Assembly: GCA_021821085.1 (NCBI GenBank)
Contig: JAKACV010000006.1
Span: 1 to 64,000, forward strand
Origin: Bacillota bacterium
Lineage (GTDB): Bacteria; Bacillota; Bacilli; Alicyclobacillales; SLC66
Direction of reading: 5' to 3'
Length of the DNA stretch: 64,000 bases
The position numbers and the translations under genes were made by a program. A model generated the notes under the pieces. The model worked only from the letters and a program-made list of their open reading frames with translations, ran no database searches and was not told the DNA's origin. This document shows positions 1-64,000 of this stretch, piece by piece (the first letter of the stretch is position 1; each line of letters begins with the position of its first letter).

Positions 1-2
1 CG

Positions 3-83
3 CAACTCGCACAGCAGGCGGAGAGCGGCACGCTGCAACTGGGTACCCCATCGGTCGCAAGCGGCGGCTACCGCGCGCCGTAA
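3..83 (+). CDS. C-terminal end of an unidentified gene (partial)
   Basis: Frame 3 is open from the window edge to a TAA at 81-83 and ends in a plausible tail (SVASGGYRAP). Base composition matches the GC-rich pilus genes that follow, and a terminator-like hairpin comes next, so this is probably the end of the preceding gene of that cluster. Too little is present to name a family; the call rests on frame and context only. Confidence 0.4.
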   Translation, partial: QLAQQAESGTLQLGTPSVASGGYRAP

Positions 84-100
84 CGAAATCGAACTCTTTC

Positions 101-137
101 GGGGCAGGCCATCATGGTCTGTCCCCATTTTGTTTTT
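101..137 (+). terminator. Intrinsic terminator or attenuator before the pilus genes
   Basis: GGGGCAG and CTGTCCCC arms around CCAT/ATGG form a strong hairpin at 101-126, followed by a T-rich tract (ATTTTGTTTTT). It separates the partial gene from the next gene, whose own ribosome-binding site (GAGGAGG) lies directly after it, so it could act as a terminator or partial attenuator. Confidence 0.6.
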
Positions 138-151
138 GAGGAGGGATTCGC

Positions 152-604
152 ATGCCAAGCAACCTCATCACAACGCTCTTTGCCATCTGCGTCAGCTTCG
201 CTGTGACGGTGATCCTCGTCCTTGCCCCGTCGCTGGTGGGCATGAAGATGCAGATGGACGGCATCACGGCGGATGCGGCTCGCGTGTATGCCATCACGGG
301 GAGCACGAGTGACGCGCAAAACGAAATGAGTGCCGATTTGTCTGCGATGAACTTACCGACGACGTGGAACGGTCAGACGCTGATTACGGTGAGTGCCGTC
401 TCACCCGGGAGTGGGCAGACGGGCATGAGCGCGACGTCCACGCCAACCTCCGCGAACGCCAGTTTGTCCATCGACTACAATGCGCCGATCCCGTTTGATC
501 GGGCACTCACGCTATTTGGCGGCCCGGCGCTCCCGGCAACCACCCCGATGACCGCCTTTGCGACACAGTGGAATGAGGTGCAGTACACGGGGGTGGGGCC
601 GTGA
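152..604 (+). CDS. Pilin-like/TadE-like membrane-anchored protein
   Basis: A 150-residue protein with one hydrophobic helix near the N terminus (about residues 5-32) and a Ser/Thr-rich extracellular part. The start ATG has a good GAGGAGG site. It overlaps the next gene by 4 bp (GTGA), so the two are translationally coupled. The layout resembles the small TadE/TadF or minor-pilin genes that accompany Tad/Flp-type pili, and a prepilin peptidase lies downstream. No diagnostic motif was recognised, so the pilus assignment is inference from size, topology and context. Confidence 0.6.
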   Translation: MPSNLITTLFAICVSFAVTVILVLAPSLVGMKMQMDGITADAARVYAITGSTSDAQNEMSADLSAMNLPTTWNGQTLITVSAVSPGSGQTGMSATSTPTSANASLSIDYNAPIPFDRALTLFGGPALPATTPMTAFATQWNEVQYTGVGP

Positions 605-1107
605 AGCGGCGACGACCTCTATGGGACTGGGTTCGCCAGGAAGACGGCTATACGTTTTCGCTCAACATGGCCTTCCTGTCCGTCACCGTCGGGATGATCT
701 TGCTGTTGATTCTGGCTTGGCTCGCGGCGGGTCTGGCGGCGGGGACAGACCTGCGCCGTGCGGCTGCAGCCGCCGCCCTCGCTGCACAGTCCCAAGTGAC
801 GCAGACGATCACAGGGTCGTCTGCGGGTTTCCTCACACAGGCAGAGTGGTCACTCACGGGCACGGTGAATGCCGCCGCGACCGAGGTGTTCGACGAAGAG
901 GTGAACGACATGCACTTGGCGCAGGTGTTTTCAAATCTATCGCTTGAAACAGGCATCAGCGGCAATCAGGTGACGGTTACCGTCAGCGGGGACTTTTTAC
1001 CGTTCTTCCTGCAGACAGCGGCCGCGCGGGTGCCGGGCCTGCAAGCGATGGCGGTGCCGATGAAAGCTGTGGTATCGGTGGATTATCCAGTTGTGGGAAA
1101 GGGGTGA
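601..1107 (+). CDS. TadE-like pilus-associated membrane protein
   Basis: A 168-residue protein. Residues about 18-50 form one long hydrophobic helix preceded by a charged, tryptophan-containing head (KRRRPLWDWVRQEDGYTFSLN), the typical topology of TadE/TadG-like pseudopilins. The start is GTG at 601, overlapping the upstream stop. The remainder is Ala/Thr-rich and probably extracellular. It belongs to the same operon as its neighbours, which end in a prepilin peptidase. The function is inferred from topology and neighbourhood. Confidence 0.6.
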   Translation: MKRRRPLWDWVRQEDGYTFSLNMAFLSVTVGMILLLILAWLAAGLAAGTDLRRAAAAAALAAQSQVTQTITGSSAGFLTQAEWSLTGTVNAAATEVFDEEVNDMHLAQVFSNLSLETGISGNQVTVTVSGDFLPFFLQTAAARVPGLQAMAVPMKAVVSVDYPVVGKG

Positions 1108-1114
1108 AGAAGAG

Positions 1115-2644
1115 ATGGAACGAGAAACCCGCATGCTCCTGTGGACGCTCTTCGCGGTCGGGGTATTGACGGTCGGGCTTTTGCCTGCCGCATTTGGCTC
1201 GTTCAATCATCTTGTGGCCGTCGGGGTGAAATCGAACACGAACATGGCACAGGCGCTCTGGAGTCAGTCCACAGAGCCCTCTTCGTACGTCAGTGGCTGG
1301 GCTGACAACACCACCGTGCCGCTCATTCCCGGTGCGGTCGAGGGTGTCCTGCAGCAGGCGACATGGGATACCAGTACATGGCCGCCAGCGCTTGTTCTTA
1401 CAGGTTACGGTTTCGGGAATCCCCCATCGACAGGCAACAGCAAAGCCACGCTGACCATCGCGGACAACAGCCGCGGGTGGCTGGCCTCGAATGGTCCCTC
1501 GACGGCCGTGCAGGCGGTGGTGCAGAGTTGGAGCAACAATAAAATTATGATTTCCGGTTTCACGAACTACGGGGGAGCGGATCTCACGAACTGGGCCGAT
1601 GGCCAAGGGAGTTGGGTCTTTGCACCGGGGGACGCGTTCACCGTGACGGTGACCAATCCACAAACCGGGAACAGCGGCACGCTTCGCGGCGTGGTTCCGC
1701 AAGGCGGCGTCACACCGACCCTTGCCCTAAATCCAGCGCCGACGCTGGTCGTCGGGCAATCCACGGTGCTCAGTGGACGAGTCACGTTGGCTGGGCAACC
1801 GCTGCCCAACCAAACGGTGAGCGTGACGGCTTCGTCAGGAACGCTCGGGGGCAGCGTCTATACGAACCAACCGAGTGAACACGCAGTTGTCACCGATGGC
1901 AATGGGACATTTTCCATTCCATATACGGCGACATCGCCGGGGACAGCTTCGATCACAGTATCTGCAGACGGACAGAGTGTGAACGAAGGCATAAGTGTCG
2001 TGCAACCGACGGCAAATATCGAAATCCTCAATCCCTCTCCGCTGCCGACGTCGGTGCCACTGGGTCAGCCAATTGAACTGCAGGCGAACGCCAATGTGCT
2101 GCCAAGCAGTGACCGTATCGCAATCATTGAGAATCACAGTGGTTCGAGTCAGGTGCTGGCCACGGCTGCGATGCTTCCCCTGCCGCTTTGGCATTCGGAA
2201 TCGGTGCCCGGGCAGGTTTCGTACTTCAGTGAAATTCTCGCGCCGGATGGCAGCGTGCTGGCGAGAAGCACTTCGTTCGCGGTGAACTGGTCCGAACCGC
2301 TTTCGGTGCAGGTCACGGAATTCACACCAGACGGCAGCGACAGTGGAAGTCCCGAGCACGAGTACTATCTGTCGATGTCCGTGAACAGCGACAACCTCAC
2401 GCGAAACATCCAACTGACCAACCTCACGCACCCTGGCACGACATTCCCCGGGGACTTTGACTTTTTTGAGAGCAGCTTGACGAATCAGACATTTGTCACA
2501 GAAACGACCACGGGCGCGATGCCGGGAGACGTTATGCAGGTATCGGTGGAAACGACTGGGGGCGTTTGGGTTTCGCAGAATGTCACACTGCCGGGTATCA
2601 TGGGTGCCTGTCTGTACGGTTGTCCGGAGTGGACAAGTCATTGA
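1115..2644 (+). CDS. Secreted or surface protein with Ig-like (Big/invasin-type) domain
   Basis: Start chosen at ATG 1115, 8 bases after AGGGGTGA; an upstream in-frame TTG at 1091 lacks this spacing. The product is about 509 residues: a short N-terminal membrane helix (residues about 6-27), then a beta-rich, Thr/Ser/Asn/Gly-rich body. A segment near 1725-1990 reads like a bacterial Ig-like fold (VVGQSTVLSGRVTLAGQPLP, then TSPGTASITVSADGQS). The position between pilin-like genes and a prepilin peptidase suggests a surface adhesin or pilus-tip component. That role is inference; the Ig-like pattern is visible. Confidence 0.65.
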   Translation: MERETRMLLWTLFAVGVLTVGLLPAAFGSFNHLVAVGVKSNTNMAQALWSQSTEPSSYVSGWADNTTVPLIPGAVEGVLQQATWDTSTWPPALVLTGYGFGNPPSTGNSKATLTIADNSRGWLASNGPSTAVQAVVQSWSNNKIMISGFTNYGGADLTNWADGQGSWVFAPGDAFTVTVTNPQTGNSGTLRGVVPQGGVTPTLALNPAPTLVVGQSTVLSGRVTLAGQPLPNQTVSVTASSGTLGGSVYTNQPSEHAVVTDGNGTFSIPYTATSPGTASITVSADGQSVNEGISVVQPTANIEILNPSPLPTSVPLGQPIELQANANVLPSSDRIAIIENHSGSSQVLATAAMLPLPLWHSESVPGQVSYFSEILAPDGSVLARSTSFAVNWSEPLSVQVTEFTPDGSDSGSPEHEYYLSMSVNSDNLTRNIQLTNLTHPGTTFPGDFDFFESSLTNQTFVTETTTGAMPGDVMQVSVETTGGVWVSQNVTLPGIMGACLYGCPEWTSH

Positions 2645-2684
2645 TGAATGGGGAGAAATCCGTTTTGCGGATGGGGGTGGAGAC

Positions 2685-3170
2685 TTGTTTGCGGTGTGGG
2701 GTAAGGAAGCATGGTTCGGGTTGGGGATGGCTCACGGATCGTGGATATGGATCGCGTTCCTTGTCTTCTCAAGTGTCGCAGCGTGGTTTGATATCCGGGA
2801 GCGACGGATTCCAAATGGGTTGAACATACTTGGGTTTTCGTTCTTCCTGGCGTGGCATATTGGCGGTGGTTCGGGGACAGCGGCGGTTTTTGCATTCGTT
2901 TGCACCGGGCTGTTGCTGCTCGTTCCGACGCTCCTTGGACTCTGGGGGCAGGGAGACTGGAAGATGGCCATGGTTTGCGGGGCAGCACTCGGTGTGCTGC
3001 CCACGCTGTTCATATGGTGGATGGCTCTGCTCCTGGCCAAGATCTACAGCACTGTCGCCAAAAAGTACAGGCTTCGATGGCAACAAACCGACACGAAGAG
3101 AGGACTGCCCGTGGCCGTGTTCGTCCTAATGGCGGCGACTCTTTTCTATGTAGCCGTGTCTCTTTTCTGA
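2685..3170 (+). CDS. Prepilin peptidase (A24 family, TadV/CpaA-like)
   Basis: An integral-membrane aspartic protease that cleaves type IV or Flp prepilin leaders. Both catalytic aspartates of the A24 family are visible: the first in WFDIRERRIPN near the N terminus, the second in the G-x-GD motif (GQGDWKM) in the middle. Length (about 161 residues) and 4-5 hydrophobic segments fit the short, methylase-free TadV/CpaA type. TTG 2685 is chosen because GGGGGTGG lies 5-12 bases upstream; ATG 2727 is the alternative. It completes the pilus-like operon; the terminator overlaps its 3' end. Confidence 0.8.
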   Translation: MFAVWGKEAWFGLGMAHGSWIWIAFLVFSSVAAWFDIRERRIPNGLNILGFSFFLAWHIGGGSGTAAVFAFVCTGLLLLVPTLLGLWGQGDWKMAMVCGAALGVLPTLFIWWMALLLAKIYSTVAKKYRLRWQQTDTKRGLPVAVFVLMAATLFYVAVSLF

Positions 3171-3192
3171 AAAGGACATGGCTACATTTTTT
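3150..3192 (+). terminator. Intrinsic terminator of the pilus-like operon
   Basis: GTAGCC...GGCTAC with an extended imperfect stem (TGTC/GACA, CTTTT/AAAGG) around a CTGA loop, followed by ATTTTTTG. It overlaps the last codons of the prepilin peptidase gene. Confidence 0.75.
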
Positions 3193-3220
3193 GAATTGCG
3201 TCTAGGAAGGAGAACTCTTC

Positions 3221-4063
3221 ATGCGATTGTCCGATGCATCCAACCGATATCTGACCCTCCGCGCGCAGGAGGGGTACTCGCCCTATACAGTAAAGGCCTA
3301 CCGGGTGCAGCATCGCCTGTTGATAAAAGACATCGGGGACGTCGAGATCGACACTGTCACCTTGGAACAACTGCGGGAACATCTGCAGCAGCACATGCAT
3401 TTGAAAGCGAGCAGTCTCGGGCACAAGGTACGAGCCATAAAAAGTCTCTTCAAGTGGTTGGTGGAAGAGGATCTCCTTGTACGCAATCCGACCATGAAGT
3501 TGAAGGAACCGAAGCTTGGAAAACGTGTGCCAAAGGCACTCACCATCGATGAACTAGAAATGCTGCGGGATTCCTGCACCAGTGTCTTGGAGCATGCGCT
3601 TGTGGAATTCTTCTTCGCCACGGGATGTCGGGTGGGGGAGATTCACAAACTCGACCGCAGTGCAATTGATTGGCAGCGCGGCTGTGTGAATGTGATAGGG
3701 AAAGGAAACAAAGAACGAGAGGTGTACTTCGGCTCGAAGGCTCGCATATGGCTACAGCGGTATCTGAATCATCGTGGAGATAAGGATGCGGCGCTGTTTG
3801 TGACCGAGCGGAATCCTCACCGGATGTCAATTCATCAGATTGAGTACATTTTCAATCGGATCGCGAATCGCTGCGAGTTACAGGCAAAAGTTTCACCCCA
3901 CAAAATGAGACATACGCTCGCAACGGTGTTGCTCAATCAGGGCGCACCCCTCGTTGCCGTGCAGTCTATTTTGGGACATGAGAAACCGGAGACCACGCAG
4001 TTGTACGCATCCCTTAGTGGCACCGTCCGCCAGCAAGCGTATCAGCGATATTTCGTGCAGTGA
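3221..4063 (+). CDS. Tyrosine recombinase (phage-integrase/Xer-like)
   Basis: A 280-residue site-specific recombinase with an N-terminal SAM-like core-binding domain (about 1-95) and a C-terminal catalytic domain. The catalytic set is complete: R137 (GCRVGE), K161 (GKGNKERE), H227 and R230 (SPHKMRHT), H253 (LGHEKPE) and Y262 (TTQLYA). Start ATG 3221 follows GGAAGGAGA. It stands alone after the pilus terminator and is GC-rich like its upstream neighbours. It differs from the xerD at 33.9 kb and probably belongs to the accessory region; which element it mobilises is not evident. Confidence 0.85.
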   Translation: MRLSDASNRYLTLRAQEGYSPYTVKAYRVQHRLLIKDIGDVEIDTVTLEQLREHLQQHMHLKASSLGHKVRAIKSLFKWLVEEDLLVRNPTMKLKEPKLGKRVPKALTIDELEMLRDSCTSVLEHALVEFFFATGCRVGEIHKLDRSAIDWQRGCVNVIGKGNKEREVYFGSKARIWLQRYLNHRGDKDAALFVTERNPHRMSIHQIEYIFNRIANRCELQAKVSPHKMRHTLATVLLNQGAPLVAVQSILGHEKPETTQLYASLSGTVRQQAYQRYFVQ

Positions 4064-4244
4064 TGAATGTCTGCAAAACCAATCGTCGCCGTGTATACTG
4101 GGGGAAAGGATGCTAGGAGCGCGAAGAAGAACTGGCATCGAGCCATCCGCACACGGCGACTTTATGCAGAAAAATTGCATGATTATGCGAAACAAGCGAA
4201 TTGACTTCTGCCGATTTCGGGCAGAAGAGTATAAGAACTGGACG

Positions 4245-4670
4245 GTGAAACCATCGGTTAATTACAAGATTGTGGAACGGGCACCAACACCAGATGAATA
4301 TCGTAATCTTTGCGTTTCTGTGGGTTGGGAATCTGTCATGAATTTTGATGTAGCCCCAAAAGCCATCGAGAATTCATTATACGCCGTTGTAGCAGTGCAG
4401 GACGAGCAAACTGTAGGCATGGGTCGGATTGTCGGAGATGGTGCGATAGTTTACTACGTCCAGGATATTGCTGTATCACCAAAGTACCAAAAACGTGGTA
4501 TTGGGACAAAAATCTTAGACACGTTGATGGAGTATATAAAGACTCATGCTCCAGAGAAAGCGTTTATTGGTTTGTTTGCGGCAGAGGGAACTGTGCCTTT
4601 TTATGAGCAGTATGGATTTAAAGATTATTCACCGTCGATGACAGGAATCTTTCGTGTAACGCCAATCTGA
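4245..4670 (+). CDS. GNAT-family N-acetyltransferase
   Basis: About 141 residues. The acetyl-CoA-binding motif A is clear (DIAVSPKYQKRGIGTKIL, the R/Q-x-x-G-x-G/A loop), as is the C-terminal motif FYEQYGF. The substrate cannot be deduced. GTG 4245 gives the usual N terminus (KPSVNYKIVERAPTPDEY) but has a weak ribosome site; ATG 4185 in the same frame is the alternative. Base composition (about 43% GC) is lower than the recombinase upstream, so this gene and the next ones look like separately acquired DNA. Confidence 0.75.
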   Translation: MKPSVNYKIVERAPTPDEYRNLCVSVGWESVMNFDVAPKAIENSLYAVVAVQDEQTVGMGRIVGDGAIVYYVQDIAVSPKYQKRGIGTKILDTLMEYIKTHAPEKAFIGLFAAEGTVPFYEQYGFKDYSPSMTGIFRVTPI

Positions 4671-4700
4671 CACAAAGACTTATCTTGTTGCACATAAGGG

Positions 4701-5464
4701 TTGCGACATGTAAGTTGTCGATAATCATATGGTGAAAACCCATCCGGTCAGAACTGCGACCGCGAGCCTACCGTGACGTGGGATGGTGGTAACGCTGTCT
4801 TGCGAAAGCTCACGGGACAATGTAGCCGCGTCCGATAGGGTGATTCGGGCAGGAGCTAGGTTGCAGATGCATGGTGAACAACAGTGAACCCCATATAAAC
4901 CGCGTCACGCAAAGCAAGCGAAACACCCTGTTACGCTTGAGCCAAAAGGCAAGTAGCCGGAATGAGCACTCCCGTTTTGCTGATTCGCAGTTCCGAAGGC
5001 TATCGCGGGAGTCGGGGCACCTAAACATCTGATTATGGGGTTATCGGCGAAACATGGTAAGCCCCATGGGGTCTGTTTGAATGAACAGTAAGCGGATTGC
5101 GAGTGAAGCAGAACTCCCTAGGGGGTAGAAGAGTGGACAAAAAGCGAATGCCACCCTGTAATCGGGCGGATAGGGACGGTGGCAAGACCACCTATGTCCT
5201 AACGCGAAAGCGTGCAGACTTGTCCGAGGTGACCGAACTGGAAATCTCGTAGCACGAGACGAATGGAATAACCTGTTATGAACCAATTATCCGTCCTAGA
5301 GACGAGTCAACAGGTTACACTCGAAAGAGGGTACTAGAAATCGCATACCACGTCTACGGGTTATCGAGGCTACTAGCGAGGTGGCTTGAGCCGTGTGACA
5401 CGGAAACGGTCACGCACGGTTCTTAGGGGGCAAGGGCACCGCGAGGTGCCTAAGCTACCCGGTA
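4701..5464 (+). ncRNA. Group II intron RNA without an encoded protein
   Basis: Domain V is unmistakable at 5388-5422: GAGCCGTG / CACGGTTC basal helix, AGC catalytic triad, two-base CG bulge on the 3' side, TGAC/GTCA upper helix and a GAAA tetraloop. Domain VI follows at about 5426-5460 (GGCACC/GGTGCC hairpin, then CTACCC). About 690 bases of structured, GC-alternating sequence with no credible ORF precede domain V, the size expected for domains I-IV. The 5' end is set near TTGCGAC (4701), similar to the GUGYG consensus, and the 3' end near 5460-5466; both ends are approximate. No maturase/reverse-transcriptase gene is present, so splicing or mobility would need a protein supplied in trans. 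Confidence 0.8.
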
Positions 5465-5628
5465 GCTTGTGTCCCGGTGTGAAACGCGCACGGATTCTGC
5501 ATGCAAATACAGTGTTCAAGTTGAGCGTTTTATGGGGCAATCGGGCAGAATAACCGAACAGTGAGTACTAAAATACGGTCAGATTATAGTTGAGTTGAGA
5601 CAGAAGAGACGAGAAAGGTGAGACTAAT

Positions 5629-6429
5629 GTGAAAGACGCACCAAAGTACAATGAGATAGGTAAGACATACAACTCATTTCGCAAAGCTGACCCCAGAATA
5701 GTACAGTCGCTACAGGATTTTTTGGAACTGCCCTCGGGCTCAACGATAGCAGACATCGGTTCAGGGACAGGAAACTACAGTGCCGCCTTGGCAAACATAG
5801 GCTTCAATGTACTTGCTATCGAACCATCAGAAGTGATGAGAAATCAAGCAGTAAAACATGAAAATGTACAATGGTTTGAAGGAATTGCTGAGAATATCCC
5901 GTTAGATACATCATCGGTCGATGGTGTAATTTGTACTTTGGCGACACACCATTTCACTGACTTACAAAAAGCATTTTCGGAAATGTCCCGCATCCTGAAA
6001 AAGGGTGGGAAGAATGTTCTCTTTATCTCCGACCCAAGACAGTGTTCACCAGAAAATTGTTGGTTAATGCATTATTTTAAGCTGATATTTGAGCAATCGT
6101 ATCAGGTGTACAAACCGCTTGATGAGATTACACGATTGTTGACAGTTGCATTTGGAACAGATCCACACGTTCATCCATTCTTGCTTCCACCTGATACTCA
6201 AGACGGCTTTTTTATTTCGGCTTGGAAGCATCCCAGACGTTATCTAGACCCTGTTTTTCAAGCAGGTGTATCTCCATTGGCAAAGGCACCGAAGACCGTC
6301 ATCAAACCTATCTTACAAAAACTACAGTCGGATTTGGATTCAGGTCATTGGCAAGAGATGTTCCCCAATGTAGCCACAAGTGCTGAATATGAAGGCGGGT
6401 ACAGGTTCGTAGTTAGCACAAAGTCGTGA
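5629..6429 (+). CDS. Class I SAM-dependent methyltransferase (UbiE-like)
   Basis: 266 residues with the SAM-binding motif I (IADIGSGTGNYS, about residues 40-52), motif II acidic end (LAIEPSE), and motif IV/post-I (VDGVICTLATHHFTD). Typical of the Methyltransf_11/25 families acting on small molecules; the acceptor is unknown. GTG start at 5629 with AGAAAGGTGAG upstream. It lies downstream of the group II intron in the low-GC accessory patch, and nothing nearby indicates a pathway. Confidence 0.75.
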   Translation: MKDAPKYNEIGKTYNSFRKADPRIVQSLQDFLELPSGSTIADIGSGTGNYSAALANIGFNVLAIEPSEVMRNQAVKHENVQWFEGIAENIPLDTSSVDGVICTLATHHFTDLQKAFSEMSRILKKGGKNVLFISDPRQCSPENCWLMHYFKLIFEQSYQVYKPLDEITRLLTVAFGTDPHVHPFLLPPDTQDGFFISAWKHPRRYLDPVFQAGVSPLAKAPKTVIKPILQKLQSDLDSGHWQEMFPNVATSAEYEGGYRFVVSTKS

Positions 6430-6647
6430 CATCAAATAAATGCCTCCGCTGTTGGACAAACGGGTGCTGGTCTCGAAAAAGGATTTGCTCCCTCCCGTTC
6501 ATGCATAAATATCTACTGAGGAATTTTCTGGGTTCTGTCGTTATCGGGGCAGGTAACCGCAAGAAGACTTTGTAAATCACAGACCAGGAATTATATGGAT
6601 TATAGTCGAATTTTGAGTACAAGTAACTATGAAGGGGATACGTCAAA

Positions 6648-6941
6648 ATGATTCTTGAAGCCGCTATGTTGAATGTTAAAAACGGTATGGAAGAGGATTT
6701 CGAAGAGGCATTCAAACAAGCTTCGAAAATCATTTCAAGTATGGACGGATATATAACTCACCAATTACAGCGATGTCTCGAAACGCCAGGCAAGTATTTA
6801 TTGTTGGTTCATTGGAGCGACCTTGAAAGCCATACTGTTGGTTTTAGAGAATCAGTGGAGTATCAAGAATGGAAAAGGCTGACACATCACTTTTACGACC
6901 CATTTCCAACTGTAGACCATTTCGAACAAGTGAGCCTGTAA
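6648..6941 (+). CDS. Antibiotic-biosynthesis-monooxygenase (ABM) domain protein
   Basis: 97 residues, the standard length for a single ABM (dimeric alpha-beta barrel) domain. The pattern I-x-E-A-x-x-x-V-K-x-G-x-E-x-x-F-x-x-A-F and the C-terminal LLVHWSDLESH...F..S..YQEWKRLTHHFYDPFPTVDHF are typical. Members include small monooxygenases and IsdG-like enzymes; the substrate is unknown. ATG 6648 follows GAAGGGGATACGTCAAA. The 218 bases before it hold no supported gene. Confidence 0.75.
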   Translation: MILEAAMLNVKNGMEEDFEEAFKQASKIISSMDGYITHQLQRCLETPGKYLLLVHWSDLESHTVGFRESVEYQEWKRLTHHFYDPFPTVDHFEQVSL

Positions 6942-7044
6942 TTTTGGACTCGGGTGCGAATACGGCAGAAGGAAGCTATCTCCAAACTGAATAATGATAC
7001 GATTACACTGCGGTTTTATAAGGTTCTACTGTATACTCACGCCT

Positions 7045-7083
7045 CCAGTCGGATCAACAAGAACGATATGCGGATCCGACTGG
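7045..7083. repeat. Perfect 11-bp inverted repeat downstream of the serine recombinase
   Basis: CCAGTCGGATC (7045-7055) and GATCCGACTGG (7073-7083) are exact inverse copies around a 17-base spacer. It lies 26 bases beyond the stop codon of the minus-strand recombinase gene. There is no T tract on either side, so it may be a recombinase-related site rather than a terminator. Confidence 0.6.
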
Positions 7084-7108
7084 ACGCGCGGACACTTAGC
7101 AACTGAGG

Positions 7109-8602
7109 TTACCGAAATTGGACACGAACATCAATGCCATCGGGGCCTCGCGTATAGTCAATGCGTTCAATCAGCAGTTTCGCGAGTCGATTTCTCTCCT
7201 TGACCTCGATACGTTCTTTCCACGCGGATTTGAACGCCTCGAACCTTTGCACCCGCAGTGCGCGCGTCGGTTCGGTGCATCCATCAAGGTTATCGCGTAG
7301 TTGATAGATTTCGTTCTCCTTCTTCACAATCAGGGTCCTCAAACGCTCCAGTCGTGTGGTGTAGTCTTGTTTGGAGAGATCGCCCATCACGAACAGGTCC
7401 TGCAACCGGTTCACCCCTTCTCTCAGGCGTTCGAGTTCAGCCTCCTTCATTTGTAACAGACGTTCCGATACTAGAACGGGTTCCTCGGCATCCGCTGGCA
7501 TCTGGAGGAGTTCCGTTTCATATTGCCGCATACTTTCGAACACGGCGGTTTCTACAGGCTCGAGTTCGATGCCCGGATTGCCGCAGATGATTCCGTCGTT
7601 GCCTGGTCTTTGGCACTTCTTGACGAGGGTTCTGCCGTTTTCTTTCGGCTGAAACTTCAGCGAGGAACCGCACCGGCCACAATGGAGGAGACCGGAGAGA
7701 AAGTAGGTTCCATGCCTTGAATGTTTGGGCTGAACGCGACGCCCTTCCAAGAGGTTGATGATCTGCAGATGTTCTGCCGGTGTCTTCACGGCAGGGTGTG
7801 CGTTTTCGACGATGATCCAATTTTCTCTGGGGATCACTTTGAAGGGCGCGGTCTGACGCTTTTTATGCAGTCCACCGTTGGTTTTGCCGTACACCACGCG
7901 GCCCAAGTGAACTTCGTTGATGATGAGGCGATACAGTACACTGTCGGACCAGCGTGCTCCTTTTGGAGAGGGGACAGTGCGGCGGTTGAGCTCTGCGCAG
8001 ACCGCGCTGCAGGTTTCACCGCTTAAAATTTGATCTTTGATAAAACGATAGGTTTGGAGCTTTGCAGGGTCAACCTGCAGGCTGTGGACGTCCGCGTTGT
8101 ATACGTAGGGAAATGGGGCCGGACCGTTCGTCCAGTGGCCAAGGCGAGCGCCAATCTTCTTGCCGCGCTGGAACCGCTTTTTGATCATCCGGTACTCATA
8201 CCTGGCGAACACGCCTTCGATGTCCGTCATAAGTTCCTGGTCCTCGTCGTTCAAGTCATAGACACGTATCGGCGTGACCACGACCGTGTGGGAGCGCTTG
8301 AGAATTTTCTCGATCCGTGCGCGGTCCTCCTTGTCGCCCCGGCTGAGGCGGTCATAGTCGATTACGACGACCGCATCGTAGAAGTCGTTTTCGACGTCGC
8401 TGAGCAGGCGTTTGAATTCGGGTCGGAATTCAATGCTGTCGGAACTGCCGATTTCCCGGTAGATCACATAGCGCCAAGTGTTTTGGCGAGCGAGATCGGT
8501 GAGGGCGGTTTCGTGTTTGAGCAAAACGTCTTCCTCGCCGTCCGAATCATCGCGACTCTTGCGCAGATAGATGGCCACTTCGTAGATTTTCTTGGGCTCC
8601 AT
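7109..8602 (-). CDS. Large serine recombinase (resolvase + recombinase + zinc-ribbon)
   Basis: 497 residues in the order of large serine integrases. The resolvase domain (about 8-150) has the nucleophile Ser in YLRKSRDD and the DYDRLSRGD motif. The Recombinase domain (about 170-270) follows, then the zinc ribbon (GLLHCGRCGSSLKF ... CQRPGNDGIICGN, about 305-350) and a C-terminal coiled coil (about 375-450). ATG start with GAGGTGATACAGTC upstream on the minus strand. Such enzymes integrate and excise phages and islands. It is GC-rich (about 55%), unlike the chromosome right of 9.6 kb, so it is probably the integrase of the left-hand island. It is related to, but clearly distinct from, the recombinase at 59.7 kb. 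Confidence 0.9.
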   Translation of the reverse strand: MEPKKIYEVAIYLRKSRDDSDGEEDVLLKHETALTDLARQNTWRYVIYREIGSSDSIEFRPEFKRLLSDVENDFYDAVVVIDYDRLSRGDKEDRARIEKILKRSHTVVVTPIRVYDLNDEDQELMTDIEGVFARYEYRMIKKRFQRGKKIGARLGHWTNGPAPFPYVYNADVHSLQVDPAKLQTYRFIKDQILSGETCSAVCAELNRRTVPSPKGARWSDSVLYRLIINEVHLGRVVYGKTNGGLHKKRQTAPFKVIPRENWIIVENAHPAVKTPAEHLQIINLLEGRRVQPKHSRHGTYFLSGLLHCGRCGSSLKFQPKENGRTLVKKCQRPGNDGIICGNPGIELEPVETAVFESMRQYETELLQMPADAEEPVLVSERLLQMKEAELERLREGVNRLQDLFVMGDLSKQDYTTRLERLRTLIVKKENEIYQLRDNLDGCTEPTRALRVQRFEAFKSAWKERIEVKERNRLAKLLIERIDYTRGPDGIDVRVQFR

Positions 8603-8773
8603 GACTGTATCACCTCGATATGTGGCGTGATTTCCCTACCGCATGTTCAGCTTTGCTCTGGACGGTGAACGAGTCAACGGCAACGAATGGAGAGACCGCG
8701 GGAGTTAAGGCTGCGGATGAAAGGATGGGTATGGCCTTGGATCAGCCCCGAAAGAATACTCGGGGCGTCTGGT

Positions 8774-8986
8774 TCACCGGATCCAACTGGGATCGATGAG
8801 TCGCATGATCAGTGGATACAAAGCACTCCGGAAGCTTTTCACGGCGGCAGGTGAGGGTACGTTACTGGTCACGCTTATGGTGAGTTTCCCGTGCTGAAGC
8901 ACGATTGTTTTGGCTGGGACAGGGTTGACTAGGGAGGCTGGCAAGTTGACAGGCTCGACGAACGATGTGTCTGTTGGTGAGGGCAT
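8774..8986 (-). CDS. Small hypothetical protein upstream of the serine recombinase
   Basis: A 70-residue ORF supported by a strong ribosome-binding site (AAGGAGG, 7 bases before the ATG at 8986). It starts MPSPTDTSFVEPVNLPASL and ends in a basic, hydrophobic stretch (SALYPLIMRLIDPSWIR); no domain is recognised. It lies on the same strand as the recombinase and just before it, with an intervening GCCCCGA-N8-TCGGGGC hairpin (8745-8766) that may end its transcript. It may be an accessory gene of the integrative element; the function is unknown. Confidence 0.55.
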   Translation of the reverse strand: MPSPTDTSFVEPVNLPASLVNPVPAKTIVLQHGKLTISVTSNVPSPAAVKSFRSALYPLIMRLIDPSWIR

Positions 8987-9190
8987 GGGGATACCTCCTT
9001 GCATTTGATGTGACGGGGTAAGGGTGGACGTCGACCTAAGCGCGGGAGCAGTGATGAAATAGTGGCAAATTCAGCGTACAAGTTTTATGGTCGGCGTGGG
9101 TGCCATCATCGTGACCCGAGCGTGCCAATAAGCCAGGCACACGTTAACGCACTGCCGACATGCGCGCACCGACGCTGGGTGGTAGAATTA

Positions 9191-9240
9191 TCCGTAGAAC
9201 ATTCGGTTTGGTGTTTCTACGGAGTGCATCTCTATGCACT
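9191..9240 (+). promoter_or_regulatory. Two tandem hairpins in the leader of the yyaL-type gene
   Basis: TCCGTAGAA (9191-9199) and TTCTACGGA (9215-9223) form a perfect 9-bp stem. AGTGCAT (9223-9229) and ATGCACT (9234-9240) form a second stem immediately adjacent. They lie 49 bases before the gene's ATG (9289), which has its own AGGAGGAAG site. Either an mRNA leader structure or protein-binding dyads; nothing else was recognised in the 302 bases between 8987 and 9288. Confidence 0.45.
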
Positions 9241-9288
9241 CGGGCAAGCTGAACACGTGAGAATGAATTCCTAGGAGGAAGATGCTCT

Positions 9289-11421
9289 ATGTCAAACGAT
9301 TCGCAGAGCCACAAACACACCAACCGCCTCATCCACGAAAAATCCCCATACCTTCTGCAACACGCGCACAATCCGGTCGACTGGTACCCATGGGGGCCAG
9401 AGGCGTTCCAAAAAGCAGCCCGCGAGTCGAAGGCTGTATTTCTCTCCATCGGCTATTCGTAGCCCTGCGGGGCTACGAATAGCACTATACGCTGAAAGTG
9501 GAGTACTTTACCGACCTGTCACTGGTGTCACGTTATGGAACACGAATCGTTTGAGGATGAGCAAGTCGCGGCACTGCTGAATGAATATTTTGTTGCAATT
9601 AAGGTAGATCGTGAAGAGCGACCTGATATTGACCAAATTTATATGGGAGTCTGTCAAGCGATGACCGGGCAGGGAGGATGGCCCCTCACAATTGTCATGA
9701 CACCAGATAAAGGACCTTTTTTTGCGGGAACTTATTTTCCTAAAGAACGACGATATGGTCGTGCAGGACTACTGGATCTCTTGCCGCGATTATTTGAAAT
9801 TTGGACAAAGGAACGAGATAAAGCCGAAGAAATCTCTGCAAATATTGTGGCAGAACTAAATAAGTCATCTGCTGCAAAGGAACAAAAAGAACCAGCACGC
9901 ACGGTCATTGATCGCGCAAAGAAACATTTCGTGCGATCATTTGATGAACGAAATGGGGGATTTGGGCAGGCGCCAAAGTTTCCATCTCCTCATAATTTAC
10001 TCTTTTTATTGCGTTATTATGCTATAAAAAGAGAAAAAAGGGTTTTAGATATTGTCACGATTACGCTTGATCATATGTACGCAGGCGGTATTTGGGATCA
10101 TATTGGCTATGGTTTTTCACGATATTCAACCGATGATTCGTGGCTTGTTCCTCATTTCGAAAAAATGTTATACGACAACGCTATGCTGGCGCACAGCTAT
10201 CTTGAAGCTTATCAAATCACTGGAGAATCTCTTTATAGTCAGATTGCGCGCCAAATTTTCACTTATGTTGTGCGAGATATGACAAGTCCTGATGGCGGAT
10301 TTTACTCGGCGCAAGATGCAGACTCAGAGGGGATCGAAGGAAAATTTTACGTCTTTTCACCACGTGAAATCGAGACTGTCTTAGGACGTGAACATGCTCA
10401 ATCATTTTGTCAACATTTCGCCATTACTGCACAGGGAAACTTTGAAGAAGGGAGCATCCCAAATTTACTGACCACACAAAAATCGGAGTGGTTACTCGAT
10501 CCATCGTCTTTTTTAGAACGAGATCGACAGCGAGTGTTTGCATACCGAAAGCAACGAGTTCATCCACACAAAGACGACAAGATTCTCACTTCGTGGAACG
10601 CACTCATGATCGGCGCCTTAGCAAAGGGAGCCCGCATTCTAAAAGAAGAACAGTGGTTGAAGATGGCTCTTCAAGCACGAGCGTTTATCAAACGCCATCT
10701 CGTTCGAGATGATGGGAGATTAATGGCGCGCTATCGCGACGGGGAAACAAAGCATCTTGGATATTTAGAAGATTACGCGTACTTGGCGTGGGCGGATCTT
10801 GAACTCTACGCGGCGACGTTTGACTATTCCTATATACAACAAGCGATGCTTATCATGCGAGAAGCGAAGCGTTTGTTCTATGATGAAAAACAAGGTGGAT
10901 TCTATTTTTATGGTAGTGATGGAGAAACTCTTTTGATGAGACCGAAAGAACTATACGACGGAGCCCTTCCATCAGGTAATTCAGTCGTACTCTACGTCCT
11001 TGAAAAGTTATCGCTTTTAACAGGAAGTGAAGAGTGGGGAAAATTAGCACTCCAACAGATTCACGCATTCTATGACCAGGTTGAAGAATATCCATCTGGA
11101 TATGCTCAATTTTTAATGGGATTACAACTTCATCTCGATCCATCCCAAGAAATCGTCGTTGCAGCGCATATGGCTATTGAGGCAACAAAACTACTTGATG
11201 TAATTGGAAATGCATATCTACCACAGAGCGTGATCCTTCTTCGCACGGATGAAAATCACGAAACGATTGCGCAGGACTGTACCTACACGATCGATCAAGA
11301 ACCTCAGAATCATCGCCCGACTGTCTATTTTTGTGAATCATTTGCATGTAAGACTCCGATCGTCGATCCAGATGAACTGCGAAATCTCATCATGCAGATG
11401 GCAGTAGAAAAACGTCCATGA
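9289..11421 (+). pseudogene. yyaL: YyaL/DUF255 thioredoxin-fold protein, interrupted by 54 bp
   Basis: Homologue of the YyaL/SPATA20 family (N-terminal thioredoxin-like DUF255 domain, C-terminal six-hairpin glycosidase-like domain). Codons 1-57 (SNDSQSHKH... to SIGYS; ATG 9289 after CTAGGAGGAAG) run into TAG at 9460. The conserved continuation TCHWCHVMEHESFEDE resumes in the same frame at 9514 and is open to 11421. The intervening 54 bases (9460-9513) contain TAG and TGA in frame. Removing them would give about 692 residues, the usual family length. The break falls exactly before the CxxC thioredoxin motif. The first start after it, ATG 9535, lacks a ribosome site and the motif. The 5' part is GC-rich like the island, the rest is not. 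Probably inactive unless the insert is bypassed or removed. Confidence 0.8.
9452..9513 (+). repeat. 54-bp insertion forming a perfect 14-bp-stem palindrome with yyaL codons
   Basis: The insertion (9460-9513) begins TAGCCC; together with the preceding yyaL bases it makes stem 9452-9465 / 9470-9483 around a TGCG loop. Eight bases of the left arm (GCTATTCG) are native yyaL codons, mirrored by CGAATAGC inside the insert. The last 30 bases (ACTATACGCTGAAAG...TTACCG) show no recognised element end, although they loosely recall insertion-sequence termini. Confidence 0.7.
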
Positions 11422-11427
11422 TACAAA

Positions 11428-12117
11428 TTACTTAAAGAATTTTGGATCAAGTTTTGATTTTTTCAGCAACTCTTCAAATGATTCTTCATCATCCTGTGGT
11501 GTAAAAAGTGCAGCAAAATCCTCATCCGGATCATCTTGCACTTGCTTTTGCACTAGCTTTTTTATTGGCGATTTTTTCAATTCGTTCGGTTTATCCACAA
11601 GCACTTGAGGTTTTATGTCTAATTTTAATTTCATCAATGCTGACATCGTTGCCGGGTCAAGTGACTGACTAAGTGTAAGTGGATCTACCGTAAAATTATT
11701 TCGTTTTTGCCCACCTGCTGAACTGGCACGTTTGAAACTTTTATCTCGTTCATCTTCTCTTACCACATCCACGCGACCCCGCTGTTGTTTCTTTCGTGGA
11801 TGATTGTGATGAACATCGGGTCTCTCTTGTTCAACAAAACCTGACTTTAACAATTCTTCTAAAACTAATTCAGATTCAGAAGTGACGATAAAAATCTCTT
11901 GCACGGCAGTAGTTGTCTTAGCTAATAATTTAATTCCATTATCGGTAAAATATTGGAAATTCAGTGACTCTCGATAGCTTTTAGATGGAGCAATCGTGCC
12001 AGTAAGGATTGACTCAATCTCATCAAGCTGTGCGATTTTCCGTAGTGTCTTGGCGAAATCTCCGATAATCGTATGCATGATTTTCAGTTTTCCATCTCGA
12101 TGTCGCATATCGGCCAC
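11428..12117 (-). CDS. DUF2103-like protein with acidic/basic C-terminal tail
   Basis: About 229 residues. Start chosen at GTG 12117, 8 bases after GGGGG. The first about 95 residues (RHRDGKLKIMHTIIGDFAKTLRKIA...ILTGTIAPSK...GIKLLAKTTTAVQEIFIVTSE) resemble DUF2103, a predicted metal-binding domain. The remainder is low-complexity, with a basic stretch (HHNHPRKKQQRGR) and an acidic end (DDPDEDFAALF). It is convergent with the yyaL-type gene, with only 6 bases between. The role is unknown; the family match is from memory and moderate. Confidence 0.55.
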   Translation of the reverse strand: MADMRHRDGKLKIMHTIIGDFAKTLRKIAQLDEIESILTGTIAPSKSYRESLNFQYFTDNGIKLLAKTTTAVQEIFIVTSESELVLEELLKSGFVEQERPDVHHNHPRKKQQRGRVDVVREDERDKSFKRASSAGGQKRNNFTVDPLTLSQSLDPATMSALMKLKLDIKPQVLVDKPNELKKSPIKKLVQKQVQDDPDEDFAALFTPQDDEESFEELLKKSKLDPKFFK

Positions 12118-12664
12118 GACACAAACCCCCACTCGTTATTCTTAATGTTTCATTATATCCCACTTGTACCAAGATGAAAAATAGAATTCTGGTTAATCGA
12201 TCTCAACCAAACTGCAAATGGTCTATCCTGTGTTTCTAGCGATTTATAAAAAACAGCATCCCCAGATTCACTACAAAACTTTCAACTCAGTACGGTCCTA
12301 ACTGATATTCAGTTAGTTGAGCAAGCTACAATTTGAATTGGACAGATAATGGTTCCTCCAGCGCATCAAAAAGCCTACAAGAATACATCCACCAAATGTA
12401 CCTCTCCGGATCTTCTTCCTAAATTAAAACGGAGTGGCGAACGGCCATGAGCAACAACCCCTTGGCAATCCACCACACATCATCTTTAAAAACCCTGATG
12501 TGTACTGGTTATCATTTCTCCAGTGTAACCCACGTGACTACGATTTAAGGGCGGGCAAGCTCGTTCATTATGACTAAAAAAGTAAACTAATGAACACGAT
12601 TTGCTACTCACTTTGTTTTGATTTGTTATACTAAGTTCAAAATGACAGGGAGTAGGTGATTACT
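12118..12664. other. Intergenic stretch with a possible gene remnant
   Basis: About 550 bases without an intact gene. Codons 12428-12577 (+) read as a plausible protein tail (NPPHIIFKNPDVYWLSFLQCN...KLVHYD, TAA at 12575-12577) with no start region, so it may be a gene relic; the family was not recognised. Short dyads AACTGA-TAT-TCAGTT near 12300 and TTCATTA/TAATGAA near 12565-12595 are visible. A TATACT box at 12627-12632 could be the -10 of the next gene's promoter, but no well-spaced -35 was found. Confidence 0.35.
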
Positions 12665-13153
12665 ATGCCTTTTGTGCCACGTTTATCTACCACAGAGAAG
12701 ATGGTGGATCCTGAAACTGCCTATATGGAATTCAATCTTCAAACGGATATGGGGTATGGAGAATGGTTAGCCTACTTCATGCAACGCGAAGTCGCTGCAC
12801 GGCGATTTAATGGCTACATGATGCAAACAGATGTAAATGTCGCCAAAGTGTCAACTACCCCCGTAGAGATCCATCTCTTTACACGCGGTATCTTCGTGTC
12901 GAGTCCCGGTGAAACGCAAGAGTACTTCTATGAACTCCCTCGTTCCTCGCTCTTCTTAGCACGCGCCTATTTCCTTGCACACAATTCTGCTAATTCAAAT
13001 GTACACGGCTATCACCCGCACACAGATGAACTTAGCGCACTTGATCTATGGGTGCAACAAGAAGACGGACAGCAACTCATTTATACTTTTTTCTACGAAG
13101 CACATCTAAAAACAGCTCACGGTGAGTATCAGATTGAACGGTACACACTGTAA
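12665..13153 (+). CDS. Hypothetical protein
   Basis: 162 residues from ATG 12665, preceded by GGGAGTAGGTG. No domain is recognised. The sequence is soluble-looking and rich in aromatic residues (MEFNLQTDMGYGEWLAYFMQ near the N terminus; FFYEAHLKTAHGEYQIERYTL at the end). It is followed 30 bases later by another unknown gene and then a LysR gene, all on the same strand, which suggests one transcript. Confidence 0.6.
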   Translation: MPFVPRLSTTEKMVDPETAYMEFNLQTDMGYGEWLAYFMQREVAARRFNGYMMQTDVNVAKVSTTPVEIHLFTRGIFVSSPGETQEYFYELPRSSLFLARAYFLAHNSANSNVHGYHPHTDELSALDLWVQQEDGQQLIYTFFYEAHLKTAHGEYQIERYTL

Positions 13154-13183
13154 CTACATCACATATGAAAGCAGGTGCAAATC

Positions 13184-13654
13184 ATGCAAATAATTCCTCT
13201 CGCGTTGGGTCAATCAGACCATGCGATTACACTTTGGGATGAAAACCCGGAACTATCTATTGTTTTTCCACGCCCTTTGCAATTTGTATCCGAACTCGCA
13301 TGGGGCCTCGGAACGCTCGACGATCTTCCCTGTCTTATCCTTTACCTCTTTATTGCTGAGCACACCGTCGAACTTTACTTACCTGAAAAATTGCCTACAA
13401 AACCGGATGAGAAAGTGGACGTCTGGCAAACGATCTTATCTTGGCGTCCAGATTTACTCAAAGTAAGGTATGGAGACTCACCAGTTGATAAGGAACACGA
13501 AGTGACTTTGTTATTTCCAAAGGAAGAAGAGGAAAGTCTCATAACAAAATTGACATCATTCATTTTACAAACGAAAGAAAAAGTGAGTGATGATTATGGT
13601 CAAGCAGAAGCAATTGACCGGTTAACGCATGTGCTACGTGAAGTGTCGATGTAA
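13184..13654 (+). CDS. Hypothetical protein
   Basis: 156 residues from ATG 13184 (AGGTG 8 bases upstream). No recognisable domain or membrane segment. The middle is acidic (KPDEKVDVWQ, FPKEEEESL). It lies between a second unknown gene and the LysR gene at 13669, 14 bases apart. Co-transcription with the regulator is inferred from spacing only. Confidence 0.6.
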   Translation: MQIIPLALGQSDHAITLWDENPELSIVFPRPLQFVSELAWGLGTLDDLPCLILYLFIAEHTVELYLPEKLPTKPDEKVDVWQTILSWRPDLLKVRYGDSPVDKEHEVTLLFPKEEEESLITKLTSFILQTKEKVSDDYGQAEAIDRLTHVLREVSM

Positions 13655-13668
13655 GGGGAGCGGTACAA

Positions 13669-14550
13669 GTGCATTTAGAAAGTCATGAGGTATTCAGAAC
13701 AACGGTACAGTATGGCAGCATTACAAAGGCGGCTCAGATGCTGCATATGACGCAGTCAACGGCTAGTCGTCATTTACAGTCATTGGAAGATGAATATGGT
13801 GGTCTACTGGTAGAACGCGCGACAAACGGATTGACACTTACTGCATTTGGAAAAGCTTTGTATCCTTATACACTGGATTTACTCGCCTGTCATGGGCGTG
13901 CAAAAGAAGAATTGGCTGCATTGCGACACTCTGGTGGTGAACTCTCAGTAGGTGCTACGATGTCTATTGGAGAATACATGCTACCAGCTATTCTGGGTCA
14001 ATTTTTAAAAGTTGAACCGCATGTCGATATCAAAATGCGCGTGTCCAATACGAGCGAAATTGTTCTAGATTTAATTCGACACCGCATTGATGTGGGATTA
14101 GTCGAAGGCATTCTCACAACGGAAGAAATCGAAGTGACCCCGTGGAAAACAGATGAGATTGTGTTAGTCTGCAATCCATCACACGAATTTGCCAAGAAAT
14201 ACCCTATATCATTGCATGCACTTACGTCACAAGTACTTTTGTGGCGAGAAGAAGGGTCTGGGACACGACAGGTCACTGAGCAAGCATTTGAACGGATCGG
14301 CATCTTGTCGAAGCTCGATCGAACGATGGAACTTGGCAGCACACAGGCGATAAAATCGGCGATCGAAGCTGATTTGGGGATCGCCTTTTTATCGCGGCTT
14401 ACAATTGAACGCGAGTGTACACTGCAGAGTCTAGTCGAAATTCCAATTCGCGATTTCACGATTTCTCGACAACTGTACATGATTGAACGAAAGGAAAGAT
14501 TTCAAAAAATGACAGTTGAACGTTTTCGAAAAATGTTAAAAAATTTATAA
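13669..14550 (+). CDS. LysR-family transcriptional regulator
   Basis: 293 residues with an N-terminal winged HTH (EVFRTTVQYGSITKAAQMLHM...STASRHLQSLE, residues about 5-60) and a PBP2-like effector domain (about 88-290; LSVGATMSIGEYMLPAILGQF). The effector part resembles the CysL/YwfK group. GTG start with AAGGGGAG upstream. It directly precedes the FeS-NrfD/molybdoenzyme genes on the same strand; the 115-base gap between them carries an inverted-repeat structure, so it may control them. That link is inference. Confidence 0.85.
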   Translation: MHLESHEVFRTTVQYGSITKAAQMLHMTQSTASRHLQSLEDEYGGLLVERATNGLTLTAFGKALYPYTLDLLACHGRAKEELAALRHSGGELSVGATMSIGEYMLPAILGQFLKVEPHVDIKMRVSNTSEIVLDLIRHRIDVGLVEGILTTEEIEVTPWKTDEIVLVCNPSHEFAKKYPISLHALTSQVLLWREEGSGTRQVTEQAFERIGILSKLDRTMELGSTQAIKSAIEADLGIAFLSRLTIERECTLQSLVEIPIRDFTISRQLYMIERKERFQKMTVERFRKMLKNL

Positions 14551-14608
14551 TTTCCCCAGGAATTGTGTCCGCTTTGTGAATACCCCTATGCAACTTTTGC
14601 ATTACCCT

Positions 14609-14668
14609 CATAGCCAGATCTGATGGTACGCTGGTTCCATCACAGTTGCATTAGGAGGTCTGGCTATG
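14609..14668 (+). promoter_or_regulatory. Leader hairpin covering the start codon of the FeS-NrfD gene
   Basis: CATAGCCAGA (14609-14618) is the exact inverse complement of TCTGGCTATG (14659-14668), whose last three bases are the ATG start. Nested inside is TGATGG (14621-14626) / CCATCA (14637-14642). The Shine-Dalgarno AGGAGG (14653-14658) abuts the outer stem. In RNA the fold would hide the start codon; in DNA it could be a regulator-binding dyad. Confidence 0.6.
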
Positions 14669-16219
14669 ATTGAACTTGAAGTTCTTCCAAATATAGAGAA
14701 ACCACCCGTCCGATGGGGGAAAGTCATTAACCAAGAAACTTGCATTGGATGTCACGCGTGTACCGTTGCTTGTAAGTCAGAACACTTGGTTCCTCTTGCC
14801 ATCAATCGAACCTATGTAAAACAAGTGGAAGTAGGTACGTATCCACAAGTAAGTCGTCAATTTCAAATTACGCGTTGCAATCAATGTGATGAAGCACCCT
14901 GCGTGCCGATTTGCCCCGTGACTGCCATGTTTAAACGTCCAGATGGCATTGTCGACTTTGATCGTGAAGTATGTATTGGCTGCAAAGCCTGCATAGCGGC
15001 CTGTCCGTATGATGCAATTCAGATCAGTCCAGACTCTCACAGTGCCGAAAAATGCAATTTTTGCGCACATCGCATTGATCAAGGTCTCGAACCAGCTTGC
15101 GTTGTCGTCTGTCCGGTAGAAGCGATTGTCGTTGGCAACCTCAATGATCAAAACAGTGAGGTACACCAACTTATTGCACGCAAAAAAGCAGATGTACGCA
15201 AACCTGAAAAAGGTACAGAACCCAAAGTGTATTATATTGGTGCGAGCGATTACACGCTAAATTCGGCAAAATCCAAATACGAAACACACCACATGTATTC
15301 CAATCAAAATGAAGGTTACCCAGTGATGGAAGAGAAACATCACCCCCAAAAACACAGTATAGCAGCTGCGCGCCTCGCATATGACGTCCCTCACAACTCA
15401 CCCTGGCATTGGGAAGTCTCCCTCTATACGTGGACAAAGTCTCTTTCCGCTGGCGTTTTTATAATTTTTGCCATTCTTACATTTGCTGGCCAGACACTGG
15501 ATTCACAATGGAACATTACAAACGCCGTCGTTGGCGGTATCTTTCTTGGACTAACAGGCATTTTGCTTATTAAAGACCTCGAACAACCCGCGCGCTTTAT
15601 TCGAATTTTTACAAGACCACAATGGAAATCATGGCTCGTACGTGGTTCTTTTATTATTGCCATTTATAGTCTCATTTTGCTTGTGCAATTTGTCTTGGGA
15701 ATCGTCAGTTTATCAGGCGGTATAACACTCGCTATATTCGGTCTCATTTTTGGTGGGTTTACTGCAATTTATACAGCATTCCTGTTCGCACAAGCAAAAG
15801 GTCGCGATTTATGGCAAAACCCTACGTTACCTCTACACCTCTTCTCACAAGCAACACTCGCTGGTGCCGCCCTGTACTCTTTGCTCGGTTTATTGTTCCC
15901 AATGTCAAGTAGTGCCCTTTCTATCGTACACATTACTCTCTTAGTTGCCCTAGCAACGCATCTCATCCTCATCGTCAGCGATTCGGTTATTCCACATTCA
16001 CTCGTTGGCGCGAGAAGAGCCGCGCATCAGATGATTTTTGGTAAATATCGCACTTACTACTGGACGGGAATTCTTGTAGGAACATTACCCCCTCTCCTCA
16101 TTGCCATTTTTACAAGCAACCTCGGTTTTATGGCAGTTGGTAGCGTGCTCGCTTTAATCGGATTAATGACCTATGAACACGCGTACGTTCAAGCTGGGCA
16201 ATCGATTCCACTTAGTTAA
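14666..16219 (+). CDS. Fused 4Fe-4S electron-transfer (DmsB/PsrB) and NrfD/PsrC membrane subunit
   Basis: 517 residues joining two normally separate subunits. Residues about 20-190 form a four-cluster ferredoxin-like module with the CxxCxxxC sets CIGCHACTVACK, CNQCDEAPCVPICP, CIGCKACIAACP and CNFCAHRIDQGLEPACVVVCP. After a His-rich linker (about 210-245), residues about 255-510 contain 7-8 hydrophobic helices typical of the NrfD/DmsC quinone-interacting anchor. It would pass electrons between the quinone pool and the catalytic subunit encoded 15 bases downstream. ATG 14666 follows AGGAGG. Confidence 0.85.
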   Translation: MIELEVLPNIEKPPVRWGKVINQETCIGCHACTVACKSEHLVPLAINRTYVKQVEVGTYPQVSRQFQITRCNQCDEAPCVPICPVTAMFKRPDGIVDFDREVCIGCKACIAACPYDAIQISPDSHSAEKCNFCAHRIDQGLEPACVVVCPVEAIVVGNLNDQNSEVHQLIARKKADVRKPEKGTEPKVYYIGASDYTLNSAKSKYETHHMYSNQNEGYPVMEEKHHPQKHSIAAARLAYDVPHNSPWHWEVSLYTWTKSLSAGVFIIFAILTFAGQTLDSQWNITNAVVGGIFLGLTGILLIKDLEQPARFIRIFTRPQWKSWLVRGSFIIAIYSLILLVQFVLGIVSLSGGITLAIFGLIFGGFTAIYTAFLFAQAKGRDLWQNPTLPLHLFSQATLAGAALYSLLGLLFPMSSSALSIVHITLLVALATHLILIVSDSVIPHSLVGARRAAHQMIFGKYRTYYWTGILVGTLPPLLIAIFTSNLGFMAVGSVLALIGLMTYEHAYVQAGQSIPLS

Positions 16220-16234
16220 TTGGAGGGAAGTATC

Positions 16235-19200
16235 ATGATGACACGCGAAGATCAATTACGCAGCATTGAAGGCTACGGAAATTTACAAACTCATCCAGAT
16301 CCAGCCAAATGGGATGATTGGCAAGAACTTGACGCACAAGCTTGGCCACGAAAAAAATATCATCGCTATGAACTTATTCCAACCGTTTGTTTTAATTGTG
16401 AATCTGCTTGTGGCCTGCTGGCTTATATCGATAAAGACTCAGGGGAGATTCGGAAACTGGAAGGACACCCACTTCATCCTGGCAGTCGGGGACGAAACTG
16501 TGCAAAAGGTCCAGCCACGATCAATCAAGTGACAAATCCCGAACGAATTTTGTATCCGCTAAAGCGATTAGGTGAGCGAGGCGATGGGAAGTGGGAGCGA
16601 ACGACGTGGGACGTTGCGCTCGATGATATCGCTGCACGCATCCGAAAGAGCTTACTTGCTGGCAAACAAGATGAGGTTGTATATCACGTAGGACGTCCTG
16701 GAGAAGACGAATATACGGAACGCGTACTCAAATGTTGGGGAATTGACGGCTTATCTTCTCATACCAATGTCTGCTCGGCAGGGGGTAGGGCTGGCTATGC
16801 ATTCTGGATGGGGTATGATCGCCCGTCACCAGATTACGCGAATGCACGCTTTATTCTGATGATGAGTGCTCATTTAGAATCCGGACATTATTTTAACCCA
16901 AATGCGCAACGCATCATAGAAGCGCAACAAAGAGGAACCAAAATTGCTGTCATTGACACTCGATTGTCAAACACGGCTGCAAAGGCAGATTACTGGTTAT
17001 CCCCCTGGCCTGGGACAGAGACATCACTTTTACTGGCGATTGCAAATGGAATCATTCAGACAGATCGCTACAATCGTACATTTTTACATGATTGGGTCAA
17101 CTGGAAGGAGTTTATGCAAGATCGGGAGTATCTTGCAGAACTTCGGGATCGTGGATTTTTGGAAAATATTCCGAAAGGTAGAGAATTCGAGGATTTCATT
17201 GTTATTTTAAAACAAATCTATCAATACTACACACCCGAATGGGCGCAGGAGGAAAGTGGCGTATCTGCAGAGATGATTCGCCAAATAACCGATGAAATTG
17301 TTCGTGCAGGTACAGCATTTGCATCGAACATCTGGCGTAATGCGGCGGCAGGGCATCTCGGTGGGTGGATGATTACACGGGCGCTAAACTTCCTTAACGT
17401 CCTGGTCGGTGCAGTAGGTGAGACAGGCAGTATGTTGCCAAATTCATGGGTGAAATTTATCCCTGCTCGCCATTCCTCACCCACACCCATTAAAGTTTGG
17501 AATGAAAATCACTGGCCACGTGAATATCCACTTTCTTTCTTTGAGATGAGTTTTTGTTTGCCGCACATTTTAAAAAAGCGAAACAAACGACTCGAGGTGT
17601 ATTTCACACGTGTCATGAACCCCGTTTGGACGTTTCCTGACGGATTTAATTGGATAGAAATGTTCAAAGAACCAGATCGTGTTGGCTGCCATGTCACACT
17701 GTCCCCGGTGTGGTCAGAGACATCTCAGTTTTCTGATTACGTTTTGCCAATGGGACTTGCTCCAGAACGGCATGATTTACACAGTTACGAGACCCAAGCG
17801 TCACAGTGGATTGGTTTTCGTCAGCCAGTTCTACGAGTATCAAAAGAGCGTCATGGTGAACAAATTCGCGACACACGTGATGCCAATCCCGGAGAAGTAT
17901 GGGAAGAAAACGAATTTTGGATTGAATTGTCATGGCGTATTGATCCAGACGGTTCACTAGGGATTCGCCAATACTTTGAGTCCCCCTATCACCCAGGCGA
18001 AAAAATTACTGTTTTAGAATACTATCAATGGATTTTTGAGAATGCTGTACCCGGTCTTCCAGAAGCAGCATCTGCCGAAAATCTCACTCCACTTGCATAT
18101 ATGCAAAAATATGGCGCCTTTGAAGTCACAAAAGACGTCTATGCACTAAATCGTAAACCAGTCGATGGAGATATCCTGAAAAAAGCTACGATCGTTCCAG
18201 AAGGAGAGAACGGAGAAAATATAGCCACACATGAAATGGGCGTGTGGGTCGACCAGGCTCCCCACACCGCAAATCACGTTCCGGTTGCGGGACCTTTTAA
18301 AAATGCAAGCGGGAAAGTTCGTGCAGGTATTGTTGTCAATGATCGAGCAGTGAAAGGATTCCCAACGCCATCAGGGAAATTAGAGTTTTTCTCTACGACA
18401 CTTCGGGACTGGGGCTGGCCAGAATACGCGATCCCGATTTATCCACGCAATGAAATAGAACGCAAACGCATGCCGCATATCGTGAGTCAAGTGCATTTTA
18501 AAACGATCGATTTTGAACATAATGAGTACATCTTACTACCAACATTCCGTCTACCAATGTTAATCCACACTCGAACAAACGGTGCCAAATGGTTACATGA
18601 AATTGCACATACCAATCCTGTATGGGTTCATCCAGAAGATGCAAAGCGCCTCCAGGTGCAAACGGGTGATGAAGTGAAGATCAGCACAGAAATCGGCTCC
18701 ATCGTCGATAAAGTATGGGTGACAGAAGGGATTCGTCCAGGAGTTATTGCTTGTTCACATCATCTTGGACGCTGGCGTTTACATGAAGAAACCGGGAGTG
18801 ACCGATGGAGCAGTTCCCTTGTGAAGATCAAACAAGTTACGAAAGGCAAGTGGCAAATGAAACAAATTCATGGTCCAACCCCCTTCAAGAGCACAGATAA
18901 GGATTCTGAGCGCATCTGGTGGTCGGATGGCGGTGTACATCAAAATGCCATCTTTCCTGTGCAACCTGACCCGATCAGTGGGATGAACTGCTGGCATCAG
19001 CGCGTACGGATCGAAAAAGTCTCAGGAATTCATTACGGTGAGATTGAAATTGACACAGAAAAGGCCTACGAAGTATTTGAACGGTGGCTTGAAATGACGC
19101 GTCCTGCCCCAGGACCCGGAGGATTATATCGACCGATTTGGATGCTTCGCGTACTAAAACCTCATCCAGATGCTTATATCGTACCAGAAGGAACACCTGG

Positions 19201-19264
19201 AATGGTTGAGATTCCTCCGATTGAAAGACAGACTGCCAAAAGTACTACATTACCAACAGCCTAG
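16235..19264 (+). CDS. Molybdopterin oxidoreductase catalytic subunit (PsrA/TtrA-like)
   Basis: About 1009 residues, starting at ATG 16235 after GGAGGG. The N-terminal 4Fe-4S motif is present (CFNCESACGLL ... GRNCAKGPATINQ), followed by the bis-MGD core, with NVCSAGGRAGY as the likely Mo-ligand region (Cys). The C-terminal dinucleotide-binding domain includes HTRTNGAKWLHE, NPVWVHPEDAKRLQVQTGDEV and CSHHLGRWRLHE. This is the DMSO-reductase superfamily, polysulfide/thiosulfate/tetrathionate/arsenate-type branch; the substrate cannot be fixed from sequence. No twin-arginine signal precedes the FeS motif, so the enzyme would sit on the cytoplasmic side, unlike most PsrA/TtrA proteins. No TorD-type chaperone gene is adjacent. 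Confidence 0.85.
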   Translation: MMTREDQLRSIEGYGNLQTHPDPAKWDDWQELDAQAWPRKKYHRYELIPTVCFNCESACGLLAYIDKDSGEIRKLEGHPLHPGSRGRNCAKGPATINQVTNPERILYPLKRLGERGDGKWERTTWDVALDDIAARIRKSLLAGKQDEVVYHVGRPGEDEYTERVLKCWGIDGLSSHTNVCSAGGRAGYAFWMGYDRPSPDYANARFILMMSAHLESGHYFNPNAQRIIEAQQRGTKIAVIDTRLSNTAAKADYWLSPWPGTETSLLLAIANGIIQTDRYNRTFLHDWVNWKEFMQDREYLAELRDRGFLENIPKGREFEDFIVILKQIYQYYTPEWAQEESGVSAEMIRQITDEIVRAGTAFASNIWRNAAAGHLGGWMITRALNFLNVLVGAVGETGSMLPNSWVKFIPARHSSPTPIKVWNENHWPREYPLSFFEMSFCLPHILKKRNKRLEVYFTRVMNPVWTFPDGFNWIEMFKEPDRVGCHVTLSPVWSETSQFSDYVLPMGLAPERHDLHSYETQASQWIGFRQPVLRVSKERHGEQIRDTRDANPGEVWEENEFWIELSWRIDPDGSLGIRQYFESPYHPGEKITVLEYYQWIFENAVPGLPEAASAENLTPLAYMQKYGAFEVTKDVYALNRKPVDGDILKKATIVPEGENGENIATHEMGVWVDQAPHTANHVPVAGPFKNASGKVRAGIVVNDRAVKGFPTPSGKLEFFSTTLRDWGWPEYAIPIYPRNEIERKRMPHIVSQVHFKTIDFEHNEYILLPTFRLPMLIHTRTNGAKWLHEIAHTNPVWVHPEDAKRLQVQTGDEVKISTEIGSIVDKVWVTEGIRPGVIACSHHLGRWRLHEETGSDRWSSSLVKIKQVTKGKWQMKQIHGPTPFKSTDKDSERIWWSDGGVHQNAIFPVQPDPISGMNCWHQRVRIEKVSGIHYGEIEIDTEKAYEVFERWLEMTRPAPGPGGLYRPIWMLRVLKPHPDAYIVPEGTPGMVEIPPIERQTAKSTTLPTA

Positions 19265-19290
19265 TCAGTGTTAGCGTAACTGTAATTCTA

Positions 19291-19339
19291 AAATAAATAG
19301 CCGAATGACGAAATCTCATCGTCATTCGGCTATTTATTT
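19291..19339. terminator. Bidirectional intrinsic terminator
   Basis: A perfect 21-bp stem (19291-19311 with 19319-19339; core AGCCGAATGACGA / TCGTCATTCGGCT) with a 7-base loop, A-rich on the left and T-rich on the right. It lies between the molybdoenzyme gene and the convergent mdh gene and can serve both. Confidence 0.9.
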
Positions 19340-19363
19340 ATAACAAAAAAATTAAAAATCGAA

Positions 19364-20287
19364 TTACAGTTTACTTAATACGTTGCGGACACCCTCAGCA
19401 GATTTATGTAAAGCTGCTTTCTCCTCTGCTGTAAGTTCAATTTCATAGATTTTTTCTACACCATCTTTACCAAGCATTACAGGTACGCCTAAGAACAAAT
19501 CATTTACACCATATTCTCCTTTTACATAAGCCGAGCAAGGCATAATGCGACGCTTATCTTTAATGATCGACTCCACCATTTGAACAATGGAGGCACCAGG
19601 AGCATAATAGGCGCTCCCTGTTTTCAAATAATTAACAATCTCTGCTCCACCTTGACGTGTGCGTTGTACAATGCGATCAAGCGTTGCTTTATCAAGTAAC
19701 GTCTCTACTGGAATACCGCTCACATACGAATAGCGAGTTAATGGCACCATATCGTCGCCATGCCCACCAAGGACAAATCCCGTGACATCTTCAAACGAAA
19801 CACCAAGTTCAAGCGCCAGAAAGGTCCGGAAACGAGCGGAATCGAGAACGCCACCAAGTCCAATAATCTTTTCTGGTGCAAATCCACTCTCATGGTAGGC
19901 TACTTGTGCCATGACATCGGATGGATTCGTCACTAATACAAGCTGTGCATTAGGAGAACGTGAGGCAATCTCCTTCACAACAGAACGAACTACTTTTACA
20001 TTCGTGTCCATTAAATCGTCACGGCTCATGCCAGGTTTACGTGCAATACCCGCTGTAATCACGACTACATCTGAATCTGCGGAGTCGTCGTACGAGTTGG
20101 CGCCAGTAATAAGGCTGTCATACCCTTCAACAGGAGCTGCCTCCTGTAAATCTAACGCCTTGCCTTGCGGAACGCCTTCCACAATGTCCGTAATGACAAC
20201 GTCACCTAGTTCTTTTAAGGCCAAATAGTGAGCTACGGTAGCACCGACATTACCTGAACCAACAACAGTAATTTTTGGACGTTTCAT
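19364..20287 (-). CDS. mdh: Malate dehydrogenase
   Basis: 307 residues; NAD-dependent oxidation of malate to oxaloacetate in the TCA cycle. Rossmann motif [13 protein letters not shown] at the N terminus, cofactor Asp in VITDIVEG, substrate-loop Arg residues in [16 protein letters not shown], active-site region [15 protein letters not shown] and the catalytic His in [11 protein letters not shown]. The ARKPGM loop is the MDH type of the LDH/MDH superfamily. It lies 43 bases downstream of the TDT transporter gene on the same strand, so the two are probably one transcript. Confidence 0.95.
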
Positions 20288-20330
20288 GACTTACGTCACT
20301 CCTTTGTTTTGATTGCACGTTAATCTGTTC

Positions 20331-21446
20331 CTAGACTTGGGAAGTTTTCACTTCTCCTACACGCCGATGATGCTGTGGTCGCCAAGCAAGCAACGTGCCA
20401 TCTGCGATCCCTTTTAGAGTACCTAAACTGACTACCACAAAGCAACCCGCTAAGACAAGAAGTTGAATGAAAGATGCAATGAAAAATAGTTTGAAGTCAG
20501 TTAAATGATAGAGTGCATACGTACCTGCTGTAAAACTGCCAAGCGGAAAGACGTAGCTCCACCAACCAAGTGAATAAGGAATTCCTTGCCCACGCTTCGA
20601 AAGATGCATGAGTGAATACAGTGTGGAGATGATCGACCACCAAACTCCGGTACCCCACAATGCGGTCGCTGCAACAAGGCCGATTGCGCGTAACCCAGGA
20701 ATAAACGTTGGTAAGAAAGCATGTGCAGTCAACGGAATCGTAGCAAGCGTGCCCATTGCCATACCAATAGGCCCAATTTCAATCCACACACTTGGAGCTA
20801 AATGTCCAGGAACTACGCGATGATACATGAGACGCATATAAAACAGAGCACTCACCATGATGAAGAGAAAAAACGTCATTCCAAACATCATGAGATCAAA
20901 TGCAGTCATTCCCATATCAAGAGCTTTATTGCCCCAAAAGGGCAACAAATTTGCACCATCAGCTGCAGCCACAATCGGTGGCACCACGGGAATCAACCAA
21001 CTTCCAAGAGCATCTTCTGGTGCAATTTCATGCTGTGTAAACATGAGATAAGGGATTACAATCACTGAAAATAAACTAACCAACACACCTGCAATCCATA
21101 ACCCCTGACTGAGATGCAAAGCCAATTCAAACGGTAAAATGTGTGTTCCAACGAGAAAAAAGTCATTCCCAATGACATTGACCGCCATCGCCAGCGCTCC
21201 ATAAAACAAAGCTCGCGTCGGATCAAAAAAATCGTGTAGGGCATCTTGTGTATGCATTACCCAACGTGATGTCCATAGTGTCAAAGCAACAAGTAATAAC
21301 AACGTTCCAATAATGAATGCAGTCACGCCTAATTGTGCGTGATACGGGAAAGCCATAGGCGAAGTATAAGCGAGACCACCCATAATGCCAACTCCCATGA
21401 CGACAGTAAACCAATTGGTTCCGATCTGCTTTGCTATTGACGTCAT
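20331..21446 (-). CDS. TDT-family transporter (TehA/Mae1/SLAC1-like)
   Basis: 371 residues with about ten hydrophobic segments, starting MTSIAKQIGTNWFTVVMGVGIMGGL, the typical opening of the tellurite-resistance/dicarboxylate transporter (TDT) family. Members carry C4-dicarboxylates such as malate, or sulfite or other anions. Location directly upstream of mdh makes malate the most economical guess; sulfite export is the main alternative. ATG start with AGGAGGTTATAAC upstream. It is divergent from a LysR gene with a strong dyad in between. Confidence 0.8.
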   Translation of the reverse strand: MTSIAKQIGTNWFTVVMGVGIMGGLAYTSPMAFPYHAQLGVTAFIIGTLLLLVALTLWTSRWVMHTQDALHDFFDPTRALFYGALAMAVNVIGNDFFLVGTHILPFELALHLSQGLWIAGVLVSLFSVIVIPYLMFTQHEIAPEDALGSWLIPVVPPIVAAADGANLLPFWGNKALDMGMTAFDLMMFGMTFFLFIMVSALFYMRLMYHRVVPGHLAPSVWIEIGPIGMAMGTLATIPLTAHAFLPTFIPGLRAIGLVAATALWGTGVWWSIISTLYSLMHLSKRGQGIPYSLGWWSYVFPLGSFTAGTYALYHLTDFKLFFIASFIQLLVLAGCFVVVSLGTLKGIADGTLLAWRPQHHRRVGEVKTSQV

Positions 21447-21478
21447 GTTATAACCTCCTGTGATATACTGAATAACAT

Positions 21479-21506
21479 ATGTTCACTTTATCGGATAAAC
21501 GAACAT
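21479..21506. promoter_or_regulatory. 28-bp dyad between divergent TDT and lysR genes (likely LysR operator)
   Basis: ATGTTC (21479-21484) and GAACAT (21501-21506) frame a second dyad TTTATC-G-GATAAA, giving a nearly continuous palindrome in the 129-base divergent intergenic region. LysR-type regulators usually bind such a dyad near the divergent promoter, so it probably serves the regulator encoded at 21576. Confidence 0.65.
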
Positions 21507-21575
21507 CTTTGATATCGATTATGAAATACTTTATATAATTTTTTTTTATAATATACACAAGGTCGGAGGTCTAAC

Positions 21576-22484
21576 ATGAATCCATTTGAACCATGGAGAA
21601 CTTTCATTACTGTTGCAGACGCAGCGAGCGTCTCAAGGGCGGCGACCAAACTACGCGTTTCACAACCAGCCGTTAGTCAGCAGCTAAAGCAACTAGAGAC
21701 GCTCTATCGCACAACACTTTTCGTGCGTAGACATCGCGGGATTAGTTTGACCGCAGCAGGCCTTATCTTATACGACGAGGCAGTTCAAATTCTTAACCAT
21801 GTTGAACATTCCTTTGAACAAGTGAATGATGCCGCGGTTCATGCCACAGGCGTGCTTACAATCGGCGCGAGTATGACGATTGCGGAGTACGTTGTGCCCC
21901 TTGCCTTGGCGCGATTTCGCGCGATCCGACCAAAAGTAAAGGTGAAATTAATTACTGGAAACACAGATGAAATCAGCCACGGCATCGCCAACAACAACTT
22001 ACTCTTAGGGTTAGTGGAAGCCCCGCTCTATGACACACGTTTAACTCAAGAACCTTTTTTAACGGATGAACTAGGTCTCGTGATTCCTACGTGGCACTCC
22101 TTACACAATCGCTCCACCGTCTCCTTATCCGAATTACAAACGGATCGGCTATTAATACGAGAAAGCGGGTCTGGGACAAGATCTGTATTTGAAGAAGCGT
22201 TGCGTTTAGAAGGACTCACTCTGCGCGACTTCACTATTTATTTGGAAGCCAACAACCCGCAAGCGCTAAAGGCTCTCGTGGAGGAAGGGTACGGAATTTC
22301 GATTATGTCAAAATGGGTCGTGCAACAAGAAGTTACTATGAAACGTTTGGCTTTTATCCCGATCGAATCAAAGGCAACAAAACGGAATTTTTTAGCCGTT
22401 TGGCATAAATCGCACAGTGAAGATCCTCTATTAAATTCCTTTGTTGAGGTACTTCGTCAGTTAGATCATGCAGAGTTAAGCTAA
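21576..22484 (+). CDS. LysR-family transcriptional regulator, divergent to TDT-mdh
   Basis: 302 residues: HTH domain ([32 protein letters not shown], about 10-60) and PBP2 effector domain (about 90-295; [21 protein letters not shown]). ATG 21576 with GGTCGGAGG upstream. It is divergently transcribed from the TDT-mdh pair and separated from it by the palindromic site, the classic LysR arrangement, so it most likely controls the transporter and mdh. It is related to the LysR at 13669 but not a recent duplicate. Confidence 0.88.
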
Positions 22485-22533
22485 ACGATTGTGCTATACT
22501 AATGCAAGATGCGATAAATGGGGTGACCATGAT

Positions 22534-24147
22534 ATGGCGGGTTCCAAGAAGAGTAAAGAGCGAAAAGAACAATTTACGACGTCTTCCGGAATTACGGTTA
22601 AGCGAGTATATGATTTTTCCTGCGCATTAACCACGAAGACGTTCGAACAAAAACTTGGAGAACCGGGGATGTATCCGTTTACGCGCGGCGTGCAATCGAC
22701 GCTGTATCGTGGCCGGCTATGGACCATGCGGCAGTATGCAGGTTTTGGCGACGCCAAACAGACAAATGCACGCTTTCGATATCTTCTTGAACAAGGTCAA
22801 ACGGGCTTATCAACCGCTTTTGACTTGCCCACTCAGATTGGCTACGACTGCGATCATCCTTTCGCACAAGGGGAAGTGGGAAAGGTCGGCGTGTCGATTT
22901 CGTCACTCGAAGATATGGAAACTTTATTTGATCAAATTCCACTCGACCGCGTCAGCACCTCGATGACAATTAATGCACCAGCGTCTGTCCTCTTAGCCAT
23001 GTATATCGTTGTCGGGGAAAAACAAGGCGTGTCGATTGAGAAACTTTCAGGAACCATACAAAATGACATTTTAAAAGAATATGTAGCTCGTGGCACTTAT
23101 ATTTATCCTCCAGAACCCTCTATGCGTTTAATCACCGATATTTTTGCGTTCTGCGCAAATCATGCACCTAATTTTAACACCATTAGTATCAGTGGGTATC
23201 ATATACGAGAAGCTGGTAGTACTGCGGTGCAAGAAGTTGCCTTTACCCTTGCCAATGCGCGTGCCTACGTGGATGCCGCACTTGCCGCAGGTCTCGCCAT
23301 TGACGACTTTGCCCCGCGACTCTCCTTTTTTTTCAATGCACACAACCACTTTTTTGAGGAAATTGCAAAATTCCGTGCCGCACGGCGCATCTGGGCAAGC
23401 CTCATGCGCGATGAGTACCAAGCCCAAAATGCAAAGTCATGGCAACTGCGTTTCCATACGCAAACAGGGGGTTCAACGCTTACGGCCCAGCAACCAGACA
23501 ATAATATTGTACGTGTCACGTTGCAGGCGCTCGCAGCAGTACTCGGTGGCACACAAAGTCTTCACACAAACTCACGCGATGAAGCGTTGGCACTTCCTAC
23601 GGAAGAATCTGCACGCATTGCATTGCGAACACAGCAAATCATCGCCCACGAGAGTGGTGTGGCGGACACAGTAGATCCACTTGGTGGCTCATATTTCATC
23701 GAAGCGTTAACAGATGACATCGAGCAGCAATCGCTCACCTACATGAAAGGGATTCAAGAAATGGGCGGGGCTGTACGCGCAATCGAACAAGGCTACATGC
23801 AACGCGAGATACAAACTGCAGCATACGAGACTCAACTAAAAATTGAACACAAAGAGGATATTGTCGTAGGTGTTAACGCATTTACGACAACGTCAGACAA
23901 AGAACCAATCTTGCATAAAATTGACCCTCACCTTGAAATAGAAGCGCGTGATCGCATCGCACAAGTTCGCTCAAAACGCGACGCAGACAAAGTGACACAA
24001 GCACTGAACAAGCTACGACAAGCGGCGATAGGACAGGACAATCTCATGCCCTACATAATTAGCGCCGTACGAGAATACACGACTCTTGGTGAGATTTGCA
24101 ATGTTCTGCGGGAAGTCTTTGGTGAATATACCCCGCAGCAGTTTTAA
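22534..24147 (+). CDS. Methylmalonyl-CoA mutase, catalytic (large) subunit
   Basis: About 537 residues, the length of the stand-alone catalytic (TIM-barrel) subunit; the B12 domain is encoded by the next gene. Substrate-binding region: [26 protein letters not shown]. Conserved stretches: [60 protein letters not shown]. It interconverts succinyl-CoA and methylmalonyl-CoA. ATG 22534 is chosen because GGGGTG lies 8 bases upstream. First gene of the 22.5-27.7 kb same-strand block. Confidence 0.93.
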
Positions 24148-24173
24148 AATTGTTTGACTGTGGAGGGATTACA

Positions 24174-25004
24174 GTGAATCGTCCAATTCGCGTACTCGTG
24201 GCAAAACCTGGACTGGATGGACATGATCGAGGTGCATTAATCGTGGCCCAAGGTCTGCGCGATGCCGGAATGGAAGTCGTATATACTGGATTGCGGCAAA
24301 CCGTTGAACAAATTGTTCACGCAGCCATTCAAGAAGATGTGGACTGCATCGGACTGTCTTCCCTATCCGGTGCACACATGGCGCTATTTCCGGCAGTGGT
24401 TAACGAGCTTAAAAAACAAGGGGTACATGATATCTTGGTCATTGGCGGAGGAGTGATTCCTCCCGATGACGTGCGTCAATTAAAGTCACTTGGCATTGCA
24501 GAAGTATTCACACCAGGCAGTACAATTACTGATATGGCGCAGTTTATCCGACTTCACGTGAAGGAGAAAAAGTGGACGGGAGACTTCGAGCCACCAACAA
24601 AGGTTGATCATATTGGCATCGCAGTAAATGACATGAAGTCAGCAATCGAATTCTATGAGGGATTACTTGGCTTCTCCATTGTTCACGATGAACAAATAGA
24701 GGATCAACAGGTGCATGCTGTTTTTATTCAAGTCGGTGAATTACATATTGAATTGCTCGAATCCACTTCAGACAACGGACCGATTGCTCGTTACATTTCG
24801 ACTAAGGGACCCGGCATTCATCATATTGCTTATCGTGTCACAGACATCGAAGATTGGCTCATTCGAGCACGCCAAGCTGAATATCGCTTGATTGATGAAG
24901 CGCCGCGAAACGGTGGACAACATAAACGTATCGCATTTCTACATCCCAAGGGAACACAAGGGGTACTCACTGAATTCTGTGAAGTTATTCAAAGTGATTC
25001 CTAA
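24174..25004 (+). CDS. Fusion of mutase B12-binding domain and methylmalonyl-CoA epimerase
   Basis: 276 residues with two enzymes in one chain. Residues 1-130 are the cobalamin-binding domain, with the DxHxxG lower-ligand motif at D15-G-H17-D-R-G20, then SSLSGAH and IGGGVIPPDD. Residues about 142-276 are a VOC-fold methylmalonyl-CoA epimerase (VDHIGIAVNDMKSAIEFYEGLLGF ... GPGIHHIAYRVTDIE ... LTEFCEV), with H146, a mid-domain His and a C-terminal Glu as expected metal ligands. GTG 24174 follows TGGAGGG. The chain would combine the cofactor half of the mutase with the enzyme that racemises its substrate. I see an intact reading frame, not an assembly join. Confidence 0.88.
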   Translation: MNRPIRVLVAKPGLDGHDRGALIVAQGLRDAGMEVVYTGLRQTVEQIVHAAIQEDVDCIGLSSLSGAHMALFPAVVNELKKQGVHDILVIGGGVIPPDDVRQLKSLGIAEVFTPGSTITDMAQFIRLHVKEKKWTGDFEPPTKVDHIGIAVNDMKSAIEFYEGLLGFSIVHDEQIEDQQVHAVFIQVGELHIELLESTSDNGPIARYISTKGPGIHHIAYRVTDIEDWLIRARQAEYRLIDEAPRNGGQHKRIAFLHPKGTQGVLTEFCEVIQSDS

Positions 25005-25032
25005 GCTATTTAGCAATACAGGAGGTCTACAT

Positions 25033-26574
25033 GTGGACGATAAGTTAATCGGATTAGAAGATCGGCGGAGCAAAATTGAACGTGGGGGCGGCGATCGACG
25101 CATTTTAGCTCAACACGAAAAAGGGAAGTACACTGCGCGCGAGCGCATTGACATGCTGCTTGACAACGGAACCTTTCGCGAAATTGGAGCTTTTATTGAA
25201 CATCGCGGATCAAACTTTGGAATGGATCTGATGGAAGCTCCCGCAGAAGGCGTCGTAACCGGCTGGGGGAAAATCGCAGGTCGACTGATTTATATTTTCG
25301 CACAAGATTTCACTGTATTTGGCGGAGCTCTCGGTGAAATGCATGGTCAAAAAATGGCTCGTATCATGGATCTTGCTGCAAAAAATGGCGCACCTATAAT
25401 TGGTCTGAACGATTCAGGTGGAGCGCGTATTCAAGAAGGCGTTGTATCGTTAGATGGATACGGACACGTTTTTTATCGCAATGCGATCTATAGTGGCGTC
25501 GTGCCGCAGATTTCAGTGATTATGGGTCCATGTGCTGGGGGCGCTGTATATTCCCCAGCGATTACAGATTTTATTTTTATGGTAGATGGAACCAGTCAAA
25601 TGTTTATCACCGGTCCTAAAGTGATTGAAACGGTGACAGGTGAATCAATTACTTCAGAAGATCTTGGCGGAGCAACTGTTCATGCAAGTGTCAGTGGGGT
25701 GGCACATTTTGCCACAACAACAGAAGAGGATGCCTTTGCAGGAGTCCGTAAACTGTTGTCATTCCTGCCGCAAAATCACCGTGAGGCTCCACCGCTTGGA
25801 GAGATTGACTCACAGTGCATATTTGATGAAGAGCTTGCGAAGATGGTACCGACTGATCCAACCAAACCATACAATGTACTTGAAGTCATCAAACGAATTG
25901 TTGATTATGGCGACTTTCTTGAAGTAGCCCCTCAATTTGCTAAAAATGCAGTCGTTGGTTTTGCTCGTATGGCGGGGCATCCCATCGGCATCGTAGCCAA
26001 TCAACCAAAGTTCCGTGCTGGTGGACTAGATATTGACTCCTCCGACAAAATCTCACGCTTTATTCGGTTTTGCGATTCGTTTAATATTCCCATTGTAACG
26101 TTTGAAGATGTCACAGGATTTATTCCTGGAATTCAACAAGAGCACCAAGGGATTATTCGTCACGGAGCAAAAATTTTATATGCATACAGTGAGGCGACTG
26201 TTCCTAAAATTACGGTGATTTTACGCAAGGCATATGGTGGCGCCTATGTTGCTCTTAATTCGAAAGCCATCGGGGCCGATCTCGTCTTGGCATGGCCCAC
26301 CGCTGAAGTTGCGGTCATGGGATCAGAAGGAGCCGCAAACATCATTTTTGCGCGTGAAATCGCCCAAAGTAAAGATCCTGAATTGACACGCGCTCAAAAA
26401 ATAGCAGAATATAAACACCGCTTTGCGAATCCCTATATTGCTGCGGCCGCAGGAATGATCGACGATGTCATCGACCCGCGTGAGACCCGTCAAAAGCTGC
26501 TTGATGCACTTGAATCGTTACGCCACAAAGAAGAAGTACGTCCTGGTAAAAAACATGGCAATATTCCGTTGTAA
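25033..26574 (+). CDS. yqjD: Acyl-CoA (propionyl-CoA) carboxylase carboxyltransferase subunit
   Basis: About 513 residues, the size of PccB/MmdA/YqjD carboxyltransferases. The N half has GAFIEHRG...EGVVTGWGKIAGR, DSGGARIQEGV and MGPCAGGAVYSPAITDF. The C half has VGIVANQPKFRAGGLDIDSSDKISRFIRFCDSF, VTGFIPGIQQEHQGIIRHGAKILYAYSEATVPK and KAYGGAYVALNSK. GTG 25033 is in frame, 8 bases after AGGAGG. It would make or decarboxylate methylmalonyl-CoA, feeding the epimerase and mutase upstream. No biotin carboxylase or biotin-carrier gene is in the window. Confidence 0.9.
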   Translation: MDDKLIGLEDRRSKIERGGGDRRILAQHEKGKYTARERIDMLLDNGTFREIGAFIEHRGSNFGMDLMEAPAEGVVTGWGKIAGRLIYIFAQDFTVFGGALGEMHGQKMARIMDLAAKNGAPIIGLNDSGGARIQEGVVSLDGYGHVFYRNAIYSGVVPQISVIMGPCAGGAVYSPAITDFIFMVDGTSQMFITGPKVIETVTGESITSEDLGGATVHASVSGVAHFATTTEEDAFAGVRKLLSFLPQNHREAPPLGEIDSQCIFDEELAKMVPTDPTKPYNVLEVIKRIVDYGDFLEVAPQFAKNAVVGFARMAGHPIGIVANQPKFRAGGLDIDSSDKISRFIRFCDSFNIPIVTFEDVTGFIPGIQQEHQGIIRHGAKILYAYSEATVPKITVILRKAYGGAYVALNSKAIGADLVLAWPTAEVAVMGSEGAANIIFAREIAQSKDPELTRAQKIAEYKHRFANPYIAAAAGMIDDVIDPRETRQKLLDALESLRHKEEVRPGKKHGNIPL

Positions 26575-26589
26575 CAAGGGAGAGGTAAC

Positions 26590-27735
26590 GTGGATAAGAC
26601 ACTGGATATCGATCAAGAACGACTCATTGCTGATTTTATGACACTTGTCTCCATTGGCAGTCATTCGCGGGAAGAAGCAAATGTGGCCGCTTATATTAAA
26701 GGTGCAGTTGAAGAATTGGGTTATGTTGTGGCGGAGGATCATGCCGGAGATATTGTTGGTGGAAATACCGGGAATCTCATTGTACGCGTCCCTGGCAACC
26801 CAAACTGGCCCACCATCCTTCTGATGGCTCATATGGACACCGTTGCTCCTGGCCACGGCGTGCGTCCCATCCGGCATGCCGATCGCATCACAAGCGATGG
26901 GAAAACCGTCTTAGGGGCTGACGACAAAGCGGGTGTGGCTGGCTTATTGCATCTTCTGACAGTTCTTCATTCGACCAAGGAAGAACATCCACCACTTGAA
27001 GTGGTATTTACCATCTGTGAAGAAGTCGGCTTACTCGGTGCAAAAGCACTCGACCGCTCCTCGCTACAAGCGAGCTATGGATTTGTTTTTGATTCAGGCG
27101 GCCCACTTGGCTCAATTGTAACTCACGGACCCGCACAGGCAAAAATGAAAGCACTTGTGCATGGCAAAGCTGCACATGCAGGAATGGCTCCTGAAAAGGG
27201 AGTCAGTGCCATCGAAGTCACAAGTCAAGCAATTGCAAAGATGCACTTGGGTCGAATTGACGATCACACAACGGCGAATATCGGTCAAATTAAAGGTGGT
27301 TTTGCGACAAATATTGTATGTGATTTGGTTGAATTGTATGCAGAGGCGCGTAGTCTGAATGACGATCGTCTACGCATTCAACAAGAACACATGACACAGG
27401 TTCTTCAGGCCACAGCGAAGCAACACGGTGTCTTTGCGGAAGTTGATTGGACGGCAAGTTATCCATCGTTCGCACTACCACAAGACTCTTTTTTGCGAAT
27501 CATTGCAACAAATGCGATGAATCGAATGGACGTAACACCAACATTTGTACATTCGGGTGGTGGAAGTGACGCTAATGTCATTAATAGCAAGGGGATTCCC
27601 GTCATTAATCTCGCCGTTGCATACCAACAAATTCACACCTTGGAAGAATGGATTTCACTAGATAATTTAACAGGGGCAGCTCAAATGATCTTAGAAATTG
27701 TTCGCGCTACTTCCGATTATGAACGTCACGTCTAA
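26590..27735 (+). CDS. yqjE: M20-family metallopeptidase (PepT/YqjE-like)
   Basis: 381 residues with the dinuclear zinc site of the M20 family: MAHMDTV (first His/Asp), GADDKAG (bridging Asp), CEEVGLLG (catalytic and metal Glu), DSGG, and HSGGGSDANV (last His). A dimerisation insert lies at about 180-290. Sequence style is tripeptidase T-like, and the gene order after the carboxyltransferase matches B. subtilis yqjD-yqjE. GTG start with AGGGAGAGG upstream. Its 3' end overlaps the convergent ubiB-like gene by 29 bp. Confidence 0.85.
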   Translation: MDKTLDIDQERLIADFMTLVSIGSHSREEANVAAYIKGAVEELGYVVAEDHAGDIVGGNTGNLIVRVPGNPNWPTILLMAHMDTVAPGHGVRPIRHADRITSDGKTVLGADDKAGVAGLLHLLTVLHSTKEEHPPLEVVFTICEEVGLLGAKALDRSSLQASYGFVFDSGGPLGSIVTHGPAQAKMKALVHGKAAHAGMAPEKGVSAIEVTSQAIAKMHLGRIDDHTTANIGQIKGGFATNIVCDLVELYAEARSLNDDRLRIQQEHMTQVLQATAKQHGVFAEVDWTASYPSFALPQDSFLRIIATNAMNRMDVTPTFVHSGGGSDANVINSKGIPVINLAVAYQQIHTLEEWISLDNLTGAAQMILEIVRATSDYERHV

Positions 27736-29443
27736 AGAGTTGTTCTGTTTTACGGGTGTTATGTAGAGCTGCGATCAGAAAGGCGAGAGCTACTCCGCCT
27801 GCAATCGCAGCTTCTTTGTTCTTCCTTTGACCAAAAGCAGACCAACTGGAAATTGAAAAATAACCAACTCCTGCGAACCAAGCAATGCGATTCGTTAAAC
27901 GATGAAATGTACGTAATATCGTATGATCGTGAATTCGCTCAAAGCGAAAATGACCTGTGCTCAATTGTTCAAACGTTGAAATAACAGCGCCAGTAAGTCG
28001 TCTGAACGGATTCCATATACGATAGAACGCGCGTATCCAATCCATAAGGCCTATCGTTTGGAGCACATTCCGCCATGAACTCCGATGCTCCTCTGTGTCC
28101 GAATCTGTTTGTTTTTCATCGCTTTTAGTATGGTGTATTGTGAGAAAAGGATGGAGAATAGACAAGTAGGGAACAGCTGGCTCAATTTCCGTCGAAATAC
28201 CTGCCACAATGCTCGCAGCGCGACCAAGAAACGTAAGGTGATAAGGTAACTGCAACGGTTGCTCATAAACAAAGGCCTGTAGAGCAACGAGAATTCCCTG
28301 AATCATCTCATTTGAAACTTGCGTCATAGATTGCTGATCAAAATAGGGAGCCATCAAGGCACTCAAAGACTGGAGTAAACGTTGGACATCCACACCAGGA
28401 AATATAATAACACCCATTTCCCGCAATGATTCCAGCATATGTTTTGCGTCTTCTTCAATGATCGCTAAAAGAAAATGACGTAATCCGTCTCGATTGCGCT
28501 GATCAATGCGCCCCATCATGCCGAAATCAAGAAAGATCAAATTACCGGTAGGCGTAATCCACACATTTCCCGGATGAGGATCAGCATGAAAAAGTCCATC
28601 TTTCATCACTTGGTATAAAAAAAATTCTAAATACTGTTGCGCAATCTGACGAGGCACCAATTGGTGTTCTCGCATAAACGTAAGATCATTCACTTTCCCA
28701 CCTTCCAGATATTCCATCACTAGTACATGTGGGCGAGTTAAGTGTTCATAGAGTTTCGGGATCTTTATACCAGGACGCTTTTTGAAGTTGGCTTGAAACT
28801 CTGTTAAATAGCTGGCTTCCACTCGGTAATCTAACTCTTCGAGAGTGGTGCGTTCAACCTCTTCATAAATCGCTCGTAAATCAATATGCTCATGGATAAC
28901 GCTAAATTTATGTAGAAAATAAATGACAATATGAATCGCCATTAAATCTGCACGAATCAGCCGATCAATATGGGGCCGTTGTACTTTGATTGCGACAAGT
29001 TCTCCGGTCGGTAAAGTACCTTTATGTACTTGTCCGAGTGAAGCTGCGGCAAGCGGGGTAGATTCAATGTCTTTAAAATACAGTTCTAAATCAAATCCAT
29101 AGGAGCGCATCAATTCTTTTTGAATATTTCTAAACGAGACAGGAGTGATTTGATCTTGCAGTTGCTCCAATTCGAGTGTATAAACTTGTGGCAAGAGATC
29201 TGCACGAGTACTTAAGAACTGGCCCAATTTAATGAGCATGCCTTCAAGTTGTAATGCGATTTGACGAAATTCACGAGCCTGCTCACGCCATAGGCTATCC
29301 CATACCTCCATAGGTAAAGGGGTTCGACGGCGATGTTCCTTTCGTATCAACCGCATAATCTGCATGAAAAACTTGAGACTCATCGCAATAATTTTCACCA
29401 TGCGATACAATCGATTTTGTACTTTATTGTGCCACATATTCAC
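27707..29443 (-). CDS. ABC1/UbiB-family (AarF) atypical kinase
   Basis: About 578 residues. ADCK/UbiB signatures: the KxGQ motif (LIKLGQFLSTRADLLPQ), AAASLGQVHKG (Ala-rich loop), VAIKVQRP (Lys), LEELDYRVEA, and the catalytic/metal motifs FHADPHPGNVW and LIFLDFGMMGR. C-terminal hydrophobic segments probably anchor it to the membrane. The family supports quinone or lipid homeostasis; the precise role is unknown. The start region overlaps the small upstream gene (29424-29600); ATG 29437 is an alternative start. Confidence 0.85.
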   Translation of the reverse strand: MNMWHNKVQNRLYRMVKIIAMSLKFFMQIMRLIRKEHRRRTPLPMEVWDSLWREQAREFRQIALQLEGMLIKLGQFLSTRADLLPQVYTLELEQLQDQITPVSFRNIQKELMRSYGFDLELYFKDIESTPLAAASLGQVHKGTLPTGELVAIKVQRPHIDRLIRADLMAIHIVIYFLHKFSVIHEHIDLRAIYEEVERTTLEELDYRVEASYLTEFQANFKKRPGIKIPKLYEHLTRPHVLVMEYLEGGKVNDLTFMREHQLVPRQIAQQYLEFFLYQVMKDGLFHADPHPGNVWITPTGNLIFLDFGMMGRIDQRNRDGLRHFLLAIIEEDAKHMLESLREMGVIIFPGVDVQRLLQSLSALMAPYFDQQSMTQVSNEMIQGILVALQAFVYEQPLQLPYHLTFLGRAASIVAGISTEIEPAVPYLSILHPFLTIHHTKSDEKQTDSDTEEHRSSWRNVLQTIGLMDWIRAFYRIWNPFRRLTGAVISTFEQLSTGHFRFERIHDHTILRTFHRLTNRIAWFAGVGYFSISSWSAFGQRKNKEAAIAGGVALAFLIAALHNTRKTEQLFRRDVHNRK

Positions 29444-29600
29444 GAATCACAAAGGAATGAACTCGTCGTGCGATCGTGCGCTCTGCAAGAACGTTTGTTA
29501 ACTTCGCGTCTGGATAAAGTCGCAACAACTGAAGATAATGGCGCACTTCATATACGCGTCCTGATACAGCAAATTTGTTCTTGTGATAAAATACTTTCAC
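29424..29600 (-). CDS. Small protein, possible MciZ-type FtsZ inhibitor
   Basis: A 58-residue ORF starting at GTG 29600 with GGGGGAAG upstream. The N-terminal half (KVFYHKNKFAVSGRVYEVRHYLQLL) has the layout of B. subtilis MciZ, a 40-residue peptide that blocks FtsZ assembly in the mother cell (KV..., a G-K-x-W-E-I-R-like block, here GRVYEVR). It lies immediately next to nudF, where mciZ also lies in B. subtilis. It is longer at the C terminus than MciZ and overlaps the ubiB-like gene by 20 bp. The gene call is good; the MciZ name is a hypothesis from short similarity plus synteny. Confidence 0.55.
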   Translation of the reverse strand: MKVFYHKNKFAVSGRVYEVRHYLQLLRLYPDAKLTNVLAERTIARRVHSFVIREYVAQ

Positions 29601-29663
29601 TGCGACTTCCCCCTTAGTTCACACAAGCTGCTCCATGTTTCATATGCTTAGGAGGTAACTATT

Positions 29664-30197
29664 ATGAGCGAACAGTTACAAGAGACCAAGATTTCCTCAG
29701 AACCTATCTTTAGCGGGAAAATGATTCACTTGCGTGTCGATACAGTCTCTTTACCAAACGGCAAGACGACAACACGAGAAATTGTTTTACATCCAGGCGC
29801 TGTTGCTATTTTGGCGTTGCCAAGCGTGGATGATGTGCTTCTCGTGACACAGTATCGCTATGCCACTGGTCAAATTTCCATCGAGCTACCAGCTGGTAAA
29901 CTTGAGCCAAATGAAAATCCTGATCTTGCAGCAAAACGCGAGTTACAAGAAGAGACCGGATATACAACAAGTGATATTCGTCCAATTTTTCAATTTTTCT
30001 CAAGCCCTGGTTTTTCGGATGAACGTATGTATCTGTATCTCGCAAGAAATTTAACAGAAGGGACACAGAACTTAGATGAGGACGAGTTTCTTGATTGTTT
30101 CCGTGCCACGCGAGAGGAAGTAAGAACGATGATCGCGAAGGGAAAGATTTCAGACGCCAAGACACTTGTCGGACTGTTATGGTGGCTACAACAATGA
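29664..30197 (+). CDS. nudF: ADP-ribose pyrophosphatase (Nudix)
   Basis: 177 residues. The Nudix box is complete: G-x5-E-x7-REUxEExGU as GKLEPNENPDLAAKRELQEETGYTT, preceded by the family's ELPAGK. The spacing to the SPGFSDERMYLYLA block is typical of ADP-ribose pyrophosphatases. It hydrolyses ADP-ribose to AMP and ribose-5-phosphate. ATG 29664 after TTAGGAGG. It starts a block with B. subtilis-like synteny (nudF ... spoIIM ... xerD-drm ... dacF) and overlaps the next gene by 4 bp. Confidence 0.92.
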   Translation: MSEQLQETKISSEPIFSGKMIHLRVDTVSLPNGKTTTREIVLHPGAVAILALPSVDDVLLVTQYRYATGQISIELPAGKLEPNENPDLAAKRELQEETGYTTSDIRPIFQFFSSPGFSDERMYLYLARNLTEGTQNLDEDEFLDCFRATREEVRTMIAKGKISDAKTLVGLLWWLQQ

Positions 30198-31408
30198 CCC
30201 AAATAACACCCCAACTCCGCCCCTTTTACGTAGATGGACATGTCCATATCGGACGAGCAAGCCGGGGAGAACCAATCAAAATCTCCGCAGCCCCATCACT
30301 TACCATTGAACATGTAATGGGGACGGCAACTGAAGAGAAAGGGATTCAAATCCTTGGCATCATTGATGCTGTCACACCGCCTGTTCTGCGCGATCTCATG
30401 CAATTGGTTGCGACGGATCAACTAGCCGCGCACAAAGCAGGTGGACTCACAACACAGCGCGGACTCACACTACTCCTTGGCGGAGAAATCGAAATTCGCG
30501 GTCCGCACGGGGGATCTGCCCACTTTGGCGCATTTGTGCCAACTATCGATGCATTGAAGGAATTCGCTAGATGGTTGGCACTCGAACAAACAAATCCAAA
30601 TCTCTCATCACAACGATTGAAATCCGCAGATGCAACTGCCCTCGGTCGACTCATGCAAGAACTGGACGGTATCCTCATTATCAATCATGCTTTTACTCCA
30701 CATAAAGGTCTTTATGGCAACTGCGTAACGCACATGGCAGAAATGATTGATCCGCAGTATGTAACCACAGTTGAACTCGGATTATCCGCAGATACAGACA
30801 TGGCAGATCACTTATCGGAACTTGCAGACTTCACTTTTGTCACCAATAGTGATGCACATTCCCTTTCGCGAGTTGCGCGCGAATATCATGTAGTTGCACT
30901 GACATCTCCTACTTTTGCAGCTTATAAATCAGCCTTACTCCGTGCTACAACAGAGCATATTGTGAAAAATGTCGGCCTATTTCCTGACCTCGGGAAATAC
31001 CATCGCACGGCATGCGCTGTTTGCCACACCGCTTTAGAGAATGATCTAACGCCATGTAAAATATGCGGTTCTACCCGCGTGGTTCGCGGCGTTGCGAATC
31101 GATTAGAAGCAATTGCCGATCTTCCAATCGCTCAATCGCCAGCATTTCGTCCGCCCTATGTTCATCAAGTACCTCTTACCTTTATCCCAGGTCTGGGACC
31201 AAAAACAATGCAAAAATTACTCTCTCATTTTAGAACTGAAATGAACATTATCAACGAAGTAGCGATGACTGATCTATCTGCCGTTGTCGGCGAACGATTA
31301 GCCAACTTGATTGTGCAGGCTCGACATGGTCATTTACCAATTGAAGCTGGACATGGCGGAAAGTATGGAAAAATACTTGCAGCAGATGAAGTGCGTACGA
31401 CGTCCTAA
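30194..31408 (+). CDS. Endonuclease Q-type PHP-domain protein
   Basis: About 404 residues from ATG 30194, overlapping the nudF stop by 4 bp (ATGA). N-terminal PHP metal-dependent fold: YVDGHVHIGRAS, LLGGEIEI, LIINHAFTPHKG, VTNSDAHSLSR. A zinc-finger pair follows (CAVCHTAL ... CKICGSTR), then a helix-hairpin-helix-like region (FIPGLGPKTMQKLL). This is the architecture of EndoQ-like proteins that cut DNA 5' to deaminated bases; the activity here is inferred from the family. Translational coupling to the Nudix gene suggests a housekeeping-repair pair. Confidence 0.8.
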   Translation: MTQITPQLRPFYVDGHVHIGRASRGEPIKISAAPSLTIEHVMGTATEEKGIQILGIIDAVTPPVLRDLMQLVATDQLAAHKAGGLTTQRGLTLLLGGEIEIRGPHGGSAHFGAFVPTIDALKEFARWLALEQTNPNLSSQRLKSADATALGRLMQELDGILIINHAFTPHKGLYGNCVTHMAEMIDPQYVTTVELGLSADTDMADHLSELADFTFVTNSDAHSLSRVAREYHVVALTSPTFAAYKSALLRATTEHIVKNVGLFPDLGKYHRTACAVCHTALENDLTPCKICGSTRVVRGVANRLEAIADLPIAQSPAFRPPYVHQVPLTFIPGLGPKTMQKLLSHFRTEMNIINEVAMTDLSAVVGERLANLIVQARHGHLPIEAGHGGKYGKILAADEVRTTS

Positions 31409-31452
31409 TTGCGATTTCCCCGTCATAACTTAGATGGCAGGGGGGGAGCCGC

Positions 31453-32091
31453 TTGTTTCGCAACGCACATACATTCAAACCGTCCTTTTCTCTGCGGCCG
31501 CTTGCCGCAGAGGGAATCCGCCTGAGCCTCTTTTTAACCGTGTTATATGCAGTTGGATTTGCAACGGGTCCCCTCATGTACCTTTCCTTTCCGACTAATT
31601 TAAAATCTTCTTTCATTACACAAATCCATACCGCCTTGCTGTCCCTTTCTACATTCCACCCCGCCGCTCATGTGACGATTACCGAGACCACTGTTGAACT
31701 CCTCTTACTCTTTATGATGTGGATTTTTGCCCAAACTCCAATCGGCACTCCCTTTGTCGTGATCATTCTATTCTTGCGGGCCGTCAGTGCAGGACTTACC
31801 TTTCTTTCCATCCCATTAGCTTTTGGACTACGCGGATTCGGTTTTGATTTGCTTGCAATTGCGCCATCGAATATACTCACAGGAGGAAGTTTTATTTTTG
31901 CTGCTACAGTGGGTTTGCTATTGATCCGTCATGCACATAAAGGCGGTAAAACAACATTCCGCTATCCTGTATGGGTGGCCTATCACGGTGCTGTACTGTT
32001 CGCTGCAGGACTCCTATTCTGTTCTGGAAAGTTAGAAACAGTAGCTGCGATCCATGCCCTAGGATGGCTTGGTTTATCCAAAGCGCCTTAA
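31453..32091 (+). CDS. spoIIM: Stage II sporulation protein M
   Basis: 212 residues with about five hydrophobic helices, the SpoIIM length and topology. It contains an acidic intramembrane helix (ITETTVELLLLFMMWIFAQTPIGTPFVVIILFLRAVSAG) and a conserved APSNILTGGSFIFAA segment. SpoIIM joins SpoIID and SpoIIP in peptidoglycan degradation that drives engulfment. TTG 31453 follows GGGGGGAG. Position between nudF/EndoQ and xerD is as in Bacillus, which supports the call. Confidence 0.8.
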   Translation: MFRNAHTFKPSFSLRPLAAEGIRLSLFLTVLYAVGFATGPLMYLSFPTNLKSSFITQIHTALLSLSTFHPAAHVTITETTVELLLLFMMWIFAQTPIGTPFVVIILFLRAVSAGLTFLSIPLAFGLRGFGFDLLAIAPSNILTGGSFIFAATVGLLLIRHAHKGGKTTFRYPVWVAYHGAVLFAAGLLFCSGKLETVAAIHALGWLGLSKAP

Positions 32092-32114
32092 AGCAGGAGA
32101 AGTCGGGGTGAACT

Positions 32115-32447
32115 GTGGAGCAGAAGCGATTTACCGTAATTAATGAATCATTTGTATGCAGGATCTGTCATACTGAAGTTCACCCACTACAAAAAGGATG
32201 CCGCAACCATTGTCCACACTGTTTGTACAGCATTCATGTGGACAAGTTTCCTGGTGATCGCAACGCTCAATGCAGTGGTATCATGAAACCTATACGCATC
32301 TTTATGCATAGCAAAAAGGGATATATGGTGGAACATCAGTGTGAACAGTGTAATTCCCGTTCAGTCAATAAATTGTCGCTTGAAGATCAGGTACAACCGG
32401 ATGAGATGAATACAGTCTTGGAACTGATCCGCAAAAGTACTCTTTGA
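32115..32447 (+). CDS. RNHCP-domain zinc-ribbon protein
   Basis: 110 residues with the RNHCP signature (GCRNHCPHCLYSIHVDKFPGDRNAQCSGIMKPI) plus flanking CxxC pairs (FVCRICH near the start, CEQCNSR near the end), so it is probably a zinc-binding protein of unknown function. GTG 32115 after GGAGAAGTCGGGG. It sits between spoIIM and ald on the same strand. Confidence 0.85.
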   Translation: MEQKRFTVINESFVCRICHTEVHPLQKGCRNHCPHCLYSIHVDKFPGDRNAQCSGIMKPIRIFMHSKKGYMVEHQCEQCNSRSVNKLSLEDQVQPDEMNTVLELIRKSTL

Positions 32448-32501
32448 TCTGATAAGCACCTATCTATTCTGAACGGAATCTCATAGAGGAGGTCTTTTTC
32501 T

Positions 32502-33623
32502 GTGCTTATTGGGGTACCTAAAGAAATAAAAAACAATGAAGATCGCGTGGCTATCACACCTGCTGGAGTACGATCGCTGATCTCAAATGGACATAAAGTC
32601 ATTGTCGAAACAGAAGCTGGAATTGGAAGTGGCTTTCTTGATGAAGACTACTTCAAAGCAGGTGCGAAGATCGGATTGACCGCAGCCGATGTGTGGAACC
32701 GCGTCGATATGATCATGAAGGTTAAAGAACCATTACCTACAGAATACCAATATTTTCGTCAGAACTTAATTCTATTCACATATCTACACCTTGCACCAGA
32801 ATATGAACTTACCCAAGCACTGATAAAAAGCGGCGGAGTGGCAATCGCTTACGAAACCATCCAGTTACCTGATCGCTCACTTCCGCTTCTCATGCCAATG
32901 AGCGAAGTGGCCGGACGTATGTCTATTCAAATTGGCGCCCATTATCTAGAGCACCCAGTTGGCGGAAAAGGGATCGTACTAGGTGGTGTACCCGGTGTCA
33001 TGCCTGGACAAGTAGTCATTGTTGGAGGCGGTATTGTCGGAACAAATGCGGCGAAAATGGCTCTCGGTACAGGCGCAAATGTCACCATACTAGATGTCAA
33101 TGCCGATCGTTTACGCCAACTTGACGACCTGTTTTCAGGACGCGTACGTACCCTTATGTCAAACGAGTACAATTTAGAGTTTGCTGTGCAATCTGCTGAT
33201 CTATTGGTTGGAGCTGTCTTAATTCCGGGAGCTCGTGCACCAAAATTAGTTACTGAACAGATGGTTGAAAAAATGGCGCGTGGATCTGTTATTGTCGACG
33301 TTGCGATTGATCAAGGTGGTTCAATCGAGACGATCGATCATGTAACGACACACAGCAATCCAACCTATGAGAAGCACGGGGTCATCCATTATGCAGTAGC
33401 CAATATGCCCGGTGCTGTTCCGCGTACGTCAACACTTGCATTGACAAATGTGACACTACCCTATGCATTACAACTCGCAAACAAGGGCTATGTGCAGGCT
33501 GTATTAGACAATGCTGCGCTTGCTAAAGGTGTCAATGTCTTAAACGGACATGTCACATATGAGGCGGTTGCAAAGGGACTAAAAATGGATTATAGCCCCC
33601 TCGATCAGGTTCTGGTAGGCTAA
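32502..33623 (+). CDS. ald: Alanine dehydrogenase
   Basis: 373 residues, the usual length. N-terminal signature [21 protein letters not shown], catalytic Lys in [12 protein letters not shown], active-site His in [13 protein letters not shown]-binding [18 protein letters not shown], and the C-terminal [21 protein letters not shown]. It catalyses L-alanine + NAD to pyruvate + ammonia and is common in spore formers. GTG 32502 after AGAGGAGG. Confidence 0.95.
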
Positions 33624-33649
33624 ATCTTCATCCTCTATGTCATATTTTC

Positions 33650-33687
33650 ATCCCCCTTCGCATACATGAATGCATGCGAAGGGGGAT
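33650..33687 (+). promoter_or_regulatory. Strong hairpin that includes the Shine-Dalgarno of the next small gene
   Basis: ATCCCCCTTCGCAT (33650-33663) is the exact inverse complement of ATGCGAAGGGGGAT (33674-33687), with a 10-base loop. No T tract follows, so it is a poor intrinsic terminator. The right arm contains AAGGGGG, the only ribosome site for the ATG at 33692, which would be masked in the folded RNA. It may end ald transcripts, gate translation of the small gene, or both. Confidence 0.6.
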
Positions 33688-33691
33688 TTAT

Positions 33692-33853
33692 ATGAAACTA
33701 TTTTATGCAGGAATTGTATTTATAACCGCTACTTACGCATTATCTTTAGTACTTGGACAATTTAATGCTCATTTACTATTTGATATGTCTGGTGTTATCG
33801 GCATTGCACCCATATGGCGAGAAATTGCCGCCTATATTCTAGCGGGACCCTAA
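33692..33853 (+). CDS. Small single-pass or hairpin membrane protein
   Basis: 53 residues (starts MKLFYAGIVFITATYALSLV) with one clear hydrophobic helix at the N terminus and a second amphipathic, partly hydrophobic part. Start ATG 33692, 5 bases after AAGGGGGAT. The position between ald and xerD corresponds roughly to where Bacillus has the small membrane protein gene yqzK, but no sequence resemblance is claimed. The ribosome site lies within a strong hairpin. Confidence 0.5.
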   Translation: MKLFYAGIVFITATYALSLVLGQFNAHLLFDMSGVIGIAPIWREIAAYILAGP

Positions 33854-33912
33854 ATCAAGTAGGGTGGGCCAGCCTCCGACTCTACGATACCTGCAAAGGA
33901 GGTTACGCAATC

Positions 33913-34800
33913 ATGGATAACATGATCGCATTATTCATTCAATACATGATTGTAGAACGTGGGCTCTCTACAAACACAGTACACGCATATCAAACTGATT
34001 TGGTTGCATTTACGCGTTTTCTAGAAAATCGAGGAATTTCTGAGTTGCATCAAGTGGATCGAACACTGCTTGTTTTATATCTTCAACATCTACGCCTCAA
34101 TCAGCGTGCTACATCAACAAGTGCGCGCAACTTAGCAAGCCTGCGCGCACTTTTCGAATTTCTCACACGGGAAAAATATCTAGATCGCGATCCCGCACAC
34201 GATCTCGAAACACCCAAAGCGGCAAAACGCTTACCTCACAGTCTGACGCTTGAAGAAGTGGATCATCTCCTTGCTGCCCCTGATTCTCATACACCTATAG
34301 GTATGCGTGATAAAGCGATGCTGGAATTGCTCTATGCAACTGGAGTTCGCGTAACAGAACTTATCTCACTTACAATCACCGATGTTAATTTAAGTGCCTC
34401 ATTTATCCAATGTTTTGGAAAAGGCGCAAAGGAACGTATTATCCCACTTGGAGGAGCCGCGCGCGCGGCTATTGAATCCTATATCCTTTCTGCGCGTACT
34501 CAGATTCTGCGTGAAAAAAGAGAATCAATCCTATTTGTCAATCATCTTGGAGACCCGCTTTCGCGCCAAGGATTTTGGAAAATTATTAAGAAATATGCGA
34601 AAGTCGCGGGCATTGCGTCAGACATTACTCCTCACACTTTACGACATTCCTTTGCTACCCATCTTCTAGAAAACGGTGCTGATCTCCGAGCCGTTCAGGA
34701 AATGTTGGGACATGCAGATATTTCAACGACTCAAATTTATACCCATGTAACGCGAAACCGATTGCAGGACGTCTATAATAAGAGTCATCCGCGCGCATAG
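33913..34800 (+). CDS. xerD: Site-specific tyrosine recombinase XerD
   Basis: 295 residues from ATG 33913 (AAAGGAGG upstream). Full catalytic set in the C-terminal domain: Arg in LYATGVRVTELISL, Lys in GKGAKERIIPL, HTLRHSFATHLLENGADLRAVQEMLGHADISTTQIYTHV with H, R, H and the nucleophilic Tyr. It resolves chromosome dimers at dif together with XerC. The order xerD-deoB-...-dacF matches Bacillus, marking it as the chromosomal copy and not a mobile-element integrase. Confidence 0.93.
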   Translation: MDNMIALFIQYMIVERGLSTNTVHAYQTDLVAFTRFLENRGISELHQVDRTLLVLYLQHLRLNQRATSTSARNLASLRALFEFLTREKYLDRDPAHDLETPKAAKRLPHSLTLEEVDHLLAAPDSHTPIGMRDKAMLELLYATGVRVTELISLTITDVNLSASFIQCFGKGAKERIIPLGGAARAAIESYILSARTQILREKRESILFVNHLGDPLSRQGFWKIIKKYAKVAGIASDITPHTLRHSFATHLLENGADLRAVQEMLGHADISTTQIYTHVTRNRLQDVYNKSHPRA

Positions 34801-34828
34801 CGCTCATTTTTGAAGTGAGGTGAATGAT

Positions 34829-36007
34829 ATGAAACGGCGAGTGGTCCTCATCGTTCTTGACTCAGTTGGAATTGGACATGCACCTGATGCAAAACTCTAC
34901 GGAGATGAAGGCGCAAATACAATTGCCCACGTCGCACAGTCCCTTCACGGGCTGAACGTTCCACATCTAGCATCGCTTGGTCTTGGTAAAATCAGTCCCA
35001 TCACAGGTGTCTCGACGTCTTACATACATGGCGCATACGGAATGATGCAACCTCAATCAGCGGGAAAAGACACTACAAATGGTCATATGGAATTTGTTGG
35101 TGTCACCTTGCGCGATCCACTCCCAACCTATCCTAATGGATTCCCTAGGGAAATTATGGATCCCTTCGAGCATGCAATTCACAAAAAAACGCTTGGAAAC
35201 CGTCCAGCAAGTGGAACTGCGATCATTGAGGAACTGGGCGAGGAACACATGCGCACTGGTTTCCCGATTATCTATACCTCAGGGGATAGCGTGTTTCAAA
35301 TTGCTGCACATGAAGAGGTAATTCCTATCGCGGAATTATACGCGATGTGTGAAGTGGCGCGTTCTCTACTCGTCAGATCGCACGCCGTAGGGCGCGTGAT
35401 TGCACGACCCTTTATTGGCACCAAGGGACATTTTATCCGCACGTCGAATCGTCGCGATTATTCTCGAGATTTTGGACCTACATTGCTCACGGAATTAACC
35501 CGCCAGAAAATCGAAGTGATCGGAATTGGGAAAATTGAGGATATTTATGGAGGTCATGGCATTACCCGAGGCATTCATACCACCGACAATGAGGACGGGG
35601 TGGATCAAATACTTGCCGCAATGGAGCAAACAAAAGGTCCAGCCCTTATTTTCACGAACCTCGTTGATTTTGACATGCTATACGGCCATCGCAATGACCC
35701 AATTGGCTTTGGGCACGCCATTGAAGCGTTTGATCGACGATTGCCAGAATTGCTACAACGTCTTCATGCGGAAGATCTCTTGCTCATCACGGCAGATCAC
35801 GGATGTGACCCCACAACCCCATCTACCGACCACAGTCGAGAATGCGTACCACTACTCGCTTATTTTAACAATCTAAAGAATGAAGAAAATCTTGGAATCC
35901 GATCGACTTATGCGGATCTTGGCGCAACCATTGCCGAACACTTTGGCGTTCCATGGTCATTTGGCACGAGCTTCTATGCGCAGGTAAGAAGAGGATCAAC
36001 ATTCTAG
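34829..36007 (+). CDS. deoB: Phosphopentomutase
   Basis: 392 residues, standard for DeoB/Drm. Metal-binding signatures: [16 protein letters not shown] (N-terminal Asp), [11 protein letters not shown] (Thr that carries phosphate), [15 protein letters not shown] and the C-terminal [22 protein letters not shown]. It interconverts ribose/deoxyribose 1- and 5-phosphates in nucleoside salvage. ATG 34829 is favoured (GAGGTG 6 bases upstream) over GTG 34820. In Bacillus it is followed by punA; here a degraded pdp follows. Confidence 0.95.
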
Positions 36008-36500
36008 CGGCAGACTATATTACGCGCAAACGCGACGATCAGCAATTGACGCGCTTGCAACAGACAACGTGAATTCACAGCTATGCAAAAGGAAAAGTAC
36101 CAGACTATCAGATGTCCGCATAGCTAATGCGGTTTATCTAAATGGTATGAGTCCCAAAGAGACAATTGCTTTAACAGATGCGATGATTACCAGTGGAGAG
36201 GTGGAGATAAAACTTCACTCATTCTTGGACCGATGGCTGCCGCCTGTGGAGTTAAGATTGCAAAAATGTCAGTCATGGACTTTTCGCATACAGGCGACAT
36301 GATTGACAAGTTAGAGACCATCTCATGCATGCAAACAACATTCACACCAGCGCAACTCATCAAGCAAATAGGACAACTTGGCATTTCCATCTGCGGACAC
36401 ACGGGCAAACTTATAATCTGCTCTATGCGTTGCACGATGTGCCCGCTACAATCGATTCCATTCCACGCATCACTCAACAGTGAGCGCAAGTGGAAACATC
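36008..36500 (+). pseudogene. Degraded pyrimidine-nucleoside phosphorylase (pdp) fragment
   Basis: Pieces of the PdpA N-terminal half occur in order but in shifting frames: DYITRKRDDQQLT, then a stop; AKGKVPDYQMSA, then a stop; LNGMSPKETIALTDAMITSGE in a second frame; SLILGPMAAACGVKIAKMSVMDFSHTGDMIDKLETI in a third; and LYALHDVPATIDSIP near 36430-36470. The KHSTGGVGD phosphate-binding loop is lost and the C-terminal half is absent. At least two frameshifts and two stops make it a true relic. It occupies the slot where a nucleoside phosphorylase (punA) stands in Bacillus. Confidence 0.85.
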
Positions 36501-36576
36501 CTTCGCATAGAGAAGTGAACCATGGCACAGACTATACCTCATCAGAATGTGTATATGTGATGAGGAGGCGATGTCG

Positions 36577-37779
36577 TTGTGGATGTCTAAGCTACAACGC
36601 CTATCCAAACAGGTTAAATTAACCGTTTTCACAATTTTAATGACGGCTACATCTGTATGTTCAGCCATTCCCGTGCATGCGGCAACGACCGACATCGCAC
36701 TGGCTGCGCAAGCAAAAGCTGCGGTTTTGATGGATGCAACAACAGGCACGATTCTATTTTCAAAAAATGAACATCAACGTTTACCGATCGCCAGTGTGAC
36801 AAAAGTGATGACGATGCTCCTCATTTTCGATGCTATCGACCGCAGTCAACTCCACCTAACAGATCGCATCCGAACCTCCGACTACGCAGCAAGCATGGGC
36901 GGATCCCAGATTTTTTTGAAACCTGGGGAACAGATGACATTACGCGACATGTTAAAGGGTATTGCGATTAGCTCTGCAAATGACGCCGCGGTTGCCGTAG
37001 GTGAGCATCTGGCAGGATCTGAAGCGAATTTCGTGCGCCTCATGAACGTGCGAGCACAAGGATTGCAATTGAAGGATACACACTTTATCAACGCTAACGG
37101 TCTCCCTGTTGCAAATCACTACTCATCGGCCTATGATCTCGCCGTTTTATCACGTGAACTTATGAAACATGAACAAGTAACACGGTTTACTGGTGTCTAC
37201 AGCGATCATTTGCGCCAACATACAGAGCATCCATTCTGGCTTGTGAACACAAATAAACTGATTCGTTTTTATCAAGGCATGGATGGCATTAAAACAGGTT
37301 ACACAGCAGAAGCAAAATACTGTCTCGCCGCATCTGCAAAACGCAATCATTTCCGCGTCATTGCCGTCGTTCTTGGTGAACCTAGGGCACCTGTGCGCAA
37401 TGCTGAAGTGACCGAAATGATGAACTATGCGTTTAGTCACTATGACATCAAATCAGTGTATGCAAAAGGCCAAGTAGTAACTCTGGCTCCAGTATGGCGC
37501 GGACAGTTGCAAGTTGTAGGTGTAGCCCCTACACAAACTGTCGGTATCCTTGTAAGCAAGATGGATCATTCCGTCACTGGGACAGTGAAAACTGAACTTA
37601 TTCCACTGTTTGCCCCTGTGAAAAAGGGACAGTTTGCTGGGTGCGTAAAAATAATGACAAACGATAAGGTTGTTGTTAGTGTACCATTGATCACTGTATC
37701 AGAAATTGAAAAAGTTTCCTTCTTCGAAATGCTAGGACGGTCAATAAAGTCGCTCTTCCTGCTTGGTGTCAGACAATAA
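36577..37779 (+). CDS. dacF: Sporulation D-alanyl-D-alanine carboxypeptidase DacF
   Basis: About 400 residues. A signal peptide is visible (about residues 10-32, VKLTVFTILMTATSVCSAIPVHA). It has penicillin-binding motifs of a low-molecular-weight PBP (peptidase S11): SVTK (SxxK), SAN (SxN), KTGYT (KTG). TTG 36577 is 6 bases after GAGGAGG; ATG 36571 or 36583 are alternatives. DacF trims cortex or primordial-wall peptides in the forespore. Synteny upstream of spoIIA supports the name, though a convergent regulator gene is interposed here. The last 11 bp overlap that gene. Confidence 0.88.
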   Translation: MWMSKLQRLSKQVKLTVFTILMTATSVCSAIPVHAATTDIALAAQAKAAVLMDATTGTILFSKNEHQRLPIASVTKVMTMLLIFDAIDRSQLHLTDRIRTSDYAASMGGSQIFLKPGEQMTLRDMLKGIAISSANDAAVAVGEHLAGSEANFVRLMNVRAQGLQLKDTHFINANGLPVANHYSSAYDLAVLSRELMKHEQVTRFTGVYSDHLRQHTEHPFWLVNTNKLIRFYQGMDGIKTGYTAEAKYCLAASAKRNHFRVIAVVLGEPRAPVRNAEVTEMMNYAFSHYDIKSVYAKGQVVTLAPVWRGQLQVVGVAPTQTVGILVSKMDHSVTGTVKTELIPLFAPVKKGQFAGCVKIMTNDKVVVSVPLITVSEIEKVSFFEMLGRSIKSLFLLGVRQ

Positions 37780-39082
37780 TGGATGTAATAAATTTCATCT
37801 GCTCTGTGATGGCCGTAAGTGCAAGTTCGCGCTCACGGCTCCTTAGTGCCTTTTTAGGATCATCAAGCGCCATGTATACGCGTTCAAGATCTTTTAAAAT
37901 ACGAATAGATGTTGCATGGACATGAAATTTTTCCAAGATATCTAGCGTCTCATTGTACACCACACTCGCCTCTTCATAGGAACCTTTCGCCATAAGAATT
38001 TGTCCCTGTAAGCGAAGAATTTGCGCGTATTGAAGGGTATCTTGTTCAACCAAATTTGCTGCTAGCTCTAGACTTCGACTCGCATCATCAATCTGGCCTA
38101 TTTCCAGTTCACAGATACTGCGTTCAAGCCACGCTTCGGCTAAGCCAGCTTGAATACCTTTTTCATAATAATCGGCTAGAACAGTCACGATCGCAGACAA
38201 TGCCGCCTCATATTCTCCAAGTTCTCTTGAAATCATCGCTTGGTTCAAACGCGCATCGAGTGCTTGCACATCTAGCCCAAGCGATTGATAGTGAACAATG
38301 GCTGCATCGGCAAATTGAAATGCCTCGCTGCGATGTTTTAATTCTGCATGCAAAACAGACAACATATTGCATGTCTCCGCTAATTGCTCCCCATATTCAC
38401 GTGCCTGCAAATTGCTATATGATTCTTCAATGTAGCTCAGCGCCTGTAACGTATTTCCAGAACGATAAAGCAAAATGCCAATTGTTTTTCGCAAATCATA
38501 AAGAGATATAAATGGGGTATGCTGTTGCGTTTGTAAATAACTAAGAGCTTTTTTATAACAGTATAATGCTTGTGGTAGTCGTCCTAATTCCACACTCAGA
38601 TCCCCTTGTCGCGTCATGCAATTAGCTCCGAGTTGTAAATCTTTGTGTATCATTGCATTGTTTTCGATATCTGCATATATTTCGAATGCCTCGTCAACTT
38701 GTCCAACCAGTTGTTTGGCATGAGCTAATTCAAGATATAGTTCAGCATCAGGAATGTATCGCGTAGGACTAAGCTCCAACTGCTGCAAGAGAGCCAAAGC
38801 GATTTTTCCCTTTCTTAAATGTAGGTATTCACGCGCTTCTTTTAAAATTTGCAATTGTAGGCTACGCGATTCGACGTCACTCATCAGCTCATGTGGTTCA
38901 ATTCCTAACTGTTCTGCCAACAATTGAATTACACGAAAAGAGGGAGCTACACGATCTGATTCGATCTGACTAATCAATCCTGCCGTAATCTCTCCACGCG
39001 TCAACTCTCCTTGTGTAAGACTGCGTTCTAAGCGTAAAGCCCGGATTTTCGCGCCAAGAGTTCGTGGTACGTTCGGTTTCAC
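37769..39082 (-). CDS. XRE-family HTH regulator with TPR repeats
   Basis: About 437 residues. N-terminal XRE HTH (LGAKIRALRLERSLTQGELTRGEITAGLISQIE, about 8-62). The remainder (about 80-420) is helical with tetratricopeptide-like repeats, the plan of Rap/PlcR-like or ArpU-type peptide-responsive regulators. GTG 39082 with AAAGGAG is chosen; ATG 39088 lies too close to the ribosome site. It lies between dacF and spoIIAA on the opposite strand, an interruption of the usual dacF-spoIIA linkage. No peptide-signal gene was found beside it. Confidence 0.8.
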   Translation of the reverse strand: MKPNVPRTLGAKIRALRLERSLTQGELTRGEITAGLISQIESDRVAPSFRVIQLLAEQLGIEPHELMSDVESRSLQLQILKEAREYLHLRKGKIALALLQQLELSPTRYIPDAELYLELAHAKQLVGQVDEAFEIYADIENNAMIHKDLQLGANCMTRQGDLSVELGRLPQALYCYKKALSYLQTQQHTPFISLYDLRKTIGILLYRSGNTLQALSYIEESYSNLQAREYGEQLAETCNMLSVLHAELKHRSEAFQFADAAIVHYQSLGLDVQALDARLNQAMISRELGEYEAALSAIVTVLADYYEKGIQAGLAEAWLERSICELEIGQIDDASRSLELAANLVEQDTLQYAQILRLQGQILMAKGSYEEASVVYNETLDILEKFHVHATSIRILKDLERVYMALDDPKKALRSRERELALTAITEQMKFITSIIV

Positions 39083-39208
39083 AATCATTCTCCTTTCATT
39101 CAACTTGAATATACCATAATTCCAAAAATTCGTAGTAGGAATCGACTGTGTCATCACATGCATATTTTGTCGAATATTAGCCGATATTCACTAGTTTTGT
39201 CGTAAGGC

Positions 39209-39237
39209 AGGAACCTTGTCTATCCTGCGCGAACTCA
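39209..39237 (+). promoter_or_regulatory. Possible sigma-H-type promoter for spoIIA
   Basis: GCAGGAACC resembles the sigma-H -35 (RnAGGAwww), and GAACTC 18 bases after AGGA resembles its -10 (RnnGAATww, with C for T). In B. subtilis spoIIA is sigma-H dependent. If real, the start site lies next to the left target duplication of the MITE, which would then be part of the mRNA leader. The match is imperfect. Confidence 0.3.
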
Positions 39238-39242
39238 TATAG

Positions 39243-39395
39243 AGGTTGTTCAAAAAGGGTCGAGAACTCTGCGTCGCAGGGCTTCGGCTTGTGCTGGACA
39301 TGCGTGCTCATGTACCACCTATCGTACACTCCGCGCGCATGTCCAGACTTCACGAAACCCCTGCTTGCATCTTACCTCAACCCTTTTTGAACAGG
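39243..39395. mobile_element. MITE-like 153-bp fold-back element with 9-bp target duplication
   Basis: Terminal inverted repeats of 18 bp with one mismatch: TGTTCAAAAAGGGTCGAG at 39247-39264 and its complement form at 39376-39393. Internally CTGGACATGCG (39294-39304) pairs with CGCATGTCCAG (39336-39346), and GCAGGG-CTTCG with CGAAACCCCTGC, so the whole unit can fold into one long hairpin. CTCATATAG occurs directly on both flanks (39234-39242 and 39396-39404), as expected for a transposition event. No ORF. Similar TTGTTCAAAAAG-ended intergenic hairpins are, from memory, widespread in Bacillales. Confidence 0.75.
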
Positions 39396-39460
39396 CTCAT
39401 ATAGCAAGATGGATATTAAGTAGAGTTATGCTGGCAGTTTCCAGGAAGGAGCTTGCAAAG

Positions 39461-39817
39461 ATGAAGGTACAGATTGAGACCCTGAATCGTGGATCGATGA
39501 TGATTGCCACACTTCACGGTGAACTAGATCATCATGCGGCTGATAATGTAAGGGGGACACTGGATCGCGAGATCGAGGCCACAAGAACCAAATGCTTACT
39601 TCTCGATTTGCGCGGCGTTACATTTATGGATAGTTCAGGACTTGGCGTCATTCTTGGCAGATATAAAAAAATGCAAGCACTACCTGGAGAAATGGTCATT
39701 ACATCACTTTCAAAATCAGTCGAGAGACTCTTTGAAATGTCAGGATTGCATAAAATAATGAACATCTACAAAGATCGCGAGACGGCGATTCAAGCCTTAA
39801 AGGAGGTCGCAAAGTGA
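39461..39817 (+). CDS. spoIIAA: Anti-sigma-F factor antagonist SpoIIAA
   Basis: 118 residues from ATG 39461 (AAGGAGC upstream). STAS fold with the phosphorylation-site motif [15 protein letters not shown]; the Ser after the Asp is the SpoIIAB target and SpoIIE substrate. It releases sigma-F from SpoIIAB in the forespore. Its TGA overlaps the GTG start of spoIIAB. The MITE ends 65 bases before this gene. Confidence 0.95.
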
Positions 39818-40266
39818 AAGCTACTAATTCGATGTCGATGACCTTTTCCGCACTTTCTGAAAACGAAGCGTTTGCGCGCGTGGCAGTTGCCGCGTTTGTC
39901 GCACAACTTAACCCCACAATGGAAGAACTTACTGAAATTAAAACGGTCGTATCAGAAGCAGTCACAAATAGCATTATTCATGGATACGGAGAAAAGTATG
40001 GGGATATCTATTTGCATTGTAAAATTGTAGGTGATAGTATAGAGTTGGTGGTGGAAGATCATGGAGTTGGTATTGGCGACGTTGAAATGGTTCGACAACC
40101 CCTTTATACGTCTCGCCCGGAATTAGAACGCTCTGGGATGGGCTTTACCATCATGGAATCATTTGTTGATGAGTTTGATATAGAGTCAGTGGTAGACCGT
40201 GGGACGATGTTGCGTCTTGTCAAGCGCATTCGCACACCACAGAGCGCTACCCATCATGAGGTGTAG
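39814..40266 (+). CDS. spoIIAB: Anti-sigma-F factor / kinase SpoIIAB
   Basis: 150 residues; GHKL ATPase fold with the N box ([18 protein letters not shown]), G1 box ([13 protein letters not shown]) and G2 box ([16 protein letters not shown]). It binds sigma-F and phosphorylates SpoIIAA. GTG start overlaps the spoIIAA stop, giving tight coupling; sigF starts 6 bases after its stop. Confidence 0.95.
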
Positions 40267-40271
40267 GATCG

Positions 40272-41036
40272 ATGAATCACGGACTGGCTCGCGATTACCC
40301 AAAGTTGTCCGACGATCGCGTGCGCACCCTCATCCAGGCTAGTCAGGACGGAGATGCGGCTGCACGCGATGAGTTGGTCGTTAGCAATCAACGTCTCGTT
40401 TGGGCTGTTGTACAGCGGTTTCTTGGACGCGGATACGAACCCGACGATCTATTTCAAATCGGCTGTATTGGATTAATGAAAGCTGTTGATAAATTTGATT
40501 TGCATTACGACGTGAAATTTTCGACATACGCTGTGCCTATGATCATCGGCGAAATTCAACGCTTTTTACGCGATGATAGCACAGTGAAAGTAAGTCGCTC
40601 CTTAAAAGAATTGGCGCGTCATATCAGACGCAAACGTGATGACTTAGCTAAAGAACTGGGTCGTCAACCGCAAATTAACGAAGTAGCAGAAGCACTTGGC
40701 ATTGAACCGGCAGAAGTAGTTCTCGCACAAGAGGCAATGCGCATTCCGGCATCTATTCACGAAACTGTATTTGAAAACGATGGCGATCCAATCTATCTCA
40801 TGGATCAAATTGCGGATTCAGAACAGGATAAGTGGTTTGATAAATTGGCTCTGCATGATGCCTTGTCACGTCTACCAGAACGAGAACGACTGATTGTCTA
40901 CATGCGCTTTTTCAAAGACAAAACTCAATCAGAAGTGGCAGATATGCTACATATTTCACAGGTTCAAGTGTCGCGATTGGAGAAGCGAATCTTGCACACC
41001 ATTCGTGAAACTCTTTTGTCAGATCAAACTTTCTAA
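40272..41036 (+). CDS. sigF: RNA polymerase sporulation sigma factor SigF
   Basis: 254 residues. Region 2 (QRLVWAVVQRFLGRGYEPDDLFQIGCIGLMKAVDKFDLHYDVKFSTYAVPMIIGEIQRFLRDD), region 3 (ELGRQPQINEVAEALGIE) and the region 4 HTH (KTQSEVADMLHISQVQVSRLEKRIL) are all present. It directs early forespore transcription. ATG 40272 after GAGGTG. Third gene of the spoIIA operon. Confidence 0.96.
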   Translation: MNHGLARDYPKLSDDRVRTLIQASQDGDAAARDELVVSNQRLVWAVVQRFLGRGYEPDDLFQIGCIGLMKAVDKFDLHYDVKFSTYAVPMIIGEIQRFLRDDSTVKVSRSLKELARHIRRKRDDLAKELGRQPQINEVAEALGIEPAEVVLAQEAMRIPASIHETVFENDGDPIYLMDQIADSEQDKWFDKLALHDALSRLPERERLIVYMRFFKDKTQSEVADMLHISQVQVSRLEKRILHTIRETLLSDQTF

Positions 41037-41067
41037 GCTATGTGCTGGAACATCATCGTTATATTTT

Positions 41068-41139
41068 AACCCCATTTGGAAACCATAAAGGTGTCGATTC
41101 AATGAATTGACACCTTGAGGTTAGGAGATGGGGTTTTTT
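41068..41139 (+). terminator. Composite stem-loop at the sigF-spoVAC junction, ending in a T tract
   Basis: An inner 13-bp hairpin (AAGGTGTCGATTC / GAATTGACACCTT, 41088-41116, one G-T pair, AAT loop) is enclosed by AACCCCAT (41068-41075) / ATGGGGTT (41128-41135), and the sequence runs into TTTTTT. The outer right arm and T tract overlap the spoVAC ribosome site (AGGAG 41123-41127) and TTG start (41138). It looks like a sigF terminator that also controls access to spoVAC. Confidence 0.6.
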
Positions 41140-41596
41140 GAGTATACAACTTGGAAATCGTCAAAAACAATATCAACAATTTTTAAAAGGCAGACAACCT
41201 TCTCGTCCATTTTTCCGCAACTCCATTCGCGCCTTTTTGGCTGGTGGAACGACCTGCTTATTGGGTCAGGGAATCCAGGAACTATTCGTGCATTTTTTTC
41301 ATATGAGTGAAAAAATGGCAGGGAATCCAACAGTAGCTATCCTCATCATGATTTCTGCTCTGTTAACTGGACTAGGTGTTTACGATATATTTAGTCAATG
41401 GGCAGGGGCTGGATCAGCCGTTCCTGTTACAGGGTTCGCCAATGCAATAACTTCTGCAGCGCTCGAACATAAAACAGAAGGTTATGTGGTGGGTATCGGA
41501 TCTAACATGTTCAAAATTGCAGGTCCTGTAATCGTATTTGGCGTCGTCGCTGCATTTTTTGTTGGACTTGCCCGCTATATCATTTTGCACATCTAA
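41138..41596 (+). CDS. spoVAC: Stage V sporulation protein AC
   Basis: 152 residues with 3-4 hydrophobic helices; conserved FLAGGTTCLLGQGIQELF, GLGVYDIFSQWAGAGSAVPVTGFANAITSAALE and SNMFKIAGPVIVFG. SpoVAC is the mechanosensitive membrane component of the dipicolinate channel. TTG 41138 after AGGAGATGGGG. It follows sigF directly; spoVAA and spoVAB, which lie between in B. subtilis, are absent. Confidence 0.93.
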   Translation: MSIQLGNRQKQYQQFLKGRQPSRPFFRNSIRAFLAGGTTCLLGQGIQELFVHFFHMSEKMAGNPTVAILIMISALLTGLGVYDIFSQWAGAGSAVPVTGFANAITSAALEHKTEGYVVGIGSNMFKIAGPVIVFGVVAAFFVGLARYIILHI

Positions 41597-41637
41597 ATAA
41601 AAGCAACAGTTGGTGAATCGAACAGGGAGGCGAGGAT

Positions 41638-42651
41638 TTGTTAATTGGTCAACAAACATGGGAATTTCCTTCTCGTCCCCGAGTATTAGGGACTGGAACA
41701 GCAGTAGGAGAAAAGGAAGGCACAGGTCCACTCGGAAAGGAATTTGATCTAGTCTTTACCGATCCCTATCTTGGACAAGAAAGTTTCGAGAAAGCAGAAC
41801 GCAAACTCTTAGAACAAGCGCAAGAAAAAGCAGTACAAAAAGCTGGCGTAACCATGGAGGATGTTGATTTTTCAGTTTCTGGCGACTTACTGCCGCACCT
41901 CATATCCGCAAATTTTGCCGCGCGCACCAACGGACAGCCCATGCTAGGCATCTATAGCGCTTGCGCGACAAGCATGCAGGCAGTGGCACTCAGTGCGCTG
42001 CTAGTCGACTCACAGGCGGCACGTTATGCCCTAGCCAGTACGAGTAGCCACAATAGTACAGCAGAACGGATATTTCGTTATCCGACAGAATATGGCGCAC
42101 AAAAGCCCCCAACTGCACACTGCACAGTAACTGGTGCTGGTTCTGCACTGATTGGAAATGGCACGACAGGCCCAACAATCCGCTATGCAACCCTTGGCAA
42201 AGTCATCGATCTTGGCGTAAAAAGTCCCTGGGAGATGGGCGCAGCAATGGCTCCGGCCGCTACAGACACAATCGTTGCTCATCTTCGCGATACGGGGCTC
42301 TGTGTCGAGGATTATGATTTCATTGCAACAGGCGATCTTGCGCGCGTTGGTCATCCAATTGCTCGTGAACTCTTGTTGCGACAACACGTTGACCTTGGGG
42401 ATCGCTTCTCCGATTGCGGAATTCTCATGTATCACGCAGATCAACCTGAGGTCTTTAGTGGCGGCAGTGGTTCAGCATGCTGCGCTTGTGTGACATTTGC
42501 CCATTTGCTACGAAAACTGCAAGCGGGGAAATGGAAGCGTATTCTCGTCGTTGCAACTGGTGCGTTGTTATCAACAATCAGCGCACAACAAAGTGAAACG
42601 ATCCCATGTATTGCTCATGCGGTTACATTTGAAGCAGAAACTGTCTCGTGA
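41638..42651 (+). CDS. spoVAD: Stage V sporulation protein AD
   Basis: 337 residues, thiolase-like fold without catalytic use. Characteristic blocks: [62 protein letters not shown]-like region and [30 protein letters not shown]. SpoVAD binds dipicolinic acid during uptake and release. TTG 41638 after AGGGAGG; 13 bases separate it from spoVAE. Confidence 0.95.
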
Positions 42652-42664
42652 GGTGAGAACGCAC

Positions 42665-43027
42665 TTGCCACATCCTTGGATTTTTTTAACTGCCTTTATT
42701 GTAGGCGGGTTGATTTGCGTCATCGGTCAGTTAATGCTGGATTTGACCAAGTTAACTCCCGCCCATGTAATGACGATCCTTGTCGTATCAGGAGCTATTC
42801 TCGACGGTTTGGGCTGGTATGACCCGCTCATTCAATTCGCTGGGGCCGGGGCAACTGTCCCTATTACTTCATTTGGCAATGCACTTGTGCATGGCGCCAT
42901 GGCAGAAGCACAGCAATATGGCATTATTGGACTGATTACCGGTATTTTTGAAGTTACCAGTGCAGGGATTTCAGCTGCTATTGTATTTGGGTTTCTCACA
43001 GCGCTGATTGCACGCGCGCGCGGCTGA
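42665..43027 (+). CDS. spoVAE: Stage V sporulation protein AE (SpoVAEb type)
   Basis: 120 residues from TTG 42665 (GTGAGGTGAG upstream). Three to four helices with the motif [36 protein letters not shown], clearly related to SpoVAC. It forms part of the dipicolinate channel in the inner spore membrane. The upstream reading frame overlapping spoVAD is not translated as part of it. Confidence 0.92.
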
Positions 43028-43045
43028 GGCAAGGAGGTTGGCACT

Positions 43046-43660
43046 ATGCAAGACGAACGCCCGCGTGTCATTCTTGTGACAGATGGAGACATTATAGCGC
43101 GAACTGCACTCGAAATAGCAGCTCAACTCATCCACGCTCGCGTGATTTCACGCTCGGCCGGAAATCCAACCCCCCTTTCCGGGGATGAAATCGTCGATCT
43201 CATTCTTCATGCGGCCCATGATCCTATCATTGTCATGCTTGACGATAATGGAACTTGGGGCCAGGGTCCTGGCGAACAAGCGCTACGCGCCTTAGTGCAG
43301 AATCAACGTATTCGCATCATCGGTGTGCTTGCAGTCGCAAGTAATACACGCTATGTACGGGGTATCCCTGTTGATTTTTCAGTAGATCGCCGCGGAAGAA
43401 TCGTGGACGCGGCGGTCAACAAAGACGGTTTTCGCATGCGAAGCAAACGCAAACTCATTTTCGGAGACACAGTAGACATCTTACGTCGACTTCACGTCCC
43501 TTATCTCATTGGAATTGGCGACATTGGAAAGATGAAAGGTCTTGATGACTGCCATCGCGCCTGTCCAGTTACTGTTAGTGCATTGCAACTACTGATTGAA
43601 CTAGATGACTGGGCGGTAGGCAAACGCCGTCACGATACACCTTTTCTCCTCGTAAAATGA
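43046..43660 (+). CDS. spoVAE: Stage V sporulation protein AE, SpoVAEa type
   Basis: 204 residues, soluble. ILVTDGDIIARTALEIAA at the start, SRSAGNPTPLSGDEIVDLI, MLDDNGTWGQGPGEQALRAL and IGIGDIGKMKGLDD are typical of the SpoVAEa proteins encoded beside spoVAEb. ATG 43046 after CAAGGAGG. It completes a four-gene spoVA operon; no spoVAF/GerA-type gene follows. Confidence 0.85.
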   Translation: MQDERPRVILVTDGDIIARTALEIAAQLIHARVISRSAGNPTPLSGDEIVDLILHAAHDPIIVMLDDNGTWGQGPGEQALRALVQNQRIRIIGVLAVASNTRYVRGIPVDFSVDRRGRIVDAAVNKDGFRMRSKRKLIFGDTVDILRRLHVPYLIGIGDIGKMKGLDDCHRACPVTVSALQLLIELDDWAVGKRRHDTPFLLVK

Positions 43661-43684
43661 TTTGGAAAGAGGAGGAGAAACCGA

Positions 43685-43822
43685 ATGCTAACTGTCCTTG
43701 GCTGGATTCCACAGATTGTGCGATTCTTTGGAGTATTTCGTGGTGTAGCAGGTTTCGTCGTCCCAATTTGGCCCTATTTGTCTAAATTTTTCCGAGGTCG
43801 AATGCCTGCACTTGCCCACTAA
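43685..43822 (+). CDS. Small hydrophobic protein at the end of the spoVA operon
   Basis: 45 residues (starts MLTVLGWIPQIVRFF) with one membrane helix and a basic patch (KFFRGR). It has an excellent ribosome site (GAGGAGG, 8 bases upstream) 24 bases after the SpoVAEa stop, and a terminator 6 bases after its own stop, so it is the last gene of the spoVA transcript. No family recognised; a spore-membrane role is suggested only by position. Confidence 0.6.
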   Translation: MLTVLGWIPQIVRFFGVFRGVAGFVVPIWPYLSKFFRGRMPALAH

Positions 43823-43828
43823 TCGATC

Positions 43829-43870
43829 GAAAAAAAGCCGGTCGGCATATCCCGATTGGCTATTTTTTTC
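43829..43870 (+). terminator. Terminator of the spoVA operon
   Basis: A run of A, then GCCGGTCGG / CCGATTGGC with a six-base loop, then TATTTTTTT. It separates the spoVA operon from the riboflavin operon leader. Confidence 0.85.
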
Positions 43871-43923
43871 GTCTACTTTACAATCACACGCTCTCATCAG
43901 TATACTGTAAGTAACAATTCCAT

Positions 43924-44056
43924 ATCTTCCTTCAGGGCAGGGTGAGGAGTATTCCAATTCCCGACCGGTGGTAACGCTATGCGAAGTCCACGAGCCTCAC
44001 GGCATGAACTGGTGAAAATCCAGTACCGACGGTACAGTCCGGATGAAAGAAGGAAT
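43924..44056 (+). ncRNA. FMN riboswitch (RFN element)
   Basis: Closely follows the RFN consensus: CTTCCTTC and GAAGGAA close P1. Between them are AGGGCAGGGTGA, ATTCCCGACCGGTGGTA, AGTCCACGAGCC, CTGGTGAAAATCCAG and CCGACGGTACAGTCCGGATGAAAG. It binds FMN and controls the riboflavin synthesis operon immediately downstream. Confidence 0.96.
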
Positions 44057-44095
44057 GGGAGTCATGTGCAATATCACATGCTCTCTTTCGTGTTG

Positions 44096-44130
44096 GGCGC
44101 CCTGAACTGTTGAAGGCGCTATTTTATTTA
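44096..44130 (+). terminator. Riboswitch-controlled terminator before ribD
   Basis: GCGCC (44097-44101) and GGCGC (44115-44119) stem followed by TATTTTATTTA, downstream of the aptamer. A separate CATGTG/CACATG hairpin (44063-44080) lies between aptamer and terminator and may be part of the switch. A transcription-attenuation mechanism is inferred. Confidence 0.7.
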
Positions 44131-44167
44131 TCCTAATCATTGTTCTGAGGAGGATCATGACACCACC

Positions 44168-45265
44168 TTGCCAACAAGTGACGAAGAATTTATGCGCATG
44201 GCCTTGCAACTGGCGTCAATTGCAAAAGAGCGTACAAGCCCAAACCCGATGGTTGGAGCCATACTGGTTAAGAACTCCCGCGTGATCGGTTTTGGTGCCC
44301 ATTTACAGGCCGGCAAGAAGCATGCAGAGATTCATGCACTTGACATTGCGGGTGCTGACGCACAAGGTAGCACGCTCTATATTACGCTAGAACCTTGTGC
44401 TCATTATGGCAAAACACCCCCTTGTGCAAATGCGTTAGTACAAGCAGGCATTTCACGCGCTGTAATTGCCATGGAGGACCCTTTTCCACTTGTAGCTGGC
44501 AAGGGCATTGAGATTTTGCGTGCAGCCGGCATTGAAGTAACCGTTGGCGTGTTGGAGCATGAAGCCCGCACCATAAATAAAATTTACTTGCATTATGTTG
44601 AACATCAACGTCCTTATGTGACATTAAAAATAGCAGCTTCGCTTGACGGTTTCATTGCAGCATCTGATGGGACGCCTTTGACAATCACAGGGAAAGATGC
44701 GCAAATCGAATCACATCGACTGCGAAATGCCGTCGACGGAATTATAGTAGGTGTGAATACGATCATCAGTGACAACCCGCAGTTGACAACGCGAGTTCTT
44801 GACATTGGGAGAAATCCAATCCGTTTCATTTTTGATCGTCACCTGCGCATTCCATTAAACTCGCGAGTGGTTACAGACCCCATCGCACGCACCGTGGTTT
44901 TTTGTCATTCGCAGGCGGAACCTTCACGAGAACTGGCGCTACAGCAAAACGGTGTAGAAGTTTTACGGCTGCAGTCAGATAACTCTCAAGAGATGATTTG
45001 TGAAGCGCTGTTACGAATGGGAGAATGGGGATTGCGACACCTCCTTCTAGAAGGAGGTAGCACGCTTACCGCGGCGTTCCTAGCTGCACAAATGGTGGAT
45101 GAAGTGTGGATGTTTCATGCGCCGCTATTCTTCACGCTTGGTTGGCCCGCATTCAAACCGACTCGAGACCCTGTGTATCGTTCTCCCATTCGTTTGAATA
45201 ACATCACTCGAAAAACGCTTGGCGATGATGAACTTATGATCGGCAATCCGATCTGGAAAACCTAG
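44168..45265 (+). CDS. ribD: Bifunctional riboflavin biosynthesis deaminase/reductase
   Basis: 365 residues. N-terminal cytidine-deaminase-like zinc site KKHAEIHAL plus EPCAHYGKTPPCANAL; C-terminal pyrimidine reductase domain (VTLKIAASLDGFIA, NPIRFIFDRHLRIP, LLLEGGSTLTAAFL). It carries out the second and third steps from GTP. TTG 44168 fits the family start; GAGGAGG lies 14 bases upstream, longer than usual. An ATG at 44157 has better spacing but is out of frame. Confidence 0.93.
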   Translation: MPTSDEEFMRMALQLASIAKERTSPNPMVGAILVKNSRVIGFGAHLQAGKKHAEIHALDIAGADAQGSTLYITLEPCAHYGKTPPCANALVQAGISRAVIAMEDPFPLVAGKGIEILRAAGIEVTVGVLEHEARTINKIYLHYVEHQRPYVTLKIAASLDGFIAASDGTPLTITGKDAQIESHRLRNAVDGIIVGVNTIISDNPQLTTRVLDIGRNPIRFIFDRHLRIPLNSRVVTDPIARTVVFCHSQAEPSRELALQQNGVEVLRLQSDNSQEMICEALLRMGEWGLRHLLLEGGSTLTAAFLAAQMVDEVWMFHAPLFFTLGWPAFKPTRDPVYRSPIRLNNITRKTLGDDELMIGNPIWKT

Positions 45266-45320
45266 TTAACTTTTGATTGGATTGGTCATTGAGGCACGTT
45301 CGCAAGGAGGTGACTACTGT

Positions 45321-45983
45321 TTGTTCACAGGATTAATAGAGGAAATTGGAACATTAACGAAAGTAGAACGAACGGGTAGAGCACTGTTGCTTACGATTTA
45401 CGCACCGACAATTCTCGCTGAAACGAAAATCGGGGATAGCGTTGCGGTAAACGGAGTTTGCCTTACTGTTACAAAAAAAAATAACGGATTCATTGTCGTA
45501 GATGCCGTACCCGAAACAGTAGAACGCACGGCACTCCAATACCTCACAAAGGGATCTGCTGTGAACCTCGAGCGTGCACTCGCACTGGGTGGACGTCTTG
45601 ATGGCCATCTTGTTGCAGGGCATATCGATGATGTTGGCATCATTTCAGATGTAAGTCGTGATGATATTGCACATGTTTTAACCGTAGCTACAACAGAAAA
45701 TGTGCTTCGTTACGTCGTGGAAAAGGGGTCAATTGCCATTGACGGAGTTAGCCTAACAGTAATGTCCGTGACATCACACGCGTGTAAAGTGTCCATTATC
45801 CCACACACCGCTGCAATGACGACATTACAACAGGCAAAACCGGGCGTAAAGGTTAACTTAGAAGTCGATATGATCGGTAAATATGTCGAGCGTTTATTAG
45901 GTCGCGCAGAGAAGGAAAGCAGTAGCAATGTACACAAAACACATTCACTCACAGTACAGCAGCTCCGCAATTGGGGTTATTAA
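45321..45983 (+). CDS. ribE: Riboflavin synthase alpha subunit
   Basis: 220 residues from TTG 45321 (AAGGAGG 10 bases upstream), giving the expected MFTGLIEEIG start. Two lumazine-binding repeats: SVAVNGVCLTV with GGRLDGHLVAGHIDDVG, then GSIAIDGVSLTVMSV. It converts two 6,7-dimethyl-8-ribityllumazine molecules to riboflavin. Second gene of the operon. Confidence 0.95.
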   Translation: MFTGLIEEIGTLTKVERTGRALLLTIYAPTILAETKIGDSVAVNGVCLTVTKKNNGFIVVDAVPETVERTALQYLTKGSAVNLERALALGGRLDGHLVAGHIDDVGIISDVSRDDIAHVLTVATTENVLRYVVEKGSIAIDGVSLTVMSVTSHACKVSIIPHTAAMTTLQQAKPGVKVNLEVDMIGKYVERLLGRAEKESSSNVHKTHSLTVQQLRNWGY

Positions 45984-46009
45984 GCATCGAGATAAAGGGG
46001 TGATACGAC

Positions 46010-47200
46010 ATGTCGACAGTGGAAAAAGCCATCGAAGAATTAAAACGCGGTCAAGTTGTCATTGTCACGGACGATGAAGGTCGCGAAAACGAAGGTGATT
46101 TTATCGCACTGGCCGAACTTGCAACACCGCAGACGATCAATTTCATGATTACGCACGGTCGCGGCCTTGTTTGTGTACCTATTACAGAGAAACGGGCAAA
46201 TGAACTTCAATTAACGCCGATGGTAGAAAAAAACACAGACACACTTGGGACCGCATTCACCATTTCGGTTGATCACATTTCTACCACAACGGGCATATCT
46301 GCGGTAGAACGCGCCACAACAGTAAATGCATTGATAGCAAAAACGAGCACTGCTGCCGATTTCAAACGCCCGGGTCACGTCTTTCCACTCATCGCAAAAG
46401 AAGGGGGTGTGCTGCGCCGCGCAGGACATACAGAGACTGCCGTGGATCTTGCGAAACTGTGCGACGCATATCCTGCTGGCGTCATCTGTGAAATCTTAAA
46501 ACCGGACGGCACGATGGCTCGCAGAGCAGATCTTGAAGCCCTAGCAGAAGAATTCGGTCTACAAATGATTACAGTTGCCGAACTCATTGCTTATCGCAAA
46601 CAAAAGGAAAAATTGATCACGAGGGTCGCAGAAGCGAATCTCCCCACTGAGTTTGGAGATTTCAAAATTATTGCCTACACAAACACCTTGGATGGCAAGG
46701 AACATGTGGCACTCGTAATGGGGGATATCGATCCAAATATCCCTACGCTTGTACGAGTTCACTCCGAGTGTCTAACAGGCGATGTATTCGGCTCATGGCG
46801 CTGTGATTGCGGTCCACAATTACATGCAGCGCTTACTCAAATTGCCCATGCCGGTCAAGGTGTGCTTGTCTATATGCGACAAGAAGGTCGCGGAATTGGA
46901 CTAATCAATAAAATCAAAGCCTACCATTTGCAAGAACAAGGGTTAGATACAGTAGAAGCCAATCAACAACTTGGATTTGAAGCCGATTTGCGGGACTATG
47001 GTATAGGAGCACAGATTTTAAAGGACGTAGGCGTTGGGAAAATGCGGCTATTAACCAATAATCCTCGAAAAATCAGTGGTTTAAGTGGGCATGGGCTAGC
47101 TGTTCTCGAACGAATCCCAATCGAAATGGACGCAAGCGTATTCAATGAAAAATATTTGCATACGAAAAAGTCGAAACTCGGGCATTTATTACACTTATAA
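46010..47200 (+). CDS. ribBA: DHBP synthase / GTP cyclohydrolase II
   Basis: 396 residues with two domains. N-terminal 3,4-dihydroxy-2-butanone-4-phosphate synthase ([34 protein letters not shown], about 1-200). C-terminal GTP cyclohydrolase II with the zinc site [23 protein letters not shown] and [11 protein letters not shown]. It supplies both precursors of the pathway. ATG 46010 after AAAGGGGTG. Confidence 0.96.
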
Positions 47201-47211
47201 GGAGTATGAAC

Positions 47212-47682
47212 ATGGGACAAGTTTTCGAGGGACATTTAATTGGTACTGGATTACACATTGGAATTGTGGTTGCACGTTTTAATGATTTTATCTCAGGAAA
47301 ACTACTATCCGGAGCCGAGGATTCCTTGACTCGGCACGGCGTATCGAGCGATATGATCGATGTGGCTTGGGTGCCAGGTGCATTCGAAATTCCACTTATC
47401 GCCAAGAAAATGGCAGAGTCAGGCCGTTATGATGCCGTTATTGCACTTGGTGCGGTCATCCGTGGATCAACACCACATTTTGATTATGTAGCTAGCGAAA
47501 CTGCAAAAGGTATTGCTGCGACAGCGTTGCAAAGTGGAATCCCCATATGTTTCGGTGTACTTACTACGGACACCATTGAACAGGCCATTGAGCGGGCAGG
47601 AACTAAAGCGGGAAATAAAGGTTGGGAAGCGGCGGTTACGGCCATTGAAATGGCGAATCTACATCGCAGTCTGTCCCTATAG
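47212..47682 (+). CDS. ribH: 6,7-dimethyl-8-ribityllumazine synthase
   Basis: 156 residues, the standard length. Motifs: [26 protein letters not shown] (phosphate/substrate loop), [14 protein letters not shown] (catalytic His region) and GNKGWEAA at the C terminus. ATG 47212 after TAAGGAG is preferred to ATG 47206. Last biosynthetic gene of the riboswitch operon; the next gene starts 13 bases later. Confidence 0.96.
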
Positions 47683-47695
47683 GCCGGTTTACTCT

Positions 47696-48472
47696 GTGAC
47701 TATCATTTATAAGACACAATCAGCTTATCAGGCAATCCAGGTAGGAGAGCGTAATGGTCTGCGTTATATGAGATTTGGTGATGAAGGGTCTGGCTGGCAG
47801 GGCGCGTTTCTTATACGGCAACCTAAACGGTTGTACTTTCCTTATCAGCAGGCATTTGCAATGCATACAGCATGGCGGCCTGTTGTGAAAAATTTTTTAT
47901 CCATTGGCGTGGGAACGGGTACAGCCATTCGTCATATCTATCATCGACATAAAAATGCACGTGTCACTGGCATTGATCTTGATGATCAGGTGATCGATGT
48001 GGCGAAACGTTTTTTTGGTCTTCCGAACAATGAACGTGCACACTATATTGCACGGGATGCCAGAAGTGGACTGGCGGAAGTCAATGACGTCTTTGACCTT
48101 ATTTTTATGGATGTATTTTTTCGCGAACAGACGCCAAAGGCGTTTTTTAGTCCTGAATTTCTACAACTTCTGGAGTATCATCTTGTTGCGCAAGGACTCC
48201 TTGCTATTAATGTCATTATGCCGATAAAAGGACCGTTTCGCGAAAGTTTCTGGAGTCTTAACACCCTGCTACAAAGGATGATTGGCCCTACCTTTTATAT
48301 TGCATTAGGTCCCGTACCCTTTTTGTCACAAAATATCATTTTATTTGTCCAAAAAGGCCCTGTCAAAGTATCTACCTTGACAGATTTGCGTAAAAAGTGT
48401 CTGCAAGAAATCGAGCAAGGCAAGAACTATTTTGCTCCGTATGCTAAAATTCTGCCATGGCGTCTGAAGTAG
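47696..48472 (+). CDS. Spermidine-synthase-like methyltransferase-fold protein
   Basis: About 258 residues from GTG 47696. It has the SAM/decarboxylated-SAM nucleotide fold: FLSIGVGTGTAIRHIYHRH, ARVTGIDLDDQVIDVAKRFF, YIARDARSGLAEVNDVFDLIFMDVF. This is the pattern of spermidine synthases and related proteins, but the polyamine-site signature is weak and no speE neighbours exist, so the activity is open. It lies just downstream of ribH and may be co-transcribed. Confidence 0.7.
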   Translation: MTIIYKTQSAYQAIQVGERNGLRYMRFGDEGSGWQGAFLIRQPKRLYFPYQQAFAMHTAWRPVVKNFLSIGVGTGTAIRHIYHRHKNARVTGIDLDDQVIDVAKRFFGLPNNERAHYIARDARSGLAEVNDVFDLIFMDVFFREQTPKAFFSPEFLQLLEYHLVAQGLLAINVIMPIKGPFRESFWSLNTLLQRMIGPTFYIALGPVPFLSQNIILFVQKGPVKVSTLTDLRKKCLQEIEQGKNYFAPYAKILPWRLK

Positions 48473-48516
48473 GAAACTAACATGCCAAACATTCTGTAGA
48501 GGAGCGAATCTCGCGC

Positions 48517-49170
48517 GTGGGACTGTTTTCGTTTTTTGGTACAGGATTTATCTTTCGACTCCTCGCTTTTGTAATCGGACTCGCTGTTCACGAATATGGC
48601 CATGCCAAAATGGCATTAATGCTGGGCGATGATACGGCAAAAAAGGAAGGGCGGGTTACCTTAAATCCGCTGGCGCACCTTGATTTACTCGGATTGCTGA
48701 TGATTTTAATCGTGAATTTTGGATGGGCTAAACCTGTCGTATTTAATCCAAATAAAATTCGCATCAATCGTAAATTGGGAATAGTGCTCATTTCACTAGC
48801 CGGCCCATTAATGAATGCTGTCCTCGCCTTGCTCGCCATTTTAGGGCTTCTTGCGATTAGTAGCTCAGGATCTGCCTTTTGGTTAACAGGGATCGGAATG
48901 TTTATAGCAAACTTAAGTTTTTGGATTGCTATTGTAAATATCGCACTCTTTATTTTCAATTTAATCCCTGTTCCACCGCTTGATGGATGGAAAATTTTAC
49001 GTTATGCTCTTCCGCCGAGATGGTTGAGCCGGGCGTCACAATTTGAACGAGTAGGTCCATTTTTTCTCGTATTAATCCTCATTCTTCCGCTTGGCGGCAC
49101 AACACTTGGTGGTCTCATTATCAACGGTGCCATTACAAGCGTTATGGGCTTATTTGGATTGGTAGCATGA
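48517..49170 (+). CDS. Site-2 protease family (M50) membrane metallopeptidase
   Basis: 217 residues with 5-6 hydrophobic segments. The zinc motif HEYGH is at residues 25-29, and the third ligand sits in NLIPVPPLDGWKIL. It resembles the short YwhC/Rv2869-unlike group encoded next to scpA in many Firmicutes. The natural substrate is unknown. GTG 48517 with GAGGAGCG upstream; it overlaps scpA by 4 bp (ATGA). Confidence 0.85.
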   Translation: MGLFSFFGTGFIFRLLAFVIGLAVHEYGHAKMALMLGDDTAKKEGRVTLNPLAHLDLLGLLMILIVNFGWAKPVVFNPNKIRINRKLGIVLISLAGPLMNAVLALLAILGLLAISSSGSAFWLTGIGMFIANLSFWIAIVNIALFIFNLIPVPPLDGWKILRYALPPRWLSRASQFERVGPFFLVLILILPLGGTTLGGLIINGAITSVMGLFGLVA

Positions 49171-49919
49171 AAGATGGACAAAATGTTCAGATTTCACTTC
49201 AATCGTTCGAGGGACCCCTTGATTTATTGCTGCATTTAATCGAAAGTGACAAAATGAATATTCATGAGGTGCCGATCGCTCGCATTACAGACCAATATAC
49301 GGCTTACCTGAAGCAATCCATTGAGTTTGAATTAGATATCGCAAGCGATTTTCTAGTGATGGCAGCAACGCTTATTGCGCTAAAAGCAAGATCACTGCTG
49401 CCAAAAAGCCATGAAAAAGACGTTTTTTTTGAAGCGAGTGGTGAAACCGAGAGCAATCCCGAACAGGATCTGAAAGAACGACTGATTGAATATCGAGCAT
49501 TCAAAATGCTTGCACAAACATTGGAACAAAAACAATTGGAACGTGCTCAATGCATCGGGCGGCTCCCCACCCCGCTTGAACCATATCGAGACTTACCAAC
49601 GGTTTCTGACTTCCTGGCCGGTCTAGAATTGCATCATTTACAAGATGCTCTCGTTCATGCATTATCGCGCACAAAACCCATTCTTGATGTCAATATAATA
49701 CGTGATCGCGAAACCATACCAGAGCGAATGGGAACCATTCTAAAAACGCTTCGTCACGAAAAACGAACATTCATTTCACTTATCAAGAACTATCATCGCA
49801 AAGAAATTGTAACTGTATTTCTAGCCATCTTAGAACTCATTCGCTTAAATAAGATTACCTGTAAACAGGAGGTAAGGTTCGGAGATATATGGGTAGAATT
49901 GAAGAAGACCCATTCATGA
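49167..49919 (+). CDS. scpA: Segregation and condensation protein A
   Basis: 250 residues of the kleisin type: FEGPLDLLLHLIESDKMNIHEVPIARITDQYTAYL at the N terminus, DFLVMAATLIALKARSLLP in the middle and a C-terminal winged helix (VTVFLAILELIRLNKITCKQEVRFGDIWV). With ScpB it bridges the SMC dimer in chromosome segregation. ATG 49167 overlaps the protease stop. Confidence 0.95.
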   Translation: MKDGQNVQISLQSFEGPLDLLLHLIESDKMNIHEVPIARITDQYTAYLKQSIEFELDIASDFLVMAATLIALKARSLLPKSHEKDVFFEASGETESNPEQDLKERLIEYRAFKMLAQTLEQKQLERAQCIGRLPTPLEPYRDLPTVSDFLAGLELHHLQDALVHALSRTKPILDVNIIRDRETIPERMGTILKTLRHEKRTFISLIKNYHRKEIVTVFLAILELIRLNKITCKQEVRFGDIWVELKKTHS

Positions 49920-50455
49920 CATTATCAGATCATTTATCCGTTCTTGAAGGATTGCTCTTTGTAGCAGGGACCGAAGGCTTAACCGATCAACAAATAGCGG
50001 ATGTATTTGAAATACAAGAAGAAAGCGTACCCAAGTTCTGTAATCAACTTCTAGAAAAGCAGAAAAATGAGGGACGATTGTTTACTGTGATGCGAATTGC
50101 CAATGTATGGCAATTAACAACTGGACCTCTTTTGACACCATATATACGTAAATTAGCTCTAGTTCCATCACCATCCTCACTCTCTCAAGCAGCGCTTGAG
50201 ACACTTGCAATCGTTGCCTATCGACATCCGATTACACGGACAGAAATCGAAGAAATTCGCGGTGTAAAATCTGAGAAGGCGATTGGAACCTTAATCGCAC
50301 GTGGCTTAATTGAAGAAATAGGGCGGGCAGAGGGGCCAGGGCGACCTTTCCTATTTGCAACTACGGTTGAATTTCTTGACTATTTTGGCTTACAGAGCAC
50401 TCAGGACCTACCTCCTTTTATTGAATTTGAGCAACTTGTGCAAAAGGGAGTATAA
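49889..50455 (+). CDS. scpB: Segregation and condensation protein B
   Basis: 188 residues with two winged helices: LEGLLFVAGTEGLTDQQIADVFEI, WQLTTGPLLTPYIRKL, LSQAALETLAIVAYRHPITRTEIEEIRGVKSEKAIGTL and GRPFLFATTVEFLDYFGL. Partner of ScpA/SMC. ATG 49889 has GGAG 7 bases upstream; ATG 49916, which overlaps the scpA stop as ATGA and matches the family N terminus better, is an equally likely start. Confidence 0.95.
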   Translation: MGRIEEDPFMTLSDHLSVLEGLLFVAGTEGLTDQQIADVFEIQEESVPKFCNQLLEKQKNEGRLFTVMRIANVWQLTTGPLLTPYIRKLALVPSPSSLSQAALETLAIVAYRHPITRTEIEEIRGVKSEKAIGTLIARGLIEEIGRAEGPGRPFLFATTVEFLDYFGLQSTQDLPPFIEFEQLVQKGV

Positions 50456-50511
50456 ATTTTCCCTTTACGGCAAATATTATTCTCTGATGTAATAGTTAGG
50501 GAGGCCCGGGT

Positions 50512-51195
50512 GTGCTTTGGTGGCTACTTTTACTCGTTGTACTGCTTGGCGTGATATTGTTGTTTGTCCCCATTCAGTTTGAGTTTCGATATGAACATGA
50601 CCAACCTGTAGAGAGAGTTCAACTTTTTATTCGTTACTTGTATCTTATTCGTGTGCAAAAGCGATGGGTGATTCCTACACCATCAATTGATTCGCTACTT
50701 TCCGCTCTTCTAACGAATCTCGCACAGGAAACTCAACAAACACATCCCAATGAAAAGGAACGTGTGAAGAGAAAAAAACAACTGTACTACTTGACAACCT
50801 TATGGAGTCACTTTGATCAAGCGGAGCCATTACTCCTTACGTTGTTGCGTAAAATAGCGGTTCGTGAGTTCACGTGGACAACTTCAATCGGCATGAGAGA
50901 CGCTGCACATACTGCCATGGCCTGTGGAATGGCTTGGCGTGTTAAGTCGGCCATTGTTGGACTCACGACGCAACTATTTTCCTTCCGTAAATCCCCATTT
51001 ATCGGTGTTATCCCTAATTATCACATCCCTAATTTTACTACCAAACTATCGTGGATAGGAACAGTTTCCATAGGAAACACTATGATCGCTGGTGCGAAAT
51101 TACTGTGGTTGTTGAAAATGGGGGGAGCACATGCAAGAACATCCGATTCAATCCCTAATGCAAACAGCAATGGAAAATCTCAAGGAAATGGTTGA
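50512..51195 (+). CDS. ytfI: DUF2953 membrane protein (YtfI-like)
   Basis: 227 residues; N-terminal membrane helix (LWWLLLLVVLLGVILLFVPIQF) followed by FEFRYEHDQP and a region typical of DUF2953. It is regularly linked to ytfJ (gerW family) in spore formers, and here overlaps that gene by 65 bp. GTG 50512 after GGGAGGCCCGG. A sporulation role is inferred from the linkage. Confidence 0.75.
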   Translation: MLWWLLLLVVLLGVILLFVPIQFEFRYEHDQPVERVQLFIRYLYLIRVQKRWVIPTPSIDSLLSALLTNLAQETQQTHPNEKERVKRKKQLYYLTTLWSHFDQAEPLLLTLLRKIAVREFTWTTSIGMRDAAHTAMACGMAWRVKSAIVGLTTQLFSFRKSPFIGVIPNYHIPNFTTKLSWIGTVSIGNTMIAGAKLLWLLKMGGAHARTSDSIPNANSNGKSQGNG

Positions 51196-51577
51196 CGTCA
51201 ATACCATAATTGGCGATCCAGTAGAGACTTTAGATGGAAGTGTAATCCTTCCCATTTCGCGTGTCGGATTTGGTTTTGCGGCGGGAGGCACCGAATTTCG
51301 GCTCGGTCGTGAAAAGGAGGGAGCATCTGGACATGCAACAGAAGGTCATTCGCTTCCTTTTGGCGGTGGTGCTGGCGGCGGGGTATCAATTGCGCCAATG
51401 GGGTTTCTCATCGTTGGGCAACATGGTGTAAAGTTGCTATCTGCAGAACCAGGCAATCAATTGTATGATCGTTTGATCGACCTTGCTCCCAGTTTAGTTG
51501 ATCGCCTAGAGGCCTTCACGAAAGGAAAACAATCCGGAGTCAATCGTTCATCCCCACCGCAAACACCACCAATGTGA
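51131..51577 (+). CDS. ytfJ: GerW-family sporulation protein YtfJ
   Basis: 148 residues: the Gly-rich core VILPISRVGFGFAAGGTEF, then GGGAGGGVSIAPMGFLIVGQHGVKLLS is the GerW/YtfJ signature. Members are sporulation or germination factors of uncertain mechanism. ATG 51131 lies inside the 3' end of the upstream ytfI-like gene, so translation is probably coupled. Confidence 0.88.
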   Translation: MQEHPIQSLMQTAMENLKEMVDVNTIIGDPVETLDGSVILPISRVGFGFAAGGTEFRLGREKEGASGHATEGHSLPFGGGAGGGVSIAPMGFLIVGQHGVKLLSAEPGNQLYDRLIDLAPSLVDRLEAFTKGKQSGVNRSSPPQTPPM

Positions 51578-51594
51578 GAAACGTAGAGAACAGG

Positions 51595-51622
51595 CAAGCG
51601 CTGCCAAAGCGCTTGTTTTGTC
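51595..51622 (+). terminator. Hairpin between ytfJ and dacB
   Basis: CAAGCGCT and AGCGCTTG stem with a short loop, followed by TTTTGT. Weak intrinsic terminator or attenuator ahead of dacB. Confidence 0.6.
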
Positions 51623-51655
51623 TTCTTAACGAGAATCGCAAAGGAGCGCTTCTAC

Positions 51656-52870
51656 ATGGACAAGTTAACGCATATCGTACAAAGAACAGAGAAAAGATCA
51701 TTCTGGTTTCAAGTTCATTTTGTTTTCGTCGTGCTACTTCTATGCAGTCTTGTTGGGAGTGTTAGTACCCGTGCTAACGCAAAAGTGCAATCACTGAGTG
51801 TATCGCCGCACAGCTCAACGATTAGTGTACCCGAACCGAGCAATTCTGCTGAGGCAGCATGTCTGATAGATGTAAATAGCGGTCGCATTCTCTATGAAAA
51901 AAATGCGCATAAACGGATGCGCATTGCCAGTCTCACAAAAATCATCACTGCATGGATCGCCGTGCGTTCAGGGAAACTTGATCAAATGGTGACAGCATCA
52001 GCGAACGCTGTGCGACAAGAGGGTTCATCCATTTACTTAGCGCAAGGCGAGAAACAAACGTTACGTAATTTAACATATGCCATGATGTTGCGCAGTGGCA
52101 ATGATTCTGCTATGGCAATTGCCGAATTTCTCGGTGGAGAATCTTCCGAACGATTTGCAAAGATGATGAATGATCAAGTCAGCAAACTTGGTCTACATGA
52201 AAGTCATTTTGTAAATCCGCATGGATTAGATCATAAAGAACATTACTCCACAGCGCACGATATGGCAGTCATCACTGCAACAGCACTGCGTAATCCATTA
52301 TTCAAACAAATTGTAAGTACAAAATATTACACGATTCCATGGGAAGCACAGAAATGGGATCGCAAAATGAAAAACAAAAACAAACTGCTTTGGATGTTGA
52401 AAAATGCGGATGGTGTGAAGACCGGTTTCACTAAACTTTCAGGGCGATGTCTTGCTTCTTCTTCTTCAAGTGATGGGCGACAAGTTGCATTAATTGTTTT
52501 GCGGGATGGTAATGACTGGGTAGACTCAGAACACTTACTCACATACGGTTTAACCGCATTCGAAAGGCGCAATGTCGTCACATCAGTACCTATCCATGCA
52601 ATAGCACAGGTTCAATATGGTGTGCAATCGACCGTGTCACTAAAAGCATCAGGACAAGTTGATTATCTCTTTAAAAAGTCAGAGGAACCACAAATTGAAA
52701 CACGCGTAGTACAAGTAAAACGTTTATCTGCCCCGGTTAAGGCAGAACAAGTTGCCGGGCGGGTAGAGTATTGGGTTAAAAACACAAAACTGGGACAGGC
52801 AAATCTGATTACGACGGATGCAGTCCAACCAAAGGGACTATGGGGACGCTTACGAGATCTATTTTTATAA
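51656..52870 (+). CDS. dacB: D-alanyl-D-alanine carboxypeptidase (DacB-type, peptidase S11)
   Basis: 404 residues. Signal anchor at about 17-40 (WFQVHFVFVVLLLCSLVGSVS); PBP motifs SLTK, SGN and KTGFT; C-terminal PBP5-like beta domain. The gene order dacB-spmA-spmB matches B. subtilis, where DacB controls cortex cross-linking in the mother cell. ATG 51656 after AAAGGAGCG. It shares the S11 fold with dacF at 36.6 kb but is a separate gene. Confidence 0.9.
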   Translation: MDKLTHIVQRTEKRSFWFQVHFVFVVLLLCSLVGSVSTRANAKVQSLSVSPHSSTISVPEPSNSAEAACLIDVNSGRILYEKNAHKRMRIASLTKIITAWIAVRSGKLDQMVTASANAVRQEGSSIYLAQGEKQTLRNLTYAMMLRSGNDSAMAIAEFLGGESSERFAKMMNDQVSKLGLHESHFVNPHGLDHKEHYSTAHDMAVITATALRNPLFKQIVSTKYYTIPWEAQKWDRKMKNKNKLLWMLKNADGVKTGFTKLSGRCLASSSSSDGRQVALIVLRDGNDWVDSEHLLTYGLTAFERRNVVTSVPIHAIAQVQYGVQSTVSLKASGQVDYLFKKSEEPQIETRVVQVKRLSAPVKAEQVAGRVEYWVKNTKLGQANLITTDAVQPKGLWGRLRDLFL

Positions 52871-52930
52871 TAATTGGTGTTAGTTGCGCGCCAATTCACA
52901 GGGATTCGCTCGGGGGAGGAGAATACCTTG

Positions 52931-53533
52931 ATGAATTATATTTGGTTCGGTCTATTTATGAGCGGTATGCTCGTCGCTGCATTGACCGGACGAATTCATA
53001 CCGTCACAGAAGGAGTTCTAACGGGTGCGAAGGACGGCGTACTCATCTCTTTTGGCTTAATTAGCATCATCGCGTTTTGGCTTGGCATAATGAAAATCGC
53101 GGAAGAAGCAGGGGTAGTACAACTGTTAGCAAAATGGTTGCGCCCGTTGGCAAAATGGCTTTATCCCTCTGTGCCAAGTGATCATCCAGCAATGGGATCT
53201 CTCATTGCGAATATGAGCGCAAATATTTTGGGACTTGGCAATGCTGCTACACCTCTCGGGTTAAAAGCCATGCAGGAACTTCAATCGTTAAACGGCGACT
53301 CGACGGCTGCATCAGATGCGATGTGCACTCTTCTTGCCATGAATACCGCAAGCCTTACCCTTATCCCAGCCACAATGATTGGGTTGCGAATGGAATTTCA
53401 TTCAAAAGCCCCTGGAGATATTATCGGAAGTACTATTCTTGCCACTTTTATCGCAACTGGCGCTGCCATTATCCTCGACCGATTCTATCGGCATACAGAA
53501 AAGATCCGTTGCCGCAGGAGGAAGCGTGGATGA
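52931..53533 (+). CDS. spmA: Spore maturation protein A
   Basis: 200 residues with several helices; GAKDGVLISFGLISIIAFWLGIMKIAEEAG, AMGSLIANMSANILGLGNAATPLGLKAM and CTLLAMNTASLTLIPATMIGLR are typical SpmA/nucleoside-recognition (Gate) segments. With SpmB it lowers spore-core water. ATG 52931 (or TTG 52928) after GGGGGAGGAG; overlaps spmB by 4 bp. Confidence 0.93.
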   Translation: MNYIWFGLFMSGMLVAALTGRIHTVTEGVLTGAKDGVLISFGLISIIAFWLGIMKIAEEAGVVQLLAKWLRPLAKWLYPSVPSDHPAMGSLIANMSANILGLGNAATPLGLKAMQELQSLNGDSTAASDAMCTLLAMNTASLTLIPATMIGLRMEFHSKAPGDIIGSTILATFIATGAAIILDRFYRHTEKIRCRRRKRG

Positions 53534-54063
53534 GTATGATTACTGATGTCTCGGCGTTTGCCTTACCCGCTACAATCGCGGCTATCTTAATCGTTGGGAT
53601 TTTACGCAAAGTTAGTCTTTATGACGCCTTTACCGAAGGTGCCAAAGAAGGTTTTACAACTTCCGTGAACTTGATTCCTCATCTCGTTGCAATGATGGTA
53701 GCAGTGAGTGTATTTCGATCATCAGGTGCATTGCAATTATTTATCCACGCAATCGCTCCTCTCTTACATTTTATTCACTTCCCAGCGGAGTTAGTCCCGC
53801 TTGCATTGTTACGCCCCATTTCTGGATCAGGCTCACTTGCACTAGTTACTGATTTATTCAAACATGTTGGCCCAGATTCCTTTCTTGGTCGTGTCGCATC
53901 AACCATGCAAGGAAGTACAGACACCACTCTATACGTTTTAACCGTATATTATGGCAGTGTCGGCATTCGCAATCCTAGATATTCTGTCAAAGTTGGGCTA
54001 TTATCAGACTTAGTAAGTGTGTTCGCATCGCTTTGGGCGGCAAGTATGATGTTTGGAAAGTGA
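53530..54063 (+). CDS. spmB: Spore maturation protein B
   Basis: 177 residues with the Gate-family pattern: RKVSLYDAFTEGAKEGFTTSVNLIPHLVAMMVAVSVFRSSGAL, LRPISGSGSLALVTDLFKHVGPDSFLGRVASTMQGSTDTTLYVLTVYYGSVGI. ATG 53530 overlaps the spmA TGA; ATG 53536 is an alternative. Partner of SpmA. Confidence 0.93.
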   Translation: MSMITDVSAFALPATIAAILIVGILRKVSLYDAFTEGAKEGFTTSVNLIPHLVAMMVAVSVFRSSGALQLFIHAIAPLLHFIHFPAELVPLALLRPISGSGSLALVTDLFKHVGPDSFLGRVASTMQGSTDTTLYVLTVYYGSVGIRNPRYSVKVGLLSDLVSVFASLWAASMMFGK

Positions 54064-54075
54064 GCAGGTGATTTT

Positions 54076-54849
54076 ATGAGAGAAGTAAAAAGTACAAAAG
54101 GGGAAGGGGAGCGGTTACAAAAGGTCATTGCCAACGCGGGAGTAACTTCGCGTCGCAATGCGGAAATGATGATTGAGGAGCGACGAGTCAAGGTTAATGG
54201 TCGAGTTGTCAATCAACTCGGATGCAAAGTCCAACCAACGGATAGGATTGAAGTGGATGGAACTGTACTTTCCACACAAGGGAAAAATCATGTCTATATC
54301 CTTCTATATAAACCCATTCGCACAGTGACGACTGTATCTGATCCACAAGGTCGTAAAACTGTGTTAGACTGCATACAAGGTGTATCCGAACGCTTGTTTC
54401 CTGTGGGGCGTCTCGATTTCCAAACGAGCGGGGCTCTCGTGTTAACAAATGATGGAGAACTCGCTAATCGACTCATGCACCCTCGTTTCGGTGTAGTAAA
54501 AACGTATGAAGCCATTGTCGAAGGTGAAATGTCAATCGGTGAAAAACAACAACTAGAAAAAGGGATTCGGATCGACGGGCGAATGACCGCACCGGCTAAG
54601 GTGCATATTCTTGGAACTGATGGACAAACGACAAAGTTGACGATATCGATTCACGAAGGTAAAAACAGACAAGTGAGAAACATGTTAGATGCAATTGAAC
54701 ATCCTTGTATTAAGTTAACAAGAACTCACTATGCCATGTTAAATCTGCATGGACTACGACCAGGACAATGGCGCATGCTTAGCAGCTTTGAAATCGGGCA
54801 ACTCAAACAACAAGTTGGTCTTGAGCCCAACGGTCGGAGATCCCACTAA
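54076..54849 (+). CDS. rluB: Pseudouridine synthase RluB-type
   Basis: 257 residues: N-terminal S4 domain (RLQKVIANAGVTSRRNAEMMIEERRVKVNG), then the RsuA/RluB catalytic motif with the nucleophilic Asp (FPVGRLDFQTSGALVLTNDGELANRLMHP) and the C-terminal EGKNRQVRNMLDAI. It probably modifies 23S rRNA. ATG 54076 after AGGTG. Order spmB-rluB-resDE matches B. subtilis except that resABC are missing. Confidence 0.92.
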   Translation: MREVKSTKGEGERLQKVIANAGVTSRRNAEMMIEERRVKVNGRVVNQLGCKVQPTDRIEVDGTVLSTQGKNHVYILLYKPIRTVTTVSDPQGRKTVLDCIQGVSERLFPVGRLDFQTSGALVLTNDGELANRLMHPRFGVVKTYEAIVEGEMSIGEKQQLEKGIRIDGRMTAPAKVHILGTDGQTTKLTISIHEGKNRQVRNMLDAIEHPCIKLTRTHYAMLNLHGLRPGQWRMLSSFEIGQLKQQVGLEPNGRRSH

Positions 54850-54861
54850 GGAGATGAACAG

Positions 54862-55575
54862 ATGACTCCAGAAAGAATTTTAGTGGTGGATGATGAAGAG
54901 CGAATCCGGCGACTCGTTCGCATGTATCTTGAACGTAACCATTTTATCGTCGATGAGGCACAAGATGGAACAGAGGCGTTGGCGATGGCGCTCGATACGG
55001 AGTATTCGCTCATTATTTTAGATCTTATGTTACCAGGCATGGATGGGCGTGATGTGTGCGCCGAATTACGTCAATATAAAGACACCCCCGTGATCATGCT
55101 GACTGCAGCCGGGGATGAGAGCAACCGTGTACACGGATTTGAAGTCGGCGCTGATGACTATGTGGTCAAACCATTTAGTCCACGCGAACTCGTCATGCGT
55201 GTAAAGGCATTACTCAGAAGAGTAGGGACACCACAAGTGGATCCGCAACCACAGTCCACGTTAACGAATATTCTCTCTTTTCCAGGTCTCGTGATTAACG
55301 TAGATGCCCGCAAAGTATTGGTGGAGGATAAGGAAATCTCTCTTACCCCAAAAGAATTCGAACTCCTCCTTTACTTGGCCCAACGACCAGAAAAAGTGTT
55401 CAGCCGTGAAGAACTCCTAAGAGACGTATGGAATTATCAATTTTTTGGAGATCAACGCACAGTGGATACACATGTCAAACGTCTTCGTGAAAAGCTTGGA
55501 CGCGCTTCCGACCATGTTCCTCAGCATATTCACACCGTTTGGGGGGTCGGATATAAATTTGAGGTGGTCGAATAG
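54862..55575 (+). CDS. resD: Response regulator ResD-type (OmpR family)
   Basis: 237 residues. Receiver domain with acidic pair in VVDDEERIRR, phospho-acceptor D54 (IILDLMLPGMDG), Thr in VIMLTAAGDE and Lys in DDYVVKPFSPRE; C-terminal winged helix (LTPKEFELLLYLAQRPEKVFSREELLRDVWNYQFFGDQRTVDTHVKRLREKL). ResDE governs redox-dependent respiration genes in Bacillus; synteny supports the name. Its TAG overlaps the resE GTG. Confidence 0.88.
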   Translation: MTPERILVVDDEERIRRLVRMYLERNHFIVDEAQDGTEALAMALDTEYSLIILDLMLPGMDGRDVCAELRQYKDTPVIMLTAAGDESNRVHGFEVGADDYVVKPFSPRELVMRVKALLRRVGTPQVDPQPQSTLTNILSFPGLVINVDARKVLVEDKEISLTPKEFELLLYLAQRPEKVFSREELLRDVWNYQFFGDQRTVDTHVKRLREKLGRASDHVPQHIHTVWGVGYKFEVVE

Positions 55576-57353
55576 TGATTCGACGTAGTGTGGTTTTAAA
55601 ACTGTGGGTGACGATCATTACCGTAGTGGTGATCGTCCTTTTTATTTTAGCCATGTACTTAGAGCAGTTTTTCAATTCGTACGTAGATGCCATGCAACGG
55701 CGTGATTTAACGAATCAAGCGATCCTTGTCAGTCAAATTTTACAACAAGAACCGAATCAATTACTCAATTCGCAAATCACCCATGTGATGTCCGCATCGC
55801 ACAGCCACTATTATCTTGTTGCTCCACCCGCACAAAGTGCAACGGTAAAACACTACCTTGCGCAGTTAAGTCCAAATCAGCGTACATTTTTGGCAAGTGA
55901 TCAACCTATTATTTTGCAAGGAGTACCATCTTTTGTATCAAGTGCAAACCCGCAAACGAGTTTATATGCATTGATGCCAATTGTTAACTCTTTTCACCAA
56001 GTGAGCGCTTTTTTACTTATTATAGAATCGACTCAAGTAACAGGCAATGCATCTCATACGATTCCCAGTTTGATTATCTTCGCGGTCGTTTTGGGTACAC
56101 TTTTGACAACAGGACTCGCATTTGTCGTTTCGCAAAATCTCTCCACACCTTTAATTGAGATGAACGAAGCAGCGGAGGAGATGGCGAAGGGTCGCTTTGA
56201 CATTCGCGTTCGTGTCATGACCCAGGATGAAGTAGGGCGACTGGGGCAAACCTTTAATCACGTAGCGACTGAATTGGAACAAACGGTTCGCGATTTAACT
56301 CGTGAAAAAGAACAAATTGCGGGTATTCTCAGCGCGATGACAGATGCAGTTGTGGTGACCGATTTATCCGGGCGGTTTACAATTTTAAATCCAGCGGCCA
56401 AACGCTGGTTTCGTGCAGTCAGTGCTTTATCGTCCCTTGAGAACGTCGGTATTAATTGGCCGCCAGATCTTGTGTTATTACAAAAGGATACTTTACAATC
56501 GAAATCGACCATTGAACGATCTGTCCAATGGAATGGGCGTGATATGACTGTAACGATGACGCCACTTTACGACCCTGACAATCCACAAAAATCACGTGGT
56601 ACGCTTGCTGTCGTACGCGATATTACTGAACAACGCAGATTAGACCGCCTACGAAAAGATTTTGTTGCAAATGTATCGCATGAATTACGAACACCCCTTA
56701 GTTTATTACAGGGCTACGCAGAGGCGCTACTTGACGATTTTGGTGACAATCCAGAGGCGCGACTGGAAATTACGCAAATTATTCACGACGAAGCCCTACG
56801 CATGCGTAGATTGGTCAATGAATTACTAGACCTCGCACAAGTTGAAGCTGGTCACTTTTCAATGAACTTAGAAACCATTGACTTTGCAACACTCATACGC
56901 AAAGTCGCTCGCAAATTTCAAGGTGTTTTTGCCGAGCGCAAACTCGAATTAACTATTCAAATAGAGCAGGAACCCATTGAAATTTGCGGTGATTCAGATC
57001 GTTTAGAGCAAGTATTGACCAATCTTGTCGATAATGCGGTACGCCATACTAATAAAGGCGGCGTCACTCTATGTTTGACAAGAAAGGAGCAACAAGCGAT
57101 GCTAAGAATAACCGATACAGGAGAGGGTATTTCTACGGAAGATTTACCTTTTATTTTCGAACGTTTTTATAAAGCGGATAAGGCACGCACGCGCGGTCAT
57201 GGCGGCACAGGACTTGGTCTCGCGATTGCACGTAGTCTGATTCGATCTCATCATGGGGATATTGGCGTGCGTAGCACAATCGATGAAGGTACAACCTTCA
57301 CAATTTTGTTACCTACCTCACGTCAACCCTGTGAGGAAAATAGACATATGTAA
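55575..57353 (+). CDS. resE: Sensor histidine kinase ResE-type
   Basis: 592 residues: TM1 (about 7-30), extracellular sensor (about 31-155), TM2 (about 158-182), HAMP (about 183-235), PAS (about 245-350), HisKA with the phosphorylated His in FVANVSHELRTPLSLLQGYAEALL, and the ATPase boxes (LTNLVDNAVRHT, ITDTGEGIS, GGTGLGLAIARSLIRSHHGDIGV). Partner of ResD, one base overlap at GTG 55575. Confidence 0.9.
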   Translation: MIRRSVVLKLWVTIITVVVIVLFILAMYLEQFFNSYVDAMQRRDLTNQAILVSQILQQEPNQLLNSQITHVMSASHSHYYLVAPPAQSATVKHYLAQLSPNQRTFLASDQPIILQGVPSFVSSANPQTSLYALMPIVNSFHQVSAFLLIIESTQVTGNASHTIPSLIIFAVVLGTLLTTGLAFVVSQNLSTPLIEMNEAAEEMAKGRFDIRVRVMTQDEVGRLGQTFNHVATELEQTVRDLTREKEQIAGILSAMTDAVVVTDLSGRFTILNPAAKRWFRAVSALSSLENVGINWPPDLVLLQKDTLQSKSTIERSVQWNGRDMTVTMTPLYDPDNPQKSRGTLAVVRDITEQRRLDRLRKDFVANVSHELRTPLSLLQGYAEALLDDFGDNPEARLEITQIIHDEALRMRRLVNELLDLAQVEAGHFSMNLETIDFATLIRKVARKFQGVFAERKLELTIQIEQEPIEICGDSDRLEQVLTNLVDNAVRHTNKGGVTLCLTRKEQQAMLRITDTGEGISTEDLPFIFERFYKADKARTRGHGGTGLGLAIARSLIRSHHGDIGVRSTIDEGTTFTILLPTSRQPCEENRHM

Positions 57354-57388
57354 ACAAACGTCACGAACAGCCGTAGGGGGGTGAGGAT

Positions 57389-57553
57389 TTGGCATGGATC
57401 TATAGTGGTAAACTATATGAGAGTGAGTTTCAGGCAGGATGCCTTGCCGCAAGAATTCGCGAGGAAGGATTTATCCTCAGTAAACGCTCCCCTCGGTACG
57501 TGTATGTATTTAAAACAAAAAAGGGACGATTCGGAGTAAAATGTATGTGGTAA
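57389..57553 (+). CDS. Small basic hypothetical protein
   Basis: 54 residues from TTG 57389 with GGGGGGTGAGG upstream. The sequence reads MAWIYSGKLYESEFQAGC near the start and ends in a strongly basic stretch (YVYVFKTKKGRFGVKCMW), suggesting nucleic-acid or membrane-surface contact; no family recognised. It fits between resE and thiE on the same strand without overlap, which supports it as a real gene. Confidence 0.5.
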   Translation: MAWIYSGKLYESEFQAGCLAARIREEGFILSKRSPRYVYVFKTKKGRFGVKCMW

Positions 57554-57601
57554 TATATCTTCGTACCGTTCCTCTCATCATAGGGAAAAGAGGTGATATA
57601 G

Positions 57602-58246
57602 GTGAATTTATATGCAGTTACCGGATCAGAACTACTGGCGACTGGAGTCTCTTTGCAAGAGTCAGTTCAGGCTGCATTAAAAGGAGGGGCAGATGTCATC
57701 CAATTACGTGAAAAACACTTGAATGGCAATAAACTCGTCGCTATAGGCAAAGAGATCAAGAAACTCTGCCAAGAATACGGCGCACAACTTGCAATCAATG
57801 ATCGCGTGGACGTGGCCATTTTATGTGATGCAGACATGATCCACCTCGGTCAAGATGACATTCAGATTGAAGATGCACAAAAATTACTAGGCTCCACCAT
57901 GCACATCGGAATTTCAACACACGATGCAGCCGAATCAAAACTCGCGCAAAGTCGAGGAGCCTCCTACGTTGGATTGGGGCCGGTCTTTGCGACAGCGACT
58001 AAGCCTGATGCAAAAGCGGTGATATCGAGAGCAGAGATTCTAAAAGTGAGACAAGAAGTTCACATTCCCATTGTCGCAATTGGCGGCATCACATTGTCAA
58101 GCGTAGATGACCTGATCGATCAAGGGATCGATGCACTTGCCATTGTGAGTGGAATTTTCGCTGCACAAGACATCGAACAAGCAACGAGAGCATTTCGCCT
58201 CGCAATTGATAGAGCGAAGGAACGCAAACAAACCTTAACGAGATAA
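57602..58246 (+). CDS. thiE: Thiamine-phosphate synthase
   Basis: 214 residues with the TIM-barrel signatures of ThiE: VIQLREKHL, LAINDRVDVAILCDADMIHLGQDD, GISTHDAAE, YVGLGPVFATATKPDA, VAIGGITL and ALAIVSGIF. It joins HMP pyrophosphate and thiazole phosphate. GTG 57602 after AAAGAGGTGATATAG. No other thi genes and no TPP riboswitch are adjacent. Confidence 0.9.
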   Translation: MNLYAVTGSELLATGVSLQESVQAALKGGADVIQLREKHLNGNKLVAIGKEIKKLCQEYGAQLAINDRVDVAILCDADMIHLGQDDIQIEDAQKLLGSTMHIGISTHDAAESKLAQSRGASYVGLGPVFATATKPDAKAVISRAEILKVRQEVHIPIVAIGGITLSSVDDLIDQGIDALAIVSGIFAAQDIEQATRAFRLAIDRAKERKQTLTR

Positions 58247-58273
58247 CAACCCTTTAGGAGAGGATACAACCGC

Positions 58274-59086
58274 ATGCTTACTGATTACCATACACATACT
58301 GAACGCGGCCCATATACGGTAGAGTGGCTCGAAAATTTTCTGAATGTAGCCAAATTGCGCAGAATCGAGGAGTACGGGGTATCAGAACACGCCTATCGAT
58401 TTAAGCAGACAGCACATCTATTGGATAATCCATGGACGCGTGAACGACGGACAGAAGACCTTGACGACTATTTTGCGATGGTTCAATCCGCGCGTAAAGC
58501 CGGACACCATATAAAGTTTGGTATCGAGCTAGACTACATACCCGGTACAGAAAATGCTTTGGCAGAATTCATTCGATCATATCCTTTTGATTATGTGATT
58601 GGCTCCGTTCACTGGTTAGGTGATTTCGGATTTGATTTATCTGAAATGAAATCACAATGGCTTACGCGCGACCTAAAGCAGACTTATAGCGAATATTTTA
58701 CAATTTTAAATCAAATGGTTGAAACTCAACTTTTTGACTTGGTGGGACATGCGGATGTCATTAAAGTATTTGGGTATGAACCGGATGATCCAGCGTTTTT
58801 GCAAGATTGGTACGATCGCATGGCTGAATCTTTTTCCCGAAATCACGCGGTCATCGAAATTTCGACTGCGGGTCTGCGTAAGCCTGTCGGAAAGCTGTAT
58901 CCTGCTCCTAGGTTTTTAGAAGCGTGCTACAAACAAGAGATTCCTATTGTCATTAATTCTGACGCACACCGTCCTGAAGATGTAGGAGCCGACTATGATC
59001 AAGCAATCGCTTCGGCCAAGAGCACAGGTTATACAGAAATTGTAACATTTACGAATCATCAGAGAATCTTACAACCACTTGTATGA
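58274..59086 (+). CDS. hisJ: PHP-family histidinol-phosphatase (HisJ-like)
   Basis: 270 residues. PHP-domain metal motifs: DYHTHTERG at the N terminus, YGVSEHAYRF, FGIELDYIPG, DYVIGSVHWLG, VGHADVIKVFGY and INSDAHRPEDVGADY. This is the arrangement of HisK/HisJ-type histidinol phosphatases (histidine synthesis); no his genes are adjacent, so another PHP substrate is possible. ATG 58274 after TTTAGGAGAGG. Confidence 0.85.
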   Translation: MLTDYHTHTERGPYTVEWLENFLNVAKLRRIEEYGVSEHAYRFKQTAHLLDNPWTRERRTEDLDDYFAMVQSARKAGHHIKFGIELDYIPGTENALAEFIRSYPFDYVIGSVHWLGDFGFDLSEMKSQWLTRDLKQTYSEYFTILNQMVETQLFDLVGHADVIKVFGYEPDDPAFLQDWYDRMAESFSRNHAVIEISTAGLRKPVGKLYPAPRFLEACYKQEIPIVINSDAHRPEDVGADYDQAIASAKSTGYTEIVTFTNHQRILQPLV

Positions 59087-59141
59087 TCAAACAGGAAAAT
59101 AGATACACCGATAACCACAAGGCGCTACCATAGAATATGTT

Positions 59142-59170
59142 CTGCTCAATATCATTGAGCAGTTTTTTTT
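59142..59170 (+). terminator. Strong intrinsic terminator after hisJ
   Basis: Perfect 9-bp stem CTGCTCAAT / ATTGAGCAG with an ATC loop and eight T residues. Confidence 0.93.
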
Positions 59171-59519
59171 CGATGAAAAATGCCACTTCTCAAAAACTCG
59201 AACATATTTTTTAATCATATTCCAAGATATATACCAGAATTTTAGAATGCCCATTTTCAATTGAAGATTAAATCACAAATCATTGATTCTTAATAAATAG
59301 ATGATAGGTTTCAAAACAATTAAAAATCTAAATAAATAATAGTAATAATCAAACTGAAATTCTCTCATTTTGTATGAAGTGCTATTAATTAAATTCAATT
59401 TTTACTCTCCTATCGAATTCTCGCAAAGTTTTATATGCTCGCTATTTACATATTATACATTCGTGAAGTATTATTGGATGCGTAAACATAAATGACTTAT
59501 ATCAGAAGGGGTGGTCTAA
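59171..59519. other. AT-rich intergenic region, no gene seen
   Basis: About 350 very AT-rich bases between the hisJ terminator and the truncated XRE gene. No ORF of credible size. Several TATTAT/TATACAT boxes near 59445-59475 could provide the promoter of the XRE gene, but none can be singled out. Confidence 0.4.
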
Positions 59520-59714
59520 GTGGAAAATGAACTTGGACGAAAAATTCGTTTGCTCAGGCACAAACGTGACCTGACTCAGCAGGAAATATCGTTTCGTACA
59601 GGGATTTCAACATCAGTACTCATGAACTCTATACATTGTTTTGGGGGCGTGGTACACTTCCGGAGAGGTGAGAACAAGTGTTCGAAAAAGAACCAAGAAG
59701 AGGGTACCCAATAG
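59520..59714 (+). pseudogene. 5' fragment of an XRE-family regulator, cut at the element junction
   Basis: GTG 59520 with GAAGGGG upstream starts a normal XRE helix-turn-helix (ENELGRKIRLLRHKRDLTQ, then QEISFRTGISTS). After about residue 32 the expected recognition helix is missing and the frame runs through unrelated residues (VLMNSIHCFGGVVHF...) to a stop at 59714, already inside the recombinase gene. The break near 59617 is 61 bases before the serine recombinase start, as expected for an attL junction in the middle of a chromosomal gene. The displaced 3' part should lie at the far end of the element, outside this window. Confidence 0.75.
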
Positions 59715-61216
59715 GACTATCGCACGTTGCTGTTTACCTTAGAAAGTCACGTGAAGACCGCGACGCAGAACAAAAGGATACCGCTCGCGGCGGAGAGTAC
59801 GATACGTTGGCACGACATCGTACAGCGCTTTTAGATCTAGCTCAACAACAGAATTATACTATTCAACGCATCTATGCAGAAGTAGTCAGTGGGGAGTCGA
59901 TTTCCGGCCGACCGATGATGACCGAACTCCTTTCCGAAGTACAAAAAGGTGCGTTCTCATCCGTGATGTGCATGGACATCGATCGCCTCGGAAGAGGCGA
60001 CATGCGCGATCAAGGAAACATCCTCGCAACCTTCAAAGAATCTCAAACCCTCATCATTACTCCAGATAAAGTGTATGACTTGGACGACGAAATGGACGAA
60101 GAGATGACGGAGTTCAAAGCCTTCTTCTCACGCAAAGAGTACAAGATCATCAGAAAGCGCCTAGAACGCGGTCGTCACCAATCAATACAGCAAGGTAAGT
60201 TTATCTACCCTCGCACGCCTTACGGCTACACTCGTGGAGAAGAGAGCGTGTTACAGATCCACCTCGAGCAAGCCAAGATCGTTCACCTGATCTTTAGTTG
60301 GTATCTCGCCGGATTTGGCCCCACGATGATCGCCAACCGGTTATCCACTCTTGGCATTCCATCACCTTTAGGCAAATCATGGTGGCCGGAACAAATCGTA
60401 TTCATGTTGCGCAACCCTATCTACCAAGGCCAAATCAGACACGGCCATCAACAACGCCATAGGCTGCGCAAAAAGCCCACAGAGATCTATAACGGCATGC
60501 ATGAGGGGATTATCTCTCCAGACGATTTCGAACGCGTACAGGGCAAAATAGGCAAGCCTACAGCTCCTGGGCCTAAGCGACCCAAGAATCCTCTTCGAGG
60601 ACTTGTGATGTGTGCATTTTGCGGGAAGCCTTATCAATACTTGCCTGTATCCAATCGACCAGATCATAGAGTGCATTGTGACACACCGTCTTGTACCGGA
60701 GGGAGCCTTAATATTTCATCACTCGAGGAGGCGATCCTCGAACAACTGCAACAACAATATGTACAGCTGAATGTGAAACCACCTGAAGTTGAGGCTGAGT
60801 GCTCTGGCGTGGATGCATTTGACTTGCAGATCGAGCAAGCGCAAAAAGAATTGAGTCAACTAGATAATCAACGACGAAATGCGTTTGATCTGCTAGAGCG
60901 ACAGGTGTATACGGTGGAGATCTTCGAAGAGCGCCAAAGAGTTCTAGGGGATAGGATGGCCAAATTATCATCCTTGTTGTCAACACTGCTAGACGAAAAG
61001 GAAAACCAAAGGAAGATGCATGATCAGAAACTGGATTGGTTGCCTTCGTTAGTCAATGTGCTCGATCTCTATCGAGACACGGAAGGACCCAATGAAAAAA
61101 ATGAGTTGCTCCGCCAGATCTTAGATCGAGCAGTTTTACGCAAAGAGAAGAGCGCCAGAGCATTCGAACTAGACCTATACCTAAGAATGCCCGCAAGGAG
61201 CGATCGCCTTGCCTAG
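59678..61216 (+). CDS. Large serine recombinase (integrase of the right-hand element)
   Basis: 512 residues. Resolvase domain with the Ser nucleophile in VAVYLRKSREDRDAE and MDIDRLGRGD (about 17-165), Recombinase domain (about 180-290, TPYGYTRGEESVLQIHLEQAKIVHLIFSWYL), zinc ribbon (GLVMCAFCGKPYQYL ... HCDTPSCTGG, about 305-345) and coiled coil (about 375-465). GTG 59678 after GGAGAGGTGAG. Outermost gene next to a truncated host gene, followed by phage-type regulators, so it is the integrase of an element extending beyond the window. Confidence 0.92.
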   Translation: MFEKEPRRGYPIGLSHVAVYLRKSREDRDAEQKDTARGGEYDTLARHRTALLDLAQQQNYTIQRIYAEVVSGESISGRPMMTELLSEVQKGAFSSVMCMDIDRLGRGDMRDQGNILATFKESQTLIITPDKVYDLDDEMDEEMTEFKAFFSRKEYKIIRKRLERGRHQSIQQGKFIYPRTPYGYTRGEESVLQIHLEQAKIVHLIFSWYLAGFGPTMIANRLSTLGIPSPLGKSWWPEQIVFMLRNPIYQGQIRHGHQQRHRLRKKPTEIYNGMHEGIISPDDFERVQGKIGKPTAPGPKRPKNPLRGLVMCAFCGKPYQYLPVSNRPDHRVHCDTPSCTGGSLNISSLEEAILEQLQQQYVQLNVKPPEVEAECSGVDAFDLQIEQAQKELSQLDNQRRNAFDLLERQVYTVEIFEERQRVLGDRMAKLSSLLSTLLDEKENQRKMHDQKLDWLPSLVNVLDLYRDTEGPNEKNELLRQILDRAVLRKEKSARAFELDLYLRMPARSDRLA

Positions 61217-61601
61217 ACGTACAGCATGGCCAGAACATCCGCACTTAGTGGGCAGGTATGAATTAGGCAGAAGGCTTAAAGAGGCTAGAGAACGTAACGG
61301 GTTCTCCCTCACGGATGTCCAACGTGCAATCGAAGTCAACCGTGGTGCTATCACATCGTATGAGATGATGCGTACTGTTCCGCCTCTTCAGTACCTTATC
61401 GAGCTATGCGCACTGTATGGCATTACGCCAAGCGCCATTTTAGATCCTGAGCCTTTGCACGGTGATGAAGATGAACTGATCCTCAGTGCATTGCATGCTC
61501 AACCTGGGCTACGAGGGCTAGTCTTGAAGATGGTGCGCGACCGATCGGTTTTTGAACAGGTCAGGGAGTGGATGGAAGTAGTAGAGATGTTGCAACAATA
61601 A
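61209..61601 (+). CDS. XRE-family transcriptional regulator
   Basis: 130 residues; HTH at about 17-70 (ELGRRLKEARERNGFSLTDVQRAIEVNRGAITSYE), with a short C-terminal helical part. TTG 61209 after AAGGAG, overlapping the recombinase stop by 8 bp, so it is translated with it and may regulate integration or excision. Confidence 0.8.
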   Translation: MPRRTAWPEHPHLVGRYELGRRLKEARERNGFSLTDVQRAIEVNRGAITSYEMMRTVPPLQYLIELCALYGITPSAILDPEPLHGDEDELILSALHAQPGLRGLVLKMVRDRSVFEQVREWMEVVEMLQQ

Positions 61602-61602
61602 G

Positions 61603-61629
61603 AAAAGGGCGCTATGTAGGCGTCCTTTT
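61603..61629. terminator. Bidirectional terminator
   Basis: AAAAGGGCGC and GCGTCCTTTT form a 10-bp stem (one G-T pair) between the XRE gene and the convergent minus-strand gene; the flanks give A and T runs for both directions. Confidence 0.75.
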
Positions 61630-61652
61630 AACGTACTTGCGTCAGAAGTCCC

Positions 61653-62306
61653 TCACCTGTTAAGATTGGCTACTTTCAAGCTATTAAGGATTTCAGTTGC
61701 AAGAGATTTGTCCCGAAAAGGAACAAAGACAGTCACGTTCCCGTAACTCGACTCGTCATCTGCTACCGTAGTGACACCATACCCATTGTAAATATCTGTG
61801 TTGGATACATACATATAGCCTTCGGATAATCCGTTGTTAAAAACGAATGTGCTGGAGGCATTTTTAGGAATAGTTTTGCTTATTTCTAATTTGCCAGGAG
61901 AAGTAAATAAACTCGTATAGGAACCTGCATCATCAGATGTGGAGAAAATTTCTTGTTCATTAGGATTAGCGCTATTTGTAAAGGTTATTATCGTTCCGTC
62001 AGCAAAATTTTGGGTAGACACCGACCAACTGGAAGGAGCTAAAACACTTGCATCATATGCCTTATAGGGGCTTAAACTTACATTTTGTGTTTGAGCAGTG
62101 TTGTTACTGTTGCTCGATCGACCGGAACCACTAGCTATATTGCCCTGAGAAGTTTCCTGGTTATTGCTCGATGGCTGCGTTGAAGCTACCGAGGTTGACG
62201 GGTAACTAATTACAGTTTTATTGCGTGAAGTTAAATACAGCGATCCGCCTACAATGCCTCCAGCTACAATTATCGATGCTCCGATCCATAACGGCCCGCT
62301 ATTCAT
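61653..62306 (-). CDS. Membrane-anchored extracellular protein, PsbP-like C-terminal domain
   Basis: 217 residues. N-terminal membrane helix (about 5-26, LWIGASIIVAGGIVGGSLYL), a Ser/Thr/Asn/Gln-rich linker (about 35-75) and a compact beta domain (APSSWSVSTQNFADGTIITFTNSANPNEQEIFS...). The last part recalls PsbP/DUF1795-like folds. It faces outside the cell. As an extra gene between integrase and repressor it may be phage/element cargo, for example surface exclusion; this is speculation from position. Confidence 0.6.
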   Translation of the reverse strand: MNSGPLWIGASIIVAGGIVGGSLYLTSRNKTVISYPSTSVASTQPSSNNQETSQGNIASGSGRSSNSNNTAQTQNVSLSPYKAYDASVLAPSSWSVSTQNFADGTIITFTNSANPNEQEIFSTSDDAGSYTSLFTSPGKLEISKTIPKNASSTFVFNNGLSEGYMYVSNTDIYNGYGVTTVADDESSYGNVTVFVPFRDKSLATEILNSLKVANLNR

Positions 62307-62341
62307 GATTTTACCTCTCTCATTTTAAGTATTCTTCTAGT

Positions 62342-62977
62342 TTAATTATCCACCTTAGCTTTTTGCTTTGAAGCTAAATTAACAATGCCTCCGATTATGT
62401 AAAAAATACCCGTAATCGTTGGTATCGTAGGCAAAAAACTTCCATAATTTCGAGATAAAAATAAAGCAAAATATCCGAGGAAAATAAATATTACGCCTGT
62501 CAGCTTAGGCTTTTCGTACGAAACGAAGCTAAGTATCAATCCTAAGATTACTAAAATAACCAAAATTAAAGTTGCCCATATAGGAGTATACGACATGAGA
62601 GGCCCGTTGTTAATAAATGAATAACCCCCAAAATTTAAAATCTCCGAAATAACTACTTCTAAAATAGAGATTGAGGAAAAAATGATTCCGAGATTTTTTA
62701 TAAATTTAAATCCAACTTTAGGTGAAGTGGGTTTTAATCTTTCGACGCCATTGACAACGCCGTTATTAGCGTCGATATAAACAGAAAAAGGTATGACGAA
62801 ATTCCCTTTAATAAACTCTACAATACATTGATATTGTAATATTCCCTCGTTGGATTTCAGAACTGTTGAAGGAATTCTGGCATTCCAATCATTTGAATTA
62901 TTATTTTCTTTAGAGAAATATTCTTTTGCAGTCGTAAAACCTATAGAAGAAGCCTCTTCTAAAGTAATTCTATCCAA
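62342..62977 (-). CDS. Membrane protein with PepSY-like N-terminal domain
   Basis: About 211 residues from TTG 62977 (GAGGTGG upstream). Residues 1-85 resemble a PepSY-like unit (TLEEASSIGFTTAKEYF ... PFSVYIDANNGVVNGVERLKP). The C-terminal part has four hydrophobic helices (IFSSISILEVVISEIL, TPIWATLILVILVILGLILSF, TGVIFIFLGYFALFL, ITGIFYIIGGIVNLA). AT-rich. It follows the same strand as the PsbP-like gene, 35 bases apart; both look like element cargo. No function assigned. Confidence 0.6.
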   Translation of the reverse strand: MDRITLEEASSIGFTTAKEYFSKENNNSNDWNARIPSTVLKSNEGILQYQCIVEFIKGNFVIPFSVYIDANNGVVNGVERLKPTSPKVGFKFIKNLGIIFSSISILEVVISEILNFGGYSFINNGPLMSYTPIWATLILVILVILGLILSFVSYEKPKLTGVIFIFLGYFALFLSRNYGSFLPTIPTITGIFYIIGGIVNLASKQKAKVDN

Positions 62978-63122
62978 TGCAACCACCTCGCTATAATAAT
63001 ATATCGCTTTCTTATATATATGCATTACACTAATGTAAACACCTAGTGTATTAAGCTGATGGGTGACATCTACCGTACTTTATTTTCCGTGGTTAATCTC
63101 CTTGGACGATTATTTTCCCATT

Positions 63123-63620
63123 TTAAACGACTCTGCTTGCTATACCTGTTTCTCTATAATCCTCACGATACAGCGTTAAACGACTCTCCATAAACGCCTG
63201 AGTCACCCCGAAGGTATCAGCTAACGATGTCGTCAGAGAACCTAAACACTCGTGCCCTTGTGCCACTCCTGCAATCATCCATGAAGGAGCTAGTGCGTAG
63301 CCCGCAAACCGGTTAGCCTGCCATTCTTGTTTGCTACGAGCATTGCATGGCAACCACGTCTGAATCCCTGCATGCAGGAGCAGATGTCCAATCTCATGAG
63401 CGATAACCACGCGGCGCTCAGGGAGAGGCAAGCGCCCGTCCACAAACGCTAAGCATTCGCCGTTGTTAATCATTGAGACCGCAGATCCAGGCCGATAAAT
63501 CACGCGCACCGGCATGACATGATCGAATACGCGAAGACTGATGTCACAAGGACGAGTGATGCCGTGTCGTTCATATAGTGTGCAGATACGTGATTCAAGA
63601 GAAGAGGATGGTTTCAGCAT
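63123..63620 (-). CDS. ImmA/IrrE-family metallopeptidase
   Basis: 165 residues. Zinc-peptidase motif HEIGHLLLH in VVIAHEIGHLLLHAG, preceded by MINNGECLAFVDGRLPLPERR and followed by the conserved EWQANRFAGYALAPSWM. Such proteins cleave the cognate phage/ICE repressor to induce the element. ATG 63620 with TGGAGG upstream; it overlaps the repressor stop in TAATG, so the two are a coupled repressor-antirepressor pair. Confidence 0.88.
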   Translation of the reverse strand: MLKPSSSLESRICTLYERHGITRPCDISLRVFDHVMPVRVIYRPGSAVSMINNGECLAFVDGRLPLPERRVVIAHEIGHLLLHAGIQTWLPCNARSKQEWQANRFAGYALAPSWMIAGVAQGHECLGSLTTSLADTFGVTQAFMESRLTLYREDYRETGIASRVV

Positions 63621-64000
63621 TAAAAATCCTCCAATTTTTTCTTGGATTCTTTTGTCTTGCTTCCGTCTTTCTCGCGTTCCCACATGTATCTTAAATCCTT
63701 CATGAGTTGCTCTTTGCGTTCGTCTGGAGCCGAATCAAAATCATAAAAGAAAGCTCCGCCAATCGAATTTTTGATCCACTCTAAGAACTCTTTTTCGAGT
63801 GATGATTCTTCGGAGTTTTCGTAATTTGAATCTTCACTGGATCTTATTAATTTACCTGAAATCAAATAATCAGTACTTACGAGATATAAAGAGGCTAGTT
63901 TTCTTAAAATTTCAGTTTCCGGTTTTCTATAATCTCTCTCGTATCCTGATAAAGTGCCAATAGAAATACCTAATAATTTACAAATCTCACTTTGCGTTTT
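63620..64000 (-). CDS. XRE-family repressor of the element (5' end outside window)
   Basis: The reading frame enters from the window edge with an HTH (KTQSEICKLLGISIGTLSGYERDYRKPETEILRKLASLYLVSTDYLISG) and continues through an acidic linker to ...KKKLEDF. This is the plan of phage/ICE repressors encoded with ImmA. The C-terminal 126 residues are visible. AT-rich compared with the integrase. It probably keeps the integrated element silent until cleaved by the ImmA-type protease. Confidence 0.85.
   Translation of the reverse strand, partial: KTQSEICKLLGISIGTLSGYERDYRKPETEILRKLASLYLVSTDYLISGKLIRSSEDSNYENSEESSLEKEFLEWIKNSIGGAFFYDFDSAPDERKEQLMKDLRYMWEREKDGSKTKESKKKLEDF

Follow-up and report, generated by a model that had tools for sequence, protein, structure and literature searches.

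A group II intron without its own protein gene at a gene-cassette junction of a Bacillota bacterium

In a window of 64,000 nucleotides from a Bacillota bacterium (order Alicyclobacillales), positions 4701-5463 of the + strand hold a group II intron that is full-length but has no gene for an intron-encoded protein (IEP). We consider it probable that this is a naturally ORF-less group IIB intron (CL/IIB1-type), which goes back to one loss of the IEP and spread into gene-cassette junctions by means of the IEP of its relatives. The ORF-less family is hosted by acid-loving spore-forming bacteria, the Alicyclobacillaceae.

Anatomy of the intron

4701..5463, + strand: ORF-less group II intron, domains I to VI (Rfam RF02012 and RF00029; six-homologue fold; flank comparison)
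about 4701-5056, + strand: domain I (folded consensus)
4971..4977, + strand: EBS1, CCCGTTT, in a domain I loop; pairs with IBS1 at 5 of 7 positions
5061-5126, + strand: domain II (folded consensus)
5134-5226, + strand: domain III (folded consensus)
5227-5387, + strand: domain IV (folded consensus)
5278..5328, + strand: IEP start codon and first codons, a remnant in domain IV with the frame shifted by one base
5388-5422, + strand: domain V (Rfam; folded consensus)
5426-5460, + strand: domain VI (Rfam; folded consensus)

The first-pass annotation, made from the letters of the window, had described an ORF-less group II intron with complete domains V and VI preceded by structured RNA, and had proposed a covariance-model search as a check. 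An Rfam scan of the whole window at the gathering threshold returned both group II models above their curated cut-offs: RF02012 (group-II-D1D4-7) scores 50.8 bits at 4744-4856 (E 1.4e-7, cut-off 34), and RF00029, the model of domains V-VI, scores 50.9 bits at 5386-5463 (E 4.6e-7, cut-off 40). The two matches lie on the same strand in the expected order, which rules out a chance match as the origin of the call and confirms that the intron is real. As had been claimed, it encodes no IEP: the + strand inside the intron has no ORF of at least 70 aa, and two ORFs run on the - strand (4810-5028 and 5041-5286). It also lies between genes, outside any ORF, 30 bases past the end of a GNAT acetyltransferase ORF (4670) and 165 bases ahead of the start of a methyltransferase ORF (5629).

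The ends were set by comparing the flanks of copies. The best supported are T4701 and T5463, i.e., 763 nt reading 5'-UUGCG...GGU-3'; the start proposed at first is thus retained while the end, placed at 5464, moves in by one base. These ends are preferred because EBS1 then pairs through the final exon base, and because those of the intron UHB.I2 are given as UUGCG..GU in the accessible text of its description (PMC7923331). Alternatively, G4700 may be the first intron base (GUUGCG...GGU). Neither version carries the 5'-GUGYG...AY-3' ends of group II, a departure that UHB.I2 is reported to share (PMC7923331) and which is no bar to membership since ends vary within the class.

The anatomy was established by an RNAalifold consensus of six ORF-less homologues, whose domain coordinates were transferred to the window by hand. 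The consensus comprises domains I-VI in canonical order with 232 pairs, 29 of which show among the six copies at least one double change that preserves pairing; the structured RNA upstream of domain V is therefore borne out, including a fold with domains I-III. The catalytic triad AGC can be read directly within GAGCC of domain V, and the branch point is likely the A at 5457 of domain VI, as predicted from the Rfam consensus. Domain V with its triad, domain VI with a bulged A and the ordered domains I-VI are together those of a group II intron.

Within this fold the window copy has 10 non-standard pairs, the five others having 3, 7, 11, 4 and 5, and its domain V is the only one whose upper stem has an additional base when compared with five aligned homologues. 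Both features speak for a relic, in other words a copy from a once mobile family that has ceased to splice and to move and survives by chance as a fossil. However, the pair count falls between the extremes of 3 and 11 (of 232) seen in the other copies, and all six domains are present. We regard the relic reading as possible but somewhat doubtful; further evidence on both sides comes from the relatives of the intron.

The ORF-less family and its helpers

A 23-base domain I pattern picked out 12 stretches in the genome collection. Mapping the intron and one IEP onto these stretches and onto further loci sorted two kinds of intron, 7 ORF-less copies in 6 genomes and 9 IEP-bearing relatives:

ORF-less copies: the window; Alicyclobacillus fastidiosus plasmid and chromosome; A. 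dauci plasmid; Alicyclobacillus sp. ALC3; A. ferrooxydans; MAG Bu12
IEP-bearing copies: L039, L040, L041, L042 and L073 (two copies); broken, L065, L069 and L075

Related introns with and without an IEP thus exist in other genomes. A. ferrooxydans and A. fastidiosus each carry both kinds, the IEP of the latter being broken in the available sequence. The Bu12 sequence reaches about base 685 of the query, short of domain V. When the count begins at the G ahead of TTGCG, the six other ORF-less copies are 760-765 bases long; in pairs they are 81.3-93.7 % identical. The window copy shares 83.7-86.3 % identity with its homologues and has no large deletions, which argues against a relic. Over 97 % of the query, the annotated plasmids of A. 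fastidiosus and A. dauci are colinear with it (85.8 % and 84.2 % identity), and neither has an annotated feature beneath the intron. The remaining 39 plasmid records match less than 80 % of the query, the 18 listed among them in domains V-VI only. Among phages the sole match was one of 52 bases to domain V, and the lineage pattern was absent from viral contigs.

A tree of 634 columns from domains I-III separates the seven ORF-less rows from the nine IEP-bearing ones with a branch support of 98/99, in agreement with 98 % of bootstrap trees; the tree is rooted arbitrarily, and several of the IEP rows are incomplete. The fragments L043-L048 were excluded, and rows were dropped for L072 (a 27-base match in Chryseobacterium) and for L068, L074 and L076 (the same DNA as L041, L013 and L042). 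All seven ORF-less copies retain the beginning of the IEP gene in domain IV. The start codon, TTG in Bu12, is followed after 23 or 24 bases by codons for DE(S/P)TG...RK, which also occurs in the L039 and L040 IEPs. The remnant frame is intact in four of the seven and lost in three, including the window copy, a loss that also fits a relic. The tree and the shared 5' remnant establish the lineage and the loss of its ORF; their simplest reading would be a single deletion with subsequent spread.

ORF-less introns mobilised in trans have already been published for T. elongatus, which has 17 of them with one common deletion of about 1.5 kb, mobilised by several IEPs, some of which act on several introns (PMC2882425). 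The present lineage resembles the TeI3 (ORF-less) and TeI4 (IEP-bearing) introns described there, of class CL/IIB1, in its single domain IV deletion, its ORF remnants (one shared deletion, by the tree and the 5' remnant) and its IEP-bearing relatives. In contrast, TeI3/TeI4 belong to one genome and their mobility was measured (PMC2882425), whereas the present, putatively mobile family occupies at least 6 genomes and cassette junctions.

L041 encodes an IEP of 627 aa that passes TIGR04416. In a comparison with proteins of solved structure, the nearest to the relatives' IEP is 6me0_C (E 1.1e-114; next 1.6e-40), which we take to be the T. elongatus TeI4h maturase. Class IIC, considered on account of the insertion site, was rejected on the same comparison (E 1e-114 to 6me0_C versus 6e-29 to the GsI-IIC protein).

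The window's own genome yielded no close IEP and no second copy of the intron, so that this copy could be stranded or dead; the missing IEP likewise favours a relic. The assembly is 97.5 % complete in 107 contigs, and a collapsed repeat could therefore be missing from it. Seven domain V matches were found there, four above the cut-off, and the three besides the window's own are unlike it. Other group II introns of this genome, none of them close, lie at G000:C23:1-1957, C103:56-126, C72:56-126 and C103:4839-4935, some being cut by contig ends. The first-pass annotation had left open whether the intron is a relic or a member of a family served by another copy. Membership fits best for the lineage, given the tree and the remnants, while the full-length relative with the same domain V that it suggested looking for in the genome was not found in close form among the contigs; its interpretation is on the whole supported.

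The sole RVT_1 region of the genome, on contig C23, is about 37 % identical to the L041 IEP and raises the question of a distant helper at home. RF02012 matches the C23 intron as well, which codes for RVT_1 and maturase domains, and the IEPs of T. elongatus that serve several introns offer a precedent (PMC2882425). However, the C23 gene is split over two frames and extends past the contig end. Domain I of its intron aligns with that of the window in patches of 62-70 % only, whereas the T. elongatus introns, at 85-100 % identity among themselves (PMC2882425), are far closer. Service by the C23 protein therefore appears rather improbable, and we return to an IEP of the close relatives as the preferred source of help.

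Cassette junctions as the insertion site

3221..4063, + strand: XerC-like tyrosine recombinase, 280 aa (PF00589)
4064..4224, + strand: recombinase-linked conserved stretch ending TTTCGGGCAG; gene content changes there between genomes
4245..4670, + strand: GNAT acetyltransferase gene, first cassette (PF13673; 90 % identical DNA in L058 without the intron)
4684..4700, + strand: 5' exon, the cassette-junction 5' box CTTGTTGCACATAAGGG with IBS1 (ATAAGGG, 4694-4700); score reached by 2.7e-5 of background positions
5464..5548, + strand: rest of the cassette junction, ending CAATCGGGCAG (profile R1 match 5463-5552, 45.3 bits; training sequence)
5629..6429, + strand: methyltransferase gene, second cassette (PF08241)
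6447..6552, + strand: second junction of the window, without intron (profile R1, 59.9 bits; training sequence)

The intergenic position given by the first-pass annotation holds, but the cassette junction at the insertion site had been missed. The insertion marks the 5' edge of a junction, about 105 bases long, which recurs along arrays of genes on one strand; a XerC-like recombinase is close by. Its layout runs from a 5' box AACGGG.GC through the palindrome-like TGTATnATTATACA to a 3' box ATCGGGCAG. An empty counterpart of the site is found in genome G004 (L058), where the GNAT gene is 90 % identical and the DNA is colinear with the window up to base 4700; at that point the intron is absent, and a stretch to GATCGGGCAG leads to the next gene. 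This ending recurs at 5548 and 6552 of the window and beside other intron copies. A search for empty sites with the right flank returned the window itself only.

The insertion motif is established by the upstream flanks. The 17 bases ahead of the intron match the 5' box of the junctions, and 11 of the 12 copies starting with GTTGYGAC have a box score seen at fewer than 1 in 10,000 of 487,298 background positions, the L040 flank being identical to a training box; the twelfth, from A. dauci, scores 2.7e-3. Stray pattern matches (L013 on the - strand, L067 on the +) were left out of the 12, and L046, a GTGCGAC-type copy scored outside them, does not match the box. In ten copies, between 4 and 7 of the 7 EBS1 positions pair with the exon, random 7-mers averaging 2.7. 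EBS1 shows no preference for its own exon over those of the others (6215 of 50000 permutations), which counts against our preferred reading; in A. dauci the odd flank is met by a changed EBS1 that pairs at 6 of 7, which counts for it.

Since a strict DNA pattern had proved too strict for the junction (one place in 18 genomes, unlike a junction), it was replaced by profile R1, a sequence-only profile built from eight junction stretches. R1 sites number 43 in genome G001 and 19 in G004, and one or more sites reach E 0.01 or better in 16 of the 18 family genomes, which alone made up the search; the E-values are approximate, and many of the single hits score weakly. In 13 stretches examined, the sites lie on one strand within each, mostly 0.6-5 kb apart. 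Arrays lie at 3221-6552 of the window and, in G001, on contigs C13, C20, C23, C25, C26, C36 and C40 (L135-L143); among the arrays as a whole, some have a XerC-like recombinase beside them.

On the downstream side, R1 recovers the remaining part of the junction in three training sequences, namely the window, L040 (as L141) and L042 (as L144), and also beside G001 intron fragments. Among the six complete ORF-less insertions a full junction follows only that of the window: R1 has no match directly after the other five (L013, L014, L066, L067 and L070), a further point against our preferred reading. At 3496-3587 of L042 (G004:C86), two introns appear to have recombined, the domain V-VI end of the first being joined directly to mid-domain I of the second. 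G001 has four 5' intron fragments that break off near query position 276, a little short of EBS1, with a junction immediately following each of them:

L140:8142-8417
L139:13017-13267
L136:1220-1481
G001:C23:19669-19926

These fragments, and the presence of copies at junctions in the junction's own orientation, would agree with an intron retained as a working part of the cassette system (e.g., as promoter, insulator or recombination aid). This seems very improbable: G001 has 43 junction sites against seven intron matches, most junctions being intron-free, and the window's genome has one copy only. Use of the junctions as a target for insertion is the reading we retain.

The arrays have one feature of integrons, i.e., genes on the same strand with repeated putative recombination sites between them. 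A true integron was nevertheless rejected on both defining tests: no integrase exceeded the TIGR02249 cut-off in any of the 18 family genomes, and an attC-like fold gave no consensus pair over 71 aligned junction sites. The XerC-like recombinase of the window scores 207.9 bits with TIGR02224, below its cut-off, and 84.1 bits with the integron integrase model TIGR02249 (cut-off 265). The stretch behind it (4064-4224) is conserved in G003, in two places of G004 and, for its last part, in G012, with three other gene contents after it. A close copy of the recombinase occurs in five of the 18 genomes. However, G001 is without one despite its 43 sites, which counts against a simple pairing of recombinase and array. 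Two further elements of the window were seen on the way, a large serine recombinase at 7109-8602 (- strand; nearest NCBIfam model XisF, below cut-off), also found right of the cassettes in G004 (L058:8724-10217), and an FMN riboswitch at 43924-44058 (Rfam, 98.2 bits).

A CL1/IIB1 intron beside an integron attC site has already been published: UHB.I2, from a hypersaline gene-cassette array, lies just after attC and shares with the window intron its UUGCG start, its GU end and the cassette orientation (PMC7923331, accessible text). By this comparison of descriptions, UHB.I2 differs in carrying an IEP and in being a single case beside canonical attC sites, the accessible text mentioning no ORF-less form. 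Group IIC-attC introns also target gene-cassette recombination sites, but they are of another class and are usually inserted into the bottom strand of attC, in the orientation opposite to that of the cassettes (PMC7923331), whereas the present intron is on the cassette strand at a junction without a conserved hairpin.

Proposed history and meaning

Splicing, help in trans and retrohoming, as we infer them, would have proceeded as follows. An ancestor with an IEP in domain IV would have lost most of the gene once. The shortened intron would then have spread through the Alicyclobacillaceae by EBS-IBS pairing with the junction 5' box, using the IEP of related IEP-bearing introns for splicing and for copying into DNA, and here would have entered the junction between the GNAT and the methyltransferase cassette. 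Since the insertion is outside any reading frame, the intron could be excised from the array transcript or retained in it at little cost. The loss of its own enzyme gene, its ORF-less family and its site at a cassette junction make it probable that a relative's enzyme moved it there. The helper may be absent from this genome, and this copy would then be immobile.

A wider proposal, which we offer tentatively and think rather less than even in its chances, is that the Alicyclobacillaceae have a cassette-capture system of their own, integron-like in its working yet distinct from integrons, with a XerC-like recombinase, two-box junctions without attC hairpins and long same-strand arrays, and that an ORF-less IIB lineage has specialised on its junctions, travelling between species on borrowed maturases. 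Searches of the open-licence literature brought up neither this intron family nor these arrays. The intron also marks the cassette-junction site and in this way brought to light a large number of Alicyclobacillaceae gene arrays, each on one strand, that lack the two defining integron features looked for, integrase and attC hairpin. Introns that depend on the protein of other introns are an often proposed step toward spliceosomal introns. If the reading given here is true, such an intron has persisted across several species, beyond one genome.

Follow-up and report, generated by a model that had tools for sequence, protein, structure and literature searches.

A large serine-integrase element splits a conserved XRE-type regulator gene in a Bacillota genome and would restore it on excision

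Mobile elements which split a host gene, and whose excision rebuilds it, have been described in several bacteria. Phage A118 of Listeria uses a large serine integrase and an attB site within comK, a transcription-factor gene; a 2-bp core sets its orientation and excision would restore the regulator (PMC3556126). For serine integrases generally, this crossover core alone determines site orientation (PMC3556126, PMC3783163). In B. subtilis, the recombinase-bearing element SP-beta splits spsM, a sigma-K-dependent sporulation gene, at attachment sites with inverted repeats and a 16-bp core, and excision restores the reading frame (PMC4191935). Split regulator genes are likewise rebuilt by site-specific recombination in the skin/sigK and gin/gerE systems, where the regulators act in the mother cell during sporulation and excision has been demonstrated (PMC4191935, PMC5595907).

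The locus considered here bears some resemblance to each of these. It lies in a window of 64,000 nucleotides, the stretch of DNA analysed, which forms part of contig C27 (84,735 bp) of a 2.85-Mb genome assembled in 107 contigs (G000). A preliminary description proposed that a chromosomal XRE-type regulator gene is split here by a large serine-recombinase element. Both junctions, the missing 3' half and the intact gene in relatives bear this out (Table 1). Two findings would have told against it, a lack of any matching 3' fragment and a lack of the intact gene in element-free relatives; both were checked, and neither was the case.

The open reading frame at the left junction encodes MENELGRKIRLLRHKRDLTQQEISFRTGISTS, followed by unrelated residues. 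Its first 30 codons resemble the N-terminus of an intact 142-residue XRE protein of Sulfoacidibacillus thermotolerans (84% over residues 1-31); this match stops at the dinucleotide AC, and the later codons belong to the element. The point of divergence lies 66 bp upstream of the integrase GTG start, not 61 bp as first described. The split falls near position 25 of the 55 in the HTH profile, within the HTH domain, and from general knowledge of the fold we take the DNA-recognition helix to lie on its 3' side. The truncated product would then lack this helix and is expected not to bind DNA.

The remainder of the gene, anticipated at the opposite extremity of the element, was found on contig C96 of the same genome. 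A search of that genome for the HTH_3 family detected a lone 3' fragment (profile positions 25-55) at C96:19218, and a search with the intact protein detected residues about 30-142, at 88% identity, at C96:19206-19538. The two halves jointly span the whole protein and are 76-88% identical to relatives; when the chromosomal sides are joined at AC, they form an unbroken in-frame ORF of 139 aa, VENELGRKIRLLRHKRDLTQQEISFRTGISTPHISSIERGHRHPSLEY...SEDSF, with neither a stop nor a frameshift. Just downstream of the 3' half (C96:19660-20050; locus L005, 9660-10050) are two short membrane peptides which, by eye, resemble the YjcZ sporulation family.

The repeated core expected at both ends of the element proved to be AC, the sole sequence common to attL (TTTCA-AC-ATCAGTACTCATGAACTCTATACATTGT) and attR (ACAATGTATAGAGTTATAGAGTACCTTT-AC-TCCCCATATCAG) at the breakpoint. 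Joining the element sides produces an attP in which perfect 15-bp inverted repeats form the outer arms, centred on AC; the arm AACTCTATACATTGT (59625-59639) and, at C96:19184-19198, ACAATGTATAGAGTT are exact inverses of each other. About this core 22 of 28 positions are matched, compared with a maximum of 19 in 100,000 shuffles. The deduced attB is GGGATTTCA-AC-TCCCCATATC and the deduced attP is GAGTACCTTT-AC-ATCAGTACTC. Since rejoining gives a full-length, in-frame gene, and the symmetry of attP exceeds that of every shuffle, a chance match is excluded. No intact attB was found elsewhere in the G000 assembly, so that nothing there points to excision in the culture sequenced, and no complete attP sites were found in the viral contigs searched.

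Table 1. Coordinates of the split regulator gene, attachment-site parts and neighbouring element genes (window positions unless a contig is named).
Feature	Position	Strand	Remarks
XRE promoter-like site, sigma-A type, TTTACA-18-TATTAT	59445..59474	+	Identical in S. thermotolerans; conserved block in G001
Fusion ORF, 64 aa (64 codons)	59520..59714	+	Truncated XRE, then codons of the element attP arm
XRE regulator 5' part, 30 codons + 2 bp	59520..59611	+	Chromosomal, host side of attL
Crossover dinucleotide AC	59610..59611; C96:19212-19213	+ (window)	Common to attL and attR
Element portion within the window	59612..64000	.	Continues to C27:84735, then C96:1-19211
Element half of attL (attP right arm)	59612..59639	+	Includes GTACTC
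Candidate integrase promoter, TATACA-17-TACACT	59630..59658	+	Putative; -35 within attP arm; same spacing in G013 element
Large serine recombinase/integrase, 512 aa	59678..61216	+	GTG start; PHROG integrase family 95
XRE-type HTH protein, 130 aa	61209..61601	+	Element gene; overlaps end of integrase gene
ImmA/IrrE-type metallopeptidase	63123..63683	-	Immunity-like region of element
XRE repressor-like gene	63620-64282		Adjoins ImmA/IrrE-type gene; extends beyond window
XRE regulator 3' part	G000:C96:19214-19541		19212-19541 counted with AC core

The host gene is widely conserved. At the thresholds used, a single orthologue per genome was found in 17 of the 18 genomes of the family and in 55 of the 59 of the order. 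As the preliminary description would have it, the gene is intact in element-free congeners and has the same flanking genes: in G001, thiE, the PHP, XRE and FAD-oxidase genes are contiguous, with a two-component system, thiE and a PHP-type phosphatase gene on the left and the FAD-oxidase gene on the right. A partial match in G051 (residues 32-132) was rejected as a third insertion, being a frame-disrupted gene with no element alongside. The regulator matches generic XRE/HTH models only, and no sporulation regulator family matched it at cut-off. Its promoter-like site is conserved among congeners, and the gene therefore looks vegetatively expressed. Once the element is integrated, this site points into the integrase gene and may influence its expression.

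The integrase ORF is intact, with Resolvase, Recombinase and zinc-ribbon domains above cut-off (PF00239, PF07508, PF13408). A second large serine recombinase, with a 508-aa frame, occurs at window positions 7343-8587 on the minus strand and shares 32% identity with that at 59678. The start of C96 is exactly the 120 bp at C27:84411-84530, after which the two contigs diverge; this is the pattern left when a repeated gene, here tail-fibre-like, makes the assembly graph fork, and would tie C27 to C96. The element most likely comprises C27:59612-84735 and C96:1-19211, between which a short stretch may be missing, and measures at least 44.3 kb. As its ends lie on two contigs, we infer its continuity through the middle.

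Among the genes of the element are those for HTH regulators, an ImmA-type peptidase, a replication initiator, a DnaC/DnaA-like ATPase (loader) and a C5 methyltransferase; for transglutaminase-like and papain-like peptidases, two glucosaminidase-like proteins and an endolysin-like protein; and for a tyrosine recombinase, an FtsK/SpoIIIE ATPase and a Replic_Relax protein. Approximately 45 element proteins were scanned with Pfam and/or PHROGs, any gap between C27 and C96 lying outside the scan; these included one tail-fibre-like gene only, and none of the capsid, portal and terminase genes that mark a tailed prophage. Given the lack of these hallmark genes, the mobility of the element itself is presumptive. 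Database searches returned no close relatives of those of its uncharacterized proteins that were queried, and no relatives of its 387-aa and 317-aa proteins, FtsK or integrase were found in viral contigs. One viral contig (L077) was discarded as a relative, as it encodes a related transglutaminase-like protein and has nothing else in common with the element. Beyond the window, C27:74018-80986 (L006/L009) encodes a run of proteins without detected relatives (387, 317 and 230 aa), together with several small proteins which by eye are of the single-helix membrane type; these may encode virion components of a virus so far undescribed and perhaps without a tail. The element may provisionally be called prophage-like and looks like an autonomous mobile element, not a domesticated remnant.

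A second insertion was found in another genus of the same family (G013). There the XRE gene is interrupted at the same dinucleotide, AC, with its 5' half at C168:14970-15061 and its 3' half from C101:925 onward, and rejoining again yields 139 aa. The G013 integrase, 76% identical to that of the window over the 284 residues present on its contig, adjoins attR and points away from it. Read from the integrase, the attP core is GT in G013 and AC in the window element. The two elements occupy the same attB in opposite orientations, which, with these cores, is what the core-dinucleotide rule predicts. Both also have the candidate integrase promoter, its -35 box placed in the attP arm. On the same G013 contig (C168, L059), two 109-bp copies of the XRE 5' end and attL arm (10621-10729 and 14985-15093; 97% identical) flank 4.3 kb of host-like genes, by eye a GntR-type regulator, RraA-like, nitrilase-like and MFS genes.

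A further assembly, G014, contains an attL-like junction (L070, C43:1-132) as well as an intact XRE gene (L060, C10:24419-24550), on contigs with exactly 120 identical bp in common. Near the core the junction carries a single-base difference, and no attR partner was found for it. HicAB-like genes lie beside it. This assembly may represent a mixed population, excised and integrated, with a remnant or duplication as likely, and the junction was left out of the evidence.

We propose that the element was inserted by its own large serine integrase, which would recombine attP with attB, inside the conserved XRE gene, at the dinucleotide AC. Next to the integrase gene there would thereby remain the promoter, ribosome-binding site and first 30 codons; the rest of the coding sequence would lie beyond the far end of the element, and an integrated cell would make no working regulator. 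Excision by the integrase and a directionality factor would restore the gene exactly and so, as the preliminary description foresaw, rebuild a transcription factor. No directionality factor was identified; the 130-aa XRE-type protein is a candidate either for this role or for that of repressor. On sequence grounds, integration into the regulator gene is well established, and restoration would follow from the same junctions; to the model of integration with exact restoration we assign a probability of about 0.85. Excision would accompany mobilisation of the element and not a sporulation programme, although this timing, taken alone, is held to be no more than rather probable.

The preliminary description suggested excision timed by sporulation, after the manner of skin or SP-beta. 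Consistent with such a programme are a large serine recombinase beside a split gene, the exactness of its in-frame restoration, and the position of the locus in relatives a few kb from dacB-spmA-spmB-resDE-type genes (named by eye from translations). Yet the XRE promoter is of a conserved sigma-A type, the regulator occurs in nearly all relatives, other relatives lack such a split, and the element appears autonomous. In the known examples the interrupted gene belongs to mother-cell sporulation (PMC4191935, PMC5595907); no sporulation role was found for this one. The opposite orientations of the two elements, one with its integrase away from the XRE promoter, also argue against a shared regulatory design, nothing found ties excision to spore formation, and such timing seems to us very unlikely. 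Excision might instead respond to growth or stress, as in active lysogeny of the A118/comK kind, turning the regulator on reversibly while the element is kept. The element would then be an on/off switch, by regulated excision, of a near-universal regulator of the order, with related elements in two genera using the same attB, one with a reversed, orientation-flipping core. Such a switch would be in keeping with the layout shared with A118, in which a serine integrase has its attB in a transcription-factor gene (PMC3556126); loss of a near-universal regulator may be costly to the cell unless relieved, and G014 could be a mixed population. As the G000 assembly shows no direct sign of excision, however, and the imperfect, unpartnered G014 junction is equally explicable as a remnant or duplication, we think a switch unlikely.

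Absence of attB from the G000 assembly would also fit an integrase that landed once, leaving a dead element in a dispensable and permanently broken regulator gene, as would a near-complete relative (G053, 97%) with no orthologue at the threshold used. Against this stand the intact integrase with all its domains, the intact att sites, and gene halves which remain conserved and rejoinable; either the insertion is therefore recent or selection still acts on the gene by way of excision. We consider a dead element quite unlikely. In an assembly of 107 contigs, the placing of the two halves on separate contigs might suggest an artefact, or an unrelated rearrangement mimicking insertion, but a common 2-bp core, a symmetric attP and an in-frame product, repeated in another genus, make this scarcely credible.

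Integration with exact restoration has its closest analogue in A118 of Listeria, which appears to be a closer parallel and a better precedent than skin or SP-beta. An element of the A118/comK type is recognizable by the domains of its integrase, by a short 2-bp core in attL and attR with a symmetric attP around it, and by an attB gene which is intact in relatives and reconstituted in frame by the rejoined flanks; all of these were found here. The present host belongs to another order, however, its gene is XRE-type and not comK, excision is predicted, and the element has no recognisable capsid, portal or terminase genes. With SP-beta the element shares inverted repeats at its attachment sites, but a 2-bp core and a sigma-A-like promoter take the place of the 16-bp core and sigma-K dependence of spsM. 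Unlike sigK and gerE, the regulator looks vegetatively expressed.

The locus adds a new, delimited serine integrase with deduced attP and attB sites. Together, the two related integrases, which share an attB with opposite orientations and core dinucleotides, would provide a natural counterpart to the rule established experimentally with Bxb1, phiC31 and A118. The insertions also single out a core XRE regulator, not otherwise studied, as a site of repeated attachment in these Bacillota; its function could be read from a comparison of lysogens with cured strains.
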